Positions 1-64,000 of a DNA stretch of 64,000 bases are shown one piece after another. A program made the translations under genes and the position numbers. This stretch comes from Erythrobacter sanguineus. Lineage in GTDB: Bacteria > Pseudomonadota > Alphaproteobacteria > Sphingomonadales > Sphingomonadaceae. Each line of letters opens with the position of its first letter. The first letter of the stretch is position 1. The notes beneath the pieces are model-generated. The model did no database searches. It saw only the letters and a list, made by a program, of their open reading frames with translations, and had not been told where the DNA came from. The stretch spans positions 1 to 64,000 of the forward strand of contig CAMCUB010000001.1 of the NCBI GenBank assembly GCA_945878845.1, read 5' to 3'.

Positions 1-72
1 CCCTAATGGCGCGCCTCGCGTCGGGGAGACCCGCCGCCGAATCCGGCCGGATACCCGCCCGGATGCCCGTGG

Positions 73-149
73 GGCGGAGTAGCTCAGCCGGTTAGAGCAG
101 CGGAATCATAATCCGCGTGTCGGGGGTTCGAGTCCCTCCTCCGCTACCA
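73..149 (+). tRNA. tRNA-Met (anticodon CAT), elongator type
   Basis: A 77-nt cloverleaf can be folded. The acceptor arm GGCGGAG pairs with CTCCGCT (one G-U at the top), the D arm starts GCTC, the anticodon stem GCGGA/TCCGC encloses loop ATCATAA with anticodon CAT, the T arm contains GGTTCGAGTCC, and the 3' CCA is encoded. A closed, ordinary acceptor top pair and the non-GGG anticodon stem argue against the initiator tRNA. A lysidine-modified tRNA-Ile2 also has CAT, so Met versus Ile2 rests on overall resemblance. tRNA genes are common integration points, and the next 6 kb look accessory. Confidence 0.93.
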
Positions 150-262
150 ACAGTATAGCTGACCCGCCACAAGGCTGCGGGCGACATCCCTAGGGCTGTT
201 AATTTGGGTTCTGGTCGGCAGGACGGCCGCGATGAGCATAAGCAGTCCTGCAAACGGCATGG

Positions 263-553
263 TCATGCGATTATAACGGACGTCACCGGTCGGCGCGGTG
301 CGAAGGGCATTGCCGGGCCAGAGCCTAAGCGCATCACGGTATCCGGGCGCTTGCCGGGCGCGCCGAACAGCGCGGCCAGTTCGGGGCGCAGGGCTGGCGC
401 CTCTACCGGCTGGTTGATGAAGGCGTGCTTCATGCCGAGCGGGGGCACCTGCCGGGCAACTTCGGTCAGTTTCTCGCTGAAGTCCGAGATTCTCGTTCCG
501 GCCCCATTGCGGACCTGGGTTGCGGCATTTATGCGACGGTAGGTGCAAATTAT
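263..553 (-). pseudogene. C-terminal remnant of an Acg-type nitroreductase
   Basis: The minus strand reads openly for about 96 codons from a stop near 556 down to 263 but has no good start. It ends in text typical of the C-terminus of Acg-family FMN-dependent nitroreductases: KHAFINQPVE, then ALFGAPGKRPDTVMRLG, then PFAPRRPV. Full-length members are over 300 residues, and nothing upstream (553 onward lies under the transporter gene) continues the protein. I read it as the 3' tail of a gene truncated when the transporter segment arrived or by deletion. Family identification is from memory of the C-terminal motif. Confidence 0.5.
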
Positions 554-573
554 TCAAGGCCGAAAGCTCGGTG

Positions 574-1986
574 GTGAATCAGTTCGACAAAAAGCTGATG
601 TCGCTCTGGATGGGCTGGGGCAAGCGGCTGTTGCCGTTTGCCGATGCCGCCACTGACGATCTGCCGCTGTCTCGCCTGCTCAGGCTTTCGCTCATCCAGT
701 TTTCGGTCGGAATATCGCTGACCCTTCTGGTCGGCACGCTCAACCGCGTGATGATCGTCGAGCTTGAAGTGCCCTCGACGATTGTTGGCGTAATGCTCGC
801 CCTTCCACTGTTGGTTGCCCCGTTTCGTGCGCTTATTGGCTTCCGTTCCGACACGCATCGTTCCGCGCTGGGCTGGCGCCGGGTGCCCTTCATCTTTCGC
901 GGCACCATGATCCAGTTCGGCGGTCTGGCGCTGATGCCCTTTGCACTGCTGGTGCTCGGCGGTGCGCTGCAATCGGCGGCCTGGCCTGCATGGATCGGCC
1001 AGATCAGCGCGGCGGTGGCAATCCTGCTGGTCGGCGCGGGCGTGCACATCACGCAGACGGTCGGCCTTGCCCTTGCCACCGATCTGGCGCGCGAGGACCA
1101 GCAGGCCAATGTTGTCGGGCTGATGTATGTCAGCATGCTGCTGGGATCGATTGTCTCCGCGCTGGCGCTCGGCGCCTTTCTCACCGATTTCACCCCCGGG
1201 CGGTTGATCCAGGTGATCCAGGGCTGCGCCGTGGTCACCGTGTTCCTGAACCTTGTCGCCACATGGAAGCAGGAGGCACTCAATTCGAGCCCGCCGCCAA
1301 GCGATCCGGCGGCCATGGCCGGGACGTTCCGCCAAAGTTGGGACAGTTTCATCGTCCTGCGTCAGGCGCTGCGCCGCCTGATCGTGATCGGGATCGGGAC
1401 GCTGGCCTTCACCATGTCGGATGTGCTGCTCGAGCCCTATGGCGGTCAGGCGCTCGGCCTCGGGGTGGGCATGACGACGCGGCTGACCGCGATTCTGGCG
1501 GGGGGCAGCCTAGTGGGCTTCACGATCGCATCGCATATCCTCAGCCGCGGCAGCGATCCGGTCAGGCTGGCGGGGGCGGGCGCACTGATGGGCCTGCCCG
1601 GCTTTGCAATGATCATTGTCGCAGCGCCGATCCAATCGGTCTCGCTGTTTTCGGTCGGCGTCCTGATGATCGGCTGCGGTGCCGGCCTGTTCGGCCACGG
1701 CACGCTGACCGCCACGATGCGCGATGCGCCCAAGGGACAGGTCGGCATGGCGCTGGGGGCATGGGGCGCGGTTCAGGCAACCGCGGCCGGAGCAGGCGCG
1801 GCGATTGGCGGCGTGGTGCGCGACCTCGCCCGCGGTCTTGTGATCATCGAAGGATGGCCCCCGGCGATCTCCGGCTATGTTCTGGTCTACGCGCTGGAAC
1901 TGGTCCTGCTGGCGGCGGCGCTGATCATCATGGTGCCGCTGCTGCAGCGTCCGCAGGAACAGGCCGGGCTGCTGCCGCGCGTCTGA
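574..1986 (+). CDS. pucC: BCD/PucC-family MFS transporter, light-harvesting complex assembly factor
   Basis: A roughly 470-residue, very hydrophobic protein with about 12 predicted membrane helices, of the PucC/LhaA/BCD branch of the major facilitator superfamily. These inner-membrane proteins are needed to assemble LH1 or LH2 antennae and are thought to handle bacteriochlorophyll delivery. Family-like text includes LPFADAATDDLPLSRLLRLS at the N-terminus, GTLNRVMIVELEVP after helix 1 and GWRRVPFIFRGTMIQFGG after helix 2. The frame is open from an ATG at 520, but that part overlaps the nitroreductase remnant. GTG 574 gives an N-terminus of the usual length (VNQFDKKLMSLW), and ATG 598 is the next option. 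It converges on pucBA, so assignment as the LH2 assembly factor pucC rather than LH1-type lhaA is inferred from context. Confidence 0.87.
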   Translation: MNQFDKKLMSLWMGWGKRLLPFADAATDDLPLSRLLRLSLIQFSVGISLTLLVGTLNRVMIVELEVPSTIVGVMLALPLLVAPFRALIGFRSDTHRSALGWRRVPFIFRGTMIQFGGLALMPFALLVLGGALQSAAWPAWIGQISAAVAILLVGAGVHITQTVGLALATDLAREDQQANVVGLMYVSMLLGSIVSALALGAFLTDFTPGRLIQVIQGCAVVTVFLNLVATWKQEALNSSPPPSDPAAMAGTFRQSWDSFIVLRQALRRLIVIGIGTLAFTMSDVLLEPYGGQALGLGVGMTTRLTAILAGGSLVGFTIASHILSRGSDPVRLAGAGALMGLPGFAMIIVAAPIQSVSLFSVGVLMIGCGAGLFGHGTLTATMRDAPKGQVGMALGAWGAVQATAAGAGAAIGGVVRDLARGLVIIEGWPPAISGYVLVYALELVLLAAALIIMVPLLQRPQEQAGLLPRV

Positions 1987-2074
1987 GCAATTTCCGCCAA
2001 TGCGCCTGCGGGCGCGCCGGTTGCGTGTTTTCCAGGCGGCTCCGGCTTCCGGCTGAACCCGTGTCTGCGGCACA

Positions 2075-2105
2075 TAAAGAAAGACCCGGCACTTGCGGCC
2101 GGGTC
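2075..2105 (-). terminator. Rho-independent terminator of pucBA
   Basis: Arms GACCCGGC (2083-2090) and GCCGGGTC (2098-2105) form a perfect 8-bp GC-rich stem with a 7-nt loop. Read on the minus strand, the stem is followed by TTTCTTTATG, so it fits termination of the pucBA message about 80 nt past the pucA stop. On the plus strand it is followed only by CTTCG, so it is a weaker terminator for pucC. Confidence 0.75.
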
Positions 2106-2185
2106 CTTCGTGTTGTGTGCTCCACACCGCCCTTGCGGGCTGGATGGATTGTGCAAGCCTCAGGCCCCTGCGGGCCTGCTGTGGC

Positions 2186-2371
2186 TTATACAGCCGGTGC
2201 TGCAGCAGCAGCCGCGGCAGGAGCAGCGGCACCCTGGAAGAAGTCGCTCATCCAGGTCGTGTTGGTGAGAACGGAGTAATGGACCGCGAGCGACGCCAGC
2301 ACCAGTACGAGGAACATGATCGGAATGATCACATTCGGGCTGACATAGAGGAAAATCCGACCTTCTTTCAT
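2186..2371 (-). CDS. pucA: Light-harvesting antenna alpha polypeptide, LH2 type
   Basis: A 61-residue single-helix antenna alpha subunit. It starts MKEGRIFLYVSPNV, like the MxxGKIW..V.P start of LH alpha chains, has one transmembrane helix, the bacteriochlorophyll-ligating His in SLAVHYSVL (H31), and the TTW...FFQG segment just after the helix. The tail is an unusual Ala/Pro run (GAAAPAAAAAAAPAV). At 13 and 14 residues after the ligating His, where high-light LH2 alpha chains carry Tyr and Trp or Tyr that hydrogen-bond the B850 pigments, this protein has Phe-Phe. It begins 13 nt after pucB with the ribosome site GGGAGG in the gap. LH2 rather than LH1 is supported mainly by the beta partner. 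Confidence 0.9.
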   Translation of the reverse strand: MKEGRIFLYVSPNVIIPIMFLVLVLASLAVHYSVLTNTTWMSDFFQGAAAPAAAAAAAPAV

Positions 2372-2384
2372 CGTCTGGCCTCCC

Positions 2385-2540
2385 TTACTTGAGCCACGGC
2401 GTCAAAACGAACGCCAGCACGTGAGCGGCAACGGCGATGCCGAAGTAAATCCGCGTCCCCCATTTCAGCCCGTCATTGATTTCCAGGGCCTGCGCTTCCG
2501 TCAGCCCTGTCGGGTAAACCATTGTGTCATCACCTGCCAT
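2385..2540 (-). CDS. pucB: Light-harvesting antenna beta polypeptide, LH2 type
   Basis: A 51-residue antenna beta subunit found by translating the minus strand upstream of pucA. It contains GLTEAQALEI, then WGTRIYFGIAVAAHVLAF and ends TPWLK. The GTR...G.A..AH.LA..TPWL pattern is that of LH2 (PucB) beta chains, not LH1, which ends RPW. The pigment-ligating His is H40 in the single membrane helix, and the Arg of GTR, which in LH2 contacts the B800 pigment, is kept. The conserved His 18 residues before the ligating His is replaced by Asn (EIND). ATG 2540 has GGAGG nearby upstream (GATCAAGGAGGTTCGCCAC). It is the first gene of the pucBA pair. Confidence 0.92.
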   Translation of the reverse strand: MAGDDTMVYPTGLTEAQALEINDGLKWGTRIYFGIAVAAHVLAFVLTPWLK

Positions 2541-3252
2541 GTGGCGAACCTCCTTGATCGGTTACGGCATTCGCGGAAACTCGGTAATGACCCCAGCCTT
2601 GTTCCCTTGGGATGCAATTAGCGTGGATGTGGAATTCTCCATGAACCGCATCAAAAATAGCGAATACGGCCATAGGCATCGAGTCGGGTGAGCGGCTTGA
2701 TGCAGATTGAATGTTGCATTTTACAGGACAAACGTCAACGTTGTTGAACATATTGCAATGTCCAGAAAATTTGTCACTGGTCACGCCTTTTCGAAGGGAA
2801 TTGGTCGGCCCGGTGGTGGTCTCACGGAACGGGCGGGAGTGGACGAGCGCCAGTCGGCGTTACGTTTTCATCAATCATCATGCGCCGCGCCAGACTATGG
2901 CCGATGCTGTCGGCCCGCGGCGCGAAACAATTGCAGCTCTTCACCCGCGTCTGCTGAAAAACTCGTCCTTGTAATGCCGCTAAAATATTGATTTCATGTC
3001 CTCTAAGGCAGGCGGAGATGATGTCGACGCGGTCGTGGAGCGGACGAAATGCCATGTTTATGGCCTTTCCTGTGAGGGGATGAGTTGGCTTGGCACGCCC
3101 CTCTCGAGAGCGCCAACCGGGCCCATCCGGATCTCTGGCGATACAGAATCAAGGTGGAGGTGCGAGAAAGATTTGGGCTTGCACTCAACCTCTGCTAGGA
3201 CGCTCTCGGGATCGACAACAATGGGCTCCTTAACGGAGCGAAGGAGGTCGAT
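2541..3252. promoter_or_regulatory. Long divergent intergenic region upstream of pucB and the DUF2853 gene
   Basis: No convincing gene is present in these 712 bases; the open frames here lack homology and ribosome sites. The stretch 2600-2780 is clearly more AT-rich than its surroundings and contains an 8-bp palindrome CAACGTTG (2736-2743) and TTGCA/TTGCAA copies at 2714 and 2753. An imperfect FNR/FixK-like site TTGAT-GCAG-ATTGA lies at 2697-2710. I looked for the PpsR/CrtJ operator TGT-N12-ACA and found only an off-spaced TGT-N13-ACA (2712-2730). Promoters for both divergent units presumably lie here, but I cannot place a -35/-10 pair with confidence. Confidence 0.45.
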
Positions 3253-3771
3253 ATGTCCAATGCAGCCCCAGCCATCGACTGGGCGGATGACGTCAAGCGG
3301 TATGTACCCAATGCCGATAACGACGTGATCGCCGGAATCGTAAGCCATAGTCTTGTTGTGCTGAAAACCCGCGACTCGGCGCTGGTGTCGTTCGGCAATC
3401 CGGCGGAAACGCGCCGCGTGCGCGAAAATTTCTGCAAGAAGACGCTCGGTCTGTCCGAATCTGACGCCGTGCTCGACTCCGCCATCGCCACAGTTGGCCA
3501 GCGGCTGAGCGACTCCACCTCGCGCCACCGGGTGACGGCTTATTACCTTCTTGCCGACCATTTCGACAAACTGGAACAGTTCCGCGCGGCGACGCCACCG
3601 GCCGAAGCGGCCCGGCCTCTGGCGCCGTGGGCGGCGACCATGTTTGACGGTCCCCCCCCGGGCACGGCCGTCGGCGGCCCCAGCTCCGATCTCACGTTTG
3701 GGGCCTTGGCTGGTCTGAGCGGCGGGATTCTGGCGATGGTTGCAGCGATTGCCAGTCATGCTGGTGGCTGA
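3253..3771 (+). CDS. DUF2853 family protein with C-terminal membrane segment
   Basis: A 172-residue protein. Residues 1-110 match the DUF2853 family as I know it: DWADDVKRYVPNADND, then VSFGNPAETRRVRENFCKK, LGLSESDAVLDSAI and RVTAYYLLADHF. The function of the family is unknown; members are usually about 110 residues, all of this domain. Here a Pro/Ala/Gly-rich linker and a hydrophobic, glycine-spaced segment (LTFGALAGLSGGILAMVAAI) are added, which could anchor it in the membrane. The start is supported by AAGGAGG 7 nt upstream. A run of eight C (3652-3659) lies just before the tail. It is divergent from pucBA, so a role with the antenna is possible but unproven. Confidence 0.8.
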   Translation: MSNAAPAIDWADDVKRYVPNADNDVIAGIVSHSLVVLKTRDSALVSFGNPAETRRVRENFCKKTLGLSESDAVLDSAIATVGQRLSDSTSRHRVTAYYLLADHFDKLEQFRAATPPAEAARPLAPWAATMFDGPPPGTAVGGPSSDLTFGALAGLSGGILAMVAAIASHAGG

Positions 3772-3876
3772 CGCTCCGATCGCAGATCGTCCTCGGCACT
3801 GACAACGGCCGAAACGGCAGAACGGCTGCACTGACCACTCCTGACCTCATGGCTCTGGAGAGAGTGCCAACCAACG

Positions 3877-3898
3877 GGCCGGGTTGTGCTTCCCGGCC
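3877..3898 (+). terminator. Hairpin downstream of the DUF2853 gene
   Basis: Perfect arms GGCCGGG (3877-3883) and CCCGGCC (3892-3898) around an 8-nt loop, followed by TGTTGTG. It lies about 105 nt beyond the DUF2853 stop and is the only strong hairpin in the otherwise featureless 3772-4123 stretch. The absence of a proper T run keeps confidence low. Confidence 0.4.
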
Positions 3899-4123
3899 TG
3901 TTGTGCCGTTCGCGAATCTGCATATCCGGCAGAGCGTGTGTAGCCGCGCGGCCTGACCGGCCCGGGTCTGGGGACGAACCCCGTCGTTCCCAGTCGCGGC
4001 ATGCCGCCTGAACCGGGTGGGCCACGGTCAAGTCGCCGCGCCAGCTTGCTCGTTTTGACAGGTTACCATCGCCTGCTCCTGTCCCATTCGAGAATGCGAA
4101 ACGGATAGGGAGCGGGCTTGATA

Positions 4124-4921
4124 GTGGGCAATCTGGCGGGACGTATCGCTCTGATAACCGGGGGGCTGCGGGGTATCGGACTTGCCAGCGCCCGCCGTTT
4201 GATCGCCGAGGGCGCAGCGGTCGTCATCACCGACCTTGACCCGCCCGCTGAGGCCGAAGTGGTTCTCGCAGAGTTCGGCCCGGCGGCGAGCTATGTGCGC
4301 GCCGATGTCACCTCGGAAAGCGACTGGCAGGCCGTCCATCGCCATGTGCTGGAGCGCCACGGCAAGCTCCACATCCTTGTGAACAATGCCGGCACCGATC
4401 TGACCGGCGCGATCGAAACGCTGGCCTTGGCAGACTGGCGGCGGATCATGGCCGTCAATGTCGACGGGGTGTTTCTTGGCACCCGCACATTCACGCGGCT
4501 GCTGGCTGAAAGCGGCGCGCAGGTCGCTGGCGGGGCCAGCATTATCAACGTTAGTTCGATCATGGGCCTCGTGGGGATGAGCGAGGTCGCCGCCTACAAC
4601 GCCAGCAAGGGCGCGGTGCGGCTGTTCACAAAGTCGATTGCGCTCGAATTCGCCACCAAGCGCATGCCGATCCGCGCGAATTCTCTGCATCCCGGCTTCG
4701 TCGAGACGCCCTTGCTCCACGCCGGGTTCGAGCGCTGGGTGGCGAGCGGTGCGGCGGAGAAGGTGCAGGATCTGATCGACGGGATGAACGCGGCGACCCC
4801 CATCGGCCGGCTCGCCCAACCCGATGAAATCGCGGGACCGGTGGCGTTCCTCGCCGGGCCGGACAGCAGCTACATGACCGGCGCCGAGTTGGTGATCGAC
4901 GGGGGATGGACGGCGCAATGA
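4124..4921 (+). CDS. Short-chain dehydrogenase/reductase (first of a coupled pair)
   Basis: A 265-residue classical SDR, an NAD(P)-dependent oxidoreductase with a Rossmann fold. Visible motifs are TGGLRGIG (cofactor), D-V-T near residue 60, NNAG, the catalytic Ser in INVSSIMG and YNASKG with the Tyr-Lys pair, and a C-terminus MTGAELVIDGGW typical of hydroxysteroid or cyclic-alcohol dehydrogenases. TTG 4118 or GTG 4124 could start it; GTG 4124 is better spaced from GGGAGCGGG. Its last codons overlap the next SDR by ATGA. The substrate cannot be read from the sequence. Confidence 0.85.
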   Translation: MGNLAGRIALITGGLRGIGLASARRLIAEGAAVVITDLDPPAEAEVVLAEFGPAASYVRADVTSESDWQAVHRHVLERHGKLHILVNNAGTDLTGAIETLALADWRRIMAVNVDGVFLGTRTFTRLLAESGAQVAGGASIINVSSIMGLVGMSEVAAYNASKGAVRLFTKSIALEFATKRMPIRANSLHPGFVETPLLHAGFERWVASGAAEKVQDLIDGMNAATPIGRLAQPDEIAGPVAFLAGPDSSYMTGAELVIDGGWTAQ

Positions 4922-5697
4922 CGATCGGTCTCGACAACGTGTTAGCCGTAGTGACGGGCGCAAACGGCGGCATCGGCCGGGCAACGGTTGCCGCGATGCG
5001 GGCCGCAGGCGCGGCGGTGATTGCAGCCGACCTTCAGCCCGAAGCCGCAGGCGAGGGCTTTGACCACTATCTTCCGCTCGACGTGACCCGACCTGAAGAT
5101 TGGGACAGGCTGCGCGGGTTTGTGGAGAGCGAGTACGGCCGGCTCGATGCGCTGGTCCACAATGCCGGCCTGTCCATCGTCGGCAAGTTCGAGGATACGC
5201 CGCTGGCAGAGTTCCACCGCGTGAACGCCGTCAATGTCGACAGCGTAATCCTCGGCACGCAGGCGCTGCTGCCGCTGCTGATCGCGGGCGGCAAAGCGCG
5301 CAAGGGCGGGGCGAGCGTCGTGAACCTCTCGAGCGTCGGGGGCTTGCGCGGGGCACCCTTCAATGCGGCCTATTGCACCAGCAAGGCCGCCGTGGCGATG
5401 CTGAGCAAGTGCATGGGGGCCGAATTCGCAGCACTCGGCCACAATATCCGGGTCAATAGCCTGCACCCGGGCGGGATCGACACCGGGATGCTGGCCGGTA
5501 TCTTCCAGGCCTATGTCGATCTGGGGGTCATGCCCGATGTCGAGACGGCAATTGCGGGCACCGCCGCGCGTCATCCCATCGGACGCATGGGCCGACCCGA
5601 CGAAATTGCGAGCGGCGTGGTGTTTCTGTGCTCCGACGCGGCGAGCTTCATGACCGCCGACCAACTGGTGATCGACGGCGGCTTTGCCTCGGTCTAG
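4918..5697 (+). CDS. Short-chain dehydrogenase/reductase (second of a coupled pair)
   Basis: A 259-residue classical SDR. Motifs are TGANGGIG, HNAG (His replacing the first Asn of NNAG), VNLSSVGG with the catalytic Ser, YCTSKA with the catalytic Tyr and Lys, and the C-terminal DQLVIDGGF. ATG 4918 overlaps the preceding stop (ATGA), so the two are probably translated from one message and may act on one substrate or as a heteromer. They are paralogous to each other at family level but clearly diverged. The exact reaction is unknown. Downstream lie only gene remnants. Confidence 0.85.
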   Translation: MTIGLDNVLAVVTGANGGIGRATVAAMRAAGAAVIAADLQPEAAGEGFDHYLPLDVTRPEDWDRLRGFVESEYGRLDALVHNAGLSIVGKFEDTPLAEFHRVNAVNVDSVILGTQALLPLLIAGGKARKGGASVVNLSSVGGLRGAPFNAAYCTSKAAVAMLSKCMGAEFAALGHNIRVNSLHPGGIDTGMLAGIFQAYVDLGVMPDVETAIAGTAARHPIGRMGRPDEIASGVVFLCSDAASFMTADQLVIDGGFASV

Positions 5698-5801
5698 GCG
5701 ACCGGGGGCATCATCGGCGTGACGGTGTAGCGGCGGCACTGCCAGCCGTCGGCCACTGCGACGCATTCCATCCGGTAGCGCACCTGCATCACCACCCGGC
5801 T
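5694..5801 (-). pseudogene. Remnant of an NTF2/SnoaL-like protein C-terminus
   Basis: On the minus strand 35 codons read through to a TAG at 5694, bounded upstream by another TAG (5802-5804). The peptide contains VRYRMECVAVADGW, then RRYTVTP. This has the look of the last beta strands of NTF2/SnoaL-like proteins, often found next to SDR genes in sphingomonads. There is no start or ribosome site, and the 5' part is missing, so it is called a 3' remnant. Identification is tentative because it rests on one short stretch. Confidence 0.4.
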
Positions 5802-5846
5802 CTAATCCCAGCTGGAGGAAAGCTGGGGGTCACGTCAGTCTGTCCC

Positions 5847-6023
5847 ATGATCACGTCGATCCCGCTGAACAAGCTGGTTCAGTCGCCCCGCAATGTCCGC
5901 CGTCTCAGCGATCCGGCAGGAGATGCTGAGCTCAAGGCAAGCATTGCAAACCGTGGCCTGCTGCAGAATCTCATCGTCCGGCCCGCCGCGAAGGGCAAGT
6001 TCGAGGTCGAAGCCGGCGAATGA
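5847..6023 (+). pseudogene. Truncated ParB/RepB-type partition protein (N-terminal fragment)
   Basis: ATG 5847 opens a 58-codon frame: IPLNKLVQSPRNVRR, then DAELKASIANRGLLQNLIVR and FEVEAGE, followed directly by TGA. This is the N-terminal ParB nuclease-like domain of plasmid or integrative-element ParB proteins, where the text normally continues ERRRxAL into the helix-turn-helix region. Everything after residue 58 is missing, and no continuation is seen in other frames before 6342. It is therefore a broken copy and not the chromosomal ParB. It suggests a former plasmid or integrative element here. Confidence 0.7.
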
Positions 6024-6341
6024 TCCGGCAAGCCTGAGGATGTTGAGCGCCTGCTACAGTGCGGTCGGCGGCCAGTTGCTCAGGGTTCTTGCCGTCCGGG
6101 AAAGGCGGAAGGGATCTAGCGGCTCGATATAGTCGGTGCATCACCCTTTCGGTTCGGCCGGATCATGGTGACCCTGCCTGTTTCGCGGATTTGCGATGAG
6201 ACCCCTGCCTGCGTGCGAACTTCCTATTGGGCGCGGGCGAAAGAGGCTCTCGATTAAGTTAACTCCGTGTTACGCTGACCGCCTGTGGCGATAGCAGGGC
6301 CACGGATTGCCGAAGGGGCAAGCGGGCGAGGAGCGGTTACC

Positions 6342-6542
6342 ATGGAGGGCGAGCAGGGTCTCCCGGAGGAGCGAAGGCGCAAGCGCAAAGCCGCTCCCTA
6401 CGCGGGCGTCCGCCTGCATCCGCGTCGCAGGGGCCGGGGCAATCAGCACAAGTTCCCGGCACCGGTGAGATTCGCCCTATGGCTGGGATTACCGATCGGG
6501 CTCTGGGCCGCGATTTACGCGGTCATCCGGCTGGTCGAGTGA
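6342..6542 (+). CDS. Small basic single-pass membrane protein, function unknown
   Basis: A 66-residue protein. The first 40 residues are strongly basic (RRRKRK, then RLHPRRRGRG) and the rest forms one hydrophobic helix (FALWLGLPIGLWAAIYAVI), so the N-terminus is expected in the cytoplasm. ATG 6342 follows GAGGAG at a good distance; an in-frame GTG at 6285 has no such support. I do not recognise a family. It stands alone on this strand, facing btaB. Confidence 0.6.
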   Translation: MEGEQGLPEERRRKRKAAPYAGVRLHPRRRGRGNQHKFPAPVRFALWLGLPIGLWAAIYAVIRLVE

Positions 6543-6607
6543 TGGCATAGCCGGCACCCGGTTGCCTATTCCCCCGCGCTTTGACGCCGGCCGCGACGCT
6601 CGGGCGC

Positions 6608-7252
6608 TCAGGGCGCTCGAAGCACGTGGAGCTGGTAATAGCCTAGCGGCCCGCGCTTGCTTTCCAGCGTCAACCCGCGCGCCTTCGCTACCTCGTCGGC
6701 AAGCTCTGGAAGGTCCGCGCGCGGGCTCACATGGAACTTCGCCAGCCACGCCCGCAAGCCCCGCTGGAACGGCACCGGCATACCGGCAAGGTCGCCGAAA
6801 TCGACCACGTGCAGCTCGCCGCCCGGCGCGAGTTGCCCCGCCGCATGGGTCAGCGCGCCCTGCCAGTCGGGGATCATCGAAAGCGAATAGGACAGCACGA
6901 TCCGCTCGAAGGCGGGCTCGCCCAGCAGGCTGGCGGGATCGAAGGCGCAGGCATCGCCTTCGCCCAGCCGTGCCTCTTCGCCCAGTGCCGCGCGCGCGCT
7001 CTTGAGCATCTCGGAGGAGATATCGAGGCCGAACAAGCGCACCCCCGGCCACGCCTTGGCGACCTTGGCAAGGTTGCGCCCCGTCCCGCAGGCGACTTCA
7101 AGCACCCGCATCCCCGGCGTCGCCGCCAGCCCCGCGATCAGCGTGTCGCGCCCGAACAGATAGTACTTGCGGGTGAAGTCATAGATGTGGCGCTGCCCGC
7201 GATAGACCTCGTCCATCAGCGCGGCGTGCGAGGGGCGGGGGGTGCTCGCCAT
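6608..7252 (-). CDS. btaB: BtaB: S-adenosylmethionine-dependent N-methyltransferase for betaine lipid
   Basis: A 214-residue class I methyltransferase. Motif I is VLEVACGTGRN, the acidic end of strand 2 is LFGLDISSEML, and a post-II motif is VLSYSLSMIPDW. The N-terminal MDEVYRGQRHIYDFTRKYYLFGR is the characteristic start of BtaB, which trimethylates diacylglyceryl-homoserine to the phosphorus-free betaine lipid DGTS at the inner membrane. Its ATG overlaps the btaA stop (TAATG), so the pair is translationally coupled. The assignment depends on btaA being next to it and is strong. Confidence 0.9.
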   Translation of the reverse strand: MASTPRPSHAALMDEVYRGQRHIYDFTRKYYLFGRDTLIAGLAATPGMRVLEVACGTGRNLAKVAKAWPGVRLFGLDISSEMLKSARAALGEEARLGEGDACAFDPASLLGEPAFERIVLSYSLSMIPDWQGALTHAAGQLAPGGELHVVDFGDLAGMPVPFQRGLRAWLAKFHVSPRADLPELADEVAKARGLTLESKRGPLGYYQLHVLRAP

Positions 7253-8466
7253 TACGCGAGCTCGTAGACGTGCACGCCGCCATAGATCGACGAGCGATCG
7301 CGGCGGGTGAGGTCGGCGGAAAGCTCTTCGAGATAGCGCCACTTCGACAGGATCGCGTCATCGAGCCGTCCGGTGAGCAGGCTCGGCTCGGCCGCAGTGC
7401 GGAACAGCACGCGGGCGCCGGGGCGGCTGGCGCGGGTGATCTTGGTCCACAGATCGTCAAGCTGGGCGTTGTTCATCCAGTCCTGCGCGTCGAGCAACAC
7501 GAAGCGGTCCATGCTCGCCTCTTCGCGCCCGCCGATCCAGTCGACCATGTTGGCGCGGGTGACGTCGAGCCGGCCGATCCGCTCACGCATCGCCTCCCAG
7601 TTGGCGCGCTGGAGATAGGGCGGCAGGGCGGCGCTTTCCGAACGGTTGTAGCCGCGCCCGAAGGCCTGCCAGGCGAAGTAGTTGTCCTTGACCTCGAAGT
7701 CGCAGGCGAGCTTTTCCAGACGGCGGCGCAGCACTTCGGCCATGCGTTCATCGCCCGCAAGGTGCTCGAACTGTGCAGGCGGAATGCCGAGGCCGAACAG
7801 CGAGGCGGGTTGATCGGTCAGCCAGCGGATGAACTTCTTCTCGAACACCGGCGCCAGCTCCTGCTCGAACACCGCGCGCTGTTCCTCGAGCGTCTGCGCC
7901 TCGAGCAGCTTGCCCAGATCGATCTTGTAGAGCTTGGCAAAGACGTGTGCCAGGCCGATGAAATTGCCCAGCAATCCCTTCCGGTAGATGCCGCGCGTGA
8001 AGTAGCTGATGCGCTTGCGCCCGCGGATGTCGCGCTTTTCCCAATAGGCGCGGCTTTCCTCGTCGAGATGGGGCGCGATCATGGTCTTGTAGACCGCCGC
8101 GTTCTCCTTGTGGTCGGCATGGGCGAAGAAGCGGTGGAAGCGCTCGTAATTGGGCAGATGCTTGATCGCGGCGATCTTGAGCCGCCCGAGCGCGACATGC
8201 GCATGGTTGAGATCGACCGCGGTCACGCTCTCGGGGTTGGCCGTGAGGTAGGACAGCGCGTTGCAGCTGCCGCTGGCGATGCACATCACGCGGCTGTCGG
8301 GCTGGATGTCGAGGCCCTCCATGTCGACCACCGGGTCTTCCCAGATCTGGGCATAGACCAGCCCCTTGAAGGCGAGCGCAAACGCCTTGTCGAGCAGCTT
8401 GTCGCTGACCTTTGCATCCTTGCGGATCACCGCTTCTTCGATGATCCGCTTTGCTTGAGTAGCCAT
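7252..8466 (-). CDS. btaA: BtaA: SAM:diacylglycerol 3-amino-3-carboxypropyl transferase
   Basis: A 404-residue DUF3419/BtaA protein that transfers the 3-amino-3-carboxypropyl group of SAM to diacylglycerol, the first step of DGTS betaine lipid synthesis. Family text includes GLVYAQIWEDPVVDMEGL, CIASGSCNALSYL (SAM site), VDLNHAHVAL, and near the end RANMVDWIGG and ARVLFRTAAEP. In other alphaproteobacteria the pathway is induced by phosphate starvation to replace phospholipids. I looked for a Pho box in the 81-nt gap upstream (8467-8547) and saw no convincing direct repeat. A good Shine-Dalgarno is also missing immediately before ATG 8466 (the gap is CCCCCCTCCCCC), so an upstream CAAGGA may serve. 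Confidence 0.93.
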   Translation of the reverse strand: MATQAKRIIEEAVIRKDAKVSDKLLDKAFALAFKGLVYAQIWEDPVVDMEGLDIQPDSRVMCIASGSCNALSYLTANPESVTAVDLNHAHVALGRLKIAAIKHLPNYERFHRFFAHADHKENAAVYKTMIAPHLDEESRAYWEKRDIRGRKRISYFTRGIYRKGLLGNFIGLAHVFAKLYKIDLGKLLEAQTLEEQRAVFEQELAPVFEKKFIRWLTDQPASLFGLGIPPAQFEHLAGDERMAEVLRRRLEKLACDFEVKDNYFAWQAFGRGYNRSESAALPPYLQRANWEAMRERIGRLDVTRANMVDWIGGREEASMDRFVLLDAQDWMNNAQLDDLWTKITRASRPGARVLFRTAAEPSLLTGRLDDAILSKWRYLEELSADLTRRDRSSIYGGVHVYELA

Positions 8467-8547
8467 GGGGGAGGGGGGTCCTTGCCGTTACGTCAAGCTG
8501 TTGTCGTATTCGCACTGCGTTTCGTCAATGTGACGGTTTCCACAGCC

Positions 8548-9501
8548 TTATGCGGTCCCTGCAATCGTGGCAGCATAGGCGGCCGGATCGGCATTGCCGC
8601 CGGTGAGCATGATGACCGTTCCGTCGTCCACCGGCACTTTGCCCGCGAGCGCCGCCGCCAGCGCCGCCGCGCCGCCGGGTTCGACCACGAGGCGTAGCTC
8701 GCTGAAGGCGAAGCGCTGGGCGGCGCGCACCTCGTCGTCGGTGACGGTGACGCCCGGCTCGGCACGGCCCTTGAGGAGGCCGAGGTTCAATGCCTTGGTG
8801 ACATTGGGCTGGAGCGCGTCGCAGATCGTCTTGGGTGCATCGGGCGCGGCGTGGACCAGTTCGCCCTTCGCCATCGCTTGGCCCACCATGTCCCAGCCGG
8901 CCGGCTCCACGGGGTGCACCGCACTTGTCGGAGCGCCGAGCGCCAGCCCCGCGGTCAGCCCGCCGCCGCCGCAGCACGCGACGATCCGCGAGGGCGTATG
9001 GCCGAGCTGCGCAGCGATCTCGATCGCGGCCGAGCCTTGCCCCTCGATCACCCACGGATCGCCGAAGGCATGGACCAGCGTGCCGCCGCGCTCCGTGATC
9101 AGCCGCGCGGCAACCGCATCGCGGTCCTCTCCCGGCCGCTGGTAGAGCACCACCTCGGCGCCCAGCGCCTTGGTGTTGGCGAGTTTCACTTGCGGAGCGT
9201 CATGCGGCATCACGATCGCCGCCTTCACGCCAAGCCGCCGCGCGCTCCACGCCACGCCTTGCGCATGGTTGCCCGATGACACCGCCACCACGCCGCCCTC
9301 CCGCTCTTCCGGCGACAGGTTCGACAAGCGCCACCACGCGCCCCGGATTTTGAACGAGCCGATCGGTTGCAGCACCTCGGCCTTCACCCAGGCGCGTACG
9401 CCGCCGATCGTGACCGGCAGCAGCGGGGTGGGGGGCAAGATGCCCGCGACCGACTCGGCCGCCGCGATCACGCCCTCGCGGGTGGGGGTTCGTTCAGTCA
9501 T
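8548..9501 (-). CDS. Threonine/serine dehydratase-like PLP enzyme
   Basis: A 317-residue fold-type II PLP enzyme. The Schiff-base lysine lies in PIGSFKIRGA, the substrate loop in SSGNHAQGVA, and the phosphate-binding glycines in CCGGGGLTAG. It has only the catalytic domain and no ACT-like regulatory domain, as in catabolic threonine dehydratases and serine racemases, so it probably deaminates Thr and Ser or racemises Ser. ATG 9501 (MTERTP) was preferred to the upstream ATG at 9609, whose extra residues are not family-like. It lies upstream of btaA on the same strand with an 81-nt gap. Confidence 0.82.
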   Translation of the reverse strand: MTERTPTREGVIAAAESVAGILPPTPLLPVTIGGVRAWVKAEVLQPIGSFKIRGAWWRLSNLSPEEREGGVVAVSSGNHAQGVAWSARRLGVKAAIVMPHDAPQVKLANTKALGAEVVLYQRPGEDRDAVAARLITERGGTLVHAFGDPWVIEGQGSAAIEIAAQLGHTPSRIVACCGGGGLTAGLALGAPTSAVHPVEPAGWDMVGQAMAKGELVHAAPDAPKTICDALQPNVTKALNLGLLKGRAEPGVTVTDDEVRAAQRFAFSELRLVVEPGGAAALAAALAGKVPVDDGTVIMLTGGNADPAAYAATIAGTA

Positions 9502-9733
9502 GGAACCTGTAGCCTGTCTGTTGGAGACACATGAGACACTGTCCAGAGACTGAAAACCTCCCCCCGCGCGCGGCTCTCTTGCGGCGGACGGAGCGGGAAA
9601 AGAGGGCAAGAGATTTTCATGCCTCCCCTATGGCAAATCACGCGCCTGTAGGAAATGCGGATCATTTGTCGCCTGCGCTGCGTTGGGGTAGGGCCCGCGC
9701 AAGATTCGCATCGCTTCACGAAAGGTTCCTCCC

Positions 9734-10960
9734 ATGTCGGCAGCAAAGTCCAAAACCGTCCTCGTCATCGGTGCCGGCGGCGTCAGCTCGGTCTGCGTCC
9801 ACAAGATGGCGTTCAACCCCGAGATCTTCCCCGAAATCCACCTCGCTAGCCGCACCAAGTCGAAGTGCGACGCGATTGCGGCCTCGGTGAAGGAGCGCTG
9901 CGGGCGCGACGTTGCCACCTACGAGATCGACGCCGAGGAAGTCCCGGCGATGGTGCGCCTGATCCGCGAGACCGGCGCTGGGCTCGTGGTCAACCTTGCG
10001 CTGCCCTATCAGGATCTGCCGATCATGGACGCCTGCCTCGAAGCGGGCGTCGATTACCTCGACACCGCGAATTACGAGCCCAAGGATCAGGCCAAGTTCG
10101 AATATCACTGGCAGTGGGCCTATCAGGATCGCTTCAAGGATGCCGGGCTGATGGCGCTGCTGGGTTCGGGCTTCGATCCGGGCGTAACCAGCGTCTTCAC
10201 CATGTGGCTCAAGAAGCACAAGCTCAAGACCATCCGCCAGCTCGACATTCTCGATTGCAACGGCGGCGATCACGGCCAGCACTTTGCGACCAATTTCAAC
10301 CCGGAAATCAACATCCGCGAAGTGACCGCGCCCGCGCGCCACTGGGAGAACGGCGCGTGGGTCGAGACCCCGGCCATGTCGACCAAGGTCGGTTTCGACT
10401 TCGAGGCGGTCGGCCCCAAGAACATGTACCTGATGTATCACGAGGAGCTGGAAAGCCTCGCCAAGTTCGTCCCCGAGCTTGAGCGCGCGCGGTTCTGGAT
10501 GACCTTTGGCGATCAATACATCACCCACCTGACCGTGCTCCAGAACGTCGGCATGACTTCGATCGAGCCGGTGCGCTATCAGGGCAAGGACATCATCCCG
10601 CTGCAATTCCTCGCCGCGGTGCTCCCCAAGCCCGAGACGCTGGGCGAGACCACCAAGGGCAACACCAATATCGGCGTGATCGCGACCGGCGAGGCGCTGG
10701 ACGGCAGCGGCGAGAAGACGTTCTACATCAAGAACATCTGCAGCCACGAGGCGGCCTATGAGGAGACCGGCAATCAGGCGGTGTCCTACACCACCGGGGT
10801 GCCTGCGATGATCGGTGCCGCGATGATGGTGCGCGGCGACTGGCAGGGCGAGGGCGTGTTCAACATCGAACAGCTCGATCCCGATCCCTTCATGGAGATG
10901 CTGAACGCGCACGGGCTGCCGTGGACGGTCGAGGAGATGGACGGGCCGGTCGGGTTCTAG
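9734..10960 (+). CDS. Carboxy(nor)spermidine dehydrogenase (saccharopine dehydrogenase family)
   Basis: A 408-residue protein of the saccharopine dehydrogenase-like family. The N-terminal Rossmann motif is VLVIGAGGVSSVCVHKMA; further typical text is GAGLVVNLALPYQDLPIMDA, DYLDTANYEP and GSGFDPGVTSVF. In alphaproteobacteria this enzyme condenses putrescine with aspartate semialdehyde, with NADPH, to carboxyspermidine, the SAM-independent route to spermidine. The matching decarboxylase nspC lies 1.6 kb downstream and ornithine decarboxylase 5 kb downstream, which settles the function. GAAAGG upstream of ATG 9734 supports the start. Confidence 0.9.
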   Translation: MSAAKSKTVLVIGAGGVSSVCVHKMAFNPEIFPEIHLASRTKSKCDAIAASVKERCGRDVATYEIDAEEVPAMVRLIRETGAGLVVNLALPYQDLPIMDACLEAGVDYLDTANYEPKDQAKFEYHWQWAYQDRFKDAGLMALLGSGFDPGVTSVFTMWLKKHKLKTIRQLDILDCNGGDHGQHFATNFNPEINIREVTAPARHWENGAWVETPAMSTKVGFDFEAVGPKNMYLMYHEELESLAKFVPELERARFWMTFGDQYITHLTVLQNVGMTSIEPVRYQGKDIIPLQFLAAVLPKPETLGETTKGNTNIGVIATGEALDGSGEKTFYIKNICSHEAAYEETGNQAVSYTTGVPAMIGAAMMVRGDWQGEGVFNIEQLDPDPFMEMLNAHGLPWTVEEMDGPVGF

Positions 10961-10991
10961 TATCTTCTGCCCTCTGATCGGGGGGCATCGG

Positions 10992-11477
10992 ATGGCAGTC
11001 GGATGGCGCGATATTGCCTTTCAGCCGGGCAAGGCGCTTGCCGGGGCGATTGCCGATAGGTGGCTCTGGCTGACCAAGCGCGGCGACCTTGAGCCGTTCC
11101 TGTGCTCGATGCTTGGCGATGTCTTCGCCGCCGACGGCGACGGGCAGGTGCATTGGCTGTGCTGCTCTGCCGCCGACGTGCGTCAGGTGGCCGCAAGCCG
11201 CGCCGCGTTCGATGCGATTTGCGCGCGAGGTGGCGACGAGGTGGATGAGTGGTTCGGCCCCAAGCTCATCGCGCGGCTGCACGCGGCGGGCAAGATCGCC
11301 GGACCGGGCGAGGCCTATATGTTCCTGACGCTGCCGACTTTCGCCGAATGCCGCTTCGAGCCCGAGAATTTCAAGGTCATGTCCGCCAACGACGTCTTCA
11401 TCGGGCTGGCAGAGATACACCAGCTTTATCTCGGGATTCCCGACGGCACAAAGGTCCGACACCGGATTGTCGACTAG
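10992..11477 (+). CDS. DUF1851-like protein, function unknown
   Basis: A 161-residue soluble protein starting at ATG 10992 behind a G-rich ribosome site (GGGGGG). The region FGPKLIARLHAAGKIAGPGEAY and the C-terminal NDVFIGLAEIHQLYLGI resemble the DUF1851/Tdi1 C-terminal domain found in some type VI immunity-like proteins, but no toxin partner is seen here. It starts 31 nt after the carboxyspermidine dehydrogenase and may be co-transcribed. Family call is from general resemblance only. Confidence 0.55.
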   Translation: MAVGWRDIAFQPGKALAGAIADRWLWLTKRGDLEPFLCSMLGDVFAADGDGQVHWLCCSAADVRQVAASRAAFDAICARGGDEVDEWFGPKLIARLHAAGKIAGPGEAYMFLTLPTFAECRFEPENFKVMSANDVFIGLAEIHQLYLGIPDGTKVRHRIVD

Positions 11478-11510
11478 CAGGAGGCGCACTGCGCGACTAT
11501 GGGCGCTGCC

Positions 11511-11582
11511 ATGCAAACCAAAGCCGGTGATCCGGGCGAATTGGCCCATTTTGACCTGTCGCGTGTCGATGGAACCGCTTTT
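11511..11582 (+). repeat. Diverged copy of the nspC 5' end (copy A)
   Basis: These 72 bases align without gaps to the first 72 bases of nspC (12569-12640): 58 of 72 identical by my count, and 20 of 24 encoded residues identical (MQTKAGDPG, then AHFDLSRVD). Most of the 14 differences are at third codon positions. AGGAGG lies upstream at 11482-11487. Copy A runs in frame into the lipoprotein gene. It looks like the original nspC start left behind when the segment carrying the lipoprotein gene and a second nspC start was inserted. Confidence 0.85.
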
Positions 11583-11591
11583 GGGTTCGGC

Positions 11592-12566
11592 GTGGTGTCG
11601 CTTTTCCGATCGCTAGGGCTGTTGGCGGGATTGGCGCTCTTGTCCCTCGCGGCGTGCAGCGCTCCTCCTCCACCGCGCGAAGACGTGCCTAGGCTCACCG
11701 TCGACACCGGCTGGCCGACCATCCCTGCAGGCGCGAAGTTCGGCGAGGTCAGCGGGGTCGATGTCGACGCTGAGGGGAACGTCTGGGTGCTCCACCGTGC
11801 GGGGCGCAAGTGGGCCGAGCCGTTTCCCAAGGACCCGATCCCCGGTCCAACCGTCTTCAAATTCTCGCCCGACGGCAAGCTGCTCGCTCAGTGGGGCGCG
11901 GGGGTGTTCATCATGCCGCACGGCATCTCGATCGACCCCGACGGCAAGGTCTGGATCACCGACGTCGCCCGCGAGCAGGTGTTCCGGTTCAGCCCCGAGG
12001 GCGCGCTCGAGCTGACGCTCGGCGAGCAGGGCGTCACCGCGCAGGACGCCGCCCATTTCGGCCGCCCGGCGGACGTCGCCTTCCTCTCCGGCCGCGTCCT
12101 CATTGCCGATGGCTACGTCAACACCCGCGTCGCCGAGTTTTCGCCCGAGGGCACATTCATCCGCGACTGGGGGGACTTCAAGGTCGCCCATGCGGTCGCG
12201 GTCGATGATACGCGCATCTACGTCGCCGATCGCGAGAATGCGCGCATTCAGGTCTATGACCATGCTGGCAAGCTGACCGCCACATGGCCCTCGCCTGCGG
12301 GTAATCACACCTATGCGATAAAGCCACTCGGCGGTGGGCGCCTGTTGGCGTTGGAGGGCCGCGACGGCGCTGACCGCAATGGCGCGGTGCTGCGGGTCTA
12401 CAACGCGGACGGCAAGGTCGAGGCCTCCTACGACATCGGCCTGCCCGGCGACGACGCGAGCCTCGGCCATGATCTTGCGATCGGCCCCGACCGACATATC
12501 TACGTCACCGACGTCAATGGCGGACGCGTCGTGCGCCTCTCTCTTCCCTCCCGATCGGACAAGTAG
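11592..12566 (+). CDS. NHL/beta-propeller repeat lipoprotein
   Basis: A protein of about 324 residues. From GTG 11592 it begins with a lipoprotein signal peptide (hydrophobic LGLLAGLALLSL and lipobox LAAC), so it is probably exported and lipidated. The mature part has NHL-type propeller blades: VSGVDVDAEGNVWVLHRAG, MPHGISIDPDGKVWITDVA, ADVAF...VLIADGYVNTRV, AVAVDDTRIYVADRENARI and GHDLAIGPDRHIYVTDVNGG. Similar domains occur in peptidyl-alpha-hydroxyglycine lyases; whether this one is catalytic is unknown. The frame is open from ATG 11499, but residues 1-31 are the fused copy of the nspC start and would spoil a signal peptide, so a GTG at 11592 or 11595 is preferred. It ends 2 nt before nspC. 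Confidence 0.78.
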   Translation: MVSLFRSLGLLAGLALLSLAACSAPPPPREDVPRLTVDTGWPTIPAGAKFGEVSGVDVDAEGNVWVLHRAGRKWAEPFPKDPIPGPTVFKFSPDGKLLAQWGAGVFIMPHGISIDPDGKVWITDVAREQVFRFSPEGALELTLGEQGVTAQDAAHFGRPADVAFLSGRVLIADGYVNTRVAEFSPEGTFIRDWGDFKVAHAVAVDDTRIYVADRENARIQVYDHAGKLTATWPSPAGNHTYAIKPLGGGRLLALEGRDGADRNGAVLRVYNADGKVEASYDIGLPGDDASLGHDLAIGPDRHIYVTDVNGGRVVRLSLPSRSDK

Positions 12567-12568
12567 CC

Positions 12569-13762
12569 ATGCAGACCAAGGCCGGTGATCCCGGGGCCTT
12601 CGCCCATTTCGACCTGTCGCGCGTCGACAGTCCCGCTTTCGTGGTCGATGCCGCGCGGCTGCGCGCCAATTGCCGGGTGCTCGCCGGAATTCGCGATGCT
12701 GCGGCTGCGGACGGCGGGGACATCAAGGTTTTCGCCGCGCTGAAGGCATTCTCCATGTGGTCGGCCGCGCCGATCATCGGCGAATACTTGGACGGCGTGT
12801 CTACCTCGGGCCTGTGGGAAGCGCGCCTCGCATCCGAGTTCTACGACGGCGAGATCGCCACCTATTCCGCCGCCTTCAAGCCCGAGGAGCTGGAGGAGAT
12901 CTGCCGCCTCTCCGACCACGTGATCTTCAACTCGCCCTTCCAGCACGAGCGTGCGCGCCTGATCCTCGACCATGCGGCAGCAAACGGCGCCAAGGTCAGC
13001 GTCGGCCTGCGCATCAACCCGCAAGTGCCCACCGGCGAGGTCGCCAAATATGACCCCAGCGCCCCCGGATCGCGGCTCGGCTTCCCGCTCGACCAGCTCA
13101 CCGAGGAGCACATGGAGGGCGTCGAGGGCATCCACTTCCACAACCTGTGCGAACAGGATTTCGAGCCTTTGAAGGCGACTTGGGACCGCGTGTTCGACGT
13201 GATCGAGCCCTATTTCGAACAGCTCAAGTGGATCAACATGGGCGGCGGCCACCACATCACCCGCGCCGATTACCAGCGCGACGAGTTGGTCGAGTTCCTC
13301 AAGGATGCCGCCAGCGACACCGGCTGCCAGATCATCCTCGAACCGGGCGAAGCGGTCGCGCTCGACGCAGGGATTCTGGTCGGCACGCTGCTCGACACGC
13401 ACTTCAACGAGATGCCGGTGGGGATCACCGACATCTCGGCGACCTGCCACATGCCCGATGTCCTCGAAGCGCCCTATCGCCCCGCGATGCTGGGCGAAAT
13501 CGCCGACGACAATATGATCCCGATCCGCCTCGGTGGGCCTTCGTGCCTCGCGGGCGATGTGATCGGCGACTACCGCCTGCCGGTCCCCGCCGAACCCGGC
13601 GCGCGTTTCGCCTTCCTCGATCAGGCGCATTATTCGATGGTCAAGACCAACACCTTCAACGGGGTCGCGCTGCCGAGCATCTGGATGTGGGACAGCGAAA
13701 CCGACGCGCTCGACTGCATCAAGCGCTTCGATTACGCCGATTTCCGCGACCGGTTGAGCTGA
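12569..13762 (+). CDS. nspC: Carboxy(nor)spermidine decarboxylase
   Basis: A 397-residue PLP enzyme of the alanine racemase-fold decarboxylases. It converts carboxyspermidine to spermidine, the last step of the aspartate-semialdehyde route. The PLP lysine is in KVFAALKAFSMWS. Other family text is GVSTSGLWEARLA, HNLCEQDFEPL, INMGGGHHITRADY, LEPGEAVALDAG and GPSCLAGDVIGDY. ATG 12569 starts 2 nt after the lipoprotein stop with no clear Shine-Dalgarno, so translation may depend on coupling to it. The first 72 bases are duplicated at 11511-11582. Confidence 0.92.
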   Translation: MQTKAGDPGAFAHFDLSRVDSPAFVVDAARLRANCRVLAGIRDAAAADGGDIKVFAALKAFSMWSAAPIIGEYLDGVSTSGLWEARLASEFYDGEIATYSAAFKPEELEEICRLSDHVIFNSPFQHERARLILDHAAANGAKVSVGLRINPQVPTGEVAKYDPSAPGSRLGFPLDQLTEEHMEGVEGIHFHNLCEQDFEPLKATWDRVFDVIEPYFEQLKWINMGGGHHITRADYQRDELVEFLKDAASDTGCQIILEPGEAVALDAGILVGTLLDTHFNEMPVGITDISATCHMPDVLEAPYRPAMLGEIADDNMIPIRLGGPSCLAGDVIGDYRLPVPAEPGARFAFLDQAHYSMVKTNTFNGVALPSIWMWDSETDALDCIKRFDYADFRDRLS

Positions 13763-13786
13763 TCGGCCGGACGGGGGGACAGATAG

Positions 13787-14287
13787 ATGACGAGACTTTG
13801 GGCAATTGCGGCGGCGCTCGCCATCGCTGGGGCAGCCGCGCCCGCGGCGGCGCAGGATTACGATGCGAAGCGTGTGGTGATGTCGGTCAGCCAGGCCGAT
13901 CTGGCCGCGATCGTCACCTCGCTCGGGCACAAGATCAGGGAGACCGGCAAGCCCGGTGAAACCTATCTTGCCGCCGAAAGCGAGGATGGGATCATCTACC
14001 TCATGTTCGGCACCGCCTGCGAAGTGAGCGGCGTGCCCGGGTGTCAGGGGGTGATGATCCAGGCGCGCTATGACTTGCCCGAAGGCACCACGCTCGAAAC
14101 CCTCGCCAAGACCAATGATGCGCAGGCCGCGATCAGCATTACTGCCGATTTCGCGGCCAAGTCGCTGGTCTTCACCCGCTATCACGTGCTCGATCACGGG
14201 GTGACGATGGCCAATATCCGCGAGAACGTGAACGTGCTGCTCGCGGTGACCGCCGATGCCTATCCGATGGCCGCGGGCGAGGAATAA
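13787..14287 (+). CDS. Secreted YbjN-domain protein
   Basis: A 166-residue protein with a cleavable signal peptide (LWAIAAALAIAGAAAPAAAQ, cut near residue 22). The mature part resembles the YbjN fold, a type III secretion chaperone-like domain of unknown role: VSQADLAAIVTSLGH, GIIYLMFGTACE and FTRYHVLDHGVTMANIRENV. It lies 24 nt after nspC with its own weak ribosome site and could be part of that transcript. Confidence 0.65.
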   Translation: MTRLWAIAAALAIAGAAAPAAAQDYDAKRVVMSVSQADLAAIVTSLGHKIRETGKPGETYLAAESEDGIIYLMFGTACEVSGVPGCQGVMIQARYDLPEGTTLETLAKTNDAQAAISITADFAAKSLVFTRYHVLDHGVTMANIRENVNVLLAVTADAYPMAAGEE

Positions 14288-14290
14288 AAT

Positions 14291-15271
14291 CTAGAGTTCG
14301 CCTGCGGCCTGCGGGTTCTGCTCCATTGCCCGCCCGCGCTCGTTCTGGTTGATCGCCAGCGCCAGCCCCGCCAGCGCATCAAACTGGCGCGCGGCGCGCG
14401 CGGCGTTCTCGTGATCGCGGCTGGCGTCCATCCCGCCGCTTTCGAACAGGTTGCCCGACTCGATCGCGATGATCACCTCGCCGCGGGCGAACAACGCGCG
14501 CAGTTCGCGCGCCTCGAAGGCGCTTTCGAGCCGCAGCAGATGCTCGACATAGGTCGGATGGACCAGCACCCGCGCCTCGACTTGATCGTCGGAATAAAGC
14601 GCGAAGGTCTCGCCGAAAGCGGGGTGGACCTGATCGACGCGGTCCAGCCGATGGCCCTCGAAGCTGACATGATCGCTCGCGCCGCCGAGCCCCAGCCACT
14701 TCCTGTGCTTGCCCGCCCGTTCCAGCAGCGTCGTCGAATGGAACCGCCGACCAAAGCCCATGCGGATCACCGGGCCCCGGAACACCGTCACCCAGTGGCG
14801 ATTCTTGCCCGATCCGCGGCGTTCTTCGAGATGGCATTCATACAGGTCGAAATCATGCCCCTCGAGCGTGCCGTGCCAGCGGTCCTCGAAGTTCGAGCGG
14901 TCGTAGCCGGGTAGCAGGCCATAGCTGCGCGCCGCCTCGAATTCCGGGCCTGGCTCGACCTCGGCGGCATAGGAGAGGCCGTGGCTGGCGGCGATCGCGG
15001 CGTTGATCCCGGTCTTGATCGCCAGCTTCGCTGCCGCGATCGGGCGGTATCCCCAATAGGCCGCGCCCGCGATTCCGGCGAAGGAGAGGATACCCGAAAG
15101 CTGCGTCGGCAAGGGGCTGAACCACACGAAGGCGAGCACCGGCATGAGGATCACCGCGCCCCACACCCAGCGTGAGGTAGCCTGACTTTTCGCTCCCTCG
15201 CGCATGTCAGCCTGACCGGCGAGCCAGCTTTCCAGCCCGCCTGCCATCAGACCATCAATATCGCTGCGCAT
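14291..15271 (-). CDS. DUF3137 membrane protein, divergent from LemA
   Basis: A 326-residue protein. After a soluble N-terminus, two adjacent membrane helices lie at about residues 34-54 and 57-75, followed by a soluble domain with DUF3137-like text: FEDRWHGTLEGHDFDLYECHL, TVFRGPVIRMGF and RVLVHPTYVEHLLRLE. DUF3137 genes commonly neighbour lemA in bacteria, as here, where the two face away from each other across about 75 nt. The biochemical role is unknown. The stop lies 4 nt beyond that of the convergent YbjN gene. Confidence 0.75.
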   Translation of the reverse strand: MRSDIDGLMAGGLESWLAGQADMREGAKSQATSRWVWGAVILMPVLAFVWFSPLPTQLSGILSFAGIAGAAYWGYRPIAAAKLAIKTGINAAIAASHGLSYAAEVEPGPEFEAARSYGLLPGYDRSNFEDRWHGTLEGHDFDLYECHLEERRGSGKNRHWVTVFRGPVIRMGFGRRFHSTTLLERAGKHRKWLGLGGASDHVSFEGHRLDRVDQVHPAFGETFALYSDDQVEARVLVHPTYVEHLLRLESAFEARELRALFARGEVIIAIESGNLFESGGMDASRDHENAARAARQFDALAGLALAINQNERGRAMEQNPQAAGEL

Positions 15272-15345
15272 TGCCTCTCCCGCGCTATTCTTTAAGGTGC
15301 TTGCACCACATTAGTGGGGGTCCGGTAAAGGGGGGTAAATTGGAT

Positions 15346-15897
15346 ATGCTGTTCTGGCTGTTTGTTGCGGGCGGGTTTGCGCTGCTGCTGATCGCGATCG
15401 GCGTCTACAACAATCTCGTCGGCCTCAGGCAGAGCGTGCGGCAAGGGGTCGCCGATATCGATGCCCAGCTGCGCCAGCGGCATGATCTTATCCCCAATCT
15501 GGTCGAGACCGTGAAAGGCTATGCCGGACACGAAGCGGCGACGCTCGAAGCGGTGATCGCGGCGCGCAATGCCGCTGCCAGCGGTGCGCCGTCTTCGGGG
15601 GGCGAGCAGCAATTGAAATCCGCGCTCGGCAATCTGCTGGCGCTGGGCGAGGCCTATCCCGATCTCAAGGCCTCGGCCAACTTCCAGTCGCTCCAGGGCG
15701 AACTTGCCGATGTCGAGGACAAGCTCGCCGCCGCCCGCCGCGCCCTGAACGCTGCGACCGCGCGCTTCAACGCCGCGCGCGAATCCTTCCCGGCGGTGCT
15801 GTTTGCCGGAATGCTCGGGTTTGCCGAGGCGGACTTCCACCGCCTCGATGCGAGCGAGCAGGGGACGGTCGATCAGGTGCCGCGGATCGGCTTCTGA
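15346..15897 (+). CDS. lemA: LemA family protein
   Basis: A 183-residue LemA protein: one N-terminal membrane helix (FWLFVAGGFALLLIAIGVY), then the helical-bundle domain with the family signature NNLVGLRQSVRQGVADIDAQ, LRQRHDLIPNLVETVKGYAGHE and NFQSLQGELADVEDKLAAARR. The helix would place the bundle outside the inner membrane. The start is ATG 15346 or TTG 15340, both behind a G-rich site (AAAGGGGGG); the longer frame from 15271 overlaps the divergent gene. Function is not established for the family. Confidence 0.87.
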   Translation: MLFWLFVAGGFALLLIAIGVYNNLVGLRQSVRQGVADIDAQLRQRHDLIPNLVETVKGYAGHEAATLEAVIAARNAAASGAPSSGGEQQLKSALGNLLALGEAYPDLKASANFQSLQGELADVEDKLAAARRALNAATARFNAARESFPAVLFAGMLGFAEADFHRLDASEQGTVDQVPRIGF

Positions 15898-16147
15898 TTC
15901 GGCTCCAAAACGGCGGCAAAACGGCGCCAATCCGGGGGTTTCTGGTCACATTCCGGTCGCGTTCCGGCGGCGAGCCGGGCGATGTCTTCAAAAAGTAACA
16001 TTTCGCTGGCGCGGGGTGCATTTTTCATTTGCATTCCCCCCCCAAAGCCCTAGATGCGCCCTTCCGCTGCCCCAAGGGGACTTCCAAACCGCAAGGCAGC
16101 TTGTCGTTTTATGGTTTTTCAAAAAGCCGTTTTGGGGGTCCCTTGAG
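15898..16147 (+). promoter_or_regulatory. Ornithine decarboxylase leader, candidate for the alphaproteobacterial speF RNA motif
   Basis: A 250-nt leader without a gene precedes ornithine decarboxylase. It contains several short complementary pairs: CCCC-AA-GGGG at 16072, CAAG-GCAG-CTTG at 16099, AAACC (16088) with GGTTT (16111), and a small hairpin GGTTTTTCAAAAAGCC just before the coding region. A conserved structured RNA (speF motif) is known upstream of such decarboxylases in alphaproteobacteria. I cannot verify its consensus here, so this is a position-based proposal. Confidence 0.3.
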
Positions 16148-17353
16148 TTGCACATCTATCCTGACGCACTGGCTGTAGTCCGCGACCTTCGTCCGGACGA
16201 ACCCGTCATCCTCAACCGCCCGCACGCCGCGCGGCGCGCCGCCCGTTTCTTCGTCGAGAAGTTTCCGGGCAAAGTGCTCTATGCGGTCAAGGCCAATCCC
16301 GCGCCCGATCTGATCGAGGTGCTGTGGAGCGCTGGTGTCACCCACTATGACGTCGCCTCGATCACCGAGGTGCGGCTGGTGCGCGGCATTCTGCCGGACG
16401 CGGTGCTGTGCTTCATGCACCCGGTGAAGACCCCGGCAGCGATCGCGGAAGCCTATTTCGATCACGGCGTGCGCACCTTCAGCCTCGACACTGTCGAGGA
16501 GCTGGAGAAGATCGTCGCCGCTTGCACCGACCCCGCGACCGGCGAGGCTCCGCGCGACCTGCGTCTGTGCGTGCGGCTGCGCGTGTCGAGCGAGTATTCG
16601 GAGCTTTCGCTGGCGAGCAAGTTCGGCTGCGACCTCATCGAAGGCCCGCAGCTGCTCCAGCAGGCCCGCCAGCATTGCGACTGGCTGGGCGTGTGCTTCC
16701 ACGTCGGCAGCCAGGCGATGACCCCGTTTGCCTTCGTCCAGGCATTGGACCGCACCCGTGCGGCGATTGCCGAGGCGTCGGTGGTGATCGACATGATCGA
16801 TGTCGGCGGGGGCTTCCCGAGCTCGTACCCGGGCCTCGAACCGCCGCCGATGGAAGATTACTTCGCGATCATCGCCAAGCATTTCGAAAGCCTGCCGATC
16901 GCCTACAACGCCGAGCTGTGGTGCGAACCCGGCCGCGCGCTGTCGGCCGAGTATTCCTCGATGATCGTGCAGGTCAACAAGCGCCGCGACGAGGAGCTCT
17001 ACATCAACGACGGCGCCTACGGTGCCCTCTATGATGCCGCCCACGTCGCGTGGCGTTTCCCGGTGCGCGCGCTGGAAGACGACCTGATCGAGGAAGACGA
17101 GGACTTCGCCTTCTACGGGCCGACCTGCGATGATGCCGATTACATGAAGGGCCCCTTCAAGCTGCCCGGCGACATTCAGGCGGGCGACTATATCGAGATC
17201 GGGATGCTCGGCGCTTACGGCGCGGCGATGAAGACCGGCTTCAACGGCTACGGCAATGCCCGGGTCGTCACCGTGCAGGACGAGCCGATGATGAGCCTGT
17301 TCAACGGCACCCGCGTGCGCGAAGCGACCGACAACGTGGTGAGCCTGCGCTGA
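16148..17353 (+). CDS. Ornithine decarboxylase (PLP, alanine racemase fold)
   Basis: A 401-residue group IV decarboxylase that makes putrescine from ornithine, feeding the carboxyspermidine enzymes encoded upstream. The PLP lysine is in LYAVKANPAPDLIEVL; further signatures are HYDVASITEV, CFHVGSQAM, DVGGGFPSSYPG, ELWCEPGRALSAEYSS and the catalytic GPTCDDADYM. The start is taken as TTG 16148 (HIYPDALAVVRDL follows) because no in-frame ATG lies near and family members begin here. The open frame continues upstream to 15803, through lemA, without support. A related lysine/ornithine dual activity cannot be excluded. Confidence 0.9.
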   Translation: MHIYPDALAVVRDLRPDEPVILNRPHAARRAARFFVEKFPGKVLYAVKANPAPDLIEVLWSAGVTHYDVASITEVRLVRGILPDAVLCFMHPVKTPAAIAEAYFDHGVRTFSLDTVEELEKIVAACTDPATGEAPRDLRLCVRLRVSSEYSELSLASKFGCDLIEGPQLLQQARQHCDWLGVCFHVGSQAMTPFAFVQALDRTRAAIAEASVVIDMIDVGGGFPSSYPGLEPPPMEDYFAIIAKHFESLPIAYNAELWCEPGRALSAEYSSMIVQVNKRRDEELYINDGAYGALYDAAHVAWRFPVRALEDDLIEEDEDFAFYGPTCDDADYMKGPFKLPGDIQAGDYIEIGMLGAYGAAMKTGFNGYGNARVVTVQDEPMMSLFNGTRVREATDNVVSLR

Positions 17354-17401
17354 GTCCTAAGGCCGCCGCCCGCCAAGAAGGCGGTGCGGCGGCCCTTCGC
17401 T

Positions 17402-18538
17402 TCACTTGCGGAATTCGACCTTGGTCGATCCGCTCACCATCAGCGCCAGCCGTGCCGCGTCCCAGTTGGTCAGACGCACACAACCATTGCTCTGCGCCCG
17501 GCCGATCGTCTCGGGGGAAGGCGTGCCGTGGATGCCGTAGTGATCCTTGGTCAGATCGATCCAGACCACGCCGACCGGGCCATTGGGGCCGGGCGGCAGT
17601 TGCTGCTCAGCGGCGTCGTCGGGCGCGCCGCGCAGCAGCGTGGGGTCATAGGCGTAGGTCGGGTTGTAGGCCTTGCCCTTGATGCCCCAATCGCCGATCG
17701 GCAGCGGATCATGGCGCGAACCGGTCGTGACGGTGAATATTGCCACCAGCTTGTCGTTGGAATCGAAGGCCTTGAGCCAGCCTTCCGATTCGTCGACCAC
17801 GATCCGCGCGACCTCGGGCTGATCGGTCCCGACGCCGAGCGACCGCAGGGTTTCGAGCCAGTGGCTGTCGTCGATCGTGGCTGCATCGATCCGGTCCGCG
17901 CCGATATTGGGAACCCGGATCTGCTGACCGGGCGCAAAGGTGGGGGGAGCCGGGGTAGCCGCTGCGGGGCCAGCTGCCGCGCCGCGTGCCCCGGCTGGCC
18001 GACCGCCGGGATTGAGCTGCGCGAGCACCTCGGGCGTGGTGTGGAACCGCTCCGCAAGCTTTTCGGCGAGGCTTTCGTAACCCAGCCCGTCAAGCTTGGC
18101 CTGTTCGGCCGGGCTTGTCGGAAGGCTGACGAAGGCGATCCGGCCCCATTCCTCGGGGATGGTGACCACGCGGGTTGCGGGAATGGCGTCCCACTGCGAC
18201 AGAGCGCTGCGGGTCTGTTCGTCCAAGGTGCCGGTGACAGGCAGGGCGCGCGCCTCTTGAAAGCCCTTGACGGCGTTGGCCAGCGAAGCGCCTTCCTTGC
18301 CGTCGATCACGCCGGGCGCGAAGCCGAGCCTTTCGAGCACGACCTGCATCTGCATGACCGGACGCTGCTCTGGATCGGCGATGGTCGGGCCGGAGGGCGC
18401 AGCATCATTGGAGGCCAGTTGATCGGCGCCGCTCGGAGCGCTGGCCGGCGGGAGGGTTCCGCCTTGCTGTTCTGCCTCCTGGTTGCACGCGCTCACAAGG
18501 AGGCAAAGGGGAGCAAAGGCGGCAAGGGAAAGGCGCAT
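17402..18538 (-). CDS. L,D-transpeptidase lipoprotein with peptidoglycan-binding domain
   Basis: A 378-residue secreted enzyme. It has a lipoprotein signal (PLCLLVSAC), a low-complexity linker, a PG-binding-1-type region (QVVLERLGFAPGVIDGKEGASL), a long Ala/Pro-rich spacer, and a C-terminal YkuD catalytic domain with the motif HGTPSPETIGRAQSNGCVRL, where the Cys is catalytic and His is the first residue. Such enzymes form 3-3 cross-links or attach proteins to peptidoglycan. ATG 18538 has GAAGGAACC upstream; the longer frame to 18625 does not look like signal sequence. It is probably monocistronic. Confidence 0.87.
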   Translation of the reverse strand: MRLSLAAFAPLCLLVSACNQEAEQQGGTLPPASAPSGADQLASNDAAPSGPTIADPEQRPVMQMQVVLERLGFAPGVIDGKEGASLANAVKGFQEARALPVTGTLDEQTRSALSQWDAIPATRVVTIPEEWGRIAFVSLPTSPAEQAKLDGLGYESLAEKLAERFHTTPEVLAQLNPGGRPAGARGAAAGPAAATPAPPTFAPGQQIRVPNIGADRIDAATIDDSHWLETLRSLGVGTDQPEVARIVVDESEGWLKAFDSNDKLVAIFTVTTGSRHDPLPIGDWGIKGKAYNPTYAYDPTLLRGAPDDAAEQQLPPGPNGPVGVVWIDLTKDHYGIHGTPSPETIGRAQSNGCVRLTNWDAARLALMVSGSTKVEFRK

Positions 18539-18643
18539 CGAGGTTCCTTCGAATGATGAGGTATTGCCGCCGGTCGCGCAGACACAGCGAACGGCGCGGG
18601 AGCAATGCCCCCGCGCCGGTATCACGGATCACGAATGCTCTGT

Positions 18644-19162
18644 TCAGAGCCGCACTTCGGCGACCTTGTCCTTGTAGTCCTGCTTGGGGGCGATCCCGAT
18701 CAGCATCTTGATGCCTGCGACCAGCGAGGAGGCGTCGATCCAGATCTCGGCATCTTCGGGATCGAGGCGGATGAGCGCGATCCTGGGGTCATCGTTGCCT
18801 TCGTACGAGGCCGCGACGAAGCGGTTCCAGAGCCGGTCGATGGTCGCGCTGTCACGGGTGGTGGTGAGTGTCCCGTGGACGGTCGCCCACACATCGTGGC
18901 CCTTGGAGGCGAAGTGCGCCATCGCACGCGGGGTCTCGCCTGCCAGTTCACTCTGCTGGACCGAGCGGTAGAGGCTATTCTCGGTGGAGGTGAAGAACCA
19001 GACTGGGCCCTTGTATTCGCCCTCGTCGAACAGCTCGTCCTCAAGCTGCGCGGTCATCGGACGGGCGTGGCCGTCCTCGCCCTCGGCCAGGCCGAGGAAC
19101 ATCGTCCTGTCGCTTTTCAGTGCCTTCCAGAATTTCGAACGGATCTCCGCGTCGGTCGCCAT
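18644..19162 (-). CDS. Pyridoxamine 5'-phosphate oxidase-related general stress protein
   Basis: A 172-residue protein of the FMN-binding split-barrel (PPOX) type, general stress protein 26 subgroup: FWKALKSDRTMFLGL, ARPMTAQL, GPVWFFTSTENSLY and VWATVHGTL. These bind flavin or related cofactors; the physiological substrate is unknown. ATG 19162 (MATDAE) was chosen over 19186. It stands alone between the transpeptidase gene and a structured intergenic element. Confidence 0.8.
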   Translation of the reverse strand: MATDAEIRSKFWKALKSDRTMFLGLAEGEDGHARPMTAQLEDELFDEGEYKGPVWFFTSTENSLYRSVQQSELAGETPRAMAHFASKGHDVWATVHGTLTTTRDSATIDRLWNRFVAASYEGNDDPRIALIRLDPEDAEIWIDASSLVAGIKMLIGIAPKQDYKDKVAEVRL

Positions 19163-19220
19163 GCCTGTCTCCTGTATTGGGGACACGCGCTAGCGCCGAC
19201 GCGGGAGAATTGTTCCGTAT

Positions 19221-19316
19221 CTGGAGCGGTCGATCCGATTGCATCGGACCAACCGCTCCAGGTTTCTGATGCCGCGTTTTCCGGGCCGCCGGGTGTGCCA
19301 CCCGGCTTGAAAACGC
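19221..19316. repeat. Two consecutive long palindromes between genes
   Basis: The first hairpin spans 19221-19261: 19-nt arms starting CTGGAGCGGT, 17 of 19 paired, with a 3-nt loop TGC. The second spans 19274-19316: an outer stem GCGTTTTC/GAAAACGC and an inner stem CCGGGTG-TGC-CACCCGG. The second abuts the thiolase stop and may act as its terminator, though no T run follows. The pair looks like a dispersed intergenic palindrome. Confidence 0.6.
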
Positions 19317-19317
19317 T

Positions 19318-20499
19318 TTAGAAGACTTCGAAGAGACCAGCCGCGCCCATGCCGCCGCCAATGCACATGGTGACGACCACATACTTCGCGCCGCGGCGCT
19401 TGCCTTCGATCAGCGCGTGGCCGGTGCAGCGCGCGCCGGTCATGCCGTAGGGGTGGCCGATCGAGATCGAGCCGCCGCTGACGTTGAGGATGTCGTTATC
19501 GATGCCGAGCGTGTCGCGGCAGTAGAGCACCTGCACCGCGAAGGCCTCGTTGAGCTCCCACAGCCCGATGTCGTCCATCTTGAGGCCGGTCGCCTTGAGC
19601 AGCTTGGGGATCGCGAAGACCGGGCCGATGCCCATTTCGTCAGGCTCGGTGCCCGCGACCGCCATGCCGACATAGCGGCCGAGCGGCTGGAGCCCGCGCT
19701 GTTCGGCGATCTTGGCTTCCATCAGCACGCTGGCCGAGGAGCCGTCCGACAGCTGCGAGGCGTTGCCCGCGGTGATGCACATGCCGGGGCCCATCACCGG
19801 ATTGAGGCTCTGGAGGCCTTCGAGGGTGGTCTCGGGCCGGTTGCCTTCGTCCTTGGCGACGGTGATTTCCTTCTGCGAGACTTCCTTGGTCTCCTTGTCG
19901 ACCACGTTCATGGTGACAGTGACGGGAACGATCTCGGCATCAAGGCGACCTTCGGCCTGCGCGGCGGCGGTGCGCATCTGCGACTGGAAGGCGTATTCGT
20001 CCTGCGCCTCGCGGCTGATGTTGTAGCGCTTGGCGACCGTCTCGGCGGTGCCGAGCATCGGCATGTAGACGTCCTTGTGCATCGCGATCAGCGAGCGGTC
20101 GGGCGAGACGCGCATCTCGGGGGTCTGGACCATCGAGATCGAGTCCTGACCGCCGCCGACGACGATATCCATGTTGTCGACGATGATCTGCTTGGCCGCG
20201 GTCGAAATCGCCATCAGGCCCGAGGAGCACTGGCGGTCGATGGTCTGGGCCGAGACAGTCACCGGGCAACCGGCGCGCAGCGCGACCTGGCGGCCGATAT
20301 TGCCGGCCTGCGTGCCCTGCGTGAGGACGGTGCCCCAGACCACGTCGTCGATCTGGCCGGCTTCGATCCCGGCACGCTCGATGGCGGGGGCGAGCGACAA
20401 TGCGCCCAGAGTGGCGCCCGGCGTGGCGTTGAAGGCGCCCTTGTAGGCGCGGCCGATGGGGGTGCGGGCGGTGGAGACGATAACGGCGTCACGTGCCAT
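19318..20499 (-). CDS. Acetyl-CoA C-acyltransferase (thiolase)
   Basis: A 393-residue thiolase. The nucleophilic Cys is in [13 protein letters not shown] (near residue 90), the second-site motifs are NEAFAVQVL and [16 protein letters not shown] with the catalytic His, and the second catalytic Cys is in [10 protein letters not shown]. It cleaves 3-ketoacyl-CoA in beta-oxidation or runs in the biosynthetic direction. The usual GGxIAxGHP is GGSISIGHP here, a mild variation. A MaoC-type hydratase gene precedes it by 97 nt on the same strand, which fits acyl-CoA metabolism. Confidence 0.9.
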
Positions 20500-20596
20500 G
20501 ATGGGGGTATCCTTGCTGTGGGGGGGCGGGGCTCCCGCGCGCAGGCGGGAGCCTCATTCTGTCAGAGGTGGGCGGGGCCGGGTATGGCCCGCTGCC

Positions 20597-21046
20597 TCAC
20601 ACGAAGTATTGCGTGATCCACTCGCAGATCAGCGCGGGCTTTTCCTCGCCCTCGATCTCGATCGTGATCTCGCAGGTCTGCTGCCACTGACCGGGGCGCT
20701 TCTCGACCATTTCGGTGAGCTTCCAGACGCCGCGGATGCGCTTGCCGGCGCGGACCGGAGCGATGAAGCGGGTCTTGTTGCCGCCGTAGTTGACGCCCAT
20801 CTTCACCCCGTCGATGCGCGGCGCGCCGCCCTGGGCGCCGAGATAGGGGATCATCGAGAGCGTCAGGAAGCCATGCGCGATGGTCCCGCCGAAGGGGGTC
20901 ATCTTCGCCATCTCTTCGTTGACGTGGATGAACTGGTGGTCACCGGTCGCCTCGGCGAACTGGTTGATGCGTTCCTGGCTCATCTCGGCCCATTCGCTGG
21001 TGCCGATCACTTCGCCGACCTTGGCGGCCAATTCCTGCGGGTTCAT
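20597..21046 (-). CDS. MaoC-family (R)-specific enoyl-CoA hydratase
   Basis: A 149-residue single hot-dog-domain protein. It carries the hydratase 2 motif: INQFAEATGDHQFIHVNEE followed by GGTIAHGFLTLSMIP, with catalytic Asp and His in the first block. It hydrates trans-2-enoyl-CoA to (R)-3-hydroxyacyl-CoA, or a related branched or aromatic acyl-CoA. ATG 21046 is preceded by AGAGGAGGAG, which excludes the longer frame to 21142. It is upstream of the thiolase on the same strand. Confidence 0.87.
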   Translation of the reverse strand: MNPQELAAKVGEVIGTSEWAEMSQERINQFAEATGDHQFIHVNEEMAKMTPFGGTIAHGFLTLSMIPYLGAQGGAPRIDGVKMGVNYGGNKTRFIAPVRAGKRIRGVWKLTEMVEKRPGQWQQTCEITIEIEGEEKPALICEWITQYFV

Positions 21047-21151
21047 CAGGGCTCCTCCTCTTTTGTGCGGGGCTGCCCGATCCGGGGCTGCCATCGCTAG
21101 CCTTGCGCCGGGCTTCATGGCGCAAGCGAGGGGGGAGCGCAACGCTGACAG

Positions 21152-22534
21152 CTATGCCGCTACGGCACCGCGCATCTGGCCTGCGACCGCGGCCTTGCGG
21201 GCAGCGCTGCGCTCCAGCAGCCCGCGCGCCGAATCGATCCGCTGGCAATAGGTGTTGAGGCCGATCTGCAAGCTCACCAGCATCAGCATCACCGGCTGAT
21301 AGGCGATCCCCTGGAACAGCGCGCCGACAATGTAGATCACCGTCCCCATCTGCAGCGCGGCGGCGAGCGGCGCGATCCAGCGGGTCGTCTCGTCCTCGGA
21401 CTTTTTCCAGCGGCGCTGGATCCGTTCCATCTGCCACAGGCCCGTGAGGTGCAGCAGCACCCAGGTGATCAGCCCCGGCCAGCCCTGCTCTCCGAGCATC
21501 TCGAACACCGAGGAGTGATAGGCCCGCGCCTTGTCTTCGACCTCCTGATAGGTGACCGTGGTGGTGTTTCCGTCGGTCTTCTTGACCGGCATGGTGTAGG
21601 TGAACTTGTTGGAGCGATAGGCATCGAACCCGCCGCCCAGCGGCTTGGTCTCGACATAGTCGAGCGTCCAGCGCCACACGGCCACGCGGGTCGAGGCGCT
21701 TTCGTCGCCGCCCGGCTCGGCGATGGTCGCCATGCGCTCGTAATAGGATTGCGGCAGGAAGGGCAGGGCAGTGAGCCCCAGCACGCCGGCCCCGGCGATG
21801 AACAGGATGCGCTGCTTGGAGTAGCGCAGCAGCAGCACCGCCAACGCGGCAATGCAAAGGAGGCCCGTGCGCGCTTCGGTGCCGATCGGCACCAGCAGCG
21901 CAGAAAAGGTCAGCGCGGCGGCGAAGGCCGTCACCGTCCAGTGCTTGGGGAAGACCGTGCCGTGCTTGACGAACCACCACTGCAGCGGGATCAGCCCGAT
22001 CGCCACTGTTGCGAGGGTCGAGCTTTCGTAGATGCCCGAGTTGTCGTCGACGAAGAAATTGAGCTCGCCATAGCCGCCCCCGCCGGTCACCACCTTGAGG
22101 CCGGTGGCGATCACGATCATCGCCACGCTCAAGACCAGCGAGAACGCGAGGCCCTCGAGCCGGGCGCGGGTGGTAAGGGTTAGGGGGAGGAAGATCGCGA
22201 ACAGCAGCGCCTTCCACACCCAGGTCCACTTAGTCTGCGCATCGAGCGGGAAATCGGCGTTGGAGGTGGTCCACCAGCAATAGCCGAGCAGGCCCACCAT
22301 CAGCGCCTGCCGCAAGGTGAAGCGCGCGCCCTCCTTGCGGTCCAATGCCAGCCACCCGCCGAAGGCCGCGGCAAAGGCGATCAGCGACAGCGGCAGGGTG
22401 GTGATGATCGAATAGCCGATGCGCTGCGGCGCAAGGATGTCGATATAGACATAGAGCAGCACCCACAGGAACGGGCGCCTGAGGCCGAGCAGCATGGCAT
22501 AGGCAATGAAGGCGAGGAAGAAGAGGTCCTTCAC
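21152..22534 (-). CDS. O-antigen ligase-like membrane protein, exosortase-A-associated (DUF5935)
   Basis: A 460-residue integral membrane protein with about ten helices. The N-terminal segment (FLAFIAYAMLLGLRRPFLWVLLYVY, split by charged turns) is the DUF5935 part, and the middle has the O-antigen ligase/WzyE-like region with STRVAVWRWTLDYVETKPLGGG and the loop AYHSSVFEMLGEQGWPGL. This is the putative O-glycosylation ligase of exosortase-A (PEP-CTERM) polysaccharide systems. A glycosyltransferase of the same system follows divergently. It overlaps the small gene upstream by 4 nt. The enzymatic role is inferred from the family. Confidence 0.82.
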   Translation of the reverse strand: MKDLFFLAFIAYAMLLGLRRPFLWVLLYVYIDILAPQRIGYSIITTLPLSLIAFAAAFGGWLALDRKEGARFTLRQALMVGLLGYCWWTTSNADFPLDAQTKWTWVWKALLFAIFLPLTLTTRARLEGLAFSLVLSVAMIVIATGLKVVTGGGGYGELNFFVDDNSGIYESSTLATVAIGLIPLQWWFVKHGTVFPKHWTVTAFAAALTFSALLVPIGTEARTGLLCIAALAVLLLRYSKQRILFIAGAGVLGLTALPFLPQSYYERMATIAEPGGDESASTRVAVWRWTLDYVETKPLGGGFDAYRSNKFTYTMPVKKTDGNTTTVTYQEVEDKARAYHSSVFEMLGEQGWPGLITWVLLHLTGLWQMERIQRRWKKSEDETTRWIAPLAAALQMGTVIYIVGALFQGIAYQPVMLMLVSLQIGLNTYCQRIDSARGLLERSAARKAAVAGQMRGAVAA

Positions 22535-22746
22535 TGCGCGCTCTCGCCGGATTCTGCCACCTGCTCGCCGCGCGCGCGGCGCGCCTCGTTGCGGCCCAGC
22601 GCACTAGCGGCCTTGCGGTTGCCGGAGGTCTCGGACTTGATGCTATCGAGCAGCGGGTCAACATCCAGCCCCTCGCGCAGCACCAGCCGCATCATCGCGA
22701 CCGCGAGCAGGCCGTGGCCGACGGCAAGGGCGAAGGTGTCGATCAT
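22531..22746 (-). CDS. Small protein coupled to the polysaccharide ligase gene
   Basis: A 71-residue protein: one hydrophobic stretch (TFALAVGHGLLAVAMMRLVL) then a charged tail (GRNEARRARGEQ). It resembles the small proteins seen just before exosortase-A-associated ligases in sphingomonads, but I know no function. Its stop overlaps the ligase start by 4 nt (ATGA), so the pair is translationally coupled. Confidence 0.6.
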   Translation of the reverse strand: MIDTFALAVGHGLLAVAMMRLVLREGLDVDPLLDSIKSETSGNRKAASALGRNEARRARGEQVAESGESAQ

Positions 22747-22836
22747 CGGTCAGGCAGAATCCGCAAGGAACATGAGCAAGCCTTACGCCCAGCCAGTTGA
22801 CGCCGCGTTAAGCACGCCCGCGCTAGAGAACCGGCC

Positions 22837-24090
22837 ATGACCCGCGTCCTCCACGTCCTCGACCACTCGCTGCCGCTCCACAGCGGCTATACCTTCCGCA
22901 CGCGCGCGATCCTGAAGGCGCAAGCGGGGCACGGGCTCGAGGTGCGCGGGATCACCGGGCAGCGGCACAATCTCGAGGCGGCGGTGACGGCCCCATGCGA
23001 GGAAGCCGATGGGCTCACCTTCCACCGCACTTCCGGCACCCCCTCAGGCCCGCCACCGCTACGCGAACTGGGCGAGATCGAGGCGCTGACCGCGGCGATC
23101 ATCAAGCTCGCCGACGAATGGCGCCCCGATATCATCCACGCCCATTCGCCCGCCCTGTGCGGCGCGGCAGCCGAGCGCGCCGCGCGGGCGCTGGGCGTGC
23201 CCTATGTCTACGAGATCCGCGCCTTCTGGGAGGATGCCGCGGTCGGCAACCTGTCGGGCACCGAGGGCAATCTCAAATACCGCCTGACCCGCGCGCTCGA
23301 GACCAGCGTGGCGCGCGCGGCGGATGCGCTGTTCACCATTTGCCAAGGGCTTAGGCAAGATCTGGCCGCGCGTGGCATTCCCGAGGCGCGCATCAATGTC
23401 ATGCCCAACGGGGTCGATCTCGGCCTGTTCGGCGATCCGCCCCCGCGCGACGAGGCGCTGGCGGGTGAACTCGGCATCGCCCCGGGTGCTCCGGTGATCG
23501 GCTATATCGGCAGCTTCTATGCCTATGAGGGCGTCGATGATCTGATCGCTGCCATGCCGTTGCTGCTGCAATCGCACCCTGACGCGCGCCTGCTCTTGGT
23601 CGGGGCAGGGCCAATGGACGAAAGCTGGCGCGCGGCTGCCGCCGCGCTGCCCGAGCCCGAGGCCGTGATCTTCACCGGCCGCGTGCCGCACACCCAAGTG
23701 GAGCGCTATTATTCGCTGGTCGACGTGCTCGCCTATCCGAGGAAGGCCCAGCGCCTCACCGATCTGGTCACGCCCTTGAAGCCCTTGGAAGCCATGGTCC
23801 AGCGCCGCCTCGTCGCCGCATCAAGCGTTGGCGGGCACCGCGAGCTGATCACCGACGGCGACACCGGCACGCTCTTCGCACCCGATGATCCCGCCGCCTG
23901 CGCTGCCGCGCTCGCGCGCCTGCTCGACAATCGCGGCGAATGGGAGGCGATGAAAGCGCGCGCGGTCGATCACGTGCGCACCCGCCACGACTGGGCCGAG
24001 AACGCGCGGCGTTATCTTTCTGTTTACCATCTCTTGATAGCCCGAGGTCATACGGACGGCGCGCCGCGCGCTGTCGCACGAACGGGGTAA
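22837..24090 (+). CDS. Glycosyltransferase, exosortase-A-associated (GT4 family)
   Basis: A 417-residue GT-B fold glycosyltransferase. The N-terminus RVLHVLDHSLPLHSGYTFRT is characteristic of the exosortase-A-associated family (TIGR04063 type). The C-terminal donor domain has IGYIGSFYAYEGVDDLI, LLLVGAGPM and the GT4 region PLKPLEAMVQRRLVAASSVGGHRELI, where the E of the EX7E-like motif sits. It is expected at the cytoplasmic membrane, adding a sugar to an extracellular polysaccharide. It is divergent from the ligase gene and 7 nt before the next gene. Confidence 0.87.
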   Translation: MTRVLHVLDHSLPLHSGYTFRTRAILKAQAGHGLEVRGITGQRHNLEAAVTAPCEEADGLTFHRTSGTPSGPPPLRELGEIEALTAAIIKLADEWRPDIIHAHSPALCGAAAERAARALGVPYVYEIRAFWEDAAVGNLSGTEGNLKYRLTRALETSVARAADALFTICQGLRQDLAARGIPEARINVMPNGVDLGLFGDPPPRDEALAGELGIAPGAPVIGYIGSFYAYEGVDDLIAAMPLLLQSHPDARLLLVGAGPMDESWRAAAAALPEPEAVIFTGRVPHTQVERYYSLVDVLAYPRKAQRLTDLVTPLKPLEAMVQRRLVAASSVGGHRELITDGDTGTLFAPDDPAACAAALARLLDNRGEWEAMKARAVDHVRTRHDWAENARRYLSVYHLLIARGHTDGAPRAVARTG

Positions 24091-24097
24091 TCGTCAC

Positions 24098-25117
24098 ATG
24101 GCATCGGGGCGCAAGGGCAAGTCGGGGCAGAGCAAGCGCAAGGCGAGCCGCCAGCGTCCTGCCAGCCAAGGTTCTGCCCGTATGCCACTCGCCGCGCACC
24201 GGGCCTATGCGCCGCTGCTCGGCATGTGGGGCGCGCTGCTTGGCGCGGGCGTGGTGGTGGTGCTGCCGATGGCGATGGTCGAGCAGATGCTGCGCGGCAC
24301 GCTGATCGGTTCCTGGGCCGCCGCCGCACAGCCGGCGCTCGCATGGCTTGTCGGCGGACTGCTCGGCGGGCTGCTGTTCGCCTTTGCCGCTCACCGCCAT
24401 ATCCGCGCACGCCGCGGCGTGCGCGGGCCCTCGATCGCCGAGATGGCCGCGCGCCGGGTGACCCCGATCAATCCCGCGCGCGATCTCGGTTCGCTGCGGC
24501 TCGACGATCCGGTCGAGACCATGCCCTTTGCCTCGCCCGCCTGGCGCGATGCCGATTTCGAAGATGCGCAGCCCGTCGCCGCGCCCGCGCGCATGGCCGA
24601 GCCCTCGCCCGAGCCTGTGCCGCGCGAACTCGATCTCGCCGAATTTGCCGAACTGCCCGGCCGCAATGCGGTGTGGGTCAAAGAGGAGGCGCCCGCAGCG
24701 CCCGCTATGTCCGAAACCGTGTCCCAGCCCGCGCCCGCGGCTGAGCCGGTGGCCGATCCGTTCGCCGCGCTGCGCGCCCGGCCCGCGCGTGCGGCAGCCT
24801 CCATGCCGCTGCCCGTGCCCGGCACCGCCGCGCTCGCCCGCCTGCGCTCCATGCCGGCCAGCGAATTGAGCCTCGCCGAAATGGTCGAGCGCTTTGCCGG
24901 CGCGCTCCACGAAGTGCGCGAGACCGCGCCCGGTCGCAGCCTCGGGCCCGGCGATCTGGCCGCGCGCGAGGCGGCGCTGGCCGAAGCCTTGAAGGCGCTC
25001 GAGGCGCTGAGCGGCAAGAACCGCCCCGCGCCGCGCCTGCCGCGCCGCGACGAACCGCTCCACGCCGCGCGCGCCCGCTTCCAATCGCACTACGAGCGCG
25101 CCCGCGGGGCGGCCTGA
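24098..25117 (+). CDS. Two-helix membrane protein with long Ala/Pro-rich cytoplasmic domain, unknown
   Basis: A 339-residue protein: a Lys/Arg-rich start, two membrane helices (about residues 42-62 and 77-96), then a long hydrophilic region rich in Ala, Pro and Glu, and a basic end (RLPRRDEPLHAARARFQSHYER). A conserved-looking segment is LSLAEMVERFAGALHEV. Proteins of this layout occur in sphingomonads, but I know no function. It starts 7 nt after the glycosyltransferase stop and is probably co-transcribed with it. The 276 nt after it hold the gltB promoter region and no gene. Confidence 0.65.
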   Translation: MASGRKGKSGQSKRKASRQRPASQGSARMPLAAHRAYAPLLGMWGALLGAGVVVVLPMAMVEQMLRGTLIGSWAAAAQPALAWLVGGLLGGLLFAFAAHRHIRARRGVRGPSIAEMAARRVTPINPARDLGSLRLDDPVETMPFASPAWRDADFEDAQPVAAPARMAEPSPEPVPRELDLAEFAELPGRNAVWVKEEAPAAPAMSETVSQPAPAAEPVADPFAALRARPARAAASMPLPVPGTAALARLRSMPASELSLAEMVERFAGALHEVRETAPGRSLGPGDLAAREAALAEALKALEALSGKNRPAPRLPRRDEPLHAARARFQSHYERARGAA

Positions 25118-25393
25118 GGCGGCACGGATCGGCGCAAAAGCTGCAACCGACCGGGCCGAACGCTGCGCTCCGCGCAATCAACCTAAAGTCTGAATAGGTC
25201 TGCGAGAAATATTGCTTCGCGCGCACCCCTTGCCAAACCCGCTTCCTGTCGGCATGAGGGCCCCGAAAACGGGCAATGACCACCCCGCCGGGGAGCTGCG
25301 CCCGATAGACCTGCCGGAGGCGTGTTCCTTTGCATGAGCGATCATGCGACTAGGGTTCGCGCCTCTCGGCATCTGACAGATCGGACTTGACGC

Positions 25394-30034
<4,641 letters not shown>

Positions 30035-30056
30035 ATTTCAGGAACGAGACAGTACA

Positions 30057-31493
30057 ATGGGCAAGGAAACCGGATTTCTCGAGCTGGACCGCCGCGAGCG
30101 GGATTATCTCGATCCCCAGGAACGGCTGAAGAACTATCGCGAATTCGTCATCCAGCCGGATGAGGCGACGCTGGCCGGGCAGGCCTCGCGCTGCATGAAT
30201 TGCGGCATTCCCTACTGCCACAACGGCTGTCCGGTGAACAACATGATCCCGGACTGGAACCACCTCGTCTACGAGGATGACTGGAAGCGCGCGCTCGCCA
30301 ATCTCCACTCCACCAACAATTTCCCCGAGTTCACCGGCCGCATCTGCCCCGCGCCGTGCGAGGCGGCCTGCACGCTCAACATCATCGACCAGCCGGTGAC
30401 CATCAAGTCGATCGAATGCGCGATCGTCGACCGTGGGTGGCAGGAAGGCTGGATCACGCCGCAGGTGCCCGCGACCAAGACCGGCAAGTCGGTTGCGGTG
30501 GTCGGTTCGGGCCCGGCGGGCCTCGCCTGCGCGCAGCAGCTTGCGCGCGCCGGGCATTCGGTCACCGTGTTCGAGAAGTCGGACCGCGTCGGCGGCTTGC
30601 TCCGCTACGGCATCCCCGACTTCAAGATGGAAAAGCACCTCATCAACCGCCGCTGCGTGCAGATGGAGGCCGAGGGCGTCACGTTCAAAACCTCCAAGGA
30701 AGTGGGCGTCGATGTTTCGTTCGCCAGCCTCAAGGAGAATTTCGACGCGGTGGTGCTGGCAGGCGGCGCGGAAGATGCCCGCGCGCTGCAGATCCCCGGC
30801 GCGGAGATGGCGGGCGTGCGGCTCGCGATGGAATTCCTCACCCAGCAGAACAAGCGCGTCGCGGGCGATGATGAGCTGCGCGCCGCGCCGCGCGGCTCGC
30901 TGGTGGCGACCGGCAAGCATGTCGTGGTGCTCGGCGGCGGGGATACCGGGAGCGACTGTGTCGGCACCTCGAACCGGCAGGGCGCCAAGAGCGTCACCCA
31001 GCTCGAAATCATGCCCAAGCCGCCCGAGAAGGAGGACAAGGCGCTGACCTGGCCCGATTGGCCGATGAAGTTGCGCACTTCGTCCTCGCACCAGGAAGGG
31101 GTCGAGCGCGACTGGGCGGTGCTCGCCAAGCGCGTGATCGGCGACGGGGAGAAGGTCACCGGGCTCGAATGCGTGCGGGTCGAGTGGGTTGACCGCCAGA
31201 TGCAGGAAATCGCCGGCAGCGAATTCACTATCCCGGCCGACCTGATCTTGCTGGCGATGGGCTTCGTCGGTCCGCGCAAGGCAGGCCTGCTCGAACAGGC
31301 CGGCGTCACGCTCGACCCGCGCGGCAATGTCGCGGCGGACACCAACAGCTATGCCACCAGCGAGCCCAGTGTGTTCGCCTGCGGCGACATGCGGCGCGGT
31401 CAGAGCCTCGTCGTCTGGGCGATCCGCGAGGGCCGCCAGGCGGCCCGCGCGGTCGACGAGGCGCTGATGGGGGTCTCCGAACTCCCGCGTTGA
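30057..31493 (+). CDS. gltD: Glutamate synthase (NADPH) small subunit
   Basis: A 478-residue beta subunit that passes electrons from NADPH via FAD and 4Fe-4S clusters to GltB. The N-terminal cysteine clusters are [14 protein letters not shown] and [11 protein letters not shown]. The FAD site is [16 protein letters not shown] with [13 protein letters not shown], the NADPH site [16 protein letters not shown], and the C-terminal FAD motif is [17 protein letters not shown]. Start ATG 30057 lies 22 nt after gltB, with AGGAACGAGA before it. Confidence 0.97.
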
Positions 31494-31504
31494 GCCAGGC
31501 GCAC

Positions 31505-31528
31505 CTGACCCGGCACGCGCCGGATCAG
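31505..31528. terminator. Hairpin between the convergent gltD and helicase genes
   Basis: Arms CTGACCCGGC and GCCGGATCAG pair in 9 of 10 positions around loop ACGC, 12 nt past the gltD stop and overlapping the last codon of the convergent helicase gene. It could terminate both transcripts. There is no T run on the plus side (AGGAGGGCTT follows). Confidence 0.45.
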
Positions 31529-33303
31529 GAGGGCTTGAACTTGTGCTTGTGCCCGGGCTTTTTGGCATAATTGGGCTTGCCCGAATTCGGACCGCCGCCC
31601 GGCTTGGCGAACCCGCGCTGCGGCGGCTTGGCCTTGACGTAGGCATTGTCGTTTCCGCTGCGCGACGGGCGGAGCTGGCGGTTGCTGCGCGCGGCCTCAC
31701 GCGGGCCGGCGTCCGAGCGTTCGATCAGCAGCGGCTGTTCCTCACCCTCGGTCTCGGCTGTGCGCGCGGCGGTGGCGGCATATTTGTCGGCGAGCGCGCG
31801 CGGGATCTGGAAATAGGTCTCTGCCTGCCCGATGCGGATCGCGCCGATCTCGCCGCGCGTCACGTGCCCGCGGCGGCAGATCAGCGGCAGCAGCCAGCGC
31901 GGGTCGGCGCCGTCGCTGCGGCCGATCTCCATCCGGAACCACACCGTGTCCTCGAAACCGGGGCGGTGACGCTCCTTCTGCGCCTCGCGCGAATTGGCGG
32001 CGATCTCCTCGGGCTCGGGCAGGCGCGCGCGGTGGGCGTGGACGAGCATCGCGGCGATGTCTTCGGGCGAGCGTTCGGCGAGCAGGCGCTGGGCAAGCTC
32101 GCGGTCGGCCTCGTCGAATTCGGTCGGCGCGAGCAGCTTGCCGAGCAGGCGCTCGCGATCGCGTTCGGCAATCGCCTCGCGGTCGGGCACATCCAGCCAT
32201 TCGGCATTGATCTGCGCGCGGCCCAGCATTTGCTCGACCCGGCGGCGGGCGGAGAAGGGCACGATCAGCATCGCAACGCCCTTGCGCCCGGCGCGCCCCG
32301 TGCGGCCCGAACGGTGCTGGAGCGTCTCGGCATCGCGCGGAATCTCGACATGGACGACGAGGCTGAGCGTCGGCAGGTCGATCCCGCGCGCGGCGACATC
32401 GGTGGCGACGCAGACCCGCGCGCGGCCATCGCGCAGCGCCTGGAGCGCCTGGTTGCGCTCGCCCTGCGAATGCTCGCCCGACAGTGCGACGACGGCAAAG
32501 CCGCGCTCCTGCAAGGTCGCGTGGAGGTGGCGCACCTTCTCGCGCGTGGCGCAGAACAGGATTGCGGTCTCCGCCTCGTGGAAGCGCAGCAGGTTGACCA
32601 CTGCGTTCTCCACCTCGGGCGGGGAGACGGTCACGGCCTGATAGGCGATGTCGCCATGCCCGCGGCCGCCTTCGCTGATGGTGGCGATGCGCAGCGCGTC
32701 GGTTTGGTAGCGGCGCGCGAGCGCTTCGATCGGGCGCGGCATTGTGGCCGAGAACAGCAGCGTGCGGCGGGTGTCCGGGGTGCCGTCGAGGATCGCTTCA
32801 AGCTCCTCGCGGAAGCCCATGTCGAGCATTTCGTCGGCTTCATCGAGCACCGCGACCTTGAGGCCGGAGAGGTTCAATGCCCCGCGCTCGAAATGGTCGC
32901 GCAGGCGGCCGGGGGTGCCGACCACGATCGCCGGGCCCGATTGCAGCACCTTGCGCTCGGCCGAGGGGTTCATGCCGCCGACGCAGGTCGCGACGCGCGC
33001 GCCGGTGCGCTGGTAGAGCCATTCGAGCTCGCGGCTGACCTGAAGCGCCAGCTCGCGCGTCGGGGTGATGACCAGCGCAAGCGGCGATTGGACAAAGCCG
33101 ATCCGCTCGTCGGCGCCCAGCAATTCGGGCGCCATCGCAAGGCCAAAGGCGACCGTCTTGCCCGAGCCGGTCTGTGCCGAAACCACGAGGTCGCGCCCCG
33201 CCGCTTCGGGCTCGAGCACGGCGGCCTGCACGCTGGTGGCAGCCTCATAGCCGCGTTCTTTCAGCGCGGCGGCGAGGGTGGCGGGAAGGGTGGGGAATAT
33301 CAT
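31525..33303 (-). CDS. DEAD-box RNA helicase with DbpA/CsdA-like C-terminal domain
   Basis: A 592-residue helicase. Motifs in order: Q motif (TSVQAAVL), AQTGSGKT, PTRELA, GTPGRL, DEADEMLD, SAT, ARGIDLP and HRSGRTGRAGRKG. After the helicase core, residues about 470-540 form an RNA-binding domain of the DbpA type (RGHVTRGEIGAIRIGQAETYF), and the end is a basic low-complexity tail (KPGHKHKFKPS). It probably acts in ribosome assembly or RNA turnover, as DeaD/DbpA do. It is the first of two DEAD-box genes in the window. Confidence 0.92.
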   Translation of the reverse strand: MIFPTLPATLAAALKERGYEAATSVQAAVLEPEAAGRDLVVSAQTGSGKTVAFGLAMAPELLGADERIGFVQSPLALVITPTRELALQVSRELEWLYQRTGARVATCVGGMNPSAERKVLQSGPAIVVGTPGRLRDHFERGALNLSGLKVAVLDEADEMLDMGFREELEAILDGTPDTRRTLLFSATMPRPIEALARRYQTDALRIATISEGGRGHGDIAYQAVTVSPPEVENAVVNLLRFHEAETAILFCATREKVRHLHATLQERGFAVVALSGEHSQGERNQALQALRDGRARVCVATDVAARGIDLPTLSLVVHVEIPRDAETLQHRSGRTGRAGRKGVAMLIVPFSARRRVEQMLGRAQINAEWLDVPDREAIAERDRERLLGKLLAPTEFDEADRELAQRLLAERSPEDIAAMLVHAHRARLPEPEEIAANSREAQKERHRPGFEDTVWFRMEIGRSDGADPRWLLPLICRRGHVTRGEIGAIRIGQAETYFQIPRALADKYAATAARTAETEGEEQPLLIERSDAGPREAARSNRQLRPSRSGNDNAYVKAKPPQRGFAKPGGGPNSGKPNYAKKPGHKHKFKPS

Positions 33304-33555
33304 GGGGAGGATGCTTTTCTTGGATGCGGCGCGCTCGCCGCACGGGGGCGCGGGGTCGGGCGGATTGCCGGGGGTGAGGGGCCGATGCGGACGTCACCCC
33401 GCACAAACAAGCGCGCCCCATAGCGACAAACGTGCGGTTTGGCCTGTCAAAAGTGATCCGCGCGAAAATGAGTGCGTGCGGGGGGTAGGCCGAGGCCATG
33501 CGTCCAGCCTCGCGGCGCGGTTGCCGCAAGCCGGGCGCGATGGCACATTGGCGTG

Positions 33556-34590
33556 ATGTTCATCGCCCCGCTCCTTGCTGCCGCATCCTCCGCGCTTCTG
33601 CCGCTCGCACCCGTCCCGCCTGCCGCCCAGTTCAAGGACTGGAGCGTGGCCTGCGACAACACCCGCCGCTGCGAAGCGGTGGCCGCGGTCGCATTTGACG
33701 AGACCGGCGATAACTGGGTCATCAGCGTGGTGCGCGGCGGGGCTGCCGATGCCGCGCCGAGGGTCGAGGCCACTCCCATCTTCGGAGACCCTGTGGCGGC
33801 TGTGCAGGTGTTGCTCGATGGAAAGGCGGCGCCCTTCGGCTTCGACGCGGACGGCCGGCTGACCGGCGATGCTGCCGCCTTCCTCTCCGCACTCGCACAG
33901 GCGCGCAAAGTCCAGGTCGTCGCGCAAGGCGGCGCGGTCATCGGCACGCTCCCCACCAGCGGCGCCAGTGCGGGCCTACGCTGGATCGACGAGCGGCAGA
34001 AGCGCGCGGGCACTGTCACCGCGATCGTCGCGCGCGGGCGCGCTGCGGCCAGCACCGTCCCCGCTGTGCCGCCGCTGCCGCGCATTGCCCAGCCGCCCGC
34101 TTCCGCCGCACCGCCCCGCAGCCTGACTCCTGCCGATGTCACCGCGATCCGCGCGCTCGGCGAGTGCGACGGCGTCGTGCCCCCGGAAACCGTCGCCAAC
34201 ACCTACCGGCTCGATGCGGCGCACACGGTCGGGATCGTCGGCTGCTTTCTGGGAGCATACCAAGGCCCCTCGGTGATTGTGGTGATCGACGAGGCGGGGC
34301 GCTGGACGCCTGCGGTGATCGAACGCGCGGAGCCCCTGCCTGAAGAGATCGAGGGGTATTGGTCCTACCTCCTGACCAGCGCCTACTACGATCCCGATAC
34401 CCGGCTGCTGTCGGAATGGGCAAAGGGCCGGGGGCTTGCCGATTGCGGGCGTTCGGCATCCTGGGCGTGGGACGGGACGGTCTTCCGCCTCGCGTCCTTC
34501 GCCGCGCTCGACGAATGCCGGGGTGCGCAGCCGGGCACTTTGATGTCGCGCTGGCAGACGGCCAACGCTCCGCTGGAGGGGGCGGACTAG
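33556..34590 (+). CDS. DUF1176 periplasmic protein
   Basis: A 344-residue exported protein. ATG 33556 gives a short signal peptide (FIAPLLAAASSALLPLAPV). The mature part begins with the DUF1176 text FKDWSVACDNTRRCEAVA and ends SYLLTSAYYDPDTRLLSEWAKGRGLADCG, SWAWDG and DECRGAQPGT, with several cysteines likely disulfide-bonded. Function is unknown. The frame continues upstream to 33472, but those residues are Arg-rich and not signal-like. It converges with the nitroreductase gene, with 4 nt between them. Confidence 0.85.
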   Translation: MFIAPLLAAASSALLPLAPVPPAAQFKDWSVACDNTRRCEAVAAVAFDETGDNWVISVVRGGAADAAPRVEATPIFGDPVAAVQVLLDGKAAPFGFDADGRLTGDAAAFLSALAQARKVQVVAQGGAVIGTLPTSGASAGLRWIDERQKRAGTVTAIVARGRAAASTVPAVPPLPRIAQPPASAAPPRSLTPADVTAIRALGECDGVVPPETVANTYRLDAAHTVGIVGCFLGAYQGPSVIVVIDEAGRWTPAVIERAEPLPEEIEGYWSYLLTSAYYDPDTRLLSEWAKGRGLADCGRSASWAWDGTVFRLASFAALDECRGAQPGTLMSRWQTANAPLEGAD

Positions 34591-34594
34591 GCGC

Positions 34595-35272
34595 TCAGTC
34601 CGCAAACCCAACGAACCGCGCGGCCTCGTCCACGCTCTTGCGCAAGCTCACCACCGCATTGGCCGGGAAGTCCGGATCGGGCCACCCGAGCGCTACCGCT
34701 TTCATGATCACCTGATCCTCGGGGATGCCGGCGTGCTCGCGCACCACTGGCGATTGCATGATGCCTTGCGAGTTGATCACGCAGCCCAGCCCGCGCGACC
34801 ATGCCGCGTTGACCAGCGCGGTCGTTACCGCCCCGCAATCGAAGGCGGTGTCGTCGCTGTCCGAAAGCTCGCGGTCATAGGTGACGATCACGCAGACGGG
34901 CGCGTCGAACTGGCGGAAGCCGCGCAGCACCCAGTCCTGGCGCGCGTCCTTGTCATCACGCTCGATCCCCATCGCGCCGAACAATTGCTTGGCAACCTCG
35001 ACCTGCCGATCGCGGTGGACGCCCGCGAAAGCTTCGCCGCGGCGGAACTCGCGGCTGTCGGGGATGCCGGCGAGGATGTTCTCGGTATTGCCCTTGCGGA
35101 TGCGGTCCAGCGGCTCGCCGGTGAGGACGTGGAAGTGCCACGGCTGGGTGTTCATCGAGGTCGGCGAGCGCATCGCCATCGCCAGAATCTCCTCGATCAG
35201 CGCGCGCGGAACGGGCTTGTCGAGATAGCCACGGATCGAGCGGCGACCGAGGACAACCTCGTCATAGGTCAT
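34595..35272 (-). CDS. Nitroreductase family FMN oxidoreductase
   Basis: A 225-residue nitroreductase: RRSIRGYLDKPVPRALIEEIL and AMRSPTSMNTQPWHFHVLTGEP form the FMN-binding start, and GLGCVINSQGIMQSPVVREHAGIP with GWPDPDFPANAV is the C-terminal half. Such NAD(P)H-dependent flavoproteins reduce nitroaromatics or quinones; the natural substrate is unknown. ATG 35272 is chosen because the extra 36 codons upstream overlap the region of the preceding gene's end and are not family-like. It lies 38 nt downstream of the nuclease-family gene on the same strand. Confidence 0.87.
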   Translation of the reverse strand: MTYDEVVLGRRSIRGYLDKPVPRALIEEILAMAMRSPTSMNTQPWHFHVLTGEPLDRIRKGNTENILAGIPDSREFRRGEAFAGVHRDRQVEVAKQLFGAMGIERDDKDARQDWVLRGFRQFDAPVCVIVTYDRELSDSDDTAFDCGAVTTALVNAAWSRGLGCVINSQGIMQSPVVREHAGIPEDQVIMKAVALGWPDPDFPANAVVSLRKSVDEAARFVGFAD

Positions 35273-35310
35273 GGTCAGGAACTTTCTGTCAAAGGGGCAG
35301 GTGTGGGCGA

Positions 35311-36507
35311 TCAACCCGATGCATCGGCGATCACGGCATCGAGATACTGATCGGCATAATCGGTCTTGATCTCGCACCACAACAGCTTGTGATCGGAAAG
35401 CTGGTGGCGGCGGTAGTATTGCTTGAAATAGCCTTCCGCCTTGGCCCCGTCGCGCCCGTCTTCGACCAGCCTTGCGATGCGTTCGCGCGTTTGTCCGTTC
35501 GCCACTGCGCTTTTGGCGACGTCGACATAGTGGCCCGCATCCTCATCCCGATAAACATATTTGAGCATGTCGAAAGCGCCCGAGGCACCCACCGCGAAAT
35601 GCGGGTGCGCGGCCTTGGAGACGATCTGGTCATAGTGGTGCTTGCCGCCAAGGTCGGTGGCCGTGGCGGTGGTGGCGCGGGCAAAGCCGTGCTTCTCGAG
35701 TTGCTTCATCGTCTCATGATCGGGCGAGATGATGTTGAAGTCGCCCAGCAACAGGTAATTGGCCTTCCAGCCGCCCTCGTCGGGATTGGCCCACTTGTCT
35801 TCGCGCGCCATGGCGATGCCTTGGGCCTGTTCGTATTCCTGCCGATCCTTCATGAATTCGGCGATTTTGGCGATCTCGGCCTTGCGTTGCGCCATCTCGG
35901 GCGAGCTATCGCTGCTGTCGCCGTAGTAGATGTGCACGGTCACCAGCTTGAATTCGAGCCAGCCCGACCGGAAGGTAATGGCAAAGGGGGTGCGGGCGAA
36001 CTGCACCTCTGTGGGCGCGGGCGTGCCGTTATCGGTGACGATGCCATGGCCCGGCGGAAGCACGACCTCGCCAACTTCCTTCAGGAATTGCACCTTTTCC
36101 TTGCGGAACAGGAAGGCCAGCCGCTCGTCATTGCCGGCATCCTTGGGACCGTTGCCGGTTGGCTTGCCGGAGGTGTCCGAAACGACATAGTCCCAGCCAT
36201 CGCCAAGGTAATCCTCGACCAGCTCGTTAAGCTTCTTGAGGTTGCGATTGACCTCCTGCACCGCCACCAGATCGAAGTGGTCGATGATCTCGGCAATGTA
36301 GAGCATGGATTCGACCGTGCGGTCATAGCCGCCCGAATTGCCGAAATGCATGATGTTCCAGGTGGCGAGGCGAAGGCTGTGTTCGTTGGTCTGCTCGTGA
36401 ACATCTGCGCGCAGCCCGGCGCGCAATGACTTCAGCCGTTCGGCGACAAACTTGCGATGCGCCTCGTTATCCTTGAAACCCCAGCGAACCCTGTGAATCT
36501 TGGCCAT
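35311..36507 (-). CDS. Endonuclease/exonuclease/phosphatase family protein
   Basis: A 398-residue protein of the EEP fold. Metal and phosphate site motifs are LATWNIMHFG, VAVQEVNRNL (Glu), VTVHIYYGD, LLLGDFNIIS and LSDHKLLWCEI (Asp-His). No signal peptide is seen, so it is probably cytoplasmic. The N-terminal 45 residues, basic and hydrophilic, are an extension before the fold. DNase, RNase or phosphodiesterase activity cannot be decided from sequence. ATG 36507 follows GGGGGGAGCGCAACT. Confidence 0.82.
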   Translation of the reverse strand: MAKIHRVRWGFKDNEAHRKFVAERLKSLRAGLRADVHEQTNEHSLRLATWNIMHFGNSGGYDRTVESMLYIAEIIDHFDLVAVQEVNRNLKKLNELVEDYLGDGWDYVVSDTSGKPTGNGPKDAGNDERLAFLFRKEKVQFLKEVGEVVLPPGHGIVTDNGTPAPTEVQFARTPFAITFRSGWLEFKLVTVHIYYGDSSDSSPEMAQRKAEIAKIAEFMKDRQEYEQAQGIAMAREDKWANPDEGGWKANYLLLGDFNIISPDHETMKQLEKHGFARATTATATDLGGKHHYDQIVSKAAHPHFAVGASGAFDMLKYVYRDEDAGHYVDVAKSAVANGQTRERIARLVEDGRDGAKAEGYFKQYYRRHQLSDHKLLWCEIKTDYADQYLDAVIADASG

Positions 36508-36548
36508 AGTTGCGCTCCCCCCAAAGATCGGAGTGCATTATGCGCCGC

Positions 36549-37769
36549 TTACGCCGCTTCGGCCAGCCCAAGTTCGAGCCGGTCCCAGATCTCGACCAGC
36601 GCCTCTGTCAGCTCTTCCATCATCGCATCGGTGTGGTGCGGGCCCGGGGTGAAGCGCAGGCGCTCGGTGCCGCGGGGCACGGTGGGGAAGTTGATTGGCT
36701 GCACATAGACGCCGTATTCGGCGAGCAGGATGTCGCTGATCTTCTTGGCGCGGATCGGATCGCCGACCATCAGCGGGACGATGTGGGTGACCGAGTCCAT
36801 CACCGGCAGGCCGGCCTCGGCGAACTTGAGCTTCAGCATCGCGGCTGCGCGCTGCTGGGCGTTGCGCTCGACGCTGCTCTCCTTGAGGTGCCGCACCGAG
36901 GCGAGCACGCCCGCGACCAGCACCGGAGAGAGCGAGGTGGTGAAGATGAACCCCGGCGCGTAGCTGCGGATGCAGTCGACCACCTTGGAAGAGGCGGCGA
37001 TGTAGCCGCCCATGACCCCGAACGCCTTGCCCAGCGTGCCTTCGATGATGTCGATCCGGTGCGCGGCATTGTCGCGCTCCGAAATCCCGCCGCCGCGCGC
37101 GCCGTACATGCCGACTGCGTGGACCTCGTCGATATAGGTCAGTGCGTTGTATTTCTCGGCGAGGTCGCAGATCGCGTGGATCGGGGCGACGTCGCCGTCC
37201 ATCGAATAGACGCTCTCGAAAGCGATCAGCTTGGGCGTGTCGATGTCGATGCTGGCGAGCAGTTCTTCCAGATGCGCCACGTCATTGTGGCGGAACACCA
37301 TCTTCTCGCAGCCCGAATTGCGGATGCCGGCGATCATGCTGGCGTGGTTCAACTCGTCGGAGAAGATCACGCAGCCCGGCAGCAGCTTGGCGAGGGTCGA
37401 GAGCGTCGCGTCGTTCGAGACGTAGCCGCTGGTGAACAGCAGCGCGGTGTCCTTGCCGTGGAGGTCGGCAAGCTCGCGTTCCAGCTCGACATGGAAGTGC
37501 GTGTTGCCGCCGATATTGCGGGTGCCGCCGCTGCCCGCGCCGACATCGTGGAGCGCGGCTTCCATCGCGCCGATCACCTTGTCGTGCTGGCCCATGCACA
37601 GATAGTCGTTCGAGCACCACACGGTGATCGGCTTGGGGCCATTATGCCCGTGGAAACAGCGCGCGTTGGGATAGGCGCCCTTGTTGCGCATGATGTCGAT
37701 GAAGACGCGGTAGCGGCCCTCTTCATGCAGCCGGTCGATCGCGGAATCGAATATCTGGTCGTAGTTCAC
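36549..37769 (-). CDS. hemA: 5-aminolevulinate synthase
   Basis: A 406-residue PLP enzyme condensing glycine and succinyl-CoA to ALA, the first step of haem and bacteriochlorophyll synthesis in alphaproteobacteria. Motifs are [52 protein letters not shown], and the PLP lysine in [15 protein letters not shown]. The start is taken as GTG 37769 ([15 protein letters not shown]), which matches the family's usual length and MNY start; GTG 37787 is an alternative. The upstream 180 nt is a promoter region with a small hairpin near 37918. Confidence 0.95.
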
Positions 37770-37949
37770 TCGCGTCTCGCTGCTCACGCGGCCGCCGTGC
37801 GGTTGGGGGCGGTCGCTATGTTCCTGCCTGGGATCTTTTGTCCCGCCATAACGCCCGAGAAGACGGTTGGTTTCGCCGCTATTTAAGGGCGGGAGGGCGC
37901 TTTTGCTATCATGATCTTTGCGAGTGTTTCGCAAGGGGTCTTGCGCGGA

Positions 37950-38753
37950 TCAGAACGCTTCTGCGTCCCCGAAGCCGCGTGAGGCCAGGGCCCCCTCGAG
38001 GCCTGCCGCTCCGGCGAGCGGCCCGGTGACCACGAAACGGTTGGGGCCGGGCGAGGGCGCGAAGCTCTGCCCTTCGAGCAGGTGTGCAATCCGCCGCGCG
38101 ATCCCCGCTGCACCGTCAACATGCTGCACGTCCTCGCCGAAGACTGCCGCCAGCTCGTCGGCCAGCAGCGGGAAGTGGGTGCAGGCGAGCACCAGCGTGT
38201 CGATCCGGTCCGCGCCCGCCATCGCGGTCAGGCGGTCATGCACGCCCGCGATCAGCGCCGGATCGACGGCACGCCCGCGCAGCTTGGCCTCGGCGGCCTG
38301 CACCAATCCGGGGGCGGCGACCCTCAGCAGGCGCTTGCCTTGGGCAAATTGCGTCTCGAGATCATCGACATAGGCCTGGCGGATCGTCGCCTCGGTGCCG
38401 ACCAGCCCGATCGTGCCGGACTGCGTCAGCGCGGCGGCGGGCTTGATCGCGGGGACGGTGCCGACCACCGGGATCTCGAGCACGTCGCGCACCATGCCGA
38501 GTGCGATGGTGGAGGCGGTGTTGCAGGCGATGCAGGCAAGGCGCGGCTGCCAGCGCTCCGCCATCCGACCGAGCAACCCCGCCACCCGCGCGGCGATCTG
38601 CGCCTCGGTCTTGGTGCCATAGGGCAGGCCGGCAAGATCGGCGGCGTAGATCACCGGGGCCTCGGGCAAGACCTTGCGCAGTGCGTCGTAGACGGTCAGC
38701 CCGCCGACGCCGGAATCAAACAGCAGGATCGGGGAGGATGGATTATCCGACAA
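37950..38753 (-). CDS. murI: Glutamate racemase
   Basis: A 267-residue cofactor-free racemase supplying D-glutamate for peptidoglycan. Catalytic Cys residues are in CIACNTAST and VLACTHFPLL; further motifs are LLFDSGVGGLTVYDAL, AADLAGLPYGTK and VVGTVPAIKPAA. The start is TTG 38753 (LSDNPSSPILLF), with GGAGG 4 nt before it. The ATG at 38804 would put 17 residues translated from a REP element (FDKLSPNGGF) in front of the enzyme, so it is unlikely. It is divergent from plsY across the repeat. Confidence 0.93.
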   Translation of the reverse strand: MSDNPSSPILLFDSGVGGLTVYDALRKVLPEAPVIYAADLAGLPYGTKTEAQIAARVAGLLGRMAERWQPRLACIACNTASTIALGMVRDVLEIPVVGTVPAIKPAAALTQSGTIGLVGTEATIRQAYVDDLETQFAQGKRLLRVAAPGLVQAAEAKLRGRAVDPALIAGVHDRLTAMAGADRIDTLVLACTHFPLLADELAAVFGEDVQHVDGAAGIARRIAHLLEGQSFAPSPGPNRFVVTGPLAGAAGLEGALASRGFGDAEAF

Positions 38754-38760
38754 GAAACCT

Positions 38761-38855
38761 CCGTTCGGGCTGAGCTTGTCGAAGCCCTGTCCTTTTCTTT
38801 TCAAGATGGGCCATTAGAAGAAAGTTGAGCCCCTCGACAAGCTCAGGGCGAACGG
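38761..38855. repeat. REP doublet (inverted pair) between murI and plsY
   Basis: Two inverted copies of the sphingomonad-type palindromic unit: 38761-38787 (CCGTTCGGGCTGAGCTTGTC, then GAAGCCC) and 38829-38855, which reads as the complement with CTCGACAAGCTCAGGGCGAA and ACGG. The arms match in all but a few positions, with about 40 nt between them. The outward edge of each copy, CGAACGGAG, runs into the Shine-Dalgarno of the flanking gene. Such pairs are moved by RAYT transposases; none is encoded here. Confidence 0.85.
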
Positions 38856-38864
38856 AGATTTGTT

Positions 38865-39467
38865 TTGGAACCGCTTTTCGCCGCCCTTCTGGGCTTTGCC
38901 CTCGGCTCGATCCCCTTCGGCCTGATCCTTACCCGCGCGGCAGGTCTGGGGGATGTGAGGAAGATCGGGAGCGGCAGCATCGGCGCGACCAATGTGCTGC
39001 GCACCGGCAACAAGGGGCTGGCGGCCGCGACCGTGCTGCTCGATGCGGCGAAGGCGGTGATCCCGGTGCTGGTGGCGAAGGCCGTGTGGCCCGGCAGTGC
39101 CGAAGTAGTTGGGGGCATCGCGGGCGTCGCGGCGGTGGCAGGTCACTGCTTCACCCCGTGGCTCGCCTTCAAAGGCGGCAAGGGCTTTGCGAGCGCAGCT
39201 GGCGCGCTGGCGGCGCTGGCATGGCCCGCGATGCTCGCCTGCGCTGCGATTTGGGGAATGACGCTGTTCCTCAGCCGGATTTCCTCGGTGTCCTCGCTGG
39301 TCAGCGTGATCGCCGCGCCGTTGGTTGCTTGGGGCCTCGGCTACCCGCAGGTGATCGCGCCGCTGATCGCCATTGCGGCCATCGTGATCGTCCAGCACCG
39401 CGCCAATATCGGCCGGTTGATGCGGGGGGAAGAGCCGCGCGTGGGCGCCTCTTCGGCCAAGCCGTGA
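38865..39467 (+). CDS. plsY: Glycerol-3-phosphate acyltransferase PlsY
   Basis: A 200-residue, five-helix inner-membrane enzyme that transfers acyl groups from acyl-phosphate to glycerol-3-phosphate, starting phospholipid synthesis. Signature text is GSIPFGLILTRAAGLGDVR, GSGSIGATNVLRTGNKG, GHCFTPWLAFKGGKGFAS and VIVQHRANIGRLMRGEE. The start is TTG 38865, with GGAGA 6 nt upstream at the edge of the REP element. It is followed at 16 nt by dprA. Confidence 0.93.
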   Translation: MEPLFAALLGFALGSIPFGLILTRAAGLGDVRKIGSGSIGATNVLRTGNKGLAAATVLLDAAKAVIPVLVAKAVWPGSAEVVGGIAGVAAVAGHCFTPWLAFKGGKGFASAAGALAALAWPAMLACAAIWGMTLFLSRISSVSSLVSVIAAPLVAWGLGYPQVIAPLIAIAAIVIVQHRANIGRLMRGEEPRVGASSAKP

Positions 39468-39483
39468 TGCGGGGCAACATCTG

Positions 39484-40617
39484 ATGGAAAGCACGGGGTC
39501 GCAGCCAGTGCTCTCACAGCAAGAAGCCTTCGCGCGCATCCGCCTGCTGCGCTCGCCCAATATTGGCCCCGTCAGCTACCGCCAGCTCATTGCACGCTTC
39601 GGCTCTGCGGGCGCGGCTCTCGATGCGCTCCCCGATCTCGCCAGCCGGGGGCGGGGGGCATATCGTCCCGCCACAGCCGAGAGCATCGAGCGCGAGGTCA
39701 TGGCGGTCCGCGCCGCCGGCGCGCGCTACCTGTTCCACGACCAGCCCGATTACCCCGCGCTGCTGGGCGAGCTCGATTCTGCCCCGCCGATCCTCACTTG
39801 CCGCGGCAACCTGGCGCTCGCGAGCGCGCCGTGCGTCGCATTGGTGGGCGCGCGCAATGCCAGCGCCGCCGCGGTCAAGCTCGCCCGCGATTTCGCTGCC
39901 GCGCTGGCCGAGGCCGGGTTCACCGTCGTCTCGGGCCTGGCGCGCGGCATCGACGGCGCCGCGCATGAGGGCGCCTTCCCGCACACCATCGGCGTGATCG
40001 CGAGCGGGATCGACATCGCCTACCCCCCGCAGCACGCCGACTTGCAGGAGCGGATCGCGCAAGAGGGCCTGCTTGTCGCCGAGCAGCCCCCCGGCACCGA
40101 GCCGCGCGGGCGGCATTTCCCCTCGCGCAATCGCATTATCGCGGGGCTCGCCAGCGGCACCTTGGTGATCGAGGCCGCGCCGCAATCGGGCAGTCTTATC
40201 ACCGCAAGGCTGGCGGGCGAGGCAGGGCGCGAGGTGATGGCGATCCCCGGCTCGCCGCTCGATGCGCGCAGCCTCGGGTGCAACCAGCTGATCCGCGACG
40301 GTGCGGTGCTGGTGCAATCGCCTGACGAAGTGATCGAGCTGCTGCAGAGTTTCACAGGAGCGCCCCGCTCGCGCTTCCGGGTGGCCGACCGCCCCTCGGA
40401 CTTCGACTATGCCGAACTCGCCAAGCTCGACTGGGGCGAGGCGCGCGCCGATTTCAGCCACGACATCGCCCACCTCCTGACCAACGCGCCCGTCGCAATC
40501 GACGAACTCGTCCGCCAATCGGGGGCCAGCGCGGCCGAGGTGCACATGGCGCAGCTCGAACTGGAACTGTCCGGCGAGCTGGTGCGCGAGGCGGATGGGA
40601 CGGTGCGGCGCGCCTAG
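39484..40617 (+). CDS. dprA: DNA-processing protein DprA
   Basis: A 377-residue DprA/Smf protein that loads RecA on single-stranded DNA during natural transformation. N-terminal helix-hairpin-helix-like part (LLRSPNIGPVSYRQLIARF), central Rossmann-type fold with VALVGARNASAAAVKLA, VSGLARGIDGAAHEGA, FPSRNRIIAGLA and APQSGSLITARLAGEAGREV, and a C-terminal winged-helix DML1-like domain (IDELVRQSGASAAEVHMA). ATG 39484 lies 16 nt after plsY, a common order. Confidence 0.95.
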   Translation: MESTGSQPVLSQQEAFARIRLLRSPNIGPVSYRQLIARFGSAGAALDALPDLASRGRGAYRPATAESIEREVMAVRAAGARYLFHDQPDYPALLGELDSAPPILTCRGNLALASAPCVALVGARNASAAAVKLARDFAAALAEAGFTVVSGLARGIDGAAHEGAFPHTIGVIASGIDIAYPPQHADLQERIAQEGLLVAEQPPGTEPRGRHFPSRNRIIAGLASGTLVIEAAPQSGSLITARLAGEAGREVMAIPGSPLDARSLGCNQLIRDGAVLVQSPDEVIELLQSFTGAPRSRFRVADRPSDFDYAELAKLDWGEARADFSHDIAHLLTNAPVAIDELVRQSGASAAEVHMAQLELELSGELVREADGTVRRA

Positions 40618-40634
40618 GGCGGGAAGCAAGCAGC

Positions 40635-41366
40635 ATGAAAGGGGGCAAGGCATTGGACAGGGACGCTCGCGAATTTCTTCACGCGCTGATGGCCGAGCAG
40701 CGACGGCTCGCGGCCAAGGCGGCTGGCTTTCTCGCCGGGTATGTCCTTGTGGCAACCACGTCATACGTGCTGCTCGATGTCTACGTCCCCGAGTCAAACG
40801 CCGCCGATGCTTGGGTGGGCGTCTTCGACTGGGCGTTGGGCTATCTCGTGTTCCTTGCGGTTATGCACAGGGGCGGATTGACAGCGGGGGGGCCGCGGAC
40901 CGGCATCGGCACCTATTTCGTGCTCGACCTTTTGATCGCCATTCCGGTATTTCTCGGATTGTTGGCGTTGTTTGTGCCCGGTCTCTATCTGCTGATGCGT
41001 TGGCTTCCGGCCTATTCGCGCGCGCTGATGACCCACGATGGCGTAGTCCGTGCGATGGGCTGGAGCTGGGAGCGGACCGCGCCGTGGCAGCGTCCGCTGG
41101 CGATGGCGATGCTGCTGCCGCTGGTGCCCTTTGCCGTCTTCGCGCTCGCAATCCTCGCCGATAGTCTGGTTTACGAGCATTTCGGCTGGACGGGCTACGT
41201 CGTGCTGTCGCTTGTCTTAAACGTAGCAAGCTCGCTCGGCTCTGCAGGACTAACCGTTTACTGCGTGGCGGCCTACAAGCTGGTCCTCGACCCCGACGCT
41301 GTTCCCGGAAACGGGTCGGACGAGGGGGCCGATCACCCCTTCGGCACGATCACCCCGCAGGCCTGA
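40635..41366 (+). CDS. Integral membrane protein, unknown function
   Basis: A 243-residue protein with five or six hydrophobic helices after a basic N-terminus: about residues 32-50, 62-78, 92-122, 150-175 and 182-210. I recognise no family; the layout is that of small tetraspan-like proteins of unknown role. It starts 17 nt after dprA, and its last 34 nt overlap the 3' end of the convergent sodC gene. Confidence 0.6.
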   Translation: MKGGKALDRDAREFLHALMAEQRRLAAKAAGFLAGYVLVATTSYVLLDVYVPESNAADAWVGVFDWALGYLVFLAVMHRGGLTAGGPRTGIGTYFVLDLLIAIPVFLGLLALFVPGLYLLMRWLPAYSRALMTHDGVVRAMGWSWERTAPWQRPLAMAMLLPLVPFAVFALAILADSLVYEHFGWTGYVVLSLVLNVASSLGSAGLTVYCVAAYKLVLDPDAVPGNGSDEGADHPFGTITPQA

Positions 41367-41893
41367 CGCCCGCCGCTCGAGGCCATGGTCTTGTAGTCGT
41401 CGGTCGCGGCGTGGATCATGATTGATGCGCCGTCCTCGTCGCTCAAGCTGTAGGGCAGGGCCTCGCTGGCCGGGCCTGCGATGGTGAGGTCGGGGACGAA
41501 GAATTCGGCCATCGCGGTGCCATCGGCAGCGACATCGAGGTTGGGCAGGTCGCCCGCGTGATAGCCGCCGGGCGCATGGAAACCGTGCTCGGTGGCGGCG
41601 GGGTTGAAGTGGCCGCCGGCGGCCATGAAGTCGGGCGCACAGGCGCCGGTCTGGTGGATGTGGAGGCCGTGCTTGCCGGCCGGGAGGCCCTTGACCGCGA
41701 CCGATACCACCACGCCGTGCTCGGTCTGGGTGAAGCTGATCGTCCCCACGTCGGTGCCATCGGCAAGGCGCATCGTGGCCACGGTCGCTGCTTCAACCTT
41801 GCCTTCGTGATGGTCGGCCAGCAGCGGCGAGGCGATCGCGGTTGCTGCCGCCAGAGCGAGGGCAGGGCGGGTGAGGCGGGGAAGAAGTTTCAT
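41333..41893 (-). CDS. sodC: Periplasmic Cu/Zn superoxide dismutase
   Basis: A 186-residue enzyme with a signal peptide (PALALAAATAIASPLLA) ahead of the SodC domain. Copper and zinc ligands are visible in KHGLHIHQTGAC, AGGHFNP, HGFHAPGGYHAGDLPN and IMIHAATDDYKT, and the cysteines of TGAC and QACGVIV can form the disulfide. It removes superoxide in the periplasm. ATG 41893 gives a normal signal peptide; the longer frame to 41992 does not. It is divergent from topA over 218 nt without other genes. Confidence 0.93.
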   Translation of the reverse strand: MKLLPRLTRPALALAAATAIASPLLADHHEGKVEAATVATMRLADGTDVGTISFTQTEHGVVVSVAVKGLPAGKHGLHIHQTGACAPDFMAAGGHFNPAATEHGFHAPGGYHAGDLPNLDVAADGTAMAEFFVPDLTIAGPASEALPYSLSDEDGASIMIHAATDDYKTMASSGGRQACGVIVPKG

Positions 41894-42111
41894 GTTCGGG
41901 TCTCCATTGTCATGGCACGTCCGATCCGGTCCGCATCGGGCCGGTCGTTCGGGCAGGGGCACATCATCACCCCACCTACGACGGCGGCGCACTTGCTTCG
42001 ATCAGTGTTCTGCGCCACCGGCAGGTGCGATGCAACTGGCTTGACGGCACGCTCCGGCCCGCCCCACCATCGCGCGTACGTACACGTAAGGGATATCCAA
42101 AGCTCACCATC

Positions 42112-44700
42112 ATGCAGCTTGTCATCGTAGAATCGCCGGCCAAGGCCAAAACCATCGAGAAGTATCTGGGCAAGGACTTCAAGGTCCTCGCCTCCTATGG
42201 CCATGTCCGCGACCTGCCGCCCAAGGACGGCAGCGTCGATCCCGATGCCGACTTTGCGATGGAGTGGGAACTCTACCGCGACAAGCAGAGCCGCTTCAAG
42301 GAAATCGCCGACGCGGCCAAGGGCGCGACCCGGCTCGTGCTCGCCACCGACCCCGACCGTGAGGGCGAGGCGATCAGCTGGCACGTTCAGGAGCTGCTGC
42401 GAAAGCGCAAGAGCCTGCCGATGAAGGTCGACCGCGTCACCTTCAACGCGATCACCAAGGCCGCCGTGCTGGGTGCGATGGAGAAACCGCGCGAACTCGA
42501 TCAGCCGCTGATCGACGCCTATCTGGCGCGCCGCGCGCTCGACTATCTGTTCGGCTTCACCCTCTCGCCGGTGCTGTGGCGCAAGCTCCCCGGCGCCAAA
42601 AGCGCAGGCCGCGTGCAGTCGGTCGCGCTGCGCCTGATCGTCGAGCGCGAGCGCGAGATCGAGGCTTTCCGCGCGGAGGAATACTGGAGCGTGCTCGCCA
42701 AGATGCAGCACGACGGCACCGAGTTCGACGCGCGTCTGGTCAAGTTCAAGGGCGTGAAGCTGGAACGCCTCAGTCTCGGTAACCAGGGCATTGCCATGGA
42801 AGCCAAGGCGGCGGTCGAAGCCGGCCGCTTCACGGTTGAAGGCGTCGAGACCAAGCCGGTCAAGCGCAACCCCGCGCCGCCGTTCACCACCTCGACCTTG
42901 CAGCAGGAGGCCGCCCGCAAGCTCGGCTTCTCGGCGCAGCACACGATGCGGCTGGCGCAGAGCCTCTACGAGGCCGGCGCGATCACCTATATGCGCACCG
43001 ACGGGGTGCAGATGGACATGAGCGCGATTATGGCCGCGCGCGATGCCATCGCGGCGCGCTTCAGCGAGGATTACCGTCCCGAAAAGCCGCGCATGTACAG
43101 CACCAAGGCGAAGAACGCGCAGGAAGCGCACGAGGCGATCCGCCCGACCGATTTCACCCGCGAACGTGCGGGCGCTGGCGATGAAGGCAAGCTCTACGAC
43201 CTCATCTTCAAGCGCGCGATGGCGAGCCAGATGGCGACCGCGCTGCTCGAACGCACCACGATCACCTTGCGCGATGCGACCGGCCAGCACGAGTTGCGCG
43301 CCTCCGGTCAGGTGGTGAAGTTCCCCGGCTTCCTCGCGGTCTATCAGGAAGGTTTCGACGAGAAGGCCAACGGCGACGACGAGGACGATGAGGGCTTGCT
43401 GCCGGCGATGAAGAATGGCGACATGCCCGCCAAACGCGCCGTCGAGGCGACCCAGCACTTCACCCAGCCGCCGCCGCGCTTCTCCGAAGCCTCGCTGGTC
43501 AAGCGTCTGGAGGAGCTCGGCATCGGGCGCCCGTCGACCTATGCCTCGACCATCCAGACGCTGCGCGACCGCGCCTATGTGCGGATGGAGAAGAACCGCT
43601 TCTTCGCGGAAGAATCCGGCCGTCTTTTGACCGCCTTCCTCGAGCGCTTCTTCCCAACTTATGTCGCCTATGATTTCACCGCCGGGATGGAGGACGAGCT
43701 CGACGTCGTCTCCGACGGGCGGGAAAACTACAAGCTGCTGCTCGCCCGCTTCTGGAAGGACTTCAAGCCCAAGGCCGACGAGGTGATGGAGAAGCTGCCC
43801 TCGGAAGTGACCGAGGCGCTGGACGAATATCTCGCCGACTTCCTGTTCCCGCCGCGCGAGGACGGCCACGACCCGCGCGCTTGCCCGCTCTGCGCCACCG
43901 AGGGCCGCGCCAATGGCCGCCTCGCCCTGCGCGGCGGCAAGTTCGGCGCCTTCGTCGCTTGCGCCAACTATCCGGAGTGCAAATACACCCGTCGCTTCGC
44001 CCAGCCGGGCGGCGAGGGCGAGAGCGGGGCGGAGGACGGCATCCTTGGCCAGCACCCCGAGACCGGCGAGAACATCCTGCGCAAGACCGGGCGCTTTGGC
44101 CCCTATGTCGAGATGGGCGAGGGCAAGGAAGCCAAGCGCGCGAGCATCCCCAAGGACCTCGACGATTTCGGGCTCGACTGGGCGGTGAAGCTGCTCGATC
44201 TGCCGCGGATCATCGGCGCGCATCCCGATACCGGGCTCGAGATCGAGGCCAATATCGGGCGTTACGGGCCGTACCTGCGGCATGACGGCAAGTACGGCAA
44301 GCTGACCAATACCCGCGAGGTGTTCGAGGTCGGCATGAACCGCGCGGTCGATATTCTTGCCCAGGCCGCCAATCGCGGCGCTGGCGGAGGGCGCGCGAAG
44401 GCCGAGCCGATCGCGGCGCTAGGGGCCCACCCCACCAGCGGCGGCGAGATCAAGGTCATGCCGGGGCGCTATGGCCCCTATGTCACCGACGGCACCACCA
44501 ACGCCACGATCCCGCGCGACACCAAGCCCGAGGACGTGACGCTGGAGGCCGCGATCGAACTGATCGACGCTCGCGCGGCCAAGGCTCCTGCGGCCAAGAA
44601 GGGCAGGAAGAAAGCCGCGCCCAAGAAGGCTGCGGCGAAGAAGGCTCCCGCGAAGAAAAAGGCCCCCGCCAAAAAGAAGGCTGCGGCTGCGACCAAGTGA
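42112..44700 (+). CDS. topA: DNA topoisomerase I
   Basis: An 862-residue type IA topoisomerase that relaxes negative supercoils. The Toprim domain starts LVIVESPAKAKTIEKYLG and holds TDPDREGEAISWH; the active tyrosine is Y293 in GAITYMRTDGVQ. After the core comes a CxxC zinc-ribbon (CPLCATEGRA, CANYPECKYTRR) and further degenerate C-terminal repeats (GENILRKTGRFGPYV, GLEIEANIGRYGPYL, GGEIKVMPGRYGPYV). The tail is a Lys/Ala-rich run. ATG 42112 was chosen over the in-frame 42025, as MQLVIVESPAKAK is the family start. Confidence 0.97.
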   Translation: MQLVIVESPAKAKTIEKYLGKDFKVLASYGHVRDLPPKDGSVDPDADFAMEWELYRDKQSRFKEIADAAKGATRLVLATDPDREGEAISWHVQELLRKRKSLPMKVDRVTFNAITKAAVLGAMEKPRELDQPLIDAYLARRALDYLFGFTLSPVLWRKLPGAKSAGRVQSVALRLIVEREREIEAFRAEEYWSVLAKMQHDGTEFDARLVKFKGVKLERLSLGNQGIAMEAKAAVEAGRFTVEGVETKPVKRNPAPPFTTSTLQQEAARKLGFSAQHTMRLAQSLYEAGAITYMRTDGVQMDMSAIMAARDAIAARFSEDYRPEKPRMYSTKAKNAQEAHEAIRPTDFTRERAGAGDEGKLYDLIFKRAMASQMATALLERTTITLRDATGQHELRASGQVVKFPGFLAVYQEGFDEKANGDDEDDEGLLPAMKNGDMPAKRAVEATQHFTQPPPRFSEASLVKRLEELGIGRPSTYASTIQTLRDRAYVRMEKNRFFAEESGRLLTAFLERFFPTYVAYDFTAGMEDELDVVSDGRENYKLLLARFWKDFKPKADEVMEKLPSEVTEALDEYLADFLFPPREDGHDPRACPLCATEGRANGRLALRGGKFGAFVACANYPECKYTRRFAQPGGEGESGAEDGILGQHPETGENILRKTGRFGPYVEMGEGKEAKRASIPKDLDDFGLDWAVKLLDLPRIIGAHPDTGLEIEANIGRYGPYLRHDGKYGKLTNTREVFEVGMNRAVDILAQAANRGAGGGRAKAEPIAALGAHPTSGGEIKVMPGRYGPYVTDGTTNATIPRDTKPEDVTLEAAIELIDARAAKAPAAKKGRKKAAPKKAAAKKAPAKKKAPAKKKAAAATK

Positions 44701-44705
44701 GGCTT

Positions 44706-44728
44706 GGAGCGGCCCGAAACGCCGCTCC
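44706..44728 (+). terminator. Hairpin after topA
   Basis: Perfect 8-bp arms GGAGCGGC (44706-44713) and GCCGCTCC (44721-44728), 5 nt past the topA stop. The following sequence is GCCCGCCCGCTTGTTG, without a T run, so termination is probable but not certain. Confidence 0.55.
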
Positions 44729-44797
44729 GCCCGCCCGCTTGTTGATAAAACATAAAGCATTTGCCCCCTAGAGTCGCGGACAGACGAGGGCTGCGCC

Positions 44798-45097
44798 GTG
44801 ATCGAAATCGAAGTCCAGAACGAAACCCACCAGACCCAGAGCCGGATCCGCTTTGCCGCGGTGCCGCGCATCGGTGAAGGCCTGCGCCTGCGCGAGCCGG
44901 ACGGCATGTGGGCGAGCTATGACGTGATCGACGTGTGGTACCAGAAGGCCGAATTCGGCGATGTCTGGATGCCCTATCTCCACGTCCGGGTGACCCCGGG
45001 CGAGGCGGTCGGCACGCTGGAAGCCGATCCCTATTCGGACGATTTCGCCGCGCGCGGCTACGAACAGAATTACGCATCGATGGGCGGGGGTCATTGA
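44798..45097 (+). CDS. Conserved small soluble protein before a response regulator
   Basis: A 99-residue acidic protein starting at GTG 44798 with GAGG upstream. The text IEIEVQNETHQTQSRIRF, then GEGLRLREPDGMWASYDVIDVWYQKAEFGDVWMPYLHV suggests a small beta-rich domain. I know no named family. It ends 1 nt before the response regulator, so the two are very likely co-translated and functionally linked. Confidence 0.65.
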   Translation: MIEIEVQNETHQTQSRIRFAAVPRIGEGLRLREPDGMWASYDVIDVWYQKAEFGDVWMPYLHVRVTPGEAVGTLEADPYSDDFAARGYEQNYASMGGGH

Positions 45098-45098
45098 C

Positions 45099-45815
45099 AT
45101 GCAGAACCTGATCAAGCGCAACACCGGCCCGCATCGCCACGCCCCCGGCGATGGCAAGACGCTGGCCGAAAAGCTCGCGCAGAACGAAGCGCTGCTGGCT
45201 GCTGCCGCCGAGGAAAGCGCCGCGCGCATCGCTGCTTCAACCGCCGAGGTTCCGCCTGCCGCCGCCGCTTCAGCTGCCGCGCCTGCCGCTCCCCAGCCGA
45301 CCAAGCCCGCCGCGTCCGCCTCCGCCGCTCCGGCCCCCGCTGGTCCAGCCCCCGCTGCGGTCGATCCCGACGACACTGCCGCGATCGTCGCCGCCGCCAA
45401 GGCGATGCGTGACCGCTATGCCGGCACGCCTGCCCCTGCAGCCGCCGTCGCCAAGACCTGCCTTATCGTCGACGACAGCCGGGTGATCCGCAAGGTTTCA
45501 AGCAAGATCGCAATCAGCCTCGGCTACGTTCCCGTCGAGGCCGAGAACGGCGAAGAAGCACTCGCGCGCTGCAAAAAGTCGATGCCCGATCTGGTGCTGA
45601 CCGACTGGAACATGCCCGAAATGGACGGCATCACCTTCGTCACCAAGCTGCGCTCGATCCCCACGCCCAAGGAGCCGGTGGTGGTGTTCTGCACCTCGAA
45701 CGGCGAGGCCAAGGACATTCATGACGGGATCGCCGCAGGGGCGGACGACTATATCGTCAAGCCGTTTGATGAGGCGGCGCTCAAGGCCAAGCTTGAGAAG
45801 CTCGGGCGGGAGTGA
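45099..45815 (+). CDS. Response regulator with C-terminal receiver domain and Ala/Pro linker
   Basis: A 238-residue protein. Residues 1-50 are hydrophilic (HRHAPGDGKTLAEKLAQNE), 50-115 form a long Ala/Pro-rich linker, and 118-238 are a CheY-like receiver: CLIVDDSRVIRK (acidic pair), VLTDWNMPEMDG with the phosphoacceptor Asp, FCTSNGE (Thr/Ser position) and DDYIVKPFDEAAL with the conserved Lys. There is no output domain, so it may act like CheY or as a phosphorelay partner. No histidine kinase lies nearby. Confidence 0.85.
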   Translation: MQNLIKRNTGPHRHAPGDGKTLAEKLAQNEALLAAAAEESAARIAASTAEVPPAAAASAAAPAAPQPTKPAASASAAPAPAGPAPAAVDPDDTAAIVAAAKAMRDRYAGTPAPAAAVAKTCLIVDDSRVIRKVSSKIAISLGYVPVEAENGEEALARCKKSMPDLVLTDWNMPEMDGITFVTKLRSIPTPKEPVVVFCTSNGEAKDIHDGIAAGADDYIVKPFDEAALKAKLEKLGRE

Positions 45816-45824
45816 GGCCGCGGG

Positions 45825-46085
45825 TCAGACCCTGCGGCCGCGGACCAGATTGACCACCAGCAGCAGCAGGACCGAACCGAGCAAAGAGACCGCGATCGCG
45901 CTCAGGCTGAGATCGCCGCTCATGATGTTGCCGCCGCCGATATAGGGATTGAGCAGAAAGCCGGCCACCAACGCGCCGACAATCCCGACGACGACATTCA
46001 TCACGATACCGCCGCCGCCGCCGACAAGCATGCTGGCCACCCAGCCGATCAGGCCGCCCACGATCAAAAGAATTATCAGATTCAC
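45825..46085 (-). CDS. GlsB/YeaQ/YmgE family membrane protein
   Basis: An 86-residue protein with three short helices: IILLIVGGLIGWVASMLVG, VVVGIVGALVAGFLLNP and LSLSAIAVSLLGSVLLLLVV. This is the transglycosylase-associated/GlsB family, stress-linked inner-membrane proteins whose biochemical role is not known. It converges with the response regulator gene, 9 nt apart. Confidence 0.85.
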   Translation of the reverse strand: MNLIILLIVGGLIGWVASMLVGGGGGIVMNVVVGIVGALVAGFLLNPYIGGGNIMSGDLSLSAIAVSLLGSVLLLLVVNLVRGRRV

Positions 46086-46222
46086 GGCTTTTCTCCCAGC
46101 GTTGCGCTCACCCTACCGGAGGAAGGCCAGCCTTGTTCCGTGCCAGTGCGAATAAGGCAGGGGCGCAGCTTGATAGGCAGGACTTCGCGGCGGGATTGAC
46201 TGGCCGGGACAGCCGCGGCGCT

Positions 46223-46948
46223 TCAACCGTACGGCCGGATCCGCTCGTGGAGATAGTTTCCGTCGAAACCGGCTATCTCTGCGAGCTTTACGGAATCGAT
46301 GATCTTGAGCGACCCGTGGCTCAGCTCCATGATCTCGGCCTTCTTGAGCACTCTCAGAACCCGGTTCACATGGACCGGGGTCAAGCCGAGTGCATCGGCC
46401 AGCACAAGTTGGGTCAGCGGCATCTTGCATTCATCATCGGACGCCAGGCCAATGTTGCGCATGCGGATGTATAGCTCGCACATGAGATGCGCCACGCGCT
46501 CTACGCTCTTGCGCCGGCCCATGCTGGCAATCCACGAACGCAAGATGCTCTGATCGACCAGTTGGGACCACCAGAAGGCCTGCGTCAGGTTCGGGTTTGC
46601 CTGGATCAGGACCTCCATCTCGGCGCGAGGCAGGGACGCGACGCTCGCCTTGGTCAAGGTCATGATATTGTGATCGATCGCGTGGAGGATCGCGATGTGG
46701 ATGTCGCAGAAATCGCCGGGCAGCAGGAACGAGATGATCTGCCGTCCGCCATCAGGCAGGATCTTGTAGCCGCAGGCCCAGCCTTCAAGGATCACGAACA
46801 CCGGATCGGGATCATCCCCTTCGCGGATGAGGTGATGTCCGGCGGGAAACTCGCGCACGTTCTTGCAGGCCGCAGAGAGCAACGCCGTTTCGGCGTCACC
46901 CAGACGGCTGTATCCACTAAGGTGCCTGATAAGTGCGTTCGACATCAT
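46223..46948 (-). CDS. Crp/Fnr family transcription regulator (first of two)
   Basis: A 241-residue regulator. The N-terminal cyclic-nucleotide-binding-like barrel has REFPAGHHLIREGDDPD and VILEGWACGYKILPDGGRQIISFLLPGDF; a long helix follows; the C-terminal winged helix carries MPLTQLVLADALGLTPVHVNRVLRVL. There is no cysteine cluster like that of FNR at the N-terminus, so oxygen sensing by Fe-S is unlikely. ATG 46948 or 46945. It faces away from the small gene at 47109 and the second Crp/Fnr gene. Confidence 0.9.
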   Translation of the reverse strand: MMSNALIRHLSGYSRLGDAETALLSAACKNVREFPAGHHLIREGDDPDPVFVILEGWACGYKILPDGGRQIISFLLPGDFCDIHIAILHAIDHNIMTLTKASVASLPRAEMEVLIQANPNLTQAFWWSQLVDQSILRSWIASMGRRKSVERVAHLMCELYIRMRNIGLASDDECKMPLTQLVLADALGLTPVHVNRVLRVLKKAEIMELSHGSLKIIDSVKLAEIAGFDGNYLHERIRPYG

Positions 46949-47108
46949 TGTTGCACGCCAATCTATCAGGATGAATCGGCGATCTGGTTGATCCAAATTG
47001 TGCTGGGCCGGAAAAATACGCCCATAATTGCTGCCAGAATTTCAAGAATTCTGCAACCGCACGCCACCTTTTGATCTGCCAAGATCCATACCCGATAGGC
47101 CCCGCGAC

Positions 47109-47381
47109 ATGAGCCCGATTATCTATGATGACGAAGACACCGCCGATCGGTCAGAGCCTGACGCCCATGGGCAGGCGGCGCTCTTGCTGGCGGAAAGCAT
47201 TCTGCACGCCCTAGTGGAAACGCACACGCTTTCGTCGGCTGAGGCGATTTCGGTGATCGAGACAACCTGCAGCGTCAAGATCGAAGTGGCTGAGCGGGCT
47301 GGGGAATCGAGCAAAAGGATGCACGAATCCCTGTCTTTGCTTCGCCAAATTTCGAATAGCTTCAAAGCAGACTTGACGTGA
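47109..47381 (+). CDS. Small acidic protein between two Crp/Fnr genes, unknown
   Basis: A 90-residue protein: an acidic start (IIYDDEDTADRSEPD) then a helical body (ALLLAESILHALVETHTLSS, EAISVIETTCSVKIEVAE, SLSLLRQISNSFKADL). No named family is known to me; similar small proteins occur next to Crp/Fnr genes in sphingomonads. The frame opens at 47028, but ATG 47109 gives the family-like start. The sequence after it (47382-47529) is AT-rich, unlike its surroundings. Confidence 0.6.
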   Translation: MSPIIYDDEDTADRSEPDAHGQAALLLAESILHALVETHTLSSAEAISVIETTCSVKIEVAERAGESSKRMHESLSLLRQISNSFKADLT

Positions 47382-47529
47382 ATGTGAATTATCATCCAAT
47401 TTTTATGAAATTGAATTTTATAGATTTTGGCAAATAATGAAAAAATTCGGTAGTGGATTATAATTCAGATCAATCATCGATGAATTTAATTTGCGATTAT
47501 GAATTTCCGAATCACGATGAGGACGGAAA

Positions 47530-48273
47530 ATGTCAAACGCATTTCTACGACGCTTGCAAACTCGAGCGAATCTTCAGGAATGCGACGCAAGGATCATCGA
47601 AGATCTTTGTCACAAGACCCGTAAGATATCCTCCAAGAACTACCTTTCCCGTGGCGGCCAGGGGGCGCTGAGCTTTTCGGTCCTCTTGAGCGGCTGGGCG
47701 GCGCGATACCAGATCGTGAGAAATGGCGGTCGACAGATAACCCAGCTGCTTCTGCCGGGCGATTCCTTCGATTTCGATCCCTATTCGAGTGAAGAGGCCG
47801 TCGACGAGATAGTCACGCTTTGTGATTGTGAGATCGCCAATATATCCTACGCTGAAATCGATCGTGCGATTGAAGTGTCGCCAGCTATCCGCAGCGCCAT
47901 GTTGAGTTACGGATGCATGGAGAATGCGATCTTTGCCTCATGGGTGGTGAATATCGGCCGCCGTGATGCCTATGAGCGGATGGCCCATCTCATCTGCGAA
48001 CTCCACCACCGCCTGGCGATTGACGATGCCGGCGCGGTCGATGGTGAATTCCAGTTCCCGCTGACACAGGAAGATTTGGCAGATGTGCTCGGGCTCACGC
48101 CGGTTCACATCAACCGCAAGCTGCAGATGCTGCGAGAGAATGACGTGATCAGGCTGCGCTCGAAGTGGATGACGGTGCTGAATCTTCCCGCGCTCAAGAA
48201 GATCGCCGGCTTCAATCCCGCCTACCTGACTTCGCAGAATTCTGTCCAAGAGCGGTGGGCTGTGAACGCCTGA
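47530..48273 (+). CDS. Crp/Fnr family transcription regulator (second of two)
   Basis: A 247-residue regulator distantly paralogous to the one at 46223. The barrel contains LLSGWAARYQIVRNGGRQITQLLLPGD, and the winged helix FPLTQEDLADVLGLTPVHINRKLQML. The N-terminal 45 residues lack the usual glycine turns of a cAMP pocket, so the ligand, if any, is unclear. ATG 47530 follows GAGGA. It has its own AT-rich upstream region (47382-47529, with a half-site ATCAA at 47469). It converges with era. Confidence 0.88.
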   Translation: MSNAFLRRLQTRANLQECDARIIEDLCHKTRKISSKNYLSRGGQGALSFSVLLSGWAARYQIVRNGGRQITQLLLPGDSFDFDPYSSEEAVDEIVTLCDCEIANISYAEIDRAIEVSPAIRSAMLSYGCMENAIFASWVVNIGRRDAYERMAHLICELHHRLAIDDAGAVDGEFQFPLTQEDLADVLGLTPVHINRKLQMLRENDVIRLRSKWMTVLNLPALKKIAGFNPAYLTSQNSVQERWAVNA

Positions 48274-48293
48274 GGCGGGCAGGGCCTGCCGGA

Positions 48294-49211
48294 CTAGCGC
48301 ACCCAGTCGAGCCCGATTTCCTCGAACAACTCCTTGTCCTCGGCCCAGTTCTCCAGAACCTTGACGTGCAGGAACAGGTGCACCTTCACGCCCAGCACCT
48401 CCATCAGCTCCGCCCGCGCGGCGGCGCCGATCGCCTTGATCTTGGAGCCGCCCTTGCCGAGCACGATCGCGCGCTGGTTGTCGCGGGTGACGACGATCTG
48501 CTGGTGGATCTCTACGCTGCCATCAGCACGCACCTCGTAACGCTCGGGACGCACCGCGCTGTCATAGGGCAGTTCCTCGTGGAGCTGCTGGTAGAGCTGT
48601 TCGCGGGTGATTTCCGTGGCGAGCAGGCGTTCCGATACGTTGGAGACCTGGTCTTCGGGGTACATCCATTCGCCTTCGGGCATCATCCCGGCGAGGTGAT
48701 CCTTCAGCTCCGGCACGCCCTCGCCGGTCAGGGCGGAGACGAAGTAGATCTCGGCGAAATCGACCTTGCCCGAAAGGTCCTGCGCGAGCGCCAGCAGCGG
48801 CTCCTTCTTGGCGCGATCGACCTTGTTGAGCACGAGGAACTTGCGTTCGGGCCGCGCGGCCAGCGTTTCGAGCAGCGGCTCCAATTCATGGCGGCGCTGC
48901 TTGATCGGATCGACCAGCAGCAGCACCGCATCGGCCGCTTCCGCACCCTCCCACGCCGCGCTCACCATCGCCCGGTCCAGGCGGCGCTTGGGGGCGAAGA
49001 TGCCGGGGGTATCGACGAGGATCATCTGAACGCCCGCGCCGCCCAATTCATGCAGCGCAATCCCGAGCATCCGCGCGCGGGTGGTCTGCGCCTTGGCGCT
49101 GGTGATCGCGACCTTCTGGCCGACGAGGCTGTTGACCAGCGTGGATTTGCCCGCATTGGGCGCGCCGAGCACGGCGACAACACCGCAGCGGGTGGGGGGC
49201 GTATCTGTCAT
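48294..49211 (-). CDS. era: GTPase Era
   Basis: A 305-residue Era GTPase, which binds the 3' end of 16S rRNA and assists 30S assembly. G motifs: GAPNAGKST (G1), TTR (G2), DTPG (G3), NKVD (G4) and SALTGEG (G5). The C-terminal KH domain has QIVVTRDNQRAIVLGKGGSKIKAIG. ATG 49211 (MTDTPP) follows GGTTCCTT on the complement (AAGGAACC). It ends the lepB-rnc-era cluster; a parS site lies in its 59-nt upstream gap. Confidence 0.96.
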   Translation of the reverse strand: MTDTPPTRCGVVAVLGAPNAGKSTLVNSLVGQKVAITSAKAQTTRARMLGIALHELGGAGVQMILVDTPGIFAPKRRLDRAMVSAAWEGAEAADAVLLLVDPIKQRRHELEPLLETLAARPERKFLVLNKVDRAKKEPLLALAQDLSGKVDFAEIYFVSALTGEGVPELKDHLAGMMPEGEWMYPEDQVSNVSERLLATEITREQLYQQLHEELPYDSAVRPERYEVRADGSVEIHQQIVVTRDNQRAIVLGKGGSKIKAIGAAARAELMEVLGVKVHLFLHVKVLENWAEDKELFEEIGLDWVR

Positions 49212-49240
49212 AAGGAACCTTCTTGCATCATTGCGCAAAA

Positions 49241-49256
49241 TGTTTCACGTGAAACA
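49241..49256. other. parS centromere site, perfect 16-bp palindrome
   Basis: TGTTTCACGTGAAACA is an exact parS sequence, the ParB nucleation site of chromosome segregation, in the form known from Caulobacter and most bacteria. It is extended to a 22-bp palindrome by AAA on the left and TTT on the right (49238-49259). It lies in the rnc-era gap, outside both coding regions, about 30 nt upstream of era. parS sites cluster near oriC, so the origin is probably within a few hundred kb. Confidence 0.9.
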
Positions 49257-49270
49257 TTTCGTGAACAAAC

Positions 49271-49966
49271 TTACCCGAACTGCTCGAGGAACGCCTTGGC
49301 GGCGAGCTTTTCGGCCTCGCCCTTGCTGGTTGCGGTCGCCTCGGCGCTGCCGACATTGCGGACCGTGACGCGCACAGTGAAGCGCGCCGCGTGATCGGGG
49401 CCGGCGCGGTCGGTAACCTCGTAGAGCGGCGTTTGCCTGCGGTTGCCCGCGGCCCATTCCTGCAGCGCGCTCTTGGGGTGCTTGGCCTTGCCGACGTCGC
49501 CTTCGAGCTCGCTCTCCCACAGCCGGTAGATCAGCGCCTGCGCGGCGTCGAAGCCGTGGGCGATGAAGCAGGCGCCGATCAGCGCCTCCATCACGTCACC
49601 GAGGATCTTGTCGCTGTCCGCTCCGCCATCATCGCGCGCCTGCTTGCCGAGGCGGATGTGGACGGGGAGGCCGATGGCGCGGGCGATCCGCGCGCAGGTC
49701 GCGCCGCTGACGAGCGCGTTGAGGCGCTGCGAAAGGCGGCCCTCGGGCGCGTCACCGGCGCGGAACAGCCATGCCGCGACCGACAGGCCTAGGACACGAT
49801 CTCCAAGAAATTCAAGACGTTGATAGTCTGCAACCTCGGCTCCCGAGCCGTTGAAGCTGCCATGGGTCAGCGCCTCGAGCCACGGGGCGTCGGTGTCGGC
49901 GGCGGGCGCGAAGCCCTGCTCGATGAGCCATGCGCGGGTTTCGGGGGCGAGGGTGCGCGCGGTCAC
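49271..49966 (-). CDS. rnc: Ribonuclease III
   Basis: A 231-residue RNase III that cuts double-stranded RNA, including the rRNA precursor. The catalytic signature is YQRLEFLGDRVLGL, with the second metal site in DKILGDVMEALIGA, and the C-terminal dsRNA-binding domain ends ATATSKGEAEKLAAKAFLEQ. GTG 49966 (VTARTLAPETRA) overlaps the lepB stop by GTGA, typical of coupling in lepB-rnc-era. The longer frame to 50008 overlaps lepB further and is unlikely. Confidence 0.95.
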   Translation of the reverse strand: MTARTLAPETRAWLIEQGFAPAADTDAPWLEALTHGSFNGSGAEVADYQRLEFLGDRVLGLSVAAWLFRAGDAPEGRLSQRLNALVSGATCARIARAIGLPVHIRLGKQARDDGGADSDKILGDVMEALIGACFIAHGFDAAQALIYRLWESELEGDVGKAKHPKSALQEWAAGNRRQTPLYEVTDRAGPDHAARFTVRVTVRNVGSAEATATSKGEAEKLAAKAFLEQFG

Positions 49967-50802
49967 AGCCGGTTCCCGATCAGGTCCCAGCGCGCGGCCG
50001 AGAACCATGACACGGGGTTGAGCCAGTCGGCGCTGCCATCAGTCGACCACACGATCACCGCCGCGCGGCCGACCAAGAGGTCCTGCGAGACGAACCCTAC
50101 GCCCTCGCCTGCCGAGGCAGGGAAGCGGCTGTCCATCGAGCTGTCGCGGTTGTCGCCCATCACGAACAGGGTGCCGGGCGGTACGACCCGTTCGGAGAAA
50201 GCGTCGGCCTGCCACGGGCCGAAATCGAGCACGGTGTAGCTGCGCCCATTCGGCAGGGTCTCGCGGAACGCCTTGTAGCGGCACACTTCGCCCGCGCCTT
50301 CGGCAGCAGGCTCGGCCTCGCCGCCCCAGGCGCAGCCGGTGTTGGGCGAGAGCGGGACGAGCACGTCAGGGGCCGGTGCGCGCGCCGCCCGGATACCGTT
50401 CAGCACCACCTCGCCGTTAACCACCGCCACCCGGTCACCCGGCAGGCCGATCACGCGCTTGATATAATCGCGGCTGTCGATGGGATGCTTGAAGATCGCG
50501 ATGTCGCCGCGCTCGGGCACCCCCGGCAGCAGCCGCCCGTCGGGCAGCGCAAGGTCAAAGGGCAGCGAGTGGCGCGAGATGCCGTAGGGCCACTTGGCCG
50601 CCAGCAGATAGTCGCCGTTCATCAGCCGCGGCAGCATGCTTTCGGAGGGAATCGAAAAGGGCGAGAAGACGAAGGTGCGGAACACCAGCACCAGCGCCAG
50701 CAGCTTGACGAGGAACCATAGGAAGCTCCCCCAGCTTTCGCCCGCGCGGGCACCTGATGCGGCGGGCGGCGCCGGCATGAGCGATTGGGTATTAACATCC
50801 AT
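49963..50802 (-). CDS. lepB: Signal peptidase I
   Basis: A 279-residue signal peptidase I that removes signal peptides outside the inner membrane. One N-terminal helix (FLWFLVKLLALVLVFRTFVF), the catalytic Ser in SIPSESMLPRL, the catalytic Lys in DYIKRVIGLPGDRV, and the conserved block VMGDNRDSSMDSR. ATG 50802 (MDVNTQ) is chosen; the frame upstream to 50853 has no support. It leads the lepB-rnc-era operon and is divergent from pgi across 49 nt. Confidence 0.96.
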   Translation of the reverse strand: MDVNTQSLMPAPPAASGARAGESWGSFLWFLVKLLALVLVFRTFVFSPFSIPSESMLPRLMNGDYLLAAKWPYGISRHSLPFDLALPDGRLLPGVPERGDIAIFKHPIDSRDYIKRVIGLPGDRVAVVNGEVVLNGIRAARAPAPDVLVPLSPNTGCAWGGEAEPAAEGAGEVCRYKAFRETLPNGRSYTVLDFGPWQADAFSERVVPPGTLFVMGDNRDSSMDSRFPASAGEGVGFVSQDLLVGRAAVIVWSTDGSADWLNPVSWFSAARWDLIGNRL

Positions 50803-50851
50803 CGCCCTTGCCCTTACTCGCAGCCGCACACTTGCGCAAAGGGGAACGGTC

Positions 50852-52405
50852 ATGGGCGGTACGGCGAGCGAAGCAGCGGTTGGAGCGGCATGGTCTGCCT
50901 TGCGCGGATTGCCGCATCACACGCTCGCCCAGCTGTTTGCTGCCGATCCGGCGCGCCATGAGACGCTGACCCGCCGTATCGCATGGCCGATAGTGCCCGG
51001 AAGCGACGCCGAGGCGGGGATGCTGATCGACTTCTCCAAGACGCACCTGTCGGACGAAGCGCTGACCGCTTTCGAAGCGCTCGCCGAGGCGGCAGGCTTT
51101 GCCGCGAAGCGCGAGGCGCTGTTCGGCGGAGGGATCGTCAACGTCACTGAAGGTCGCGCTGCCACCCACGGCGCGCTGCGCGGCAGCGGCACGCCCGCGC
51201 AGGTGGAAGAGGCCGAGGGCCTGCTCGCCCGCATGGGCATGCTGGTGGAAGCCATCCACGAGGGCGCGCTGGGCGCGATCAAGCACTGTATCGCGATCGG
51301 CATCGGAGGCTCGGCCTTGGGCCCGGCGCTCGCCATCGACGCCCTGACCCGCGATCTGGCGCTGGTCGATGTCCACGTGGTCTCGAACATCGACGGCCTC
51401 GCTTTGGAGCAGGCCTTTGCCGCCTGCGACCCCGAGACGACGCTGATCGCGGTCGCCTCGAAAACCTTCACCACCATCGAGACCATGACCAACGCCGCGA
51501 GCGCGTTGAAGTGGCTCGCCGACAACGGCGTCGAGGATCCGGGCGGGCGCGTGGTCGCGCTAACCGCCGCGCCCGAAAAGGCGGTCGAGTGGGGGGTGGA
51601 CGAGACCCGCGTGCTCCCGTTCCCCGAAAGTGTCGGCGGGCGCTATTCGCTGTTCTCGAGCATCGGCTTTCCCATCGCGCTCGCCATCGGCATGGACGAG
51701 TTTCAGGAGATGCTGGCCGGGGCCAAGGCGGTCGACGACCATTTCCGTGAGACGGAAGGCCGCGCCAACGCCCCGCTGCTCGCCGCCTTCTGCGACCAGT
51801 ATTACTCGCGCCTGCGCGGCTGCCAGACCCGTGCGGTCTTCGCCTATGACGAGCGGCTCGCGCTGCTGCCCGACTATCTCCAGCAGCTCGAGATGGAATC
51901 GAACGGCAAGAGCGTGAAGGTTGATGGCTCGCCCGTCGACGGGCCGACTGCGGCGGTGACCTGGGGCGGGGTGGGCACCGACGGGCAGCACGCGGTGTTC
52001 CAGCTGCTGCATCAGGGTACGCACCTGATCCCGGTCGATTTTCTGGTGAGCATCGCGCCCGGCGACGAACTCGACCCCGCGCATCACCGCATCCTGCTGA
52101 TGAACTGTCTTGCGCAAGGCGCGGCGCTGATGGCGGGCAAGACCTCGGACGACCCTGCGCGCGCCTATGCCGGCGACCGGCCCTCGACCACCTTCCTCCT
52201 CGACGATTGCGACGCGGTCACCTTGGGCGCGCTGATCGCCTTCCACGAACAGCGCACCTTTGCGAATGCGGTGCTGATGGGCATCAACCCCTTCGACCAG
52301 TTCGGGGTGGAACTGGGCAAGGCGATCGCCAAGCAGATCGAGAGCGGGGAAGGGGAGTTCGACCCGAGCACCAAGGCGCTGATGGCGGCGGCGGGGCTGG
52401 GGTAG
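50852..52405 (+). CDS. pgi: Glucose-6-phosphate isomerase
   Basis: A 517-residue PGI that interconverts glucose-6-phosphate and fructose-6-phosphate. Motifs: AIGIGGSALGPALAID, VASKTFTTIETMTNA, GGRYSLFSSIGFPIALAIG, LLHQGTHLIPVDFL and INPFDQFGVELGKAIAKQI. ATG 50852 has AAAGGGGA upstream; the frame extends to 50636 but would run through the lepB start region. It is divergent from lepB with a short shared promoter region. Confidence 0.96.
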   Translation: MGGTASEAAVGAAWSALRGLPHHTLAQLFAADPARHETLTRRIAWPIVPGSDAEAGMLIDFSKTHLSDEALTAFEALAEAAGFAAKREALFGGGIVNVTEGRAATHGALRGSGTPAQVEEAEGLLARMGMLVEAIHEGALGAIKHCIAIGIGGSALGPALAIDALTRDLALVDVHVVSNIDGLALEQAFAACDPETTLIAVASKTFTTIETMTNAASALKWLADNGVEDPGGRVVALTAAPEKAVEWGVDETRVLPFPESVGGRYSLFSSIGFPIALAIGMDEFQEMLAGAKAVDDHFRETEGRANAPLLAAFCDQYYSRLRGCQTRAVFAYDERLALLPDYLQQLEMESNGKSVKVDGSPVDGPTAAVTWGGVGTDGQHAVFQLLHQGTHLIPVDFLVSIAPGDELDPAHHRILLMNCLAQGAALMAGKTSDDPARAYAGDRPSTTFLLDDCDAVTLGALIAFHEQRTFANAVLMGINPFDQFGVELGKAIAKQIESGEGEFDPSTKALMAAAGLG

Positions 52406-52650
52406 CTGCGTATTCGATTGACTTTCCCGCCCTTTGCCCCCACATGCCCCCCATCGAAGCGCGCTAGCCATGCGTGAAGCGGCGGACATTTCCAAAAAAA
52501 TCCGCCCCGGCCGCGCCTCGGTTCTACCCCCAAGACTTCCCTTTTCACGCGGGCGGTTTCAACCCCCGCGCCGCGCGTGGCGTGCCCTGTGGACGTTCGT
52601 GTCCGGGGCAGCCCAGCGCGCGTCGCAGATTATTTGCGAGTTATCACAAC

Positions 52651-54312
52651 ATGACCACTTTTGCTGACCTCGGGCTGTCGCAGCCCGTGCTCCAGGCCCT
52701 CGACATGAAGGGCTATTCGACGCCGACCCCGATCCAGGAACAGGCGATCCCCGCGGTGCTCAAGGGCCGCGACCTGCTCGGAATTGCCCAGACCGGCACC
52801 GGCAAGACTGCCGCCTTCATGCTCCCCAGCATCGACCGCCTGCGCGAGGCCGACAAGCAGATCCCGTTCAAGTCCTGCCGCATGCTGGTGCTCGCCCCGA
52901 CCCGCGAGCTTGCCGTGCAGATCGCCGACAGCGCCAAGGATTACGGCGCGCTGGCTGGGCTGAAGGTCCAGTGCATCGTCGGCGGCACCTCGGTGGGCAA
53001 GGATCGCAACAAGCTCCACCGCGGCACCGACATTCTGGTCGCCACCCCGGGCCGTCTGCTCGATCTGATCGAGCAGAAGGCGCTCAATCTGGCGGGCATC
53101 GAGATTCTGGTGCTCGACGAGGCTGACCAGATGCTCGACCTCGGCTTCATCCACGCGCTGCGCAAGATCCGCGAGCTCGCTCCCAAGGACCGCCAGACGC
53201 TGTTCTTCAGCGCGACCATGCCCAAGGCGATCAAGGAACTGGTGAGCGGCTTCTGCAACAACCCTGTGCAGGTCTCGGTCACGCCGGAAAGCACCACGGC
53301 GGAACGCATCGACCAGTACCTCTTCATGGTCCAGCAGGACGAGAAGCTGAGCTTGCTCGAAATGATCCTCAAGGGCCGCCACACGGTTCCGGGTGCGGTC
53401 GAGCGCGTGCTCATCTTCACCCGCACCAAGCACGGCGCGGACCGCGTGGTGAAGAAGCTCGAACAGGCCGGCATTCCGGCCAATGCGATCCACGGCAACA
53501 AGTCGCAGCCGCAGCGCCAGCGCGCGCTCGAGGATTTCCGCAAGGCCCGCGTGCCGGTGCTGATCGCGACCGATGTCGCCGCGCGCGGGATCGACATCCC
53601 GGGCGTCAGCCACGTGATCAATTACGAGCTGCCCAACGTGCCGGAGCAATATGTCCACCGCATCGGGCGGACCGCGCGCGCGGGCAAGAGCGGGATCGCG
53701 ATTGCCTTCTGTGCCGAGGACGAACGCGCCTACCTCAAGGACATCCGCAAGACGACGGGCGCCGAGCTTGAACGTCTGCCGCTGCCGGACAATTTCCGCG
53801 CGGTGGTGGAAGGCGAGGGGCCGGAAAAGCCTGCTCCCCGTGTGCCGGTCAAGCGGGTGCAGGCGCGCCCGCTCGGCCAGCGCAAGCCGCAAGGTGATCG
53901 CCGGCCCGGCAATGCTCCGCAGGATGAGCGTCGTCCCCAGCAGGGCGAACAGCGCCGCGCAGAAGGCGATCGTCGTCCGCAGGGCGGGGAGCGTCGTCCG
54001 GATCAGGGTGGGGGCGAACGCCGTCCCCAGCAGGGCGAGCCGCGCCGTGCAGCCAGTGCTCCTCAGGGCGATCGTCGCCCGCCGCAGGGTGATCGCAAGC
54101 CGCAGGGCGATCGTCGCCCCGCCGAAGCGCCTAGCGGTGATCGCCGTGCCTTTGGCGGCGGCAAGCCCAGCGGCAATGGTGGCGGTCAGCGCCACCCCGG
54201 CGGCGGGCGTCCGGCCGGTAACGGCGGTGGCAACGGCGGCGGCGGCAATCGCGGCCGCGGTGGTCGCCCCGGCGGCGGTGGCGGTGGTCGTCCCCGCGCC
54301 GCGCAGGGCTGA
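52651..54312 (+). CDS. DEAD-box RNA helicase, RhlE type, with repetitive basic tail
   Basis: A 553-residue helicase. Core motifs: TPTPIQEQAIP (Q), AQTGTGKTAAF, PTRELAVQ, GRLLDLIEQ, DEADQMLDLG, SATMP, TDVAARGIDIPG and HRIGRTARAGK. From about residue 410 onward the protein is low-complexity: repeated QGDRRP, GERRPDQG, QQGEPRR and RPPQGDRKP units, then a Gly-rich run with RGG-like spacing. Such tails bind RNA and can drive condensate formation. Family members act in ribosome maturation and cold adaptation. ATG 52651 was chosen as the frame upstream (to 52474) is Arg/Pro-rich without homology. Confidence 0.93.
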   Translation: MTTFADLGLSQPVLQALDMKGYSTPTPIQEQAIPAVLKGRDLLGIAQTGTGKTAAFMLPSIDRLREADKQIPFKSCRMLVLAPTRELAVQIADSAKDYGALAGLKVQCIVGGTSVGKDRNKLHRGTDILVATPGRLLDLIEQKALNLAGIEILVLDEADQMLDLGFIHALRKIRELAPKDRQTLFFSATMPKAIKELVSGFCNNPVQVSVTPESTTAERIDQYLFMVQQDEKLSLLEMILKGRHTVPGAVERVLIFTRTKHGADRVVKKLEQAGIPANAIHGNKSQPQRQRALEDFRKARVPVLIATDVAARGIDIPGVSHVINYELPNVPEQYVHRIGRTARAGKSGIAIAFCAEDERAYLKDIRKTTGAELERLPLPDNFRAVVEGEGPEKPAPRVPVKRVQARPLGQRKPQGDRRPGNAPQDERRPQQGEQRRAEGDRRPQGGERRPDQGGGERRPQQGEPRRAASAPQGDRRPPQGDRKPQGDRRPAEAPSGDRRAFGGGKPSGNGGGQRHPGGGRPAGNGGGNGGGGNRGRGGRPGGGGGGRPRAAQG

Positions 54313-54354
54313 TCCGCGCTTCATTGCGACTTTAGTCTGAAATACTGCATTTTG

Positions 54355-54382
54355 GGCCCCGATGGTTGCCGCCATCGGGGCC
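54355..54382 (+). terminator. Strong hairpin after the RhlE-type helicase gene
   Basis: Perfect 11-bp arms GGCCCCGATGG and CCATCGGGGCC around loop TTGCCG, followed by TTCGCCC. It lies 42 nt beyond the helicase stop and 39 nt before the glutathione reductase start, so it separates the two units. The U run is short. Confidence 0.7.
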
Positions 54383-54421
54383 TTCGCCCATATGCGCTTG
54401 CGAGACAGCGGGAGCAGCGTG

Positions 54422-55774
54422 ATGGCGGACGAATACGATTATGACCTCTTCACCATCGGCGCAGGCTCGGGCGGGGTGCGCGCCAGCCGTGTCGCCGCCG
54501 CCCACGGCGCGCGCGTCGCGGTCGCCGAGGAGTACCGCGTCGGCGGCACCTGCGTGATCCGCGGCTGCGTGCCCAAGAAGATGCTGGTCTACGGCGCCCA
54601 CTTCGCCGAGGACCTCGTCGATGCGCAGAGTTTCGGCTGGACCATCGAAGGCAAGCGCTTCGACTGGGCCACCTTGCGCGAACACGTGCAGAATGACGTG
54701 ACGCGGCTCGAGGGGCTCTATGGCCAGACCCTCGGCAACCACAACGGCACCGTCTTCGCCGAACGCGCGACGATCTCAGGGCCCCATGAAATCACGTTGG
54801 CGAGCGGCAAGACCGTCACCGCCAAATACATCCTCGTCGCCACCGGTGCGCGTCCGCTGGTGCCTGAATTTCCGGGCAGCGAGCATGTCATCACCTCGAA
54901 CGAGGCGTTCCATCTCGACACCCTGCCGCGCCGCATCCTGATCGCGGGCGGGGGCTACATCGCCAACGAGTTCGCCGGGATATTCAACGAGTTCGGCTGC
55001 AAGGTGACGATCGCCAACCGCTCGGACACGATCCTGCGGAGCTACGATGCGAGCCTGCGCGACCGGCTCCTTCAGATCTCGATGGTCAAGGGCATCGGCT
55101 TCCTGTTCAACACCGAGTTCGAGAGCATCGCAAAGCAGGAGGACGGCACGCTGCTGGTCAAGCTGACCGGGCAGGAGCCGGAAGAATATGACGCGGTGAT
55201 GGTCGCTGTGGGCCGTGTCCCCAACACCGAAGGGCTCGGGCTCGAGACGGTCGGCGTCGAAACCGGCAAGAAGGGCGAGATCGTGGTCGATGCCTTCAGC
55301 AAGACCAATGTCGATCACATTTATGCGGTCGGCGACGTGACCGACCGGGTGCAGCTCACCCCCGTCGCGATCCGCGAGGGCCAGGCCTTTGCCGATAGCG
55401 TGTTCGGCGAGGGCGAGCCCTATGCCGTCGACCATTCCTGCGTGCCCAGCGCGGTGTTCAGCCACCCGCCCATCGCCGCGGTGGGCATGACCGAGAGCGA
55501 AGCGCGCAACCAGCTCGGCAATATCAAGGTCTACCAGTCGGACTTCCGCCCGATGAAGAACGTGGTCGCCGGGCGCAACGAGCGCAGCCTCTACAAGATG
55601 ATCGTCGATGCCGCGAATGACCGGATCGTCGGCATCCACATGATCGGCCCCGAAGCGCCCGAGATCATGCAGGCCGCCGCGATCGCGGTAAAGGCGAAGC
55701 TCACCAAGGCCGATTTCGACGCCACGGTCGCGATCCACCCGACCATGGCCGAGGAGTTGGTGTTGTTCAAATAG
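54422..55774 (+). CDS. gor: Glutathione-disulfide reductase
   Basis: A 450-residue FAD-dependent disulfide reductase that recycles GSSG with NADPH. FAD site DLFTIGAGSGGVRASRVAA, redox-active Cys44 and Cys49 in GGTCVIRGCVPKK, NADPH site LIAGGGYIANEFAGIFNEFG followed by basic NRSD, central YAVGDVTDRVQLTPVA, and the C-terminal catalytic His-Glu pair in AIHPTMAEELV. ATG 54422 follows AGACAGCGGGAG. It precedes an SDR gene by 28 nt on the same strand. Confidence 0.95.
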   Translation: MADEYDYDLFTIGAGSGGVRASRVAAAHGARVAVAEEYRVGGTCVIRGCVPKKMLVYGAHFAEDLVDAQSFGWTIEGKRFDWATLREHVQNDVTRLEGLYGQTLGNHNGTVFAERATISGPHEITLASGKTVTAKYILVATGARPLVPEFPGSEHVITSNEAFHLDTLPRRILIAGGGYIANEFAGIFNEFGCKVTIANRSDTILRSYDASLRDRLLQISMVKGIGFLFNTEFESIAKQEDGTLLVKLTGQEPEEYDAVMVAVGRVPNTEGLGLETVGVETGKKGEIVVDAFSKTNVDHIYAVGDVTDRVQLTPVAIREGQAFADSVFGEGEPYAVDHSCVPSAVFSHPPIAAVGMTESEARNQLGNIKVYQSDFRPMKNVVAGRNERSLYKMIVDAANDRIVGIHMIGPEAPEIMQAAAIAVKAKLTKADFDATVAIHPTMAEELVLFK

Positions 55775-55802
55775 GTCGCAACGTGCGGCAGGGGGATTGA
55801 TT

Positions 55803-56525
55803 ATGAACGTAAACGGCAAGAATGTGCTGCTGACCGGCGGCAGCGCAGGCATCGGGCGCGAGATTGCGCGGCAGCTCAAGGCCAAGGGCGCGAAGGTACT
55901 GCTCACCGGGCGCGATCCGGTGCGGCTGGCGGCGATGGAAGCGGAAGGGTTCGAGACCCTCGCCGCCGATCTATCGAGCGCGGAGGGCGTCGATGCGCTG
56001 GTCGCTGGGCTGGAGGAGCGGGAGATCGACATCCTCATCAACAATGCTGGCCTCGGCGTGGCGCATGATGTGCGCAATGCCATGCCCGATCCGGACGCTG
56101 CGGACGGCTGCCTCTATGCCAACCTTTCGGCGCCGGTCCGGCTGATTTCCGCGCTCCTGCCGCGCCTACGTGCCCGGCCTGAAGCGGCGATCATCAATGT
56201 GACCAGCGGCCTTGCCATCGCGCCCAACACCGCGTCCTCGGTCTATTGCGCTAGCAAGGCGGGCCTGCGCTCCTACACCATGGCCCTGCGCGCCCAGCTG
56301 GCGGCCGAGCCGATCCAAGTGATCGAGGCGCTGCCGCCGGTGGTCGACACCCAGATGACCGCCGACCGCAAGACCAGCAAAATGCCGCCCGAGGAATGCG
56401 CCCGCCAGATCATCGCCACGCTGGAGAACAACCGGCCCGAGGCGAATGTCGGCATGGTGAAGCTGCTGCGCGCGGTCTACTCGCTCTCGCCCGCGCTGGC
56501 GCGCAGCGTGATGCGGCGGTTCTAG
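55803..56525 (+). CDS. Short-chain dehydrogenase/reductase, DltE-like
   Basis: A 240-residue classical SDR: LLTGGSAGIGREIARQLKAKG (cofactor), NNAGLGVA, the catalytic Ser in INVTSGLA, YCASKAGLRSY with Tyr and Lys, and the C-terminal PPVVDTQM. Substrate unknown; proteins of this type are often annotated as short-chain oxidoreductases of lipid or envelope metabolism. ATG 55803 was preferred to TTG 55797, both behind AGGGGG. It lies 28 nt after gor and overlaps the convergent FAD-dependent dehydrogenase gene by 4 nt. Confidence 0.83.
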   Translation: MNVNGKNVLLTGGSAGIGREIARQLKAKGAKVLLTGRDPVRLAAMEAEGFETLAADLSSAEGVDALVAGLEEREIDILINNAGLGVAHDVRNAMPDPDAADGCLYANLSAPVRLISALLPRLRARPEAAIINVTSGLAIAPNTASSVYCASKAGLRSYTMALRAQLAAEPIQVIEALPPVVDTQMTADRKTSKMPPEECARQIIATLENNRPEANVGMVKLLRAVYSLSPALARSVMRRF

Positions 56526-57625
56526 GCGCCGAGGCGCGCGGGGGCGAAGGTCTCGAAGGCGAGCCCCGCCGCCGCCGCGTCCTCAGGGAAAGGAAGGCCG
56601 AGCGCCGCTGCCGCTGCAACCCGCGAGAGGGCGGGCGCTGTCTGGAACCCTGCGCCGCCTTGGCCTGCGCACCAGATGAAACCGGGCGCGCCTGCCACCG
56701 CGCCGATCACCGGCAATTCGTCCGGGGCAAAGCTCCTGAGGCCCGCCCAGCTGTGGCTGATCCGGCGGATGGCGAGGGTGGTGGCCTGCTCGACCCGATC
56801 GGCGGCGATCGCTTTGTCGAGTTCCTCGGCGGCGGCGTCGCAGGGCTCGGATGGGGTCTGGTCCATCGACGATGCGAGCAGTTGCCCGCGGCCTTCGGGC
56901 AGCAGGTAGAAGCCCTCGCCAACCGTCTTGGTGAAAGGCCACGCGCTCACATCCGCCCCCTCGGGCGCGGGGAGGGAGATGACCGTTCGGCGGCGCGGTT
57001 CGATGCCGATGCTGTGCACCCCTGCCATCCACGCGATCCCGTCGGCCCACGCCCCGGCCGCATTGACGAGGATCGGCGCGGAATAGTCCCCTGCGGTCGT
57101 GGTCACCCGCCAATCGCCGCCCGCATGCGCAATCGCGGTCACTAGCGCCCCTGTGACCAGCGCGCCGCCCGCCGACTTGAGCGCCGCCCCATGGGCCTGC
57201 AGCATCGCGTTCGTATCGAGCTTCAGCGACCCGTGGTCGATCAGCCCTGCAGCGCAGGCCTCTGCCTGCAGCACCGGCATCAGCGTGCGCGCCTCGTCGG
57301 GGCCGACGCGGGTGTAATCGCAACCGAACTCGCGATGCACCGCCTCGAGCGCGTCGAGCGCTGCGATCTCCTCGGCCGAAGCGATATGCAGCGCCGGGTG
57401 GACGCTGCCATGCGCGGCCAACTCGCCCATGCTCAGCGCGGTGAGCGTGCGCACCACGCGCTCGCCGAGTCCGTAGTGCGCAAAGGCCACGCTCCGTCCC
57501 GAAGCATGGTAGCCGGGCGCGCTCTCGGCCTCGAGCACGGTCACCCCAGCATGGGGCGCGATCCGCGCGGCCACCGAGAGCCCCGCGATCCCGCCGCCGA
57601 TCACCAGTACGTCACTCCGGACCAC
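56522..57625 (-). CDS. FAD-dependent D-amino-acid dehydrogenase-like oxidoreductase
   Basis: A 367-residue DAO-family flavoprotein. FAD site VLVIGGGIAGLSVAARIAP; the motif PGYHASGRSVAFAHYG resembles that of D-arginine dehydrogenase (PGYHSTGRSAA). Later text is VNAAGAWADGIA, LLPEGRGQLLASSMD, SHSWAGLRSFAPDELPVIG and AGQGGAGFQTAPALSR. It probably oxidises a D-amino acid at the cytoplasmic face and passes electrons to a quinone or oxygen. It is divergent from the carboxylase gene over 94 nt. The substrate cannot be fixed. Confidence 0.78.
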   Translation of the reverse strand: MVRSDVLVIGGGIAGLSVAARIAPHAGVTVLEAESAPGYHASGRSVAFAHYGLGERVVRTLTALSMGELAAHGSVHPALHIASAEEIAALDALEAVHREFGCDYTRVGPDEARTLMPVLQAEACAAGLIDHGSLKLDTNAMLQAHGAALKSAGGALVTGALVTAIAHAGGDWRVTTTAGDYSAPILVNAAGAWADGIAWMAGVHSIGIEPRRRTVISLPAPEGADVSAWPFTKTVGEGFYLLPEGRGQLLASSMDQTPSEPCDAAAEELDKAIAADRVEQATTLAIRRISHSWAGLRSFAPDELPVIGAVAGAPGFIWCAGQGGAGFQTAPALSRVAAAAALGLPFPEDAAAAGLAFETFAPARLGA

Positions 57626-57719
57626 ACGCCGCCTCCCGCCACTTTTGCCACGTTGACGCCCCGCGCGCGCTAAGGCAACGCGCTATGACAAGAGACCGGC
57701 CCAGAGAGGAACCCCAAGC

Positions 57720-59252
57720 TTGTCCGCCAACATCGCCGAAATGGAACGCCGCCGCGAAGCTGCCCGGATGGGTGGCGGCGCGAAGCGCATCGAAGCCCAG
57801 CACGCCAAGGGCAAGCTGACCGCGCGCGAGCGGCTCGACGTGCTGCTCGACGAAGGCAGCTTCGAAGAGATCGACACCTATGTCGAGCATGATTGCATGG
57901 ACTTCGGCATGGAAACCCAGCGCATCCCGGGTGACGGGGTGGTGACGGGCAGTGGCACCATCAACGGGCGGCTGGTCTATGTCTTCTCGCAGGATTTCAC
58001 CGTCTTCGGCGGCTCGCTGTCCAAGCGCCATGCCGAGAAAATCTGCAAGGTAATGGACACCGCGCTGAAGGTCGGCGCGCCTGTCATCGGCCTCAACGAT
58101 TCGGGCGGGGCGCGCATTCAGGAGGGCGTCGCCAGCCTTGGCGGTTATGCCGAGGTGTTCCAGCGCAATGTGCTGGCGAGCGGCGTCGTCCCGCAGATCA
58201 GCCTCATCATGGGGCCGTGCGCGGGCGGGGCGGTGTACTCGCCCGCCATGACCGACTTCATCTTCATGGTGAAGGATTCGAGCTACATGTTCGTCACCGG
58301 CCCCGAGGTGGTGAAGACCGTCACCAACGAGGTCGTCACCCAGGAAGAGTTGGGCGGGGCGATCACCCACACCACCAAGACTTCTGTCGCCGATCTCGCT
58401 TACGAGAACGATGTCGAGGCGCTGCTCGCCACCCGCCGCTTCTTCGACTTCCTGCCGCTCTCCAACCGCGAGGTCGGGCCCACGCTCCCGACCAGCGACC
58501 CGTGGGACCGCTTGGAAAACAGCCTCGACATGCTGATCCCCGATAATGCCAACCAGCCCTATGACATGCACGAGGTGATCACCAAGGTGCTGGACGAGGG
58601 CGATTTCTTCGAAATTCAACCCGCGCATGCAGGCAATATCCTGTGCGGTTTCGGCCGCGTGGAGGGGCGCACGGTGGGCGTGGTGGCGAACCAGCCGATG
58701 GTGCTTGCCGGCGTGCTCGACATCAATTCCTCGAAGAAGGCCGCGCGCTTTGTGCGGTTCTGCGATGCTTTCGAGATCCCGATCATCACCTTCGTCGACG
58801 TCCCCGGCTTCCTCCCCGGCACCGCGCAGGAGTTGGGTGGGATCATCAAGCACGGCGCGAAGCTGCTCTTCGCCTATGCCGAGGCGACCGTGCCCAAGAT
58901 CACCGTCATCACCCGCAAGGCCTACGGCGGGGCCTATGACGTGATGGCCTCGAAGCACCTGCGCGGCGATTTGAACTACGCGTGGCCGACGGCGGAAATC
59001 GCGGTGATGGGCGCGAAGGGCGCGGTGGAAATCATCTTCCGGCAGGACCGTGGCGATGCGGAAAAGATCGCGGAGAAGACCAAGGAATACGAAGACCGCT
59101 TCGCCAACCCCTTCGTGGCGGCCCAGCGCGGCTATATCGACGAGGTGATCTACCCGCACTCGACCCGCAAGCGGATTGCTTTGGGGCTACGCAAGCTGCG
59201 GACGAAGCAGTTGGAGAACCCTTGGAAGAAGCATGACAATATTCCGCTGTGA
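57720..59252 (+). CDS. pccB: Propionyl-CoA carboxylase beta chain (acyl-CoA carboxylase subunit beta)
   Basis: A 510-residue carboxyltransferase that moves CO2 from biotin to propionyl-CoA to give methylmalonyl-CoA. The acyl-CoA site is in [36 protein letters not shown] and the second domain [23 protein letters not shown], with [19 protein letters not shown] near the end. TTG 57720 follows AGAGGA; ATG 57741 is the alternative. It leads the operon pccB - small gene - mce - hydratase - mutase, that is, propionate to succinyl-CoA. The biotin-bearing alpha chain is not in the window. Confidence 0.92.
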
Positions 59253-59464
59253 CCAAGAACCTGATCATTGCTGCTCTTAGCCTTTCACTGCTCTGGTTCG
59301 GCGTATCTCTCGTTCGCGTCGAGAACCAACGCTATGCTTTAGAACTTGAAATGTGTGGGGCGTGGTCGCCTGAGAACTCCGTCAAGCGAGCGGAGTGCTT
59401 GAAGAAAGTTGAAACGCGAACAGGGCCTTTCGCCCATTTGCTCTACGGATTGGGAATTCTATGA
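59249..59464 (+). CDS. Tiny single-helix membrane protein between pccB and mce
   Basis: A 71-residue protein starting at GTG 59249 (GTGA overlap with the pccB stop) and ending in an ATGA overlap with mce. One N-terminal helix ([18 protein letters not shown]), a hydrophilic part with Cys (MCGAW, ECLKK) and a short end ([11 protein letters not shown]). Codon use is visibly more AT-tolerant (TTA, CTT, TCT) than in its neighbours. I recognise no family. The two overlaps show it is translated within the propionate operon. Confidence 0.65.
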
Positions 59465-59913
59465 AACTCGGCCGTCTCAACCACATCGGGGTCGCCACAC
59501 CCTCCATCGCTGATAGCATCGCGTTCTACCGCGACGTGATGGGCGCGACCAAGATCCACACGCCGTTCGACCTTGAAGAGCAAGGCGTGAAGGTCTGCTT
59601 CGTCGACACCCCCGGAGCCGATGGCGCGATGGACGGCACCCAAATCGAGCTGATCGAGCCGTTGGGCGAGAACTCCACGCTCGCGGGCTTCCTCGCCAAG
59701 AACCCCTTGGGCGGGCAGCATCACCTGTGCTTCGAAGTGCCCGACATCGCCGAGGCGCGCGCCGAATTTGAGGGCCAAGGCAAGCGCATCCTCGGCCCCA
59801 CGCGCATTGGCGCGCACGGCACGCCTATCTTTTTCGTCCATCCCAAGGACATGGGCGGCATGCTTACCGAAATCATGGAGATGCCGAAGGACGGCACCCA
59901 CTGGTCGAACTGA
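59461..59913 (+). CDS. mce: Methylmalonyl-CoA epimerase
   Basis: A 150-residue VOC-fold metalloenzyme converting (S)- to (R)-methylmalonyl-CoA for the mutase. Metal ligands and fold marks: GRLNHIGVATPSI (His), QIELIEPLGENS (Glu), GGQHHLCFEVPDI (His), and PIFFVHPKDMGGMLTEIME (Glu). It overlaps the small upstream gene by 4 nt and precedes the hydratase by 21 nt. Placement between carboxylase and mutase confirms the role. Confidence 0.95.
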   Translation: MKLGRLNHIGVATPSIADSIAFYRDVMGATKIHTPFDLEEQGVKVCFVDTPGADGAMDGTQIELIEPLGENSTLAGFLAKNPLGGQHHLCFEVPDIAEARAEFEGQGKRILGPTRIGAHGTPIFFVHPKDMGGMLTEIMEMPKDGTHWSN

Positions 59914-59934
59914 CGCTACTTACCGGAGAGAAGA

Positions 59935-60720
59935 ATGTCCTACGAAACCATCCGCGCCACCCGCGAGGGCCCGCTGCTCACCATCACCTTGAACCGCCCC
60001 GAGCGGCTCAATGCCATGCCGCCGCAGATGGCGGACGAGTTGGGGCAGGCGTTCTACGATCTCGGCGACGCGCGCGCGGTGCTGATTACCGGCGAGGGCA
60101 AGGGCTTCTGCTCGGGCGCGGACCTTTCGGCGCGTGGCTCGGGCTCGGCGCTGGGCGGCAAGGGCGGGAGCCACGAGGCGCTGATCAACCACTACAACCC
60201 TGCGATCAGCCAGGTGGTGCGAGCGAGCGTGCCGGTGATCTGCGCAGTCAATGGCCCGGCGGCGGGTGTGGGGTGCTCGCTGGCACTGGCGGCGGACTTC
60301 ACCATCGCGGCCAAGAGCGCATATTTCCTCCAGGCCTTCGTCAATATCGGCCTCGTGCCCGATGGCGGCTCGACCTGGCTGCTCGCCCGCGCCGTCGGCC
60401 GCGCGCGCGCCACGCGGATGATGATGCTGGGCGAGAAGATTAGCGGCGCGCAGGCCGAAGAATGGGGCCTCGTCTACAAGTGCGTCGAGGATGCCGACCT
60501 GATGACCGAAGCCCGCGCGCTGGCCGAGAAGCTCGCGAACGGCCCGACGGTGGCCTACGCCACGATGAAGCGCAACATCGCCACCGCGCTCGACCAGAAC
60601 CTGCAAATGGTGCTGCTCGCCGAGGCCGAGGGCCAGCGGATCGCCGGCGCGACCAAGGACGCGATGGAGGGCGGCATGGCCTTCCTCCAGAAGCGGAAAG
60701 CTGAATTCAAGGGGGAGTAA
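59935..60720 (+). CDS. Enoyl-CoA hydratase/isomerase family protein
   Basis: A 261-residue crotonase-fold protein. Oxyanion-hole segments are GKGFCSGADLSARG and AVNGPAAGVGCSLALAADF; GLVPDGGSTWLLARAVGRARA follows, as in PaaG-type isomerases and hydratases. The Glu pair of classical hydratases is not clear: the residue in NIGLVPDGG is Asp, which fits the isomerase/PaaG subgroup better. It lies 21 nt after mce, in the propionate operon, and ahead of an intergenic repeat. Confidence 0.83.
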   Translation: MSYETIRATREGPLLTITLNRPERLNAMPPQMADELGQAFYDLGDARAVLITGEGKGFCSGADLSARGSGSALGGKGGSHEALINHYNPAISQVVRASVPVICAVNGPAAGVGCSLALAADFTIAAKSAYFLQAFVNIGLVPDGGSTWLLARAVGRARATRMMMLGEKISGAQAEEWGLVYKCVEDADLMTEARALAEKLANGPTVAYATMKRNIATALDQNLQMVLLAEAEGQRIAGATKDAMEGGMAFLQKRKAEFKGE

Positions 60721-60729
60721 CGCCCTCTT

Positions 60730-60841
60730 CGTCACCCTGAACTCGGTTGTCATTTGGACAGCTGCGCTTCGAGGGGCCATCGTGCCATTCGAACCTCCGC
60801 GCGAGAGGAAGAATGGATGCTGAAACAAGTTCAGCATGACG
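60730..60841. repeat. Intergenic palindromic repeat before the mutase gene
   Basis: Inverted arms CGTCACCCTGAACTCGGTT (60730-60748) and AAACAAGTTCAGCATGACG (60823-60841) match in 15 of 19 positions, with about 74 nt between them. The CGTCA..CTGAACTTGTTT core is a widespread sphingomonad intergenic unit. It fills the whole gap between the hydratase gene and the methylmalonyl-CoA mutase gene. Confidence 0.75.
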
Positions 60842-60854
60842 GGATTATAGAGTG

Positions 60855-63008
60855 ATGACCGACAAACCGACCCTCTCCGACTGGAACGCCCTCGCCGCCA
60901 AGGAGGTGAAGGGCCGCGACCTTACATGGCAGACGCCTGAAGGTTTCGAGATCAAGCCTCTCTACACGGCAGAGGATCACGCTGGCTTCGACCCGGGCCT
61001 GCCCGGTTTTGCGCCTTTCACCCGGGGCGTGAAGGCGAGCATGTACGCCGGCCGTCCGTGGACGATCCGGCAGTACGCAGGCTTCTCGACCGCCGAGGAA
61101 TCGAATGCCTTCTACCGCCGCAATCTGGCGATGGGGCAGAAGGGGCTGTCGGTCGCCTTCGATCTTGCGACGCACCGCGGCTATGACTCTGATCACCCGC
61201 GCGTCGTCGGCGATGTCGGCAAGGCGGGCGTCGCGATCGATACGGTCGCGGATATGCAGATCCTGTTCGACCAGATCCCGCTCGATTCCATGAGCGTGTC
61301 GATGACGATGAACGGCGCGGTGATCCCGGTGCTGGCCTTCTTCATCGTCGCCGCCGAGCGTCAGGGCGTGTCGCAGGACAAGCTCGAAGGCACGATCCAG
61401 AACGACATCCTCAAGGAGTTCATGGTCCGCAACACCTATATCTACCCGCCCGAGCCTTCGATGCGGATTATCTCGGACATCATTGCATATACTTCGGCCA
61501 ATATGCCGAAATTCAATTCGATTTCGATCTCGGGCTATCACATGCACGAGGCCGGGGCGACGGCTGTGCAGGAGCTTGCCTTCACCATCGCCGACGGCAA
61601 GGAATACGCCGCCCGCGCGATGGCAGCAGGGCTGGATATCGACGCCTTCGCAGGGCGTTTGAGCTTCTTCTTCGGCATCGGCATGAACTTCTTTATGGAG
61701 ATCGCCAAGCTGCGCGCCGCGCGCACGCTATGGTACAAGGTGATGGACGATCTGGGGGCGAAGGACGAGCGCTCCAAGATGCTGCGCACCCACTGCCAGA
61801 CCAGCGGCGTCTCGCTGCAAGAGCAGGACCCCTACAACAACGTCATCCGCACCACGGTCGAGGCGATGGCAGCGGTGCTGGGCGGGACGCAGTCGCTGCA
61901 CACCAATGCGCTGGACGAAGCCATCGCGCTCCCCACCGATTTCAGCGCCCGCATCGCGCGCAACACCCAGCTGGTGCTGCAAGAGGAAAGCGGCATCTGC
62001 AACGTGGTCGATCCGCTCGGCGGCTCGCACTATATCGAGGCCTTGACCGCCACGCTGGTGGCCGAGGCCGAGGCGATGATGGCCGAGGTGGACGCCGCGG
62101 GCGGGATGACCGCCTATGTCGCCACCGGCGCGCCCAAAGCCGCGATCGAGCGCGCGGCGGCGGAAAAGCAGACCCGCGTCGACAAGGGCGAGACGGTGAT
62201 CGTCGGCGTCAACAAGTACCGGAAGGAAAGCGAGGACGCGCTCGAGACGCTCGAGGTCGACAACCAGATGGTTCGCACCGGCCAGATCGCCCGCCTCGCC
62301 GCAGTGCGCGAAGGCCGCGACGAGGCTGCGTGCCGTGCGGCTTTGGCGGAACTGACGGCAGGCTGTGCGGATGGTGCGAACGTGCTGGCGCTGGCAGTTG
62401 AAGCCGCGCGCCACGACGCGACCTTGGGCGAAATTTCCTCGGCAATGGAAGAGGTCTTCGGCCGTCACGATGCCACCCCCGCGCCGGTCAGCGGCGTCTA
62501 TGCCAGCGCCTATGAATTCGACCGCCGCTGGGCGCAGGTGTTGGACGGCGTGGAAGCCGTAGGCCGCCGCCTCGGTCGCGCGCCGAAGATTATGATCGCC
62601 AAGATGGGCCAGGACGGCCACGACCGCGGCGCAAATGTGATCGCTTCGGCGTTCTCTGACATGGGCTTCGACGTGGTCAGTGGCCCCCTGTTTCAGACCC
62701 CCGAAGAAAGCGCCGCGATGGCGCTGGAGAAGGACGTCGACGTGGTCGGCGCGTCCAGCCTCGCGGCGGGCCACAAGACCCTGATCCCCGAACTGATCCG
62801 CCTCCTGCGCGAAGCCGGTCGCGGCGACATCAAGGTCACCGCAGGCGGCGTGATCCCCCCGCAGGACTACGATTACCTGCGCGAGGCGGGGGTGCAGGGG
62901 ATCTATGGCCCCGGCTCGAACGTGGTGGAGTGCGCGGCGGATATCCTTGTGCTGCTCGGCCACAACATGCCGCCGCTGGATGGCGGACTGGACGAGGCGG
63001 CGGAATGA
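60855..63008 (+). CDS. Methylmalonyl-CoA mutase (single-chain)
   Basis: A 717-residue adenosylcobalamin enzyme that converts (R)-methylmalonyl-CoA to succinyl-CoA. The N-terminal TIM barrel has [54 protein letters not shown] and [11 protein letters not shown]-like text; the C-terminal B12-binding domain has the signature [18 protein letters not shown] with the His cobalt ligand, [10 protein letters not shown] and [15 protein letters not shown] 60855 is preferred over GTG 60852, though no strong Shine-Dalgarno is visible after the repeat. Length is normal for a one-gene bacterial mutase. Confidence 0.96.
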
Positions 63009-63751
63009 GGATTGTCGCTCCCTCCCTGATGGCCGCTGCTGCGCTGCTTTCCTTCGGCAACGGCGCGAGCGCGCAGCAGTCGGCAACCGGCGGCCCGACG
63101 GTAACGATTTACGCCCTCGACGATTATGGCGATTCGACGGTGATCCGTCCGGCCCGCGCCCAACCCGGTTATCAGGAGTGGCTAACGCCTGCGGACTTCC
63201 CCGCAGAGGCCTTCGATCCGGAGCGCTTGCGGTATTATCGGATCCGGCTTGTGGTGGGGCCGGATGCTAGCGTGACCGATTGCCAGCCGATCGGCGAGAC
63301 TCCTGCTGAAATCGCCGCGCGGGCTTGCGAGGCGGTGCTGACCCGTGGGCGGTTTGTTCATGCGCTGGATTCCTCCGGAGCCGCGAAAAGCGGAACGCAT
63401 ACGCTCGGCATTGTGCTGCAGGTGCTGAAACCCGGCGATTGGGCCGGGCTCTCGCCTGCGCCGCCGCCGCTGGGCTGGCGGAACACCAAGCCGGTGATCC
63501 GCGATCTGAAGCTTCTGCTGCTTCCGGCCGACGGGAAGAGATTCACAGAGCTTGCACCCAGCTTGTGGGCCGATATCGATGCCAAGGGCCGCGTCACCAG
63601 GTGCCGCATCCGCTTCTCCACCGGCACTGACGCGGGCGATGCCGAGTTATGCCGCCGCATGGCCAAGGCCAAGTTCGATCCGGCCCGCGATCCCGCGGGC
63701 AACAAGGTGCCAATGCAGGGTTTCTACGTGACCTTTTCTGTCGCGCAGTGA
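63005..63751 (+). CDS. Secreted protein, possible TonB-like C-terminus, unknown
   Basis: A 248-residue exported protein: signal peptide ([21 protein letters not shown]), then two similar-looking segments, one with [20 protein letters not shown] and [13 protein letters not shown], the other with [18 protein letters not shown] and [15 protein letters not shown]. The pattern VxxxGxVxxCxI...LC...F.PA is that of TonB C-terminal-like domains in periplasmic proteins, twice. ATG 63005 overlaps the mutase stop (ATGA), so it is co-translated. No function is assigned. Confidence 0.7.
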
Positions 63752-63800
63752 AGCAGGGCGCGAGGCCCAAGGGCTGGACGAGGCGGCGGAGTAGGCGCTA

Positions 63801-63914
63801 CTCCTTCGTGGTTGCGAGCGGAGCGAAGCAATCCAGTTTCGGACCGTTCCGCATGTCGAAACGGCAGTCACTGGATTGCCGCGTCGCCTGCGGCTCCTCG
63901 CAATGACGAAGGAG
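63801..63914. repeat. Intergenic palindromic repeat at the right end
   Basis: Outer arms CTCCTTCGTGGTTGCGAG (63801-63818) and CTCGCAATGACGAAGGAG (63897-63914) pair in 16 of 18 positions. Inner parts GAAGCAATCCAG and CTGGATTGCC extend the palindrome. The type (TTGCGAGCGGAGCGAAGCAA) is a widespread sphingomonad intergenic repeat. Its last bases, AAGGAG, lie in the right place to be the Shine-Dalgarno of the GTG-started gene at 63926. Confidence 0.8.
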
Positions 63915-63925
63915 AGTGATTCGCT

Positions 63926-64000
63926 GTGAGCACCGACCGGTATGATGGCAAACCGTTCCTGCGTTTGCTGGACAGCTATGTTCTCGCCGCAATCGGAGAA
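63926..64000 (+). CDS. Partial gene at the window edge, unknown family
   Basis: GTG 63926 opens a frame of 25 codons that runs to the window edge: STDRYDGKPFLRLLDSYVLA then AIGE. The Shine-Dalgarno AAGGAG (63909-63914) is 11 nt upstream, within the repeat. The N-terminus looks like that of a conserved sphingomonad protein of unknown function; too little is visible to say more. Confidence 0.6.
   Translation, partial: MSTDRYDGKPFLRLLDSYVLAAIGE

Follow-up and report, generated by a model that had tools for sequence, protein, structure and literature searches.

The window (the whole stretch of 64,000 nucleotides analysed here) very probably holds a complete module for a peripheral light-harvesting antenna, LH2, whose gene cassette has been exchanged horizontally and which would work beside an LH1-reaction-centre system encoded elsewhere in the genome. 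In the explanation that we favour, the products of pucB (beta chain) and pucA (alpha chain) would form a peripheral ring carrying B800 and a B850-type ring of bacteriochlorophyll a, with a blue-shifted band for the latter. The neighbouring PucC would help to assemble this ring, and PpsR, encoded on the reaction-centre contig C19, would repress its synthesis through two boxes before pucB. The ring would then pass excitation to the LH1-reaction-centre complex. The features of the locus and its surroundings are as follows.

73-149 (+): tRNA-Met by the contig end, adjoining the cassette
499-3966: conserved cassette pucC-pucAB-DUF2853, its order common to loci L035-L039
520-1986 (+): pucC, an intact gene for an LH2 assembly protein (major facilitator type), convergent with pucBA (PF03209); position 520 is the first possible start codon, and the true start may be further in
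2079-2109 (-): terminator-like hairpin of 12 pairs between the convergent pucA and pucC
2186-2371 (-): pucA, LH2-type alpha chain, 61 aa (open reading frame, Pfam and PDB match)
2237-2251 (-): pucA codons 41-45, the B850 tuning residues (residue table; role in hydrogen bonding from PMC9618040 and PMC8775250)
2385-2540 (-): pucB, LH2-type beta chain, 51 aa (open reading frame, Pfam and PDB match)
2733-2750 (-): PpsR/CrtJ-like box 2, TGT-N12-ACG, one mismatch (motif scan)
2759-2776 (-): PpsR/CrtJ-like box 1, TGA-N12-ACA, one mismatch (motif scan)
3253-3771 (+): DUF2853 gene accompanying the cassette, within the shared block (PF11015, 90.4 bits)
about 5850-6020 (+): N-terminal fragment of ParB, probably a gene remnant

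Gene content and regulation of the locus

A preliminary description of this DNA had placed two very short antenna genes on the minus strand, and both open reading frames lie exactly where it put them; the GTR...AH...TPWL pattern that it read in the beta chain is present in the translation. It had also noted a terminator after pucA and no reaction-centre gene beyond it. A terminator-like hairpin is indeed found there, and the next gene, on the opposite strand, is pucC. The 3' region of pucBA (2060-2190) folds far better than shuffled sequence, with several stems (z = -6.14), and a Shine-Dalgarno-like GGAGG can be read before pucB at 2549-2553. The pair had been called isolated, which it is not, since the intact pucC adjoins it and converges on it; the match of pucC to PF03209 (464 bits) covers profile positions 1-399 of 401. 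The same description set the pair beside a tRNA and gene remnants. The tRNA-Met is real but 2 kb away, and the remnants come down to the single ParB fragment, 3.3 kb away. Further along the window, at 6608-8466, a methyltransferase gene and a gene for a DUF3419 protein adjoin each other, and we take this pair to resemble btaB-btaA, of betaine lipids.

Both chains are recognizable as antenna polypeptides. With the Pfam family PF00556 the beta chain scores 28.3 bits (above the cut-off of 23) and the alpha chain 22.8, just below it. The best sequence match in the PDB is the same entry for both, 9lt4 (alpha 1.2e-23, beta 2.6e-30), deposited as a light-harvesting complex with nine chains each of alpha and beta; thus the pair is not a chance find. 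Each chain has the histidine that serves as B850 ligand (alpha His31, beta His40). Further residues of interest are Ser27, Met41, Phe44 and Phe45 in alpha and, in beta, Arg30 of the B800 site and Asn22 in place of the usual His. Modelled with AlphaFold from its single sequence, the alpha chain is one helix (pLDDT 77), and a Foldseek search with this model gave one match, an irrelevant one.

Sixteen upstream regions of 290 nt were scanned for TGT-N12-ACA and compared with 200 mononucleotide shuffles. Five perfect sites were found against 0.86 expected, and 37 sites with at most one mismatch against 17.8; none of the 200 shuffles reached either count, although related upstream regions are not independent and the shuffle figures therefore overstate the enrichment. 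More telling is the occurrence of two boxes 26 nt apart. In the window they lie at -236 and -210 of pucB, each with one mismatch. A pair with this spacing and at most one mismatch in each box is present in eight of nine Erythrobacter upstream regions (missing in L038) and in three of seven from outside the genus (L042, L046 and L050), and is absent at that threshold from the other four (L043, L047, L048 and L049). The genome encodes PpsR at C19:51802-53097 (371 bits, above a cut-off that was not reached in any of 14 control genomes). PpsR probably represses pucBA through the two predicted boxes.

Affiliation with LH2 and occurrence in the genus

The genome gives four antenna matches, namely the window pair and a pair at C19:44763-45095. 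After the C19 pair come genes for two reaction-centre proteins (PF00124, 303 and 329 bits), which are pufL and pufM by their order, and so the separate pufBALM for which the preliminary description had proposed a search does exist. We built a maximum-likelihood tree from 36 beta+alpha rows: 17 LH2 and 13 LH1 rows chosen from the window genome and the fetched loci, and four LH2 and two LH1 pairs from the PDB. The chains are short and the tree is unrooted, with several weakly supported inner branches, but a single clade with support of 100 takes in all 15 LH1 rows, and the window pair lies outside it with the LH2 rows. The LH1 of the same genome belongs to the same Pfam family as the window pair; unlike the window pair, it has a KPW ending and an MWR..FDIRR alpha chain, adjoins reaction-centre genes and falls in a separate clade. 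pucBA is encoded apart from puf and with its own pucC, next to no pufLM and with no LH1-type sequence, and it has the alpha Met1 start and the beta Arg30 of a B800 site. By these comparisons the window pair is LH2 (PucBA), separate from the LH1 of the genome. The preliminary description had taken it for LH2 and not LH1, and the comparison with LH1 and LH2 sets that it named as the test of this reading gave no grouping with LH1.

Two other readings of the locus were weighed against a working LH2. In one, the pair is a divergent second LH1, a duplicate of pufBA. LH1 and LH2 chains do share one Pfam family, and the nearest NCBIfam models for both chains are LH1 models, all below their cut-offs (pufB 53.3 bits against a cut-off of 61, pufA 12.9). 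However, the best PDB matches are the 9lt4 chains, nine of each, the other pair of the genome is the one that sits with reaction-centre genes, and the tree sets the window pair apart from all 15 LH1 rows; on the tree we rejected an LH1 identity, which we regard as extremely improbable. In the other reading, the locus is a silent or decaying remnant that gives no functional antenna. Such loci do decay: one pucC copy of E. sanguineus (type 1, L036) is broken by stretches missing relative to the window copy, and the type-2 pucA (L041) is out of frame in the same assembly. The ParB remnant also lies nearby. Against decay of the window locus, its pucB, pucA and pucC are open and full length, the terminator and upstream boxes have been kept, and pucC dN is 0.020-0.038 against a dS of 0.08-0.21 in comparisons with four relatives. 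We think it quite unlikely that the locus is a remnant and favour a functional LH2 module. Elsewhere, two more PucC-family stretches occur in the genome, one beside the reaction-centre genes (L005:13227-14678, by Pfam) and one found by DNA match (G000:C22:54441-55287).

LH2 had been described as uncommon in the Erythrobacter group, and the genome counts agree. Among 37 genomes of the genus, the window genome included, 29 gave an antenna match (E <= 0.001) and three of these have an extra LH2 beta chain (G000, G017 and G022). In a draw of 61 genomes of the genus that overlaps the first, strong matches to both pucC and pucB were found in four (G000, G017, G022 and G078), of which G078 looks like the E. 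sanguineus genome, judging from its matching loci. Two antenna pairs each are also present in G038 and G047, genomes of other families. A scan of contigs gave 19 loci, 16 in alphaproteobacterial and three in betaproteobacterial records; 14 of the 16 are titled Erythrobacter or another sphingomonad. The named carriers are E. ramosus, E. sanguineus (with two loci), E. dokdonensis, Sandarakinorhabdus limnophila and Polymorphobacter multimanifer.

LH2-type absorption has been published for E. ramosus (798/832 nm) and E. dokdonensis (800/835 nm), and peripheral bands for S. limnophila (837/800 nm) and Polymorphobacter FW250 (855/800 nm), all as given in a 2025 review, according to which most Sphingomonadales are without LH2 genes (PMC12654162). 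A 2011 study of ten strains reports LH2 genes as absent from its two sphingomonads (PMC3176799), and a word search of the E. dokdonensis genome announcement gave no mention of puc or LH2 (PMC5009977). Our literature searches returned no paper titled on an Erythrobacter LH2 gene cassette among the matches listed, no match for LH2 and pucBA in Sphingomonadales, and for 9LT4 one unrelated match and no paper on that structure. LH2 in Erythrobacter is thus of a known kind, to which the window pair adds a member that is rare in the genus.

Pigment-site residues and predicted colour

The alpha chain aligns without gaps to that of Rba. sphaeroides LH2 up to residue 47, so that positions can be compared one by one. 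The window shares alpha His31 and Ser27 and beta Arg30 and His40 with the B800-850 LH2 of Rba. sphaeroides and Rbl. acidophilus; at alpha 44 and 45, where those complexes have their hydrogen-bonding partners of B850, the window has Phe, and beta His22 is Asn. In Rba. sphaeroides, where alpha Tyr44 and Tyr45 make these bonds, Tyr44Phe gives B800-838 and Tyr44Phe/Tyr45Leu gives B800-826 (PMC8775250). A ring without these hydrogen bonds absorbs at 803 nm (PMC9618040). The LH3 (B800-820) of Rbl. acidophilus 7050 (PDB 1ijd) resembles the window in having no donor at alpha 44 and 45, where it has Phe-Leu (PMC8775250), but its alpha Tyr41 still makes a hydrogen bond (PMC9618040), and at this position the window has Met.

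Among sphingomonad-type antennas the residues of three relatives fit their published spectra: E. ramosus (832), E. dokdonensis (835) and S. limnophila (837) all have Phe-Trp at alpha 44/45. P. multimanifer has Tyr-Trp there, and the 855 nm band is that of another strain of its genus, FW250. Phe-Phe is shared by the window with E. sanguineus type 1, L037, G017 and 9lt4. With Met, Phe and Phe at 41, 44 and 45, the window has no hydrogen-bonding side chain at any of these positions, and at 44 and 45 it lacks a donor in the manner of blue-shifted LH2 and LH3. The acetyl groups of B850 would thus have no side-chain hydrogen bond, and we predict a blue-shifted long-wave band at about 803-826 nm, most likely near 814, a figure taken solely from the deposited name of the 9lt4 alpha chain, B-800/814. 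The beta chain of that entry is named B-800-850, so the deposited names may be inherited. The LH2 alpha chain of 8z81 also has Phe44-Phe45, together with Tyr41, and was left out of the prediction.

The 9lt4 complex is an LH2 of E. sanguineus, a source that we infer because the E. sanguineus genome contains exact matches to its beta chain and to those pieces of the 9lti LH1 chains that were compared. Like the window, it has Phe44-Phe45 and beta Asn22; it differs in having Phe at alpha 41, where the window has Met, and in its alpha chain, the compared part of which is that of E. sanguineus locus 2 (type 2). Its beta chain comes from one E. sanguineus locus and its alpha chain, in the part compared, from the other.

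Beta position 22 is a further mark of this group. In Rba. sphaeroides, beta His22 is part of the B800 network, and with Ser in its place nearly all B800 absorption was lost (PMC8775250). The window has Asn at this position (codon 22, 2475-2477), as do all 16 sphingomonad-type LH2 rows (the window among them) and 9lt4, compared with His in 15 LH1 rows and four other LH2 rows. Three of the species with Asn22 show a band near 800 nm (PMC12654162), so B800 is evidently bound with Asn there. In our judgement beta His22 is usual in LH2 and not defining, since it is absent from 9lt4. On the residues compared, beta Asn22 is a feature of the sphingomonad-type LH2 clade.

Probable movement of the cassette between genomes

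The pucC-pucAB-DUF2853 cassette has most likely moved horizontally between Erythrobacter lineages, and most likely into the window genome too, because pucC is less diverged than rpoB, the surroundings differ, and a cassette-free site can be found. The block at 499-3966 matches L035-L039 in pieces at 85-96% identity. In the comparison with the locus of the E. ramosus B798-832 antenna (L035), the cassette is 91.9% identical over 3.48 kb with the same gene order, and the beta chain is identical over 51 residues, whereas alpha 41/44/45 are Phe-Phe-Trp (Met-Phe-Phe in the window) and the genomic surroundings differ. Beyond the block, the fetched flanks of L035-L038 did not match the window next to the cassette; on the left this comparison covers 499 window bases, as the window starts at a contig end, and L039 is a 3.6-kb contig, too short for comparing surroundings. 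In the window the cassette is bordered by tRNA-Met and SDR genes. The E. sanguineus copy lies between an L20 gene and, on its opposite side, inositol monophosphatase and prs, and the E. dokdonensis copy has tRNA-Thr/Cys, a thioesterase and a radical-SAM gene as neighbours. L035, L036 and L038 share an extra piece of 0.28-0.44 kb near the cassette that is missing from the window, so the surroundings are not wholly unlike among the relatives. The G+C content of the cassette is 62.1%, and that of the window 65.7%.

The cassette-free site is the one occupied by the type-1 cassette in E. sanguineus. Its flanks (the L20 side and inositol monophosphatase) are 5.1 kb apart in E. sanguineus and 1.9 kb apart on contig C26 of the window genome (G000), whose cassette match is on C1 and not at the C26 site. 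The distance between the same flanks is 2.7 kb in G022 and 4.1 kb in G087, a genome that carries its cassette at another place; in G085 and G088 they are far apart or on different contigs. From the window side, the right flank (SDR genes) has matches of about 300 bits or more in eight other genomes of the 61 of the genus, but the contig of the best of these ends soon beyond the match, and for positions 150-499 only stretches of at most 46 bases matched, in three of 60 other genomes. As neither search gave a usable empty site, this argument rests on the E. sanguineus position. Two related sequences lie elsewhere in the genome: a further stretch homologous to DUF2853, 72% identical to that of E. 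sanguineus, at C25:25931-26245, and window positions 13582-17347, which match the sequence to the left of the second LH2 locus of E. sanguineus (L041 1-3993) in three pieces at 71-88%. The genome antenna search found no second LH2 pair at 13582-17347.

Synonymous divergence also bears on whether LH2 was instead inherited vertically from an Erythrobacter ancestor and lost in most lineages. Other sphingomonad groups also carry this kind of LH2, close to a pucC and in part preceded by similar boxes, and an old origin of LH2 in the order is therefore possible. However, dS of pucC and rpoB between the window and its relatives is 0.10 and 0.31 for E. ramosus, 0.08 and 0.28 for L037, 0.10 and 0.52 for L039 (rpoB compared over 1024 codons only) and 0.21 and 0.39 for E. 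dokdonensis. Type-1 pucC is the less diverged of the two genes in all ten pairs among these five, by about 1.8-5.3-fold; the type-1 pucC of E. sanguineus, which is broken and distorted in its alignment row, and the partial rpoB of G017 were left out. Type-1 and type-2 pucC (the latter from G022 and E. sanguineus locus 2) differ by a dS of 0.56-0.77, with values of 0.61 and 0.77 for the window itself, which speaks against a general brake on pucC divergence. Together with the differing positions of the cassette between genomes, these values make purely vertical descent very improbable, and horizontal movement is the reading that we adopt. The preliminary description had suggested acquisition from the nearby tRNA and remnants; acquisition is supported by the dS values, the surroundings and the cassette-free site, and not by that original basis. 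No exact repeat of at least 13 nt of the tRNA-Met occurs elsewhere in the window, and the fetched stretches of L035, L036 and L037 hold no tRNA genes (that of L038 holds tRNA-Thr and tRNA-Cys). On the lack of a repeat in the window and of tRNA genes in L035-L037, we rejected tRNA-directed integration as the mechanism.

Exchange may also have occurred on a smaller scale within pucA. We compared the window at the sites that distinguish E. ramosus from E. sanguineus type 1. It agrees with E. ramosus at 21 and with E. sanguineus at nine from position 2800 down to codon 32, at one and 11 in pucA codons 33-47, and at three and five beyond. The first segment differs from codons 33-47 with a Fisher p of 0.0004, for a segment that was chosen after viewing the data. 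Over codons 33-47 the window is identical to E. sanguineus at 44 of 45 positions and to E. ramosus at 34 of 45; over pucB the corresponding figures are 145 and 153 of 156. Local recombination best explains this mosaic segment of about 45 nt, and selection on the tuning residues may have contributed. We tentatively propose, as a possibility somewhat short of even, that Erythrobacter swap a self-contained LH2 colour cassette (pucC, pucAB, DUF2853 and the PpsR boxes) separately from the main photosynthesis cluster, and that local recombination also exchanges a wavelength piece of about 45 nt in pucA, so that near-identical antenna genes would absorb differently (about 832-837 nm with Phe-Trp, about 803-826 nm with Phe-Phe).

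A compact cassette that combines an antenna, its assembly factor and probable regulatory sites, and that moved between Erythrobacter genomes, would be a direct case of adaptation to light colour by horizontal transfer, in which LH2 is added onto an existing LH1-reaction-centre system. The few residue differences between near-identical cassettes form a naturally occurring series of mutants that bears on the hydrogen-bond rule of B850 tuning.
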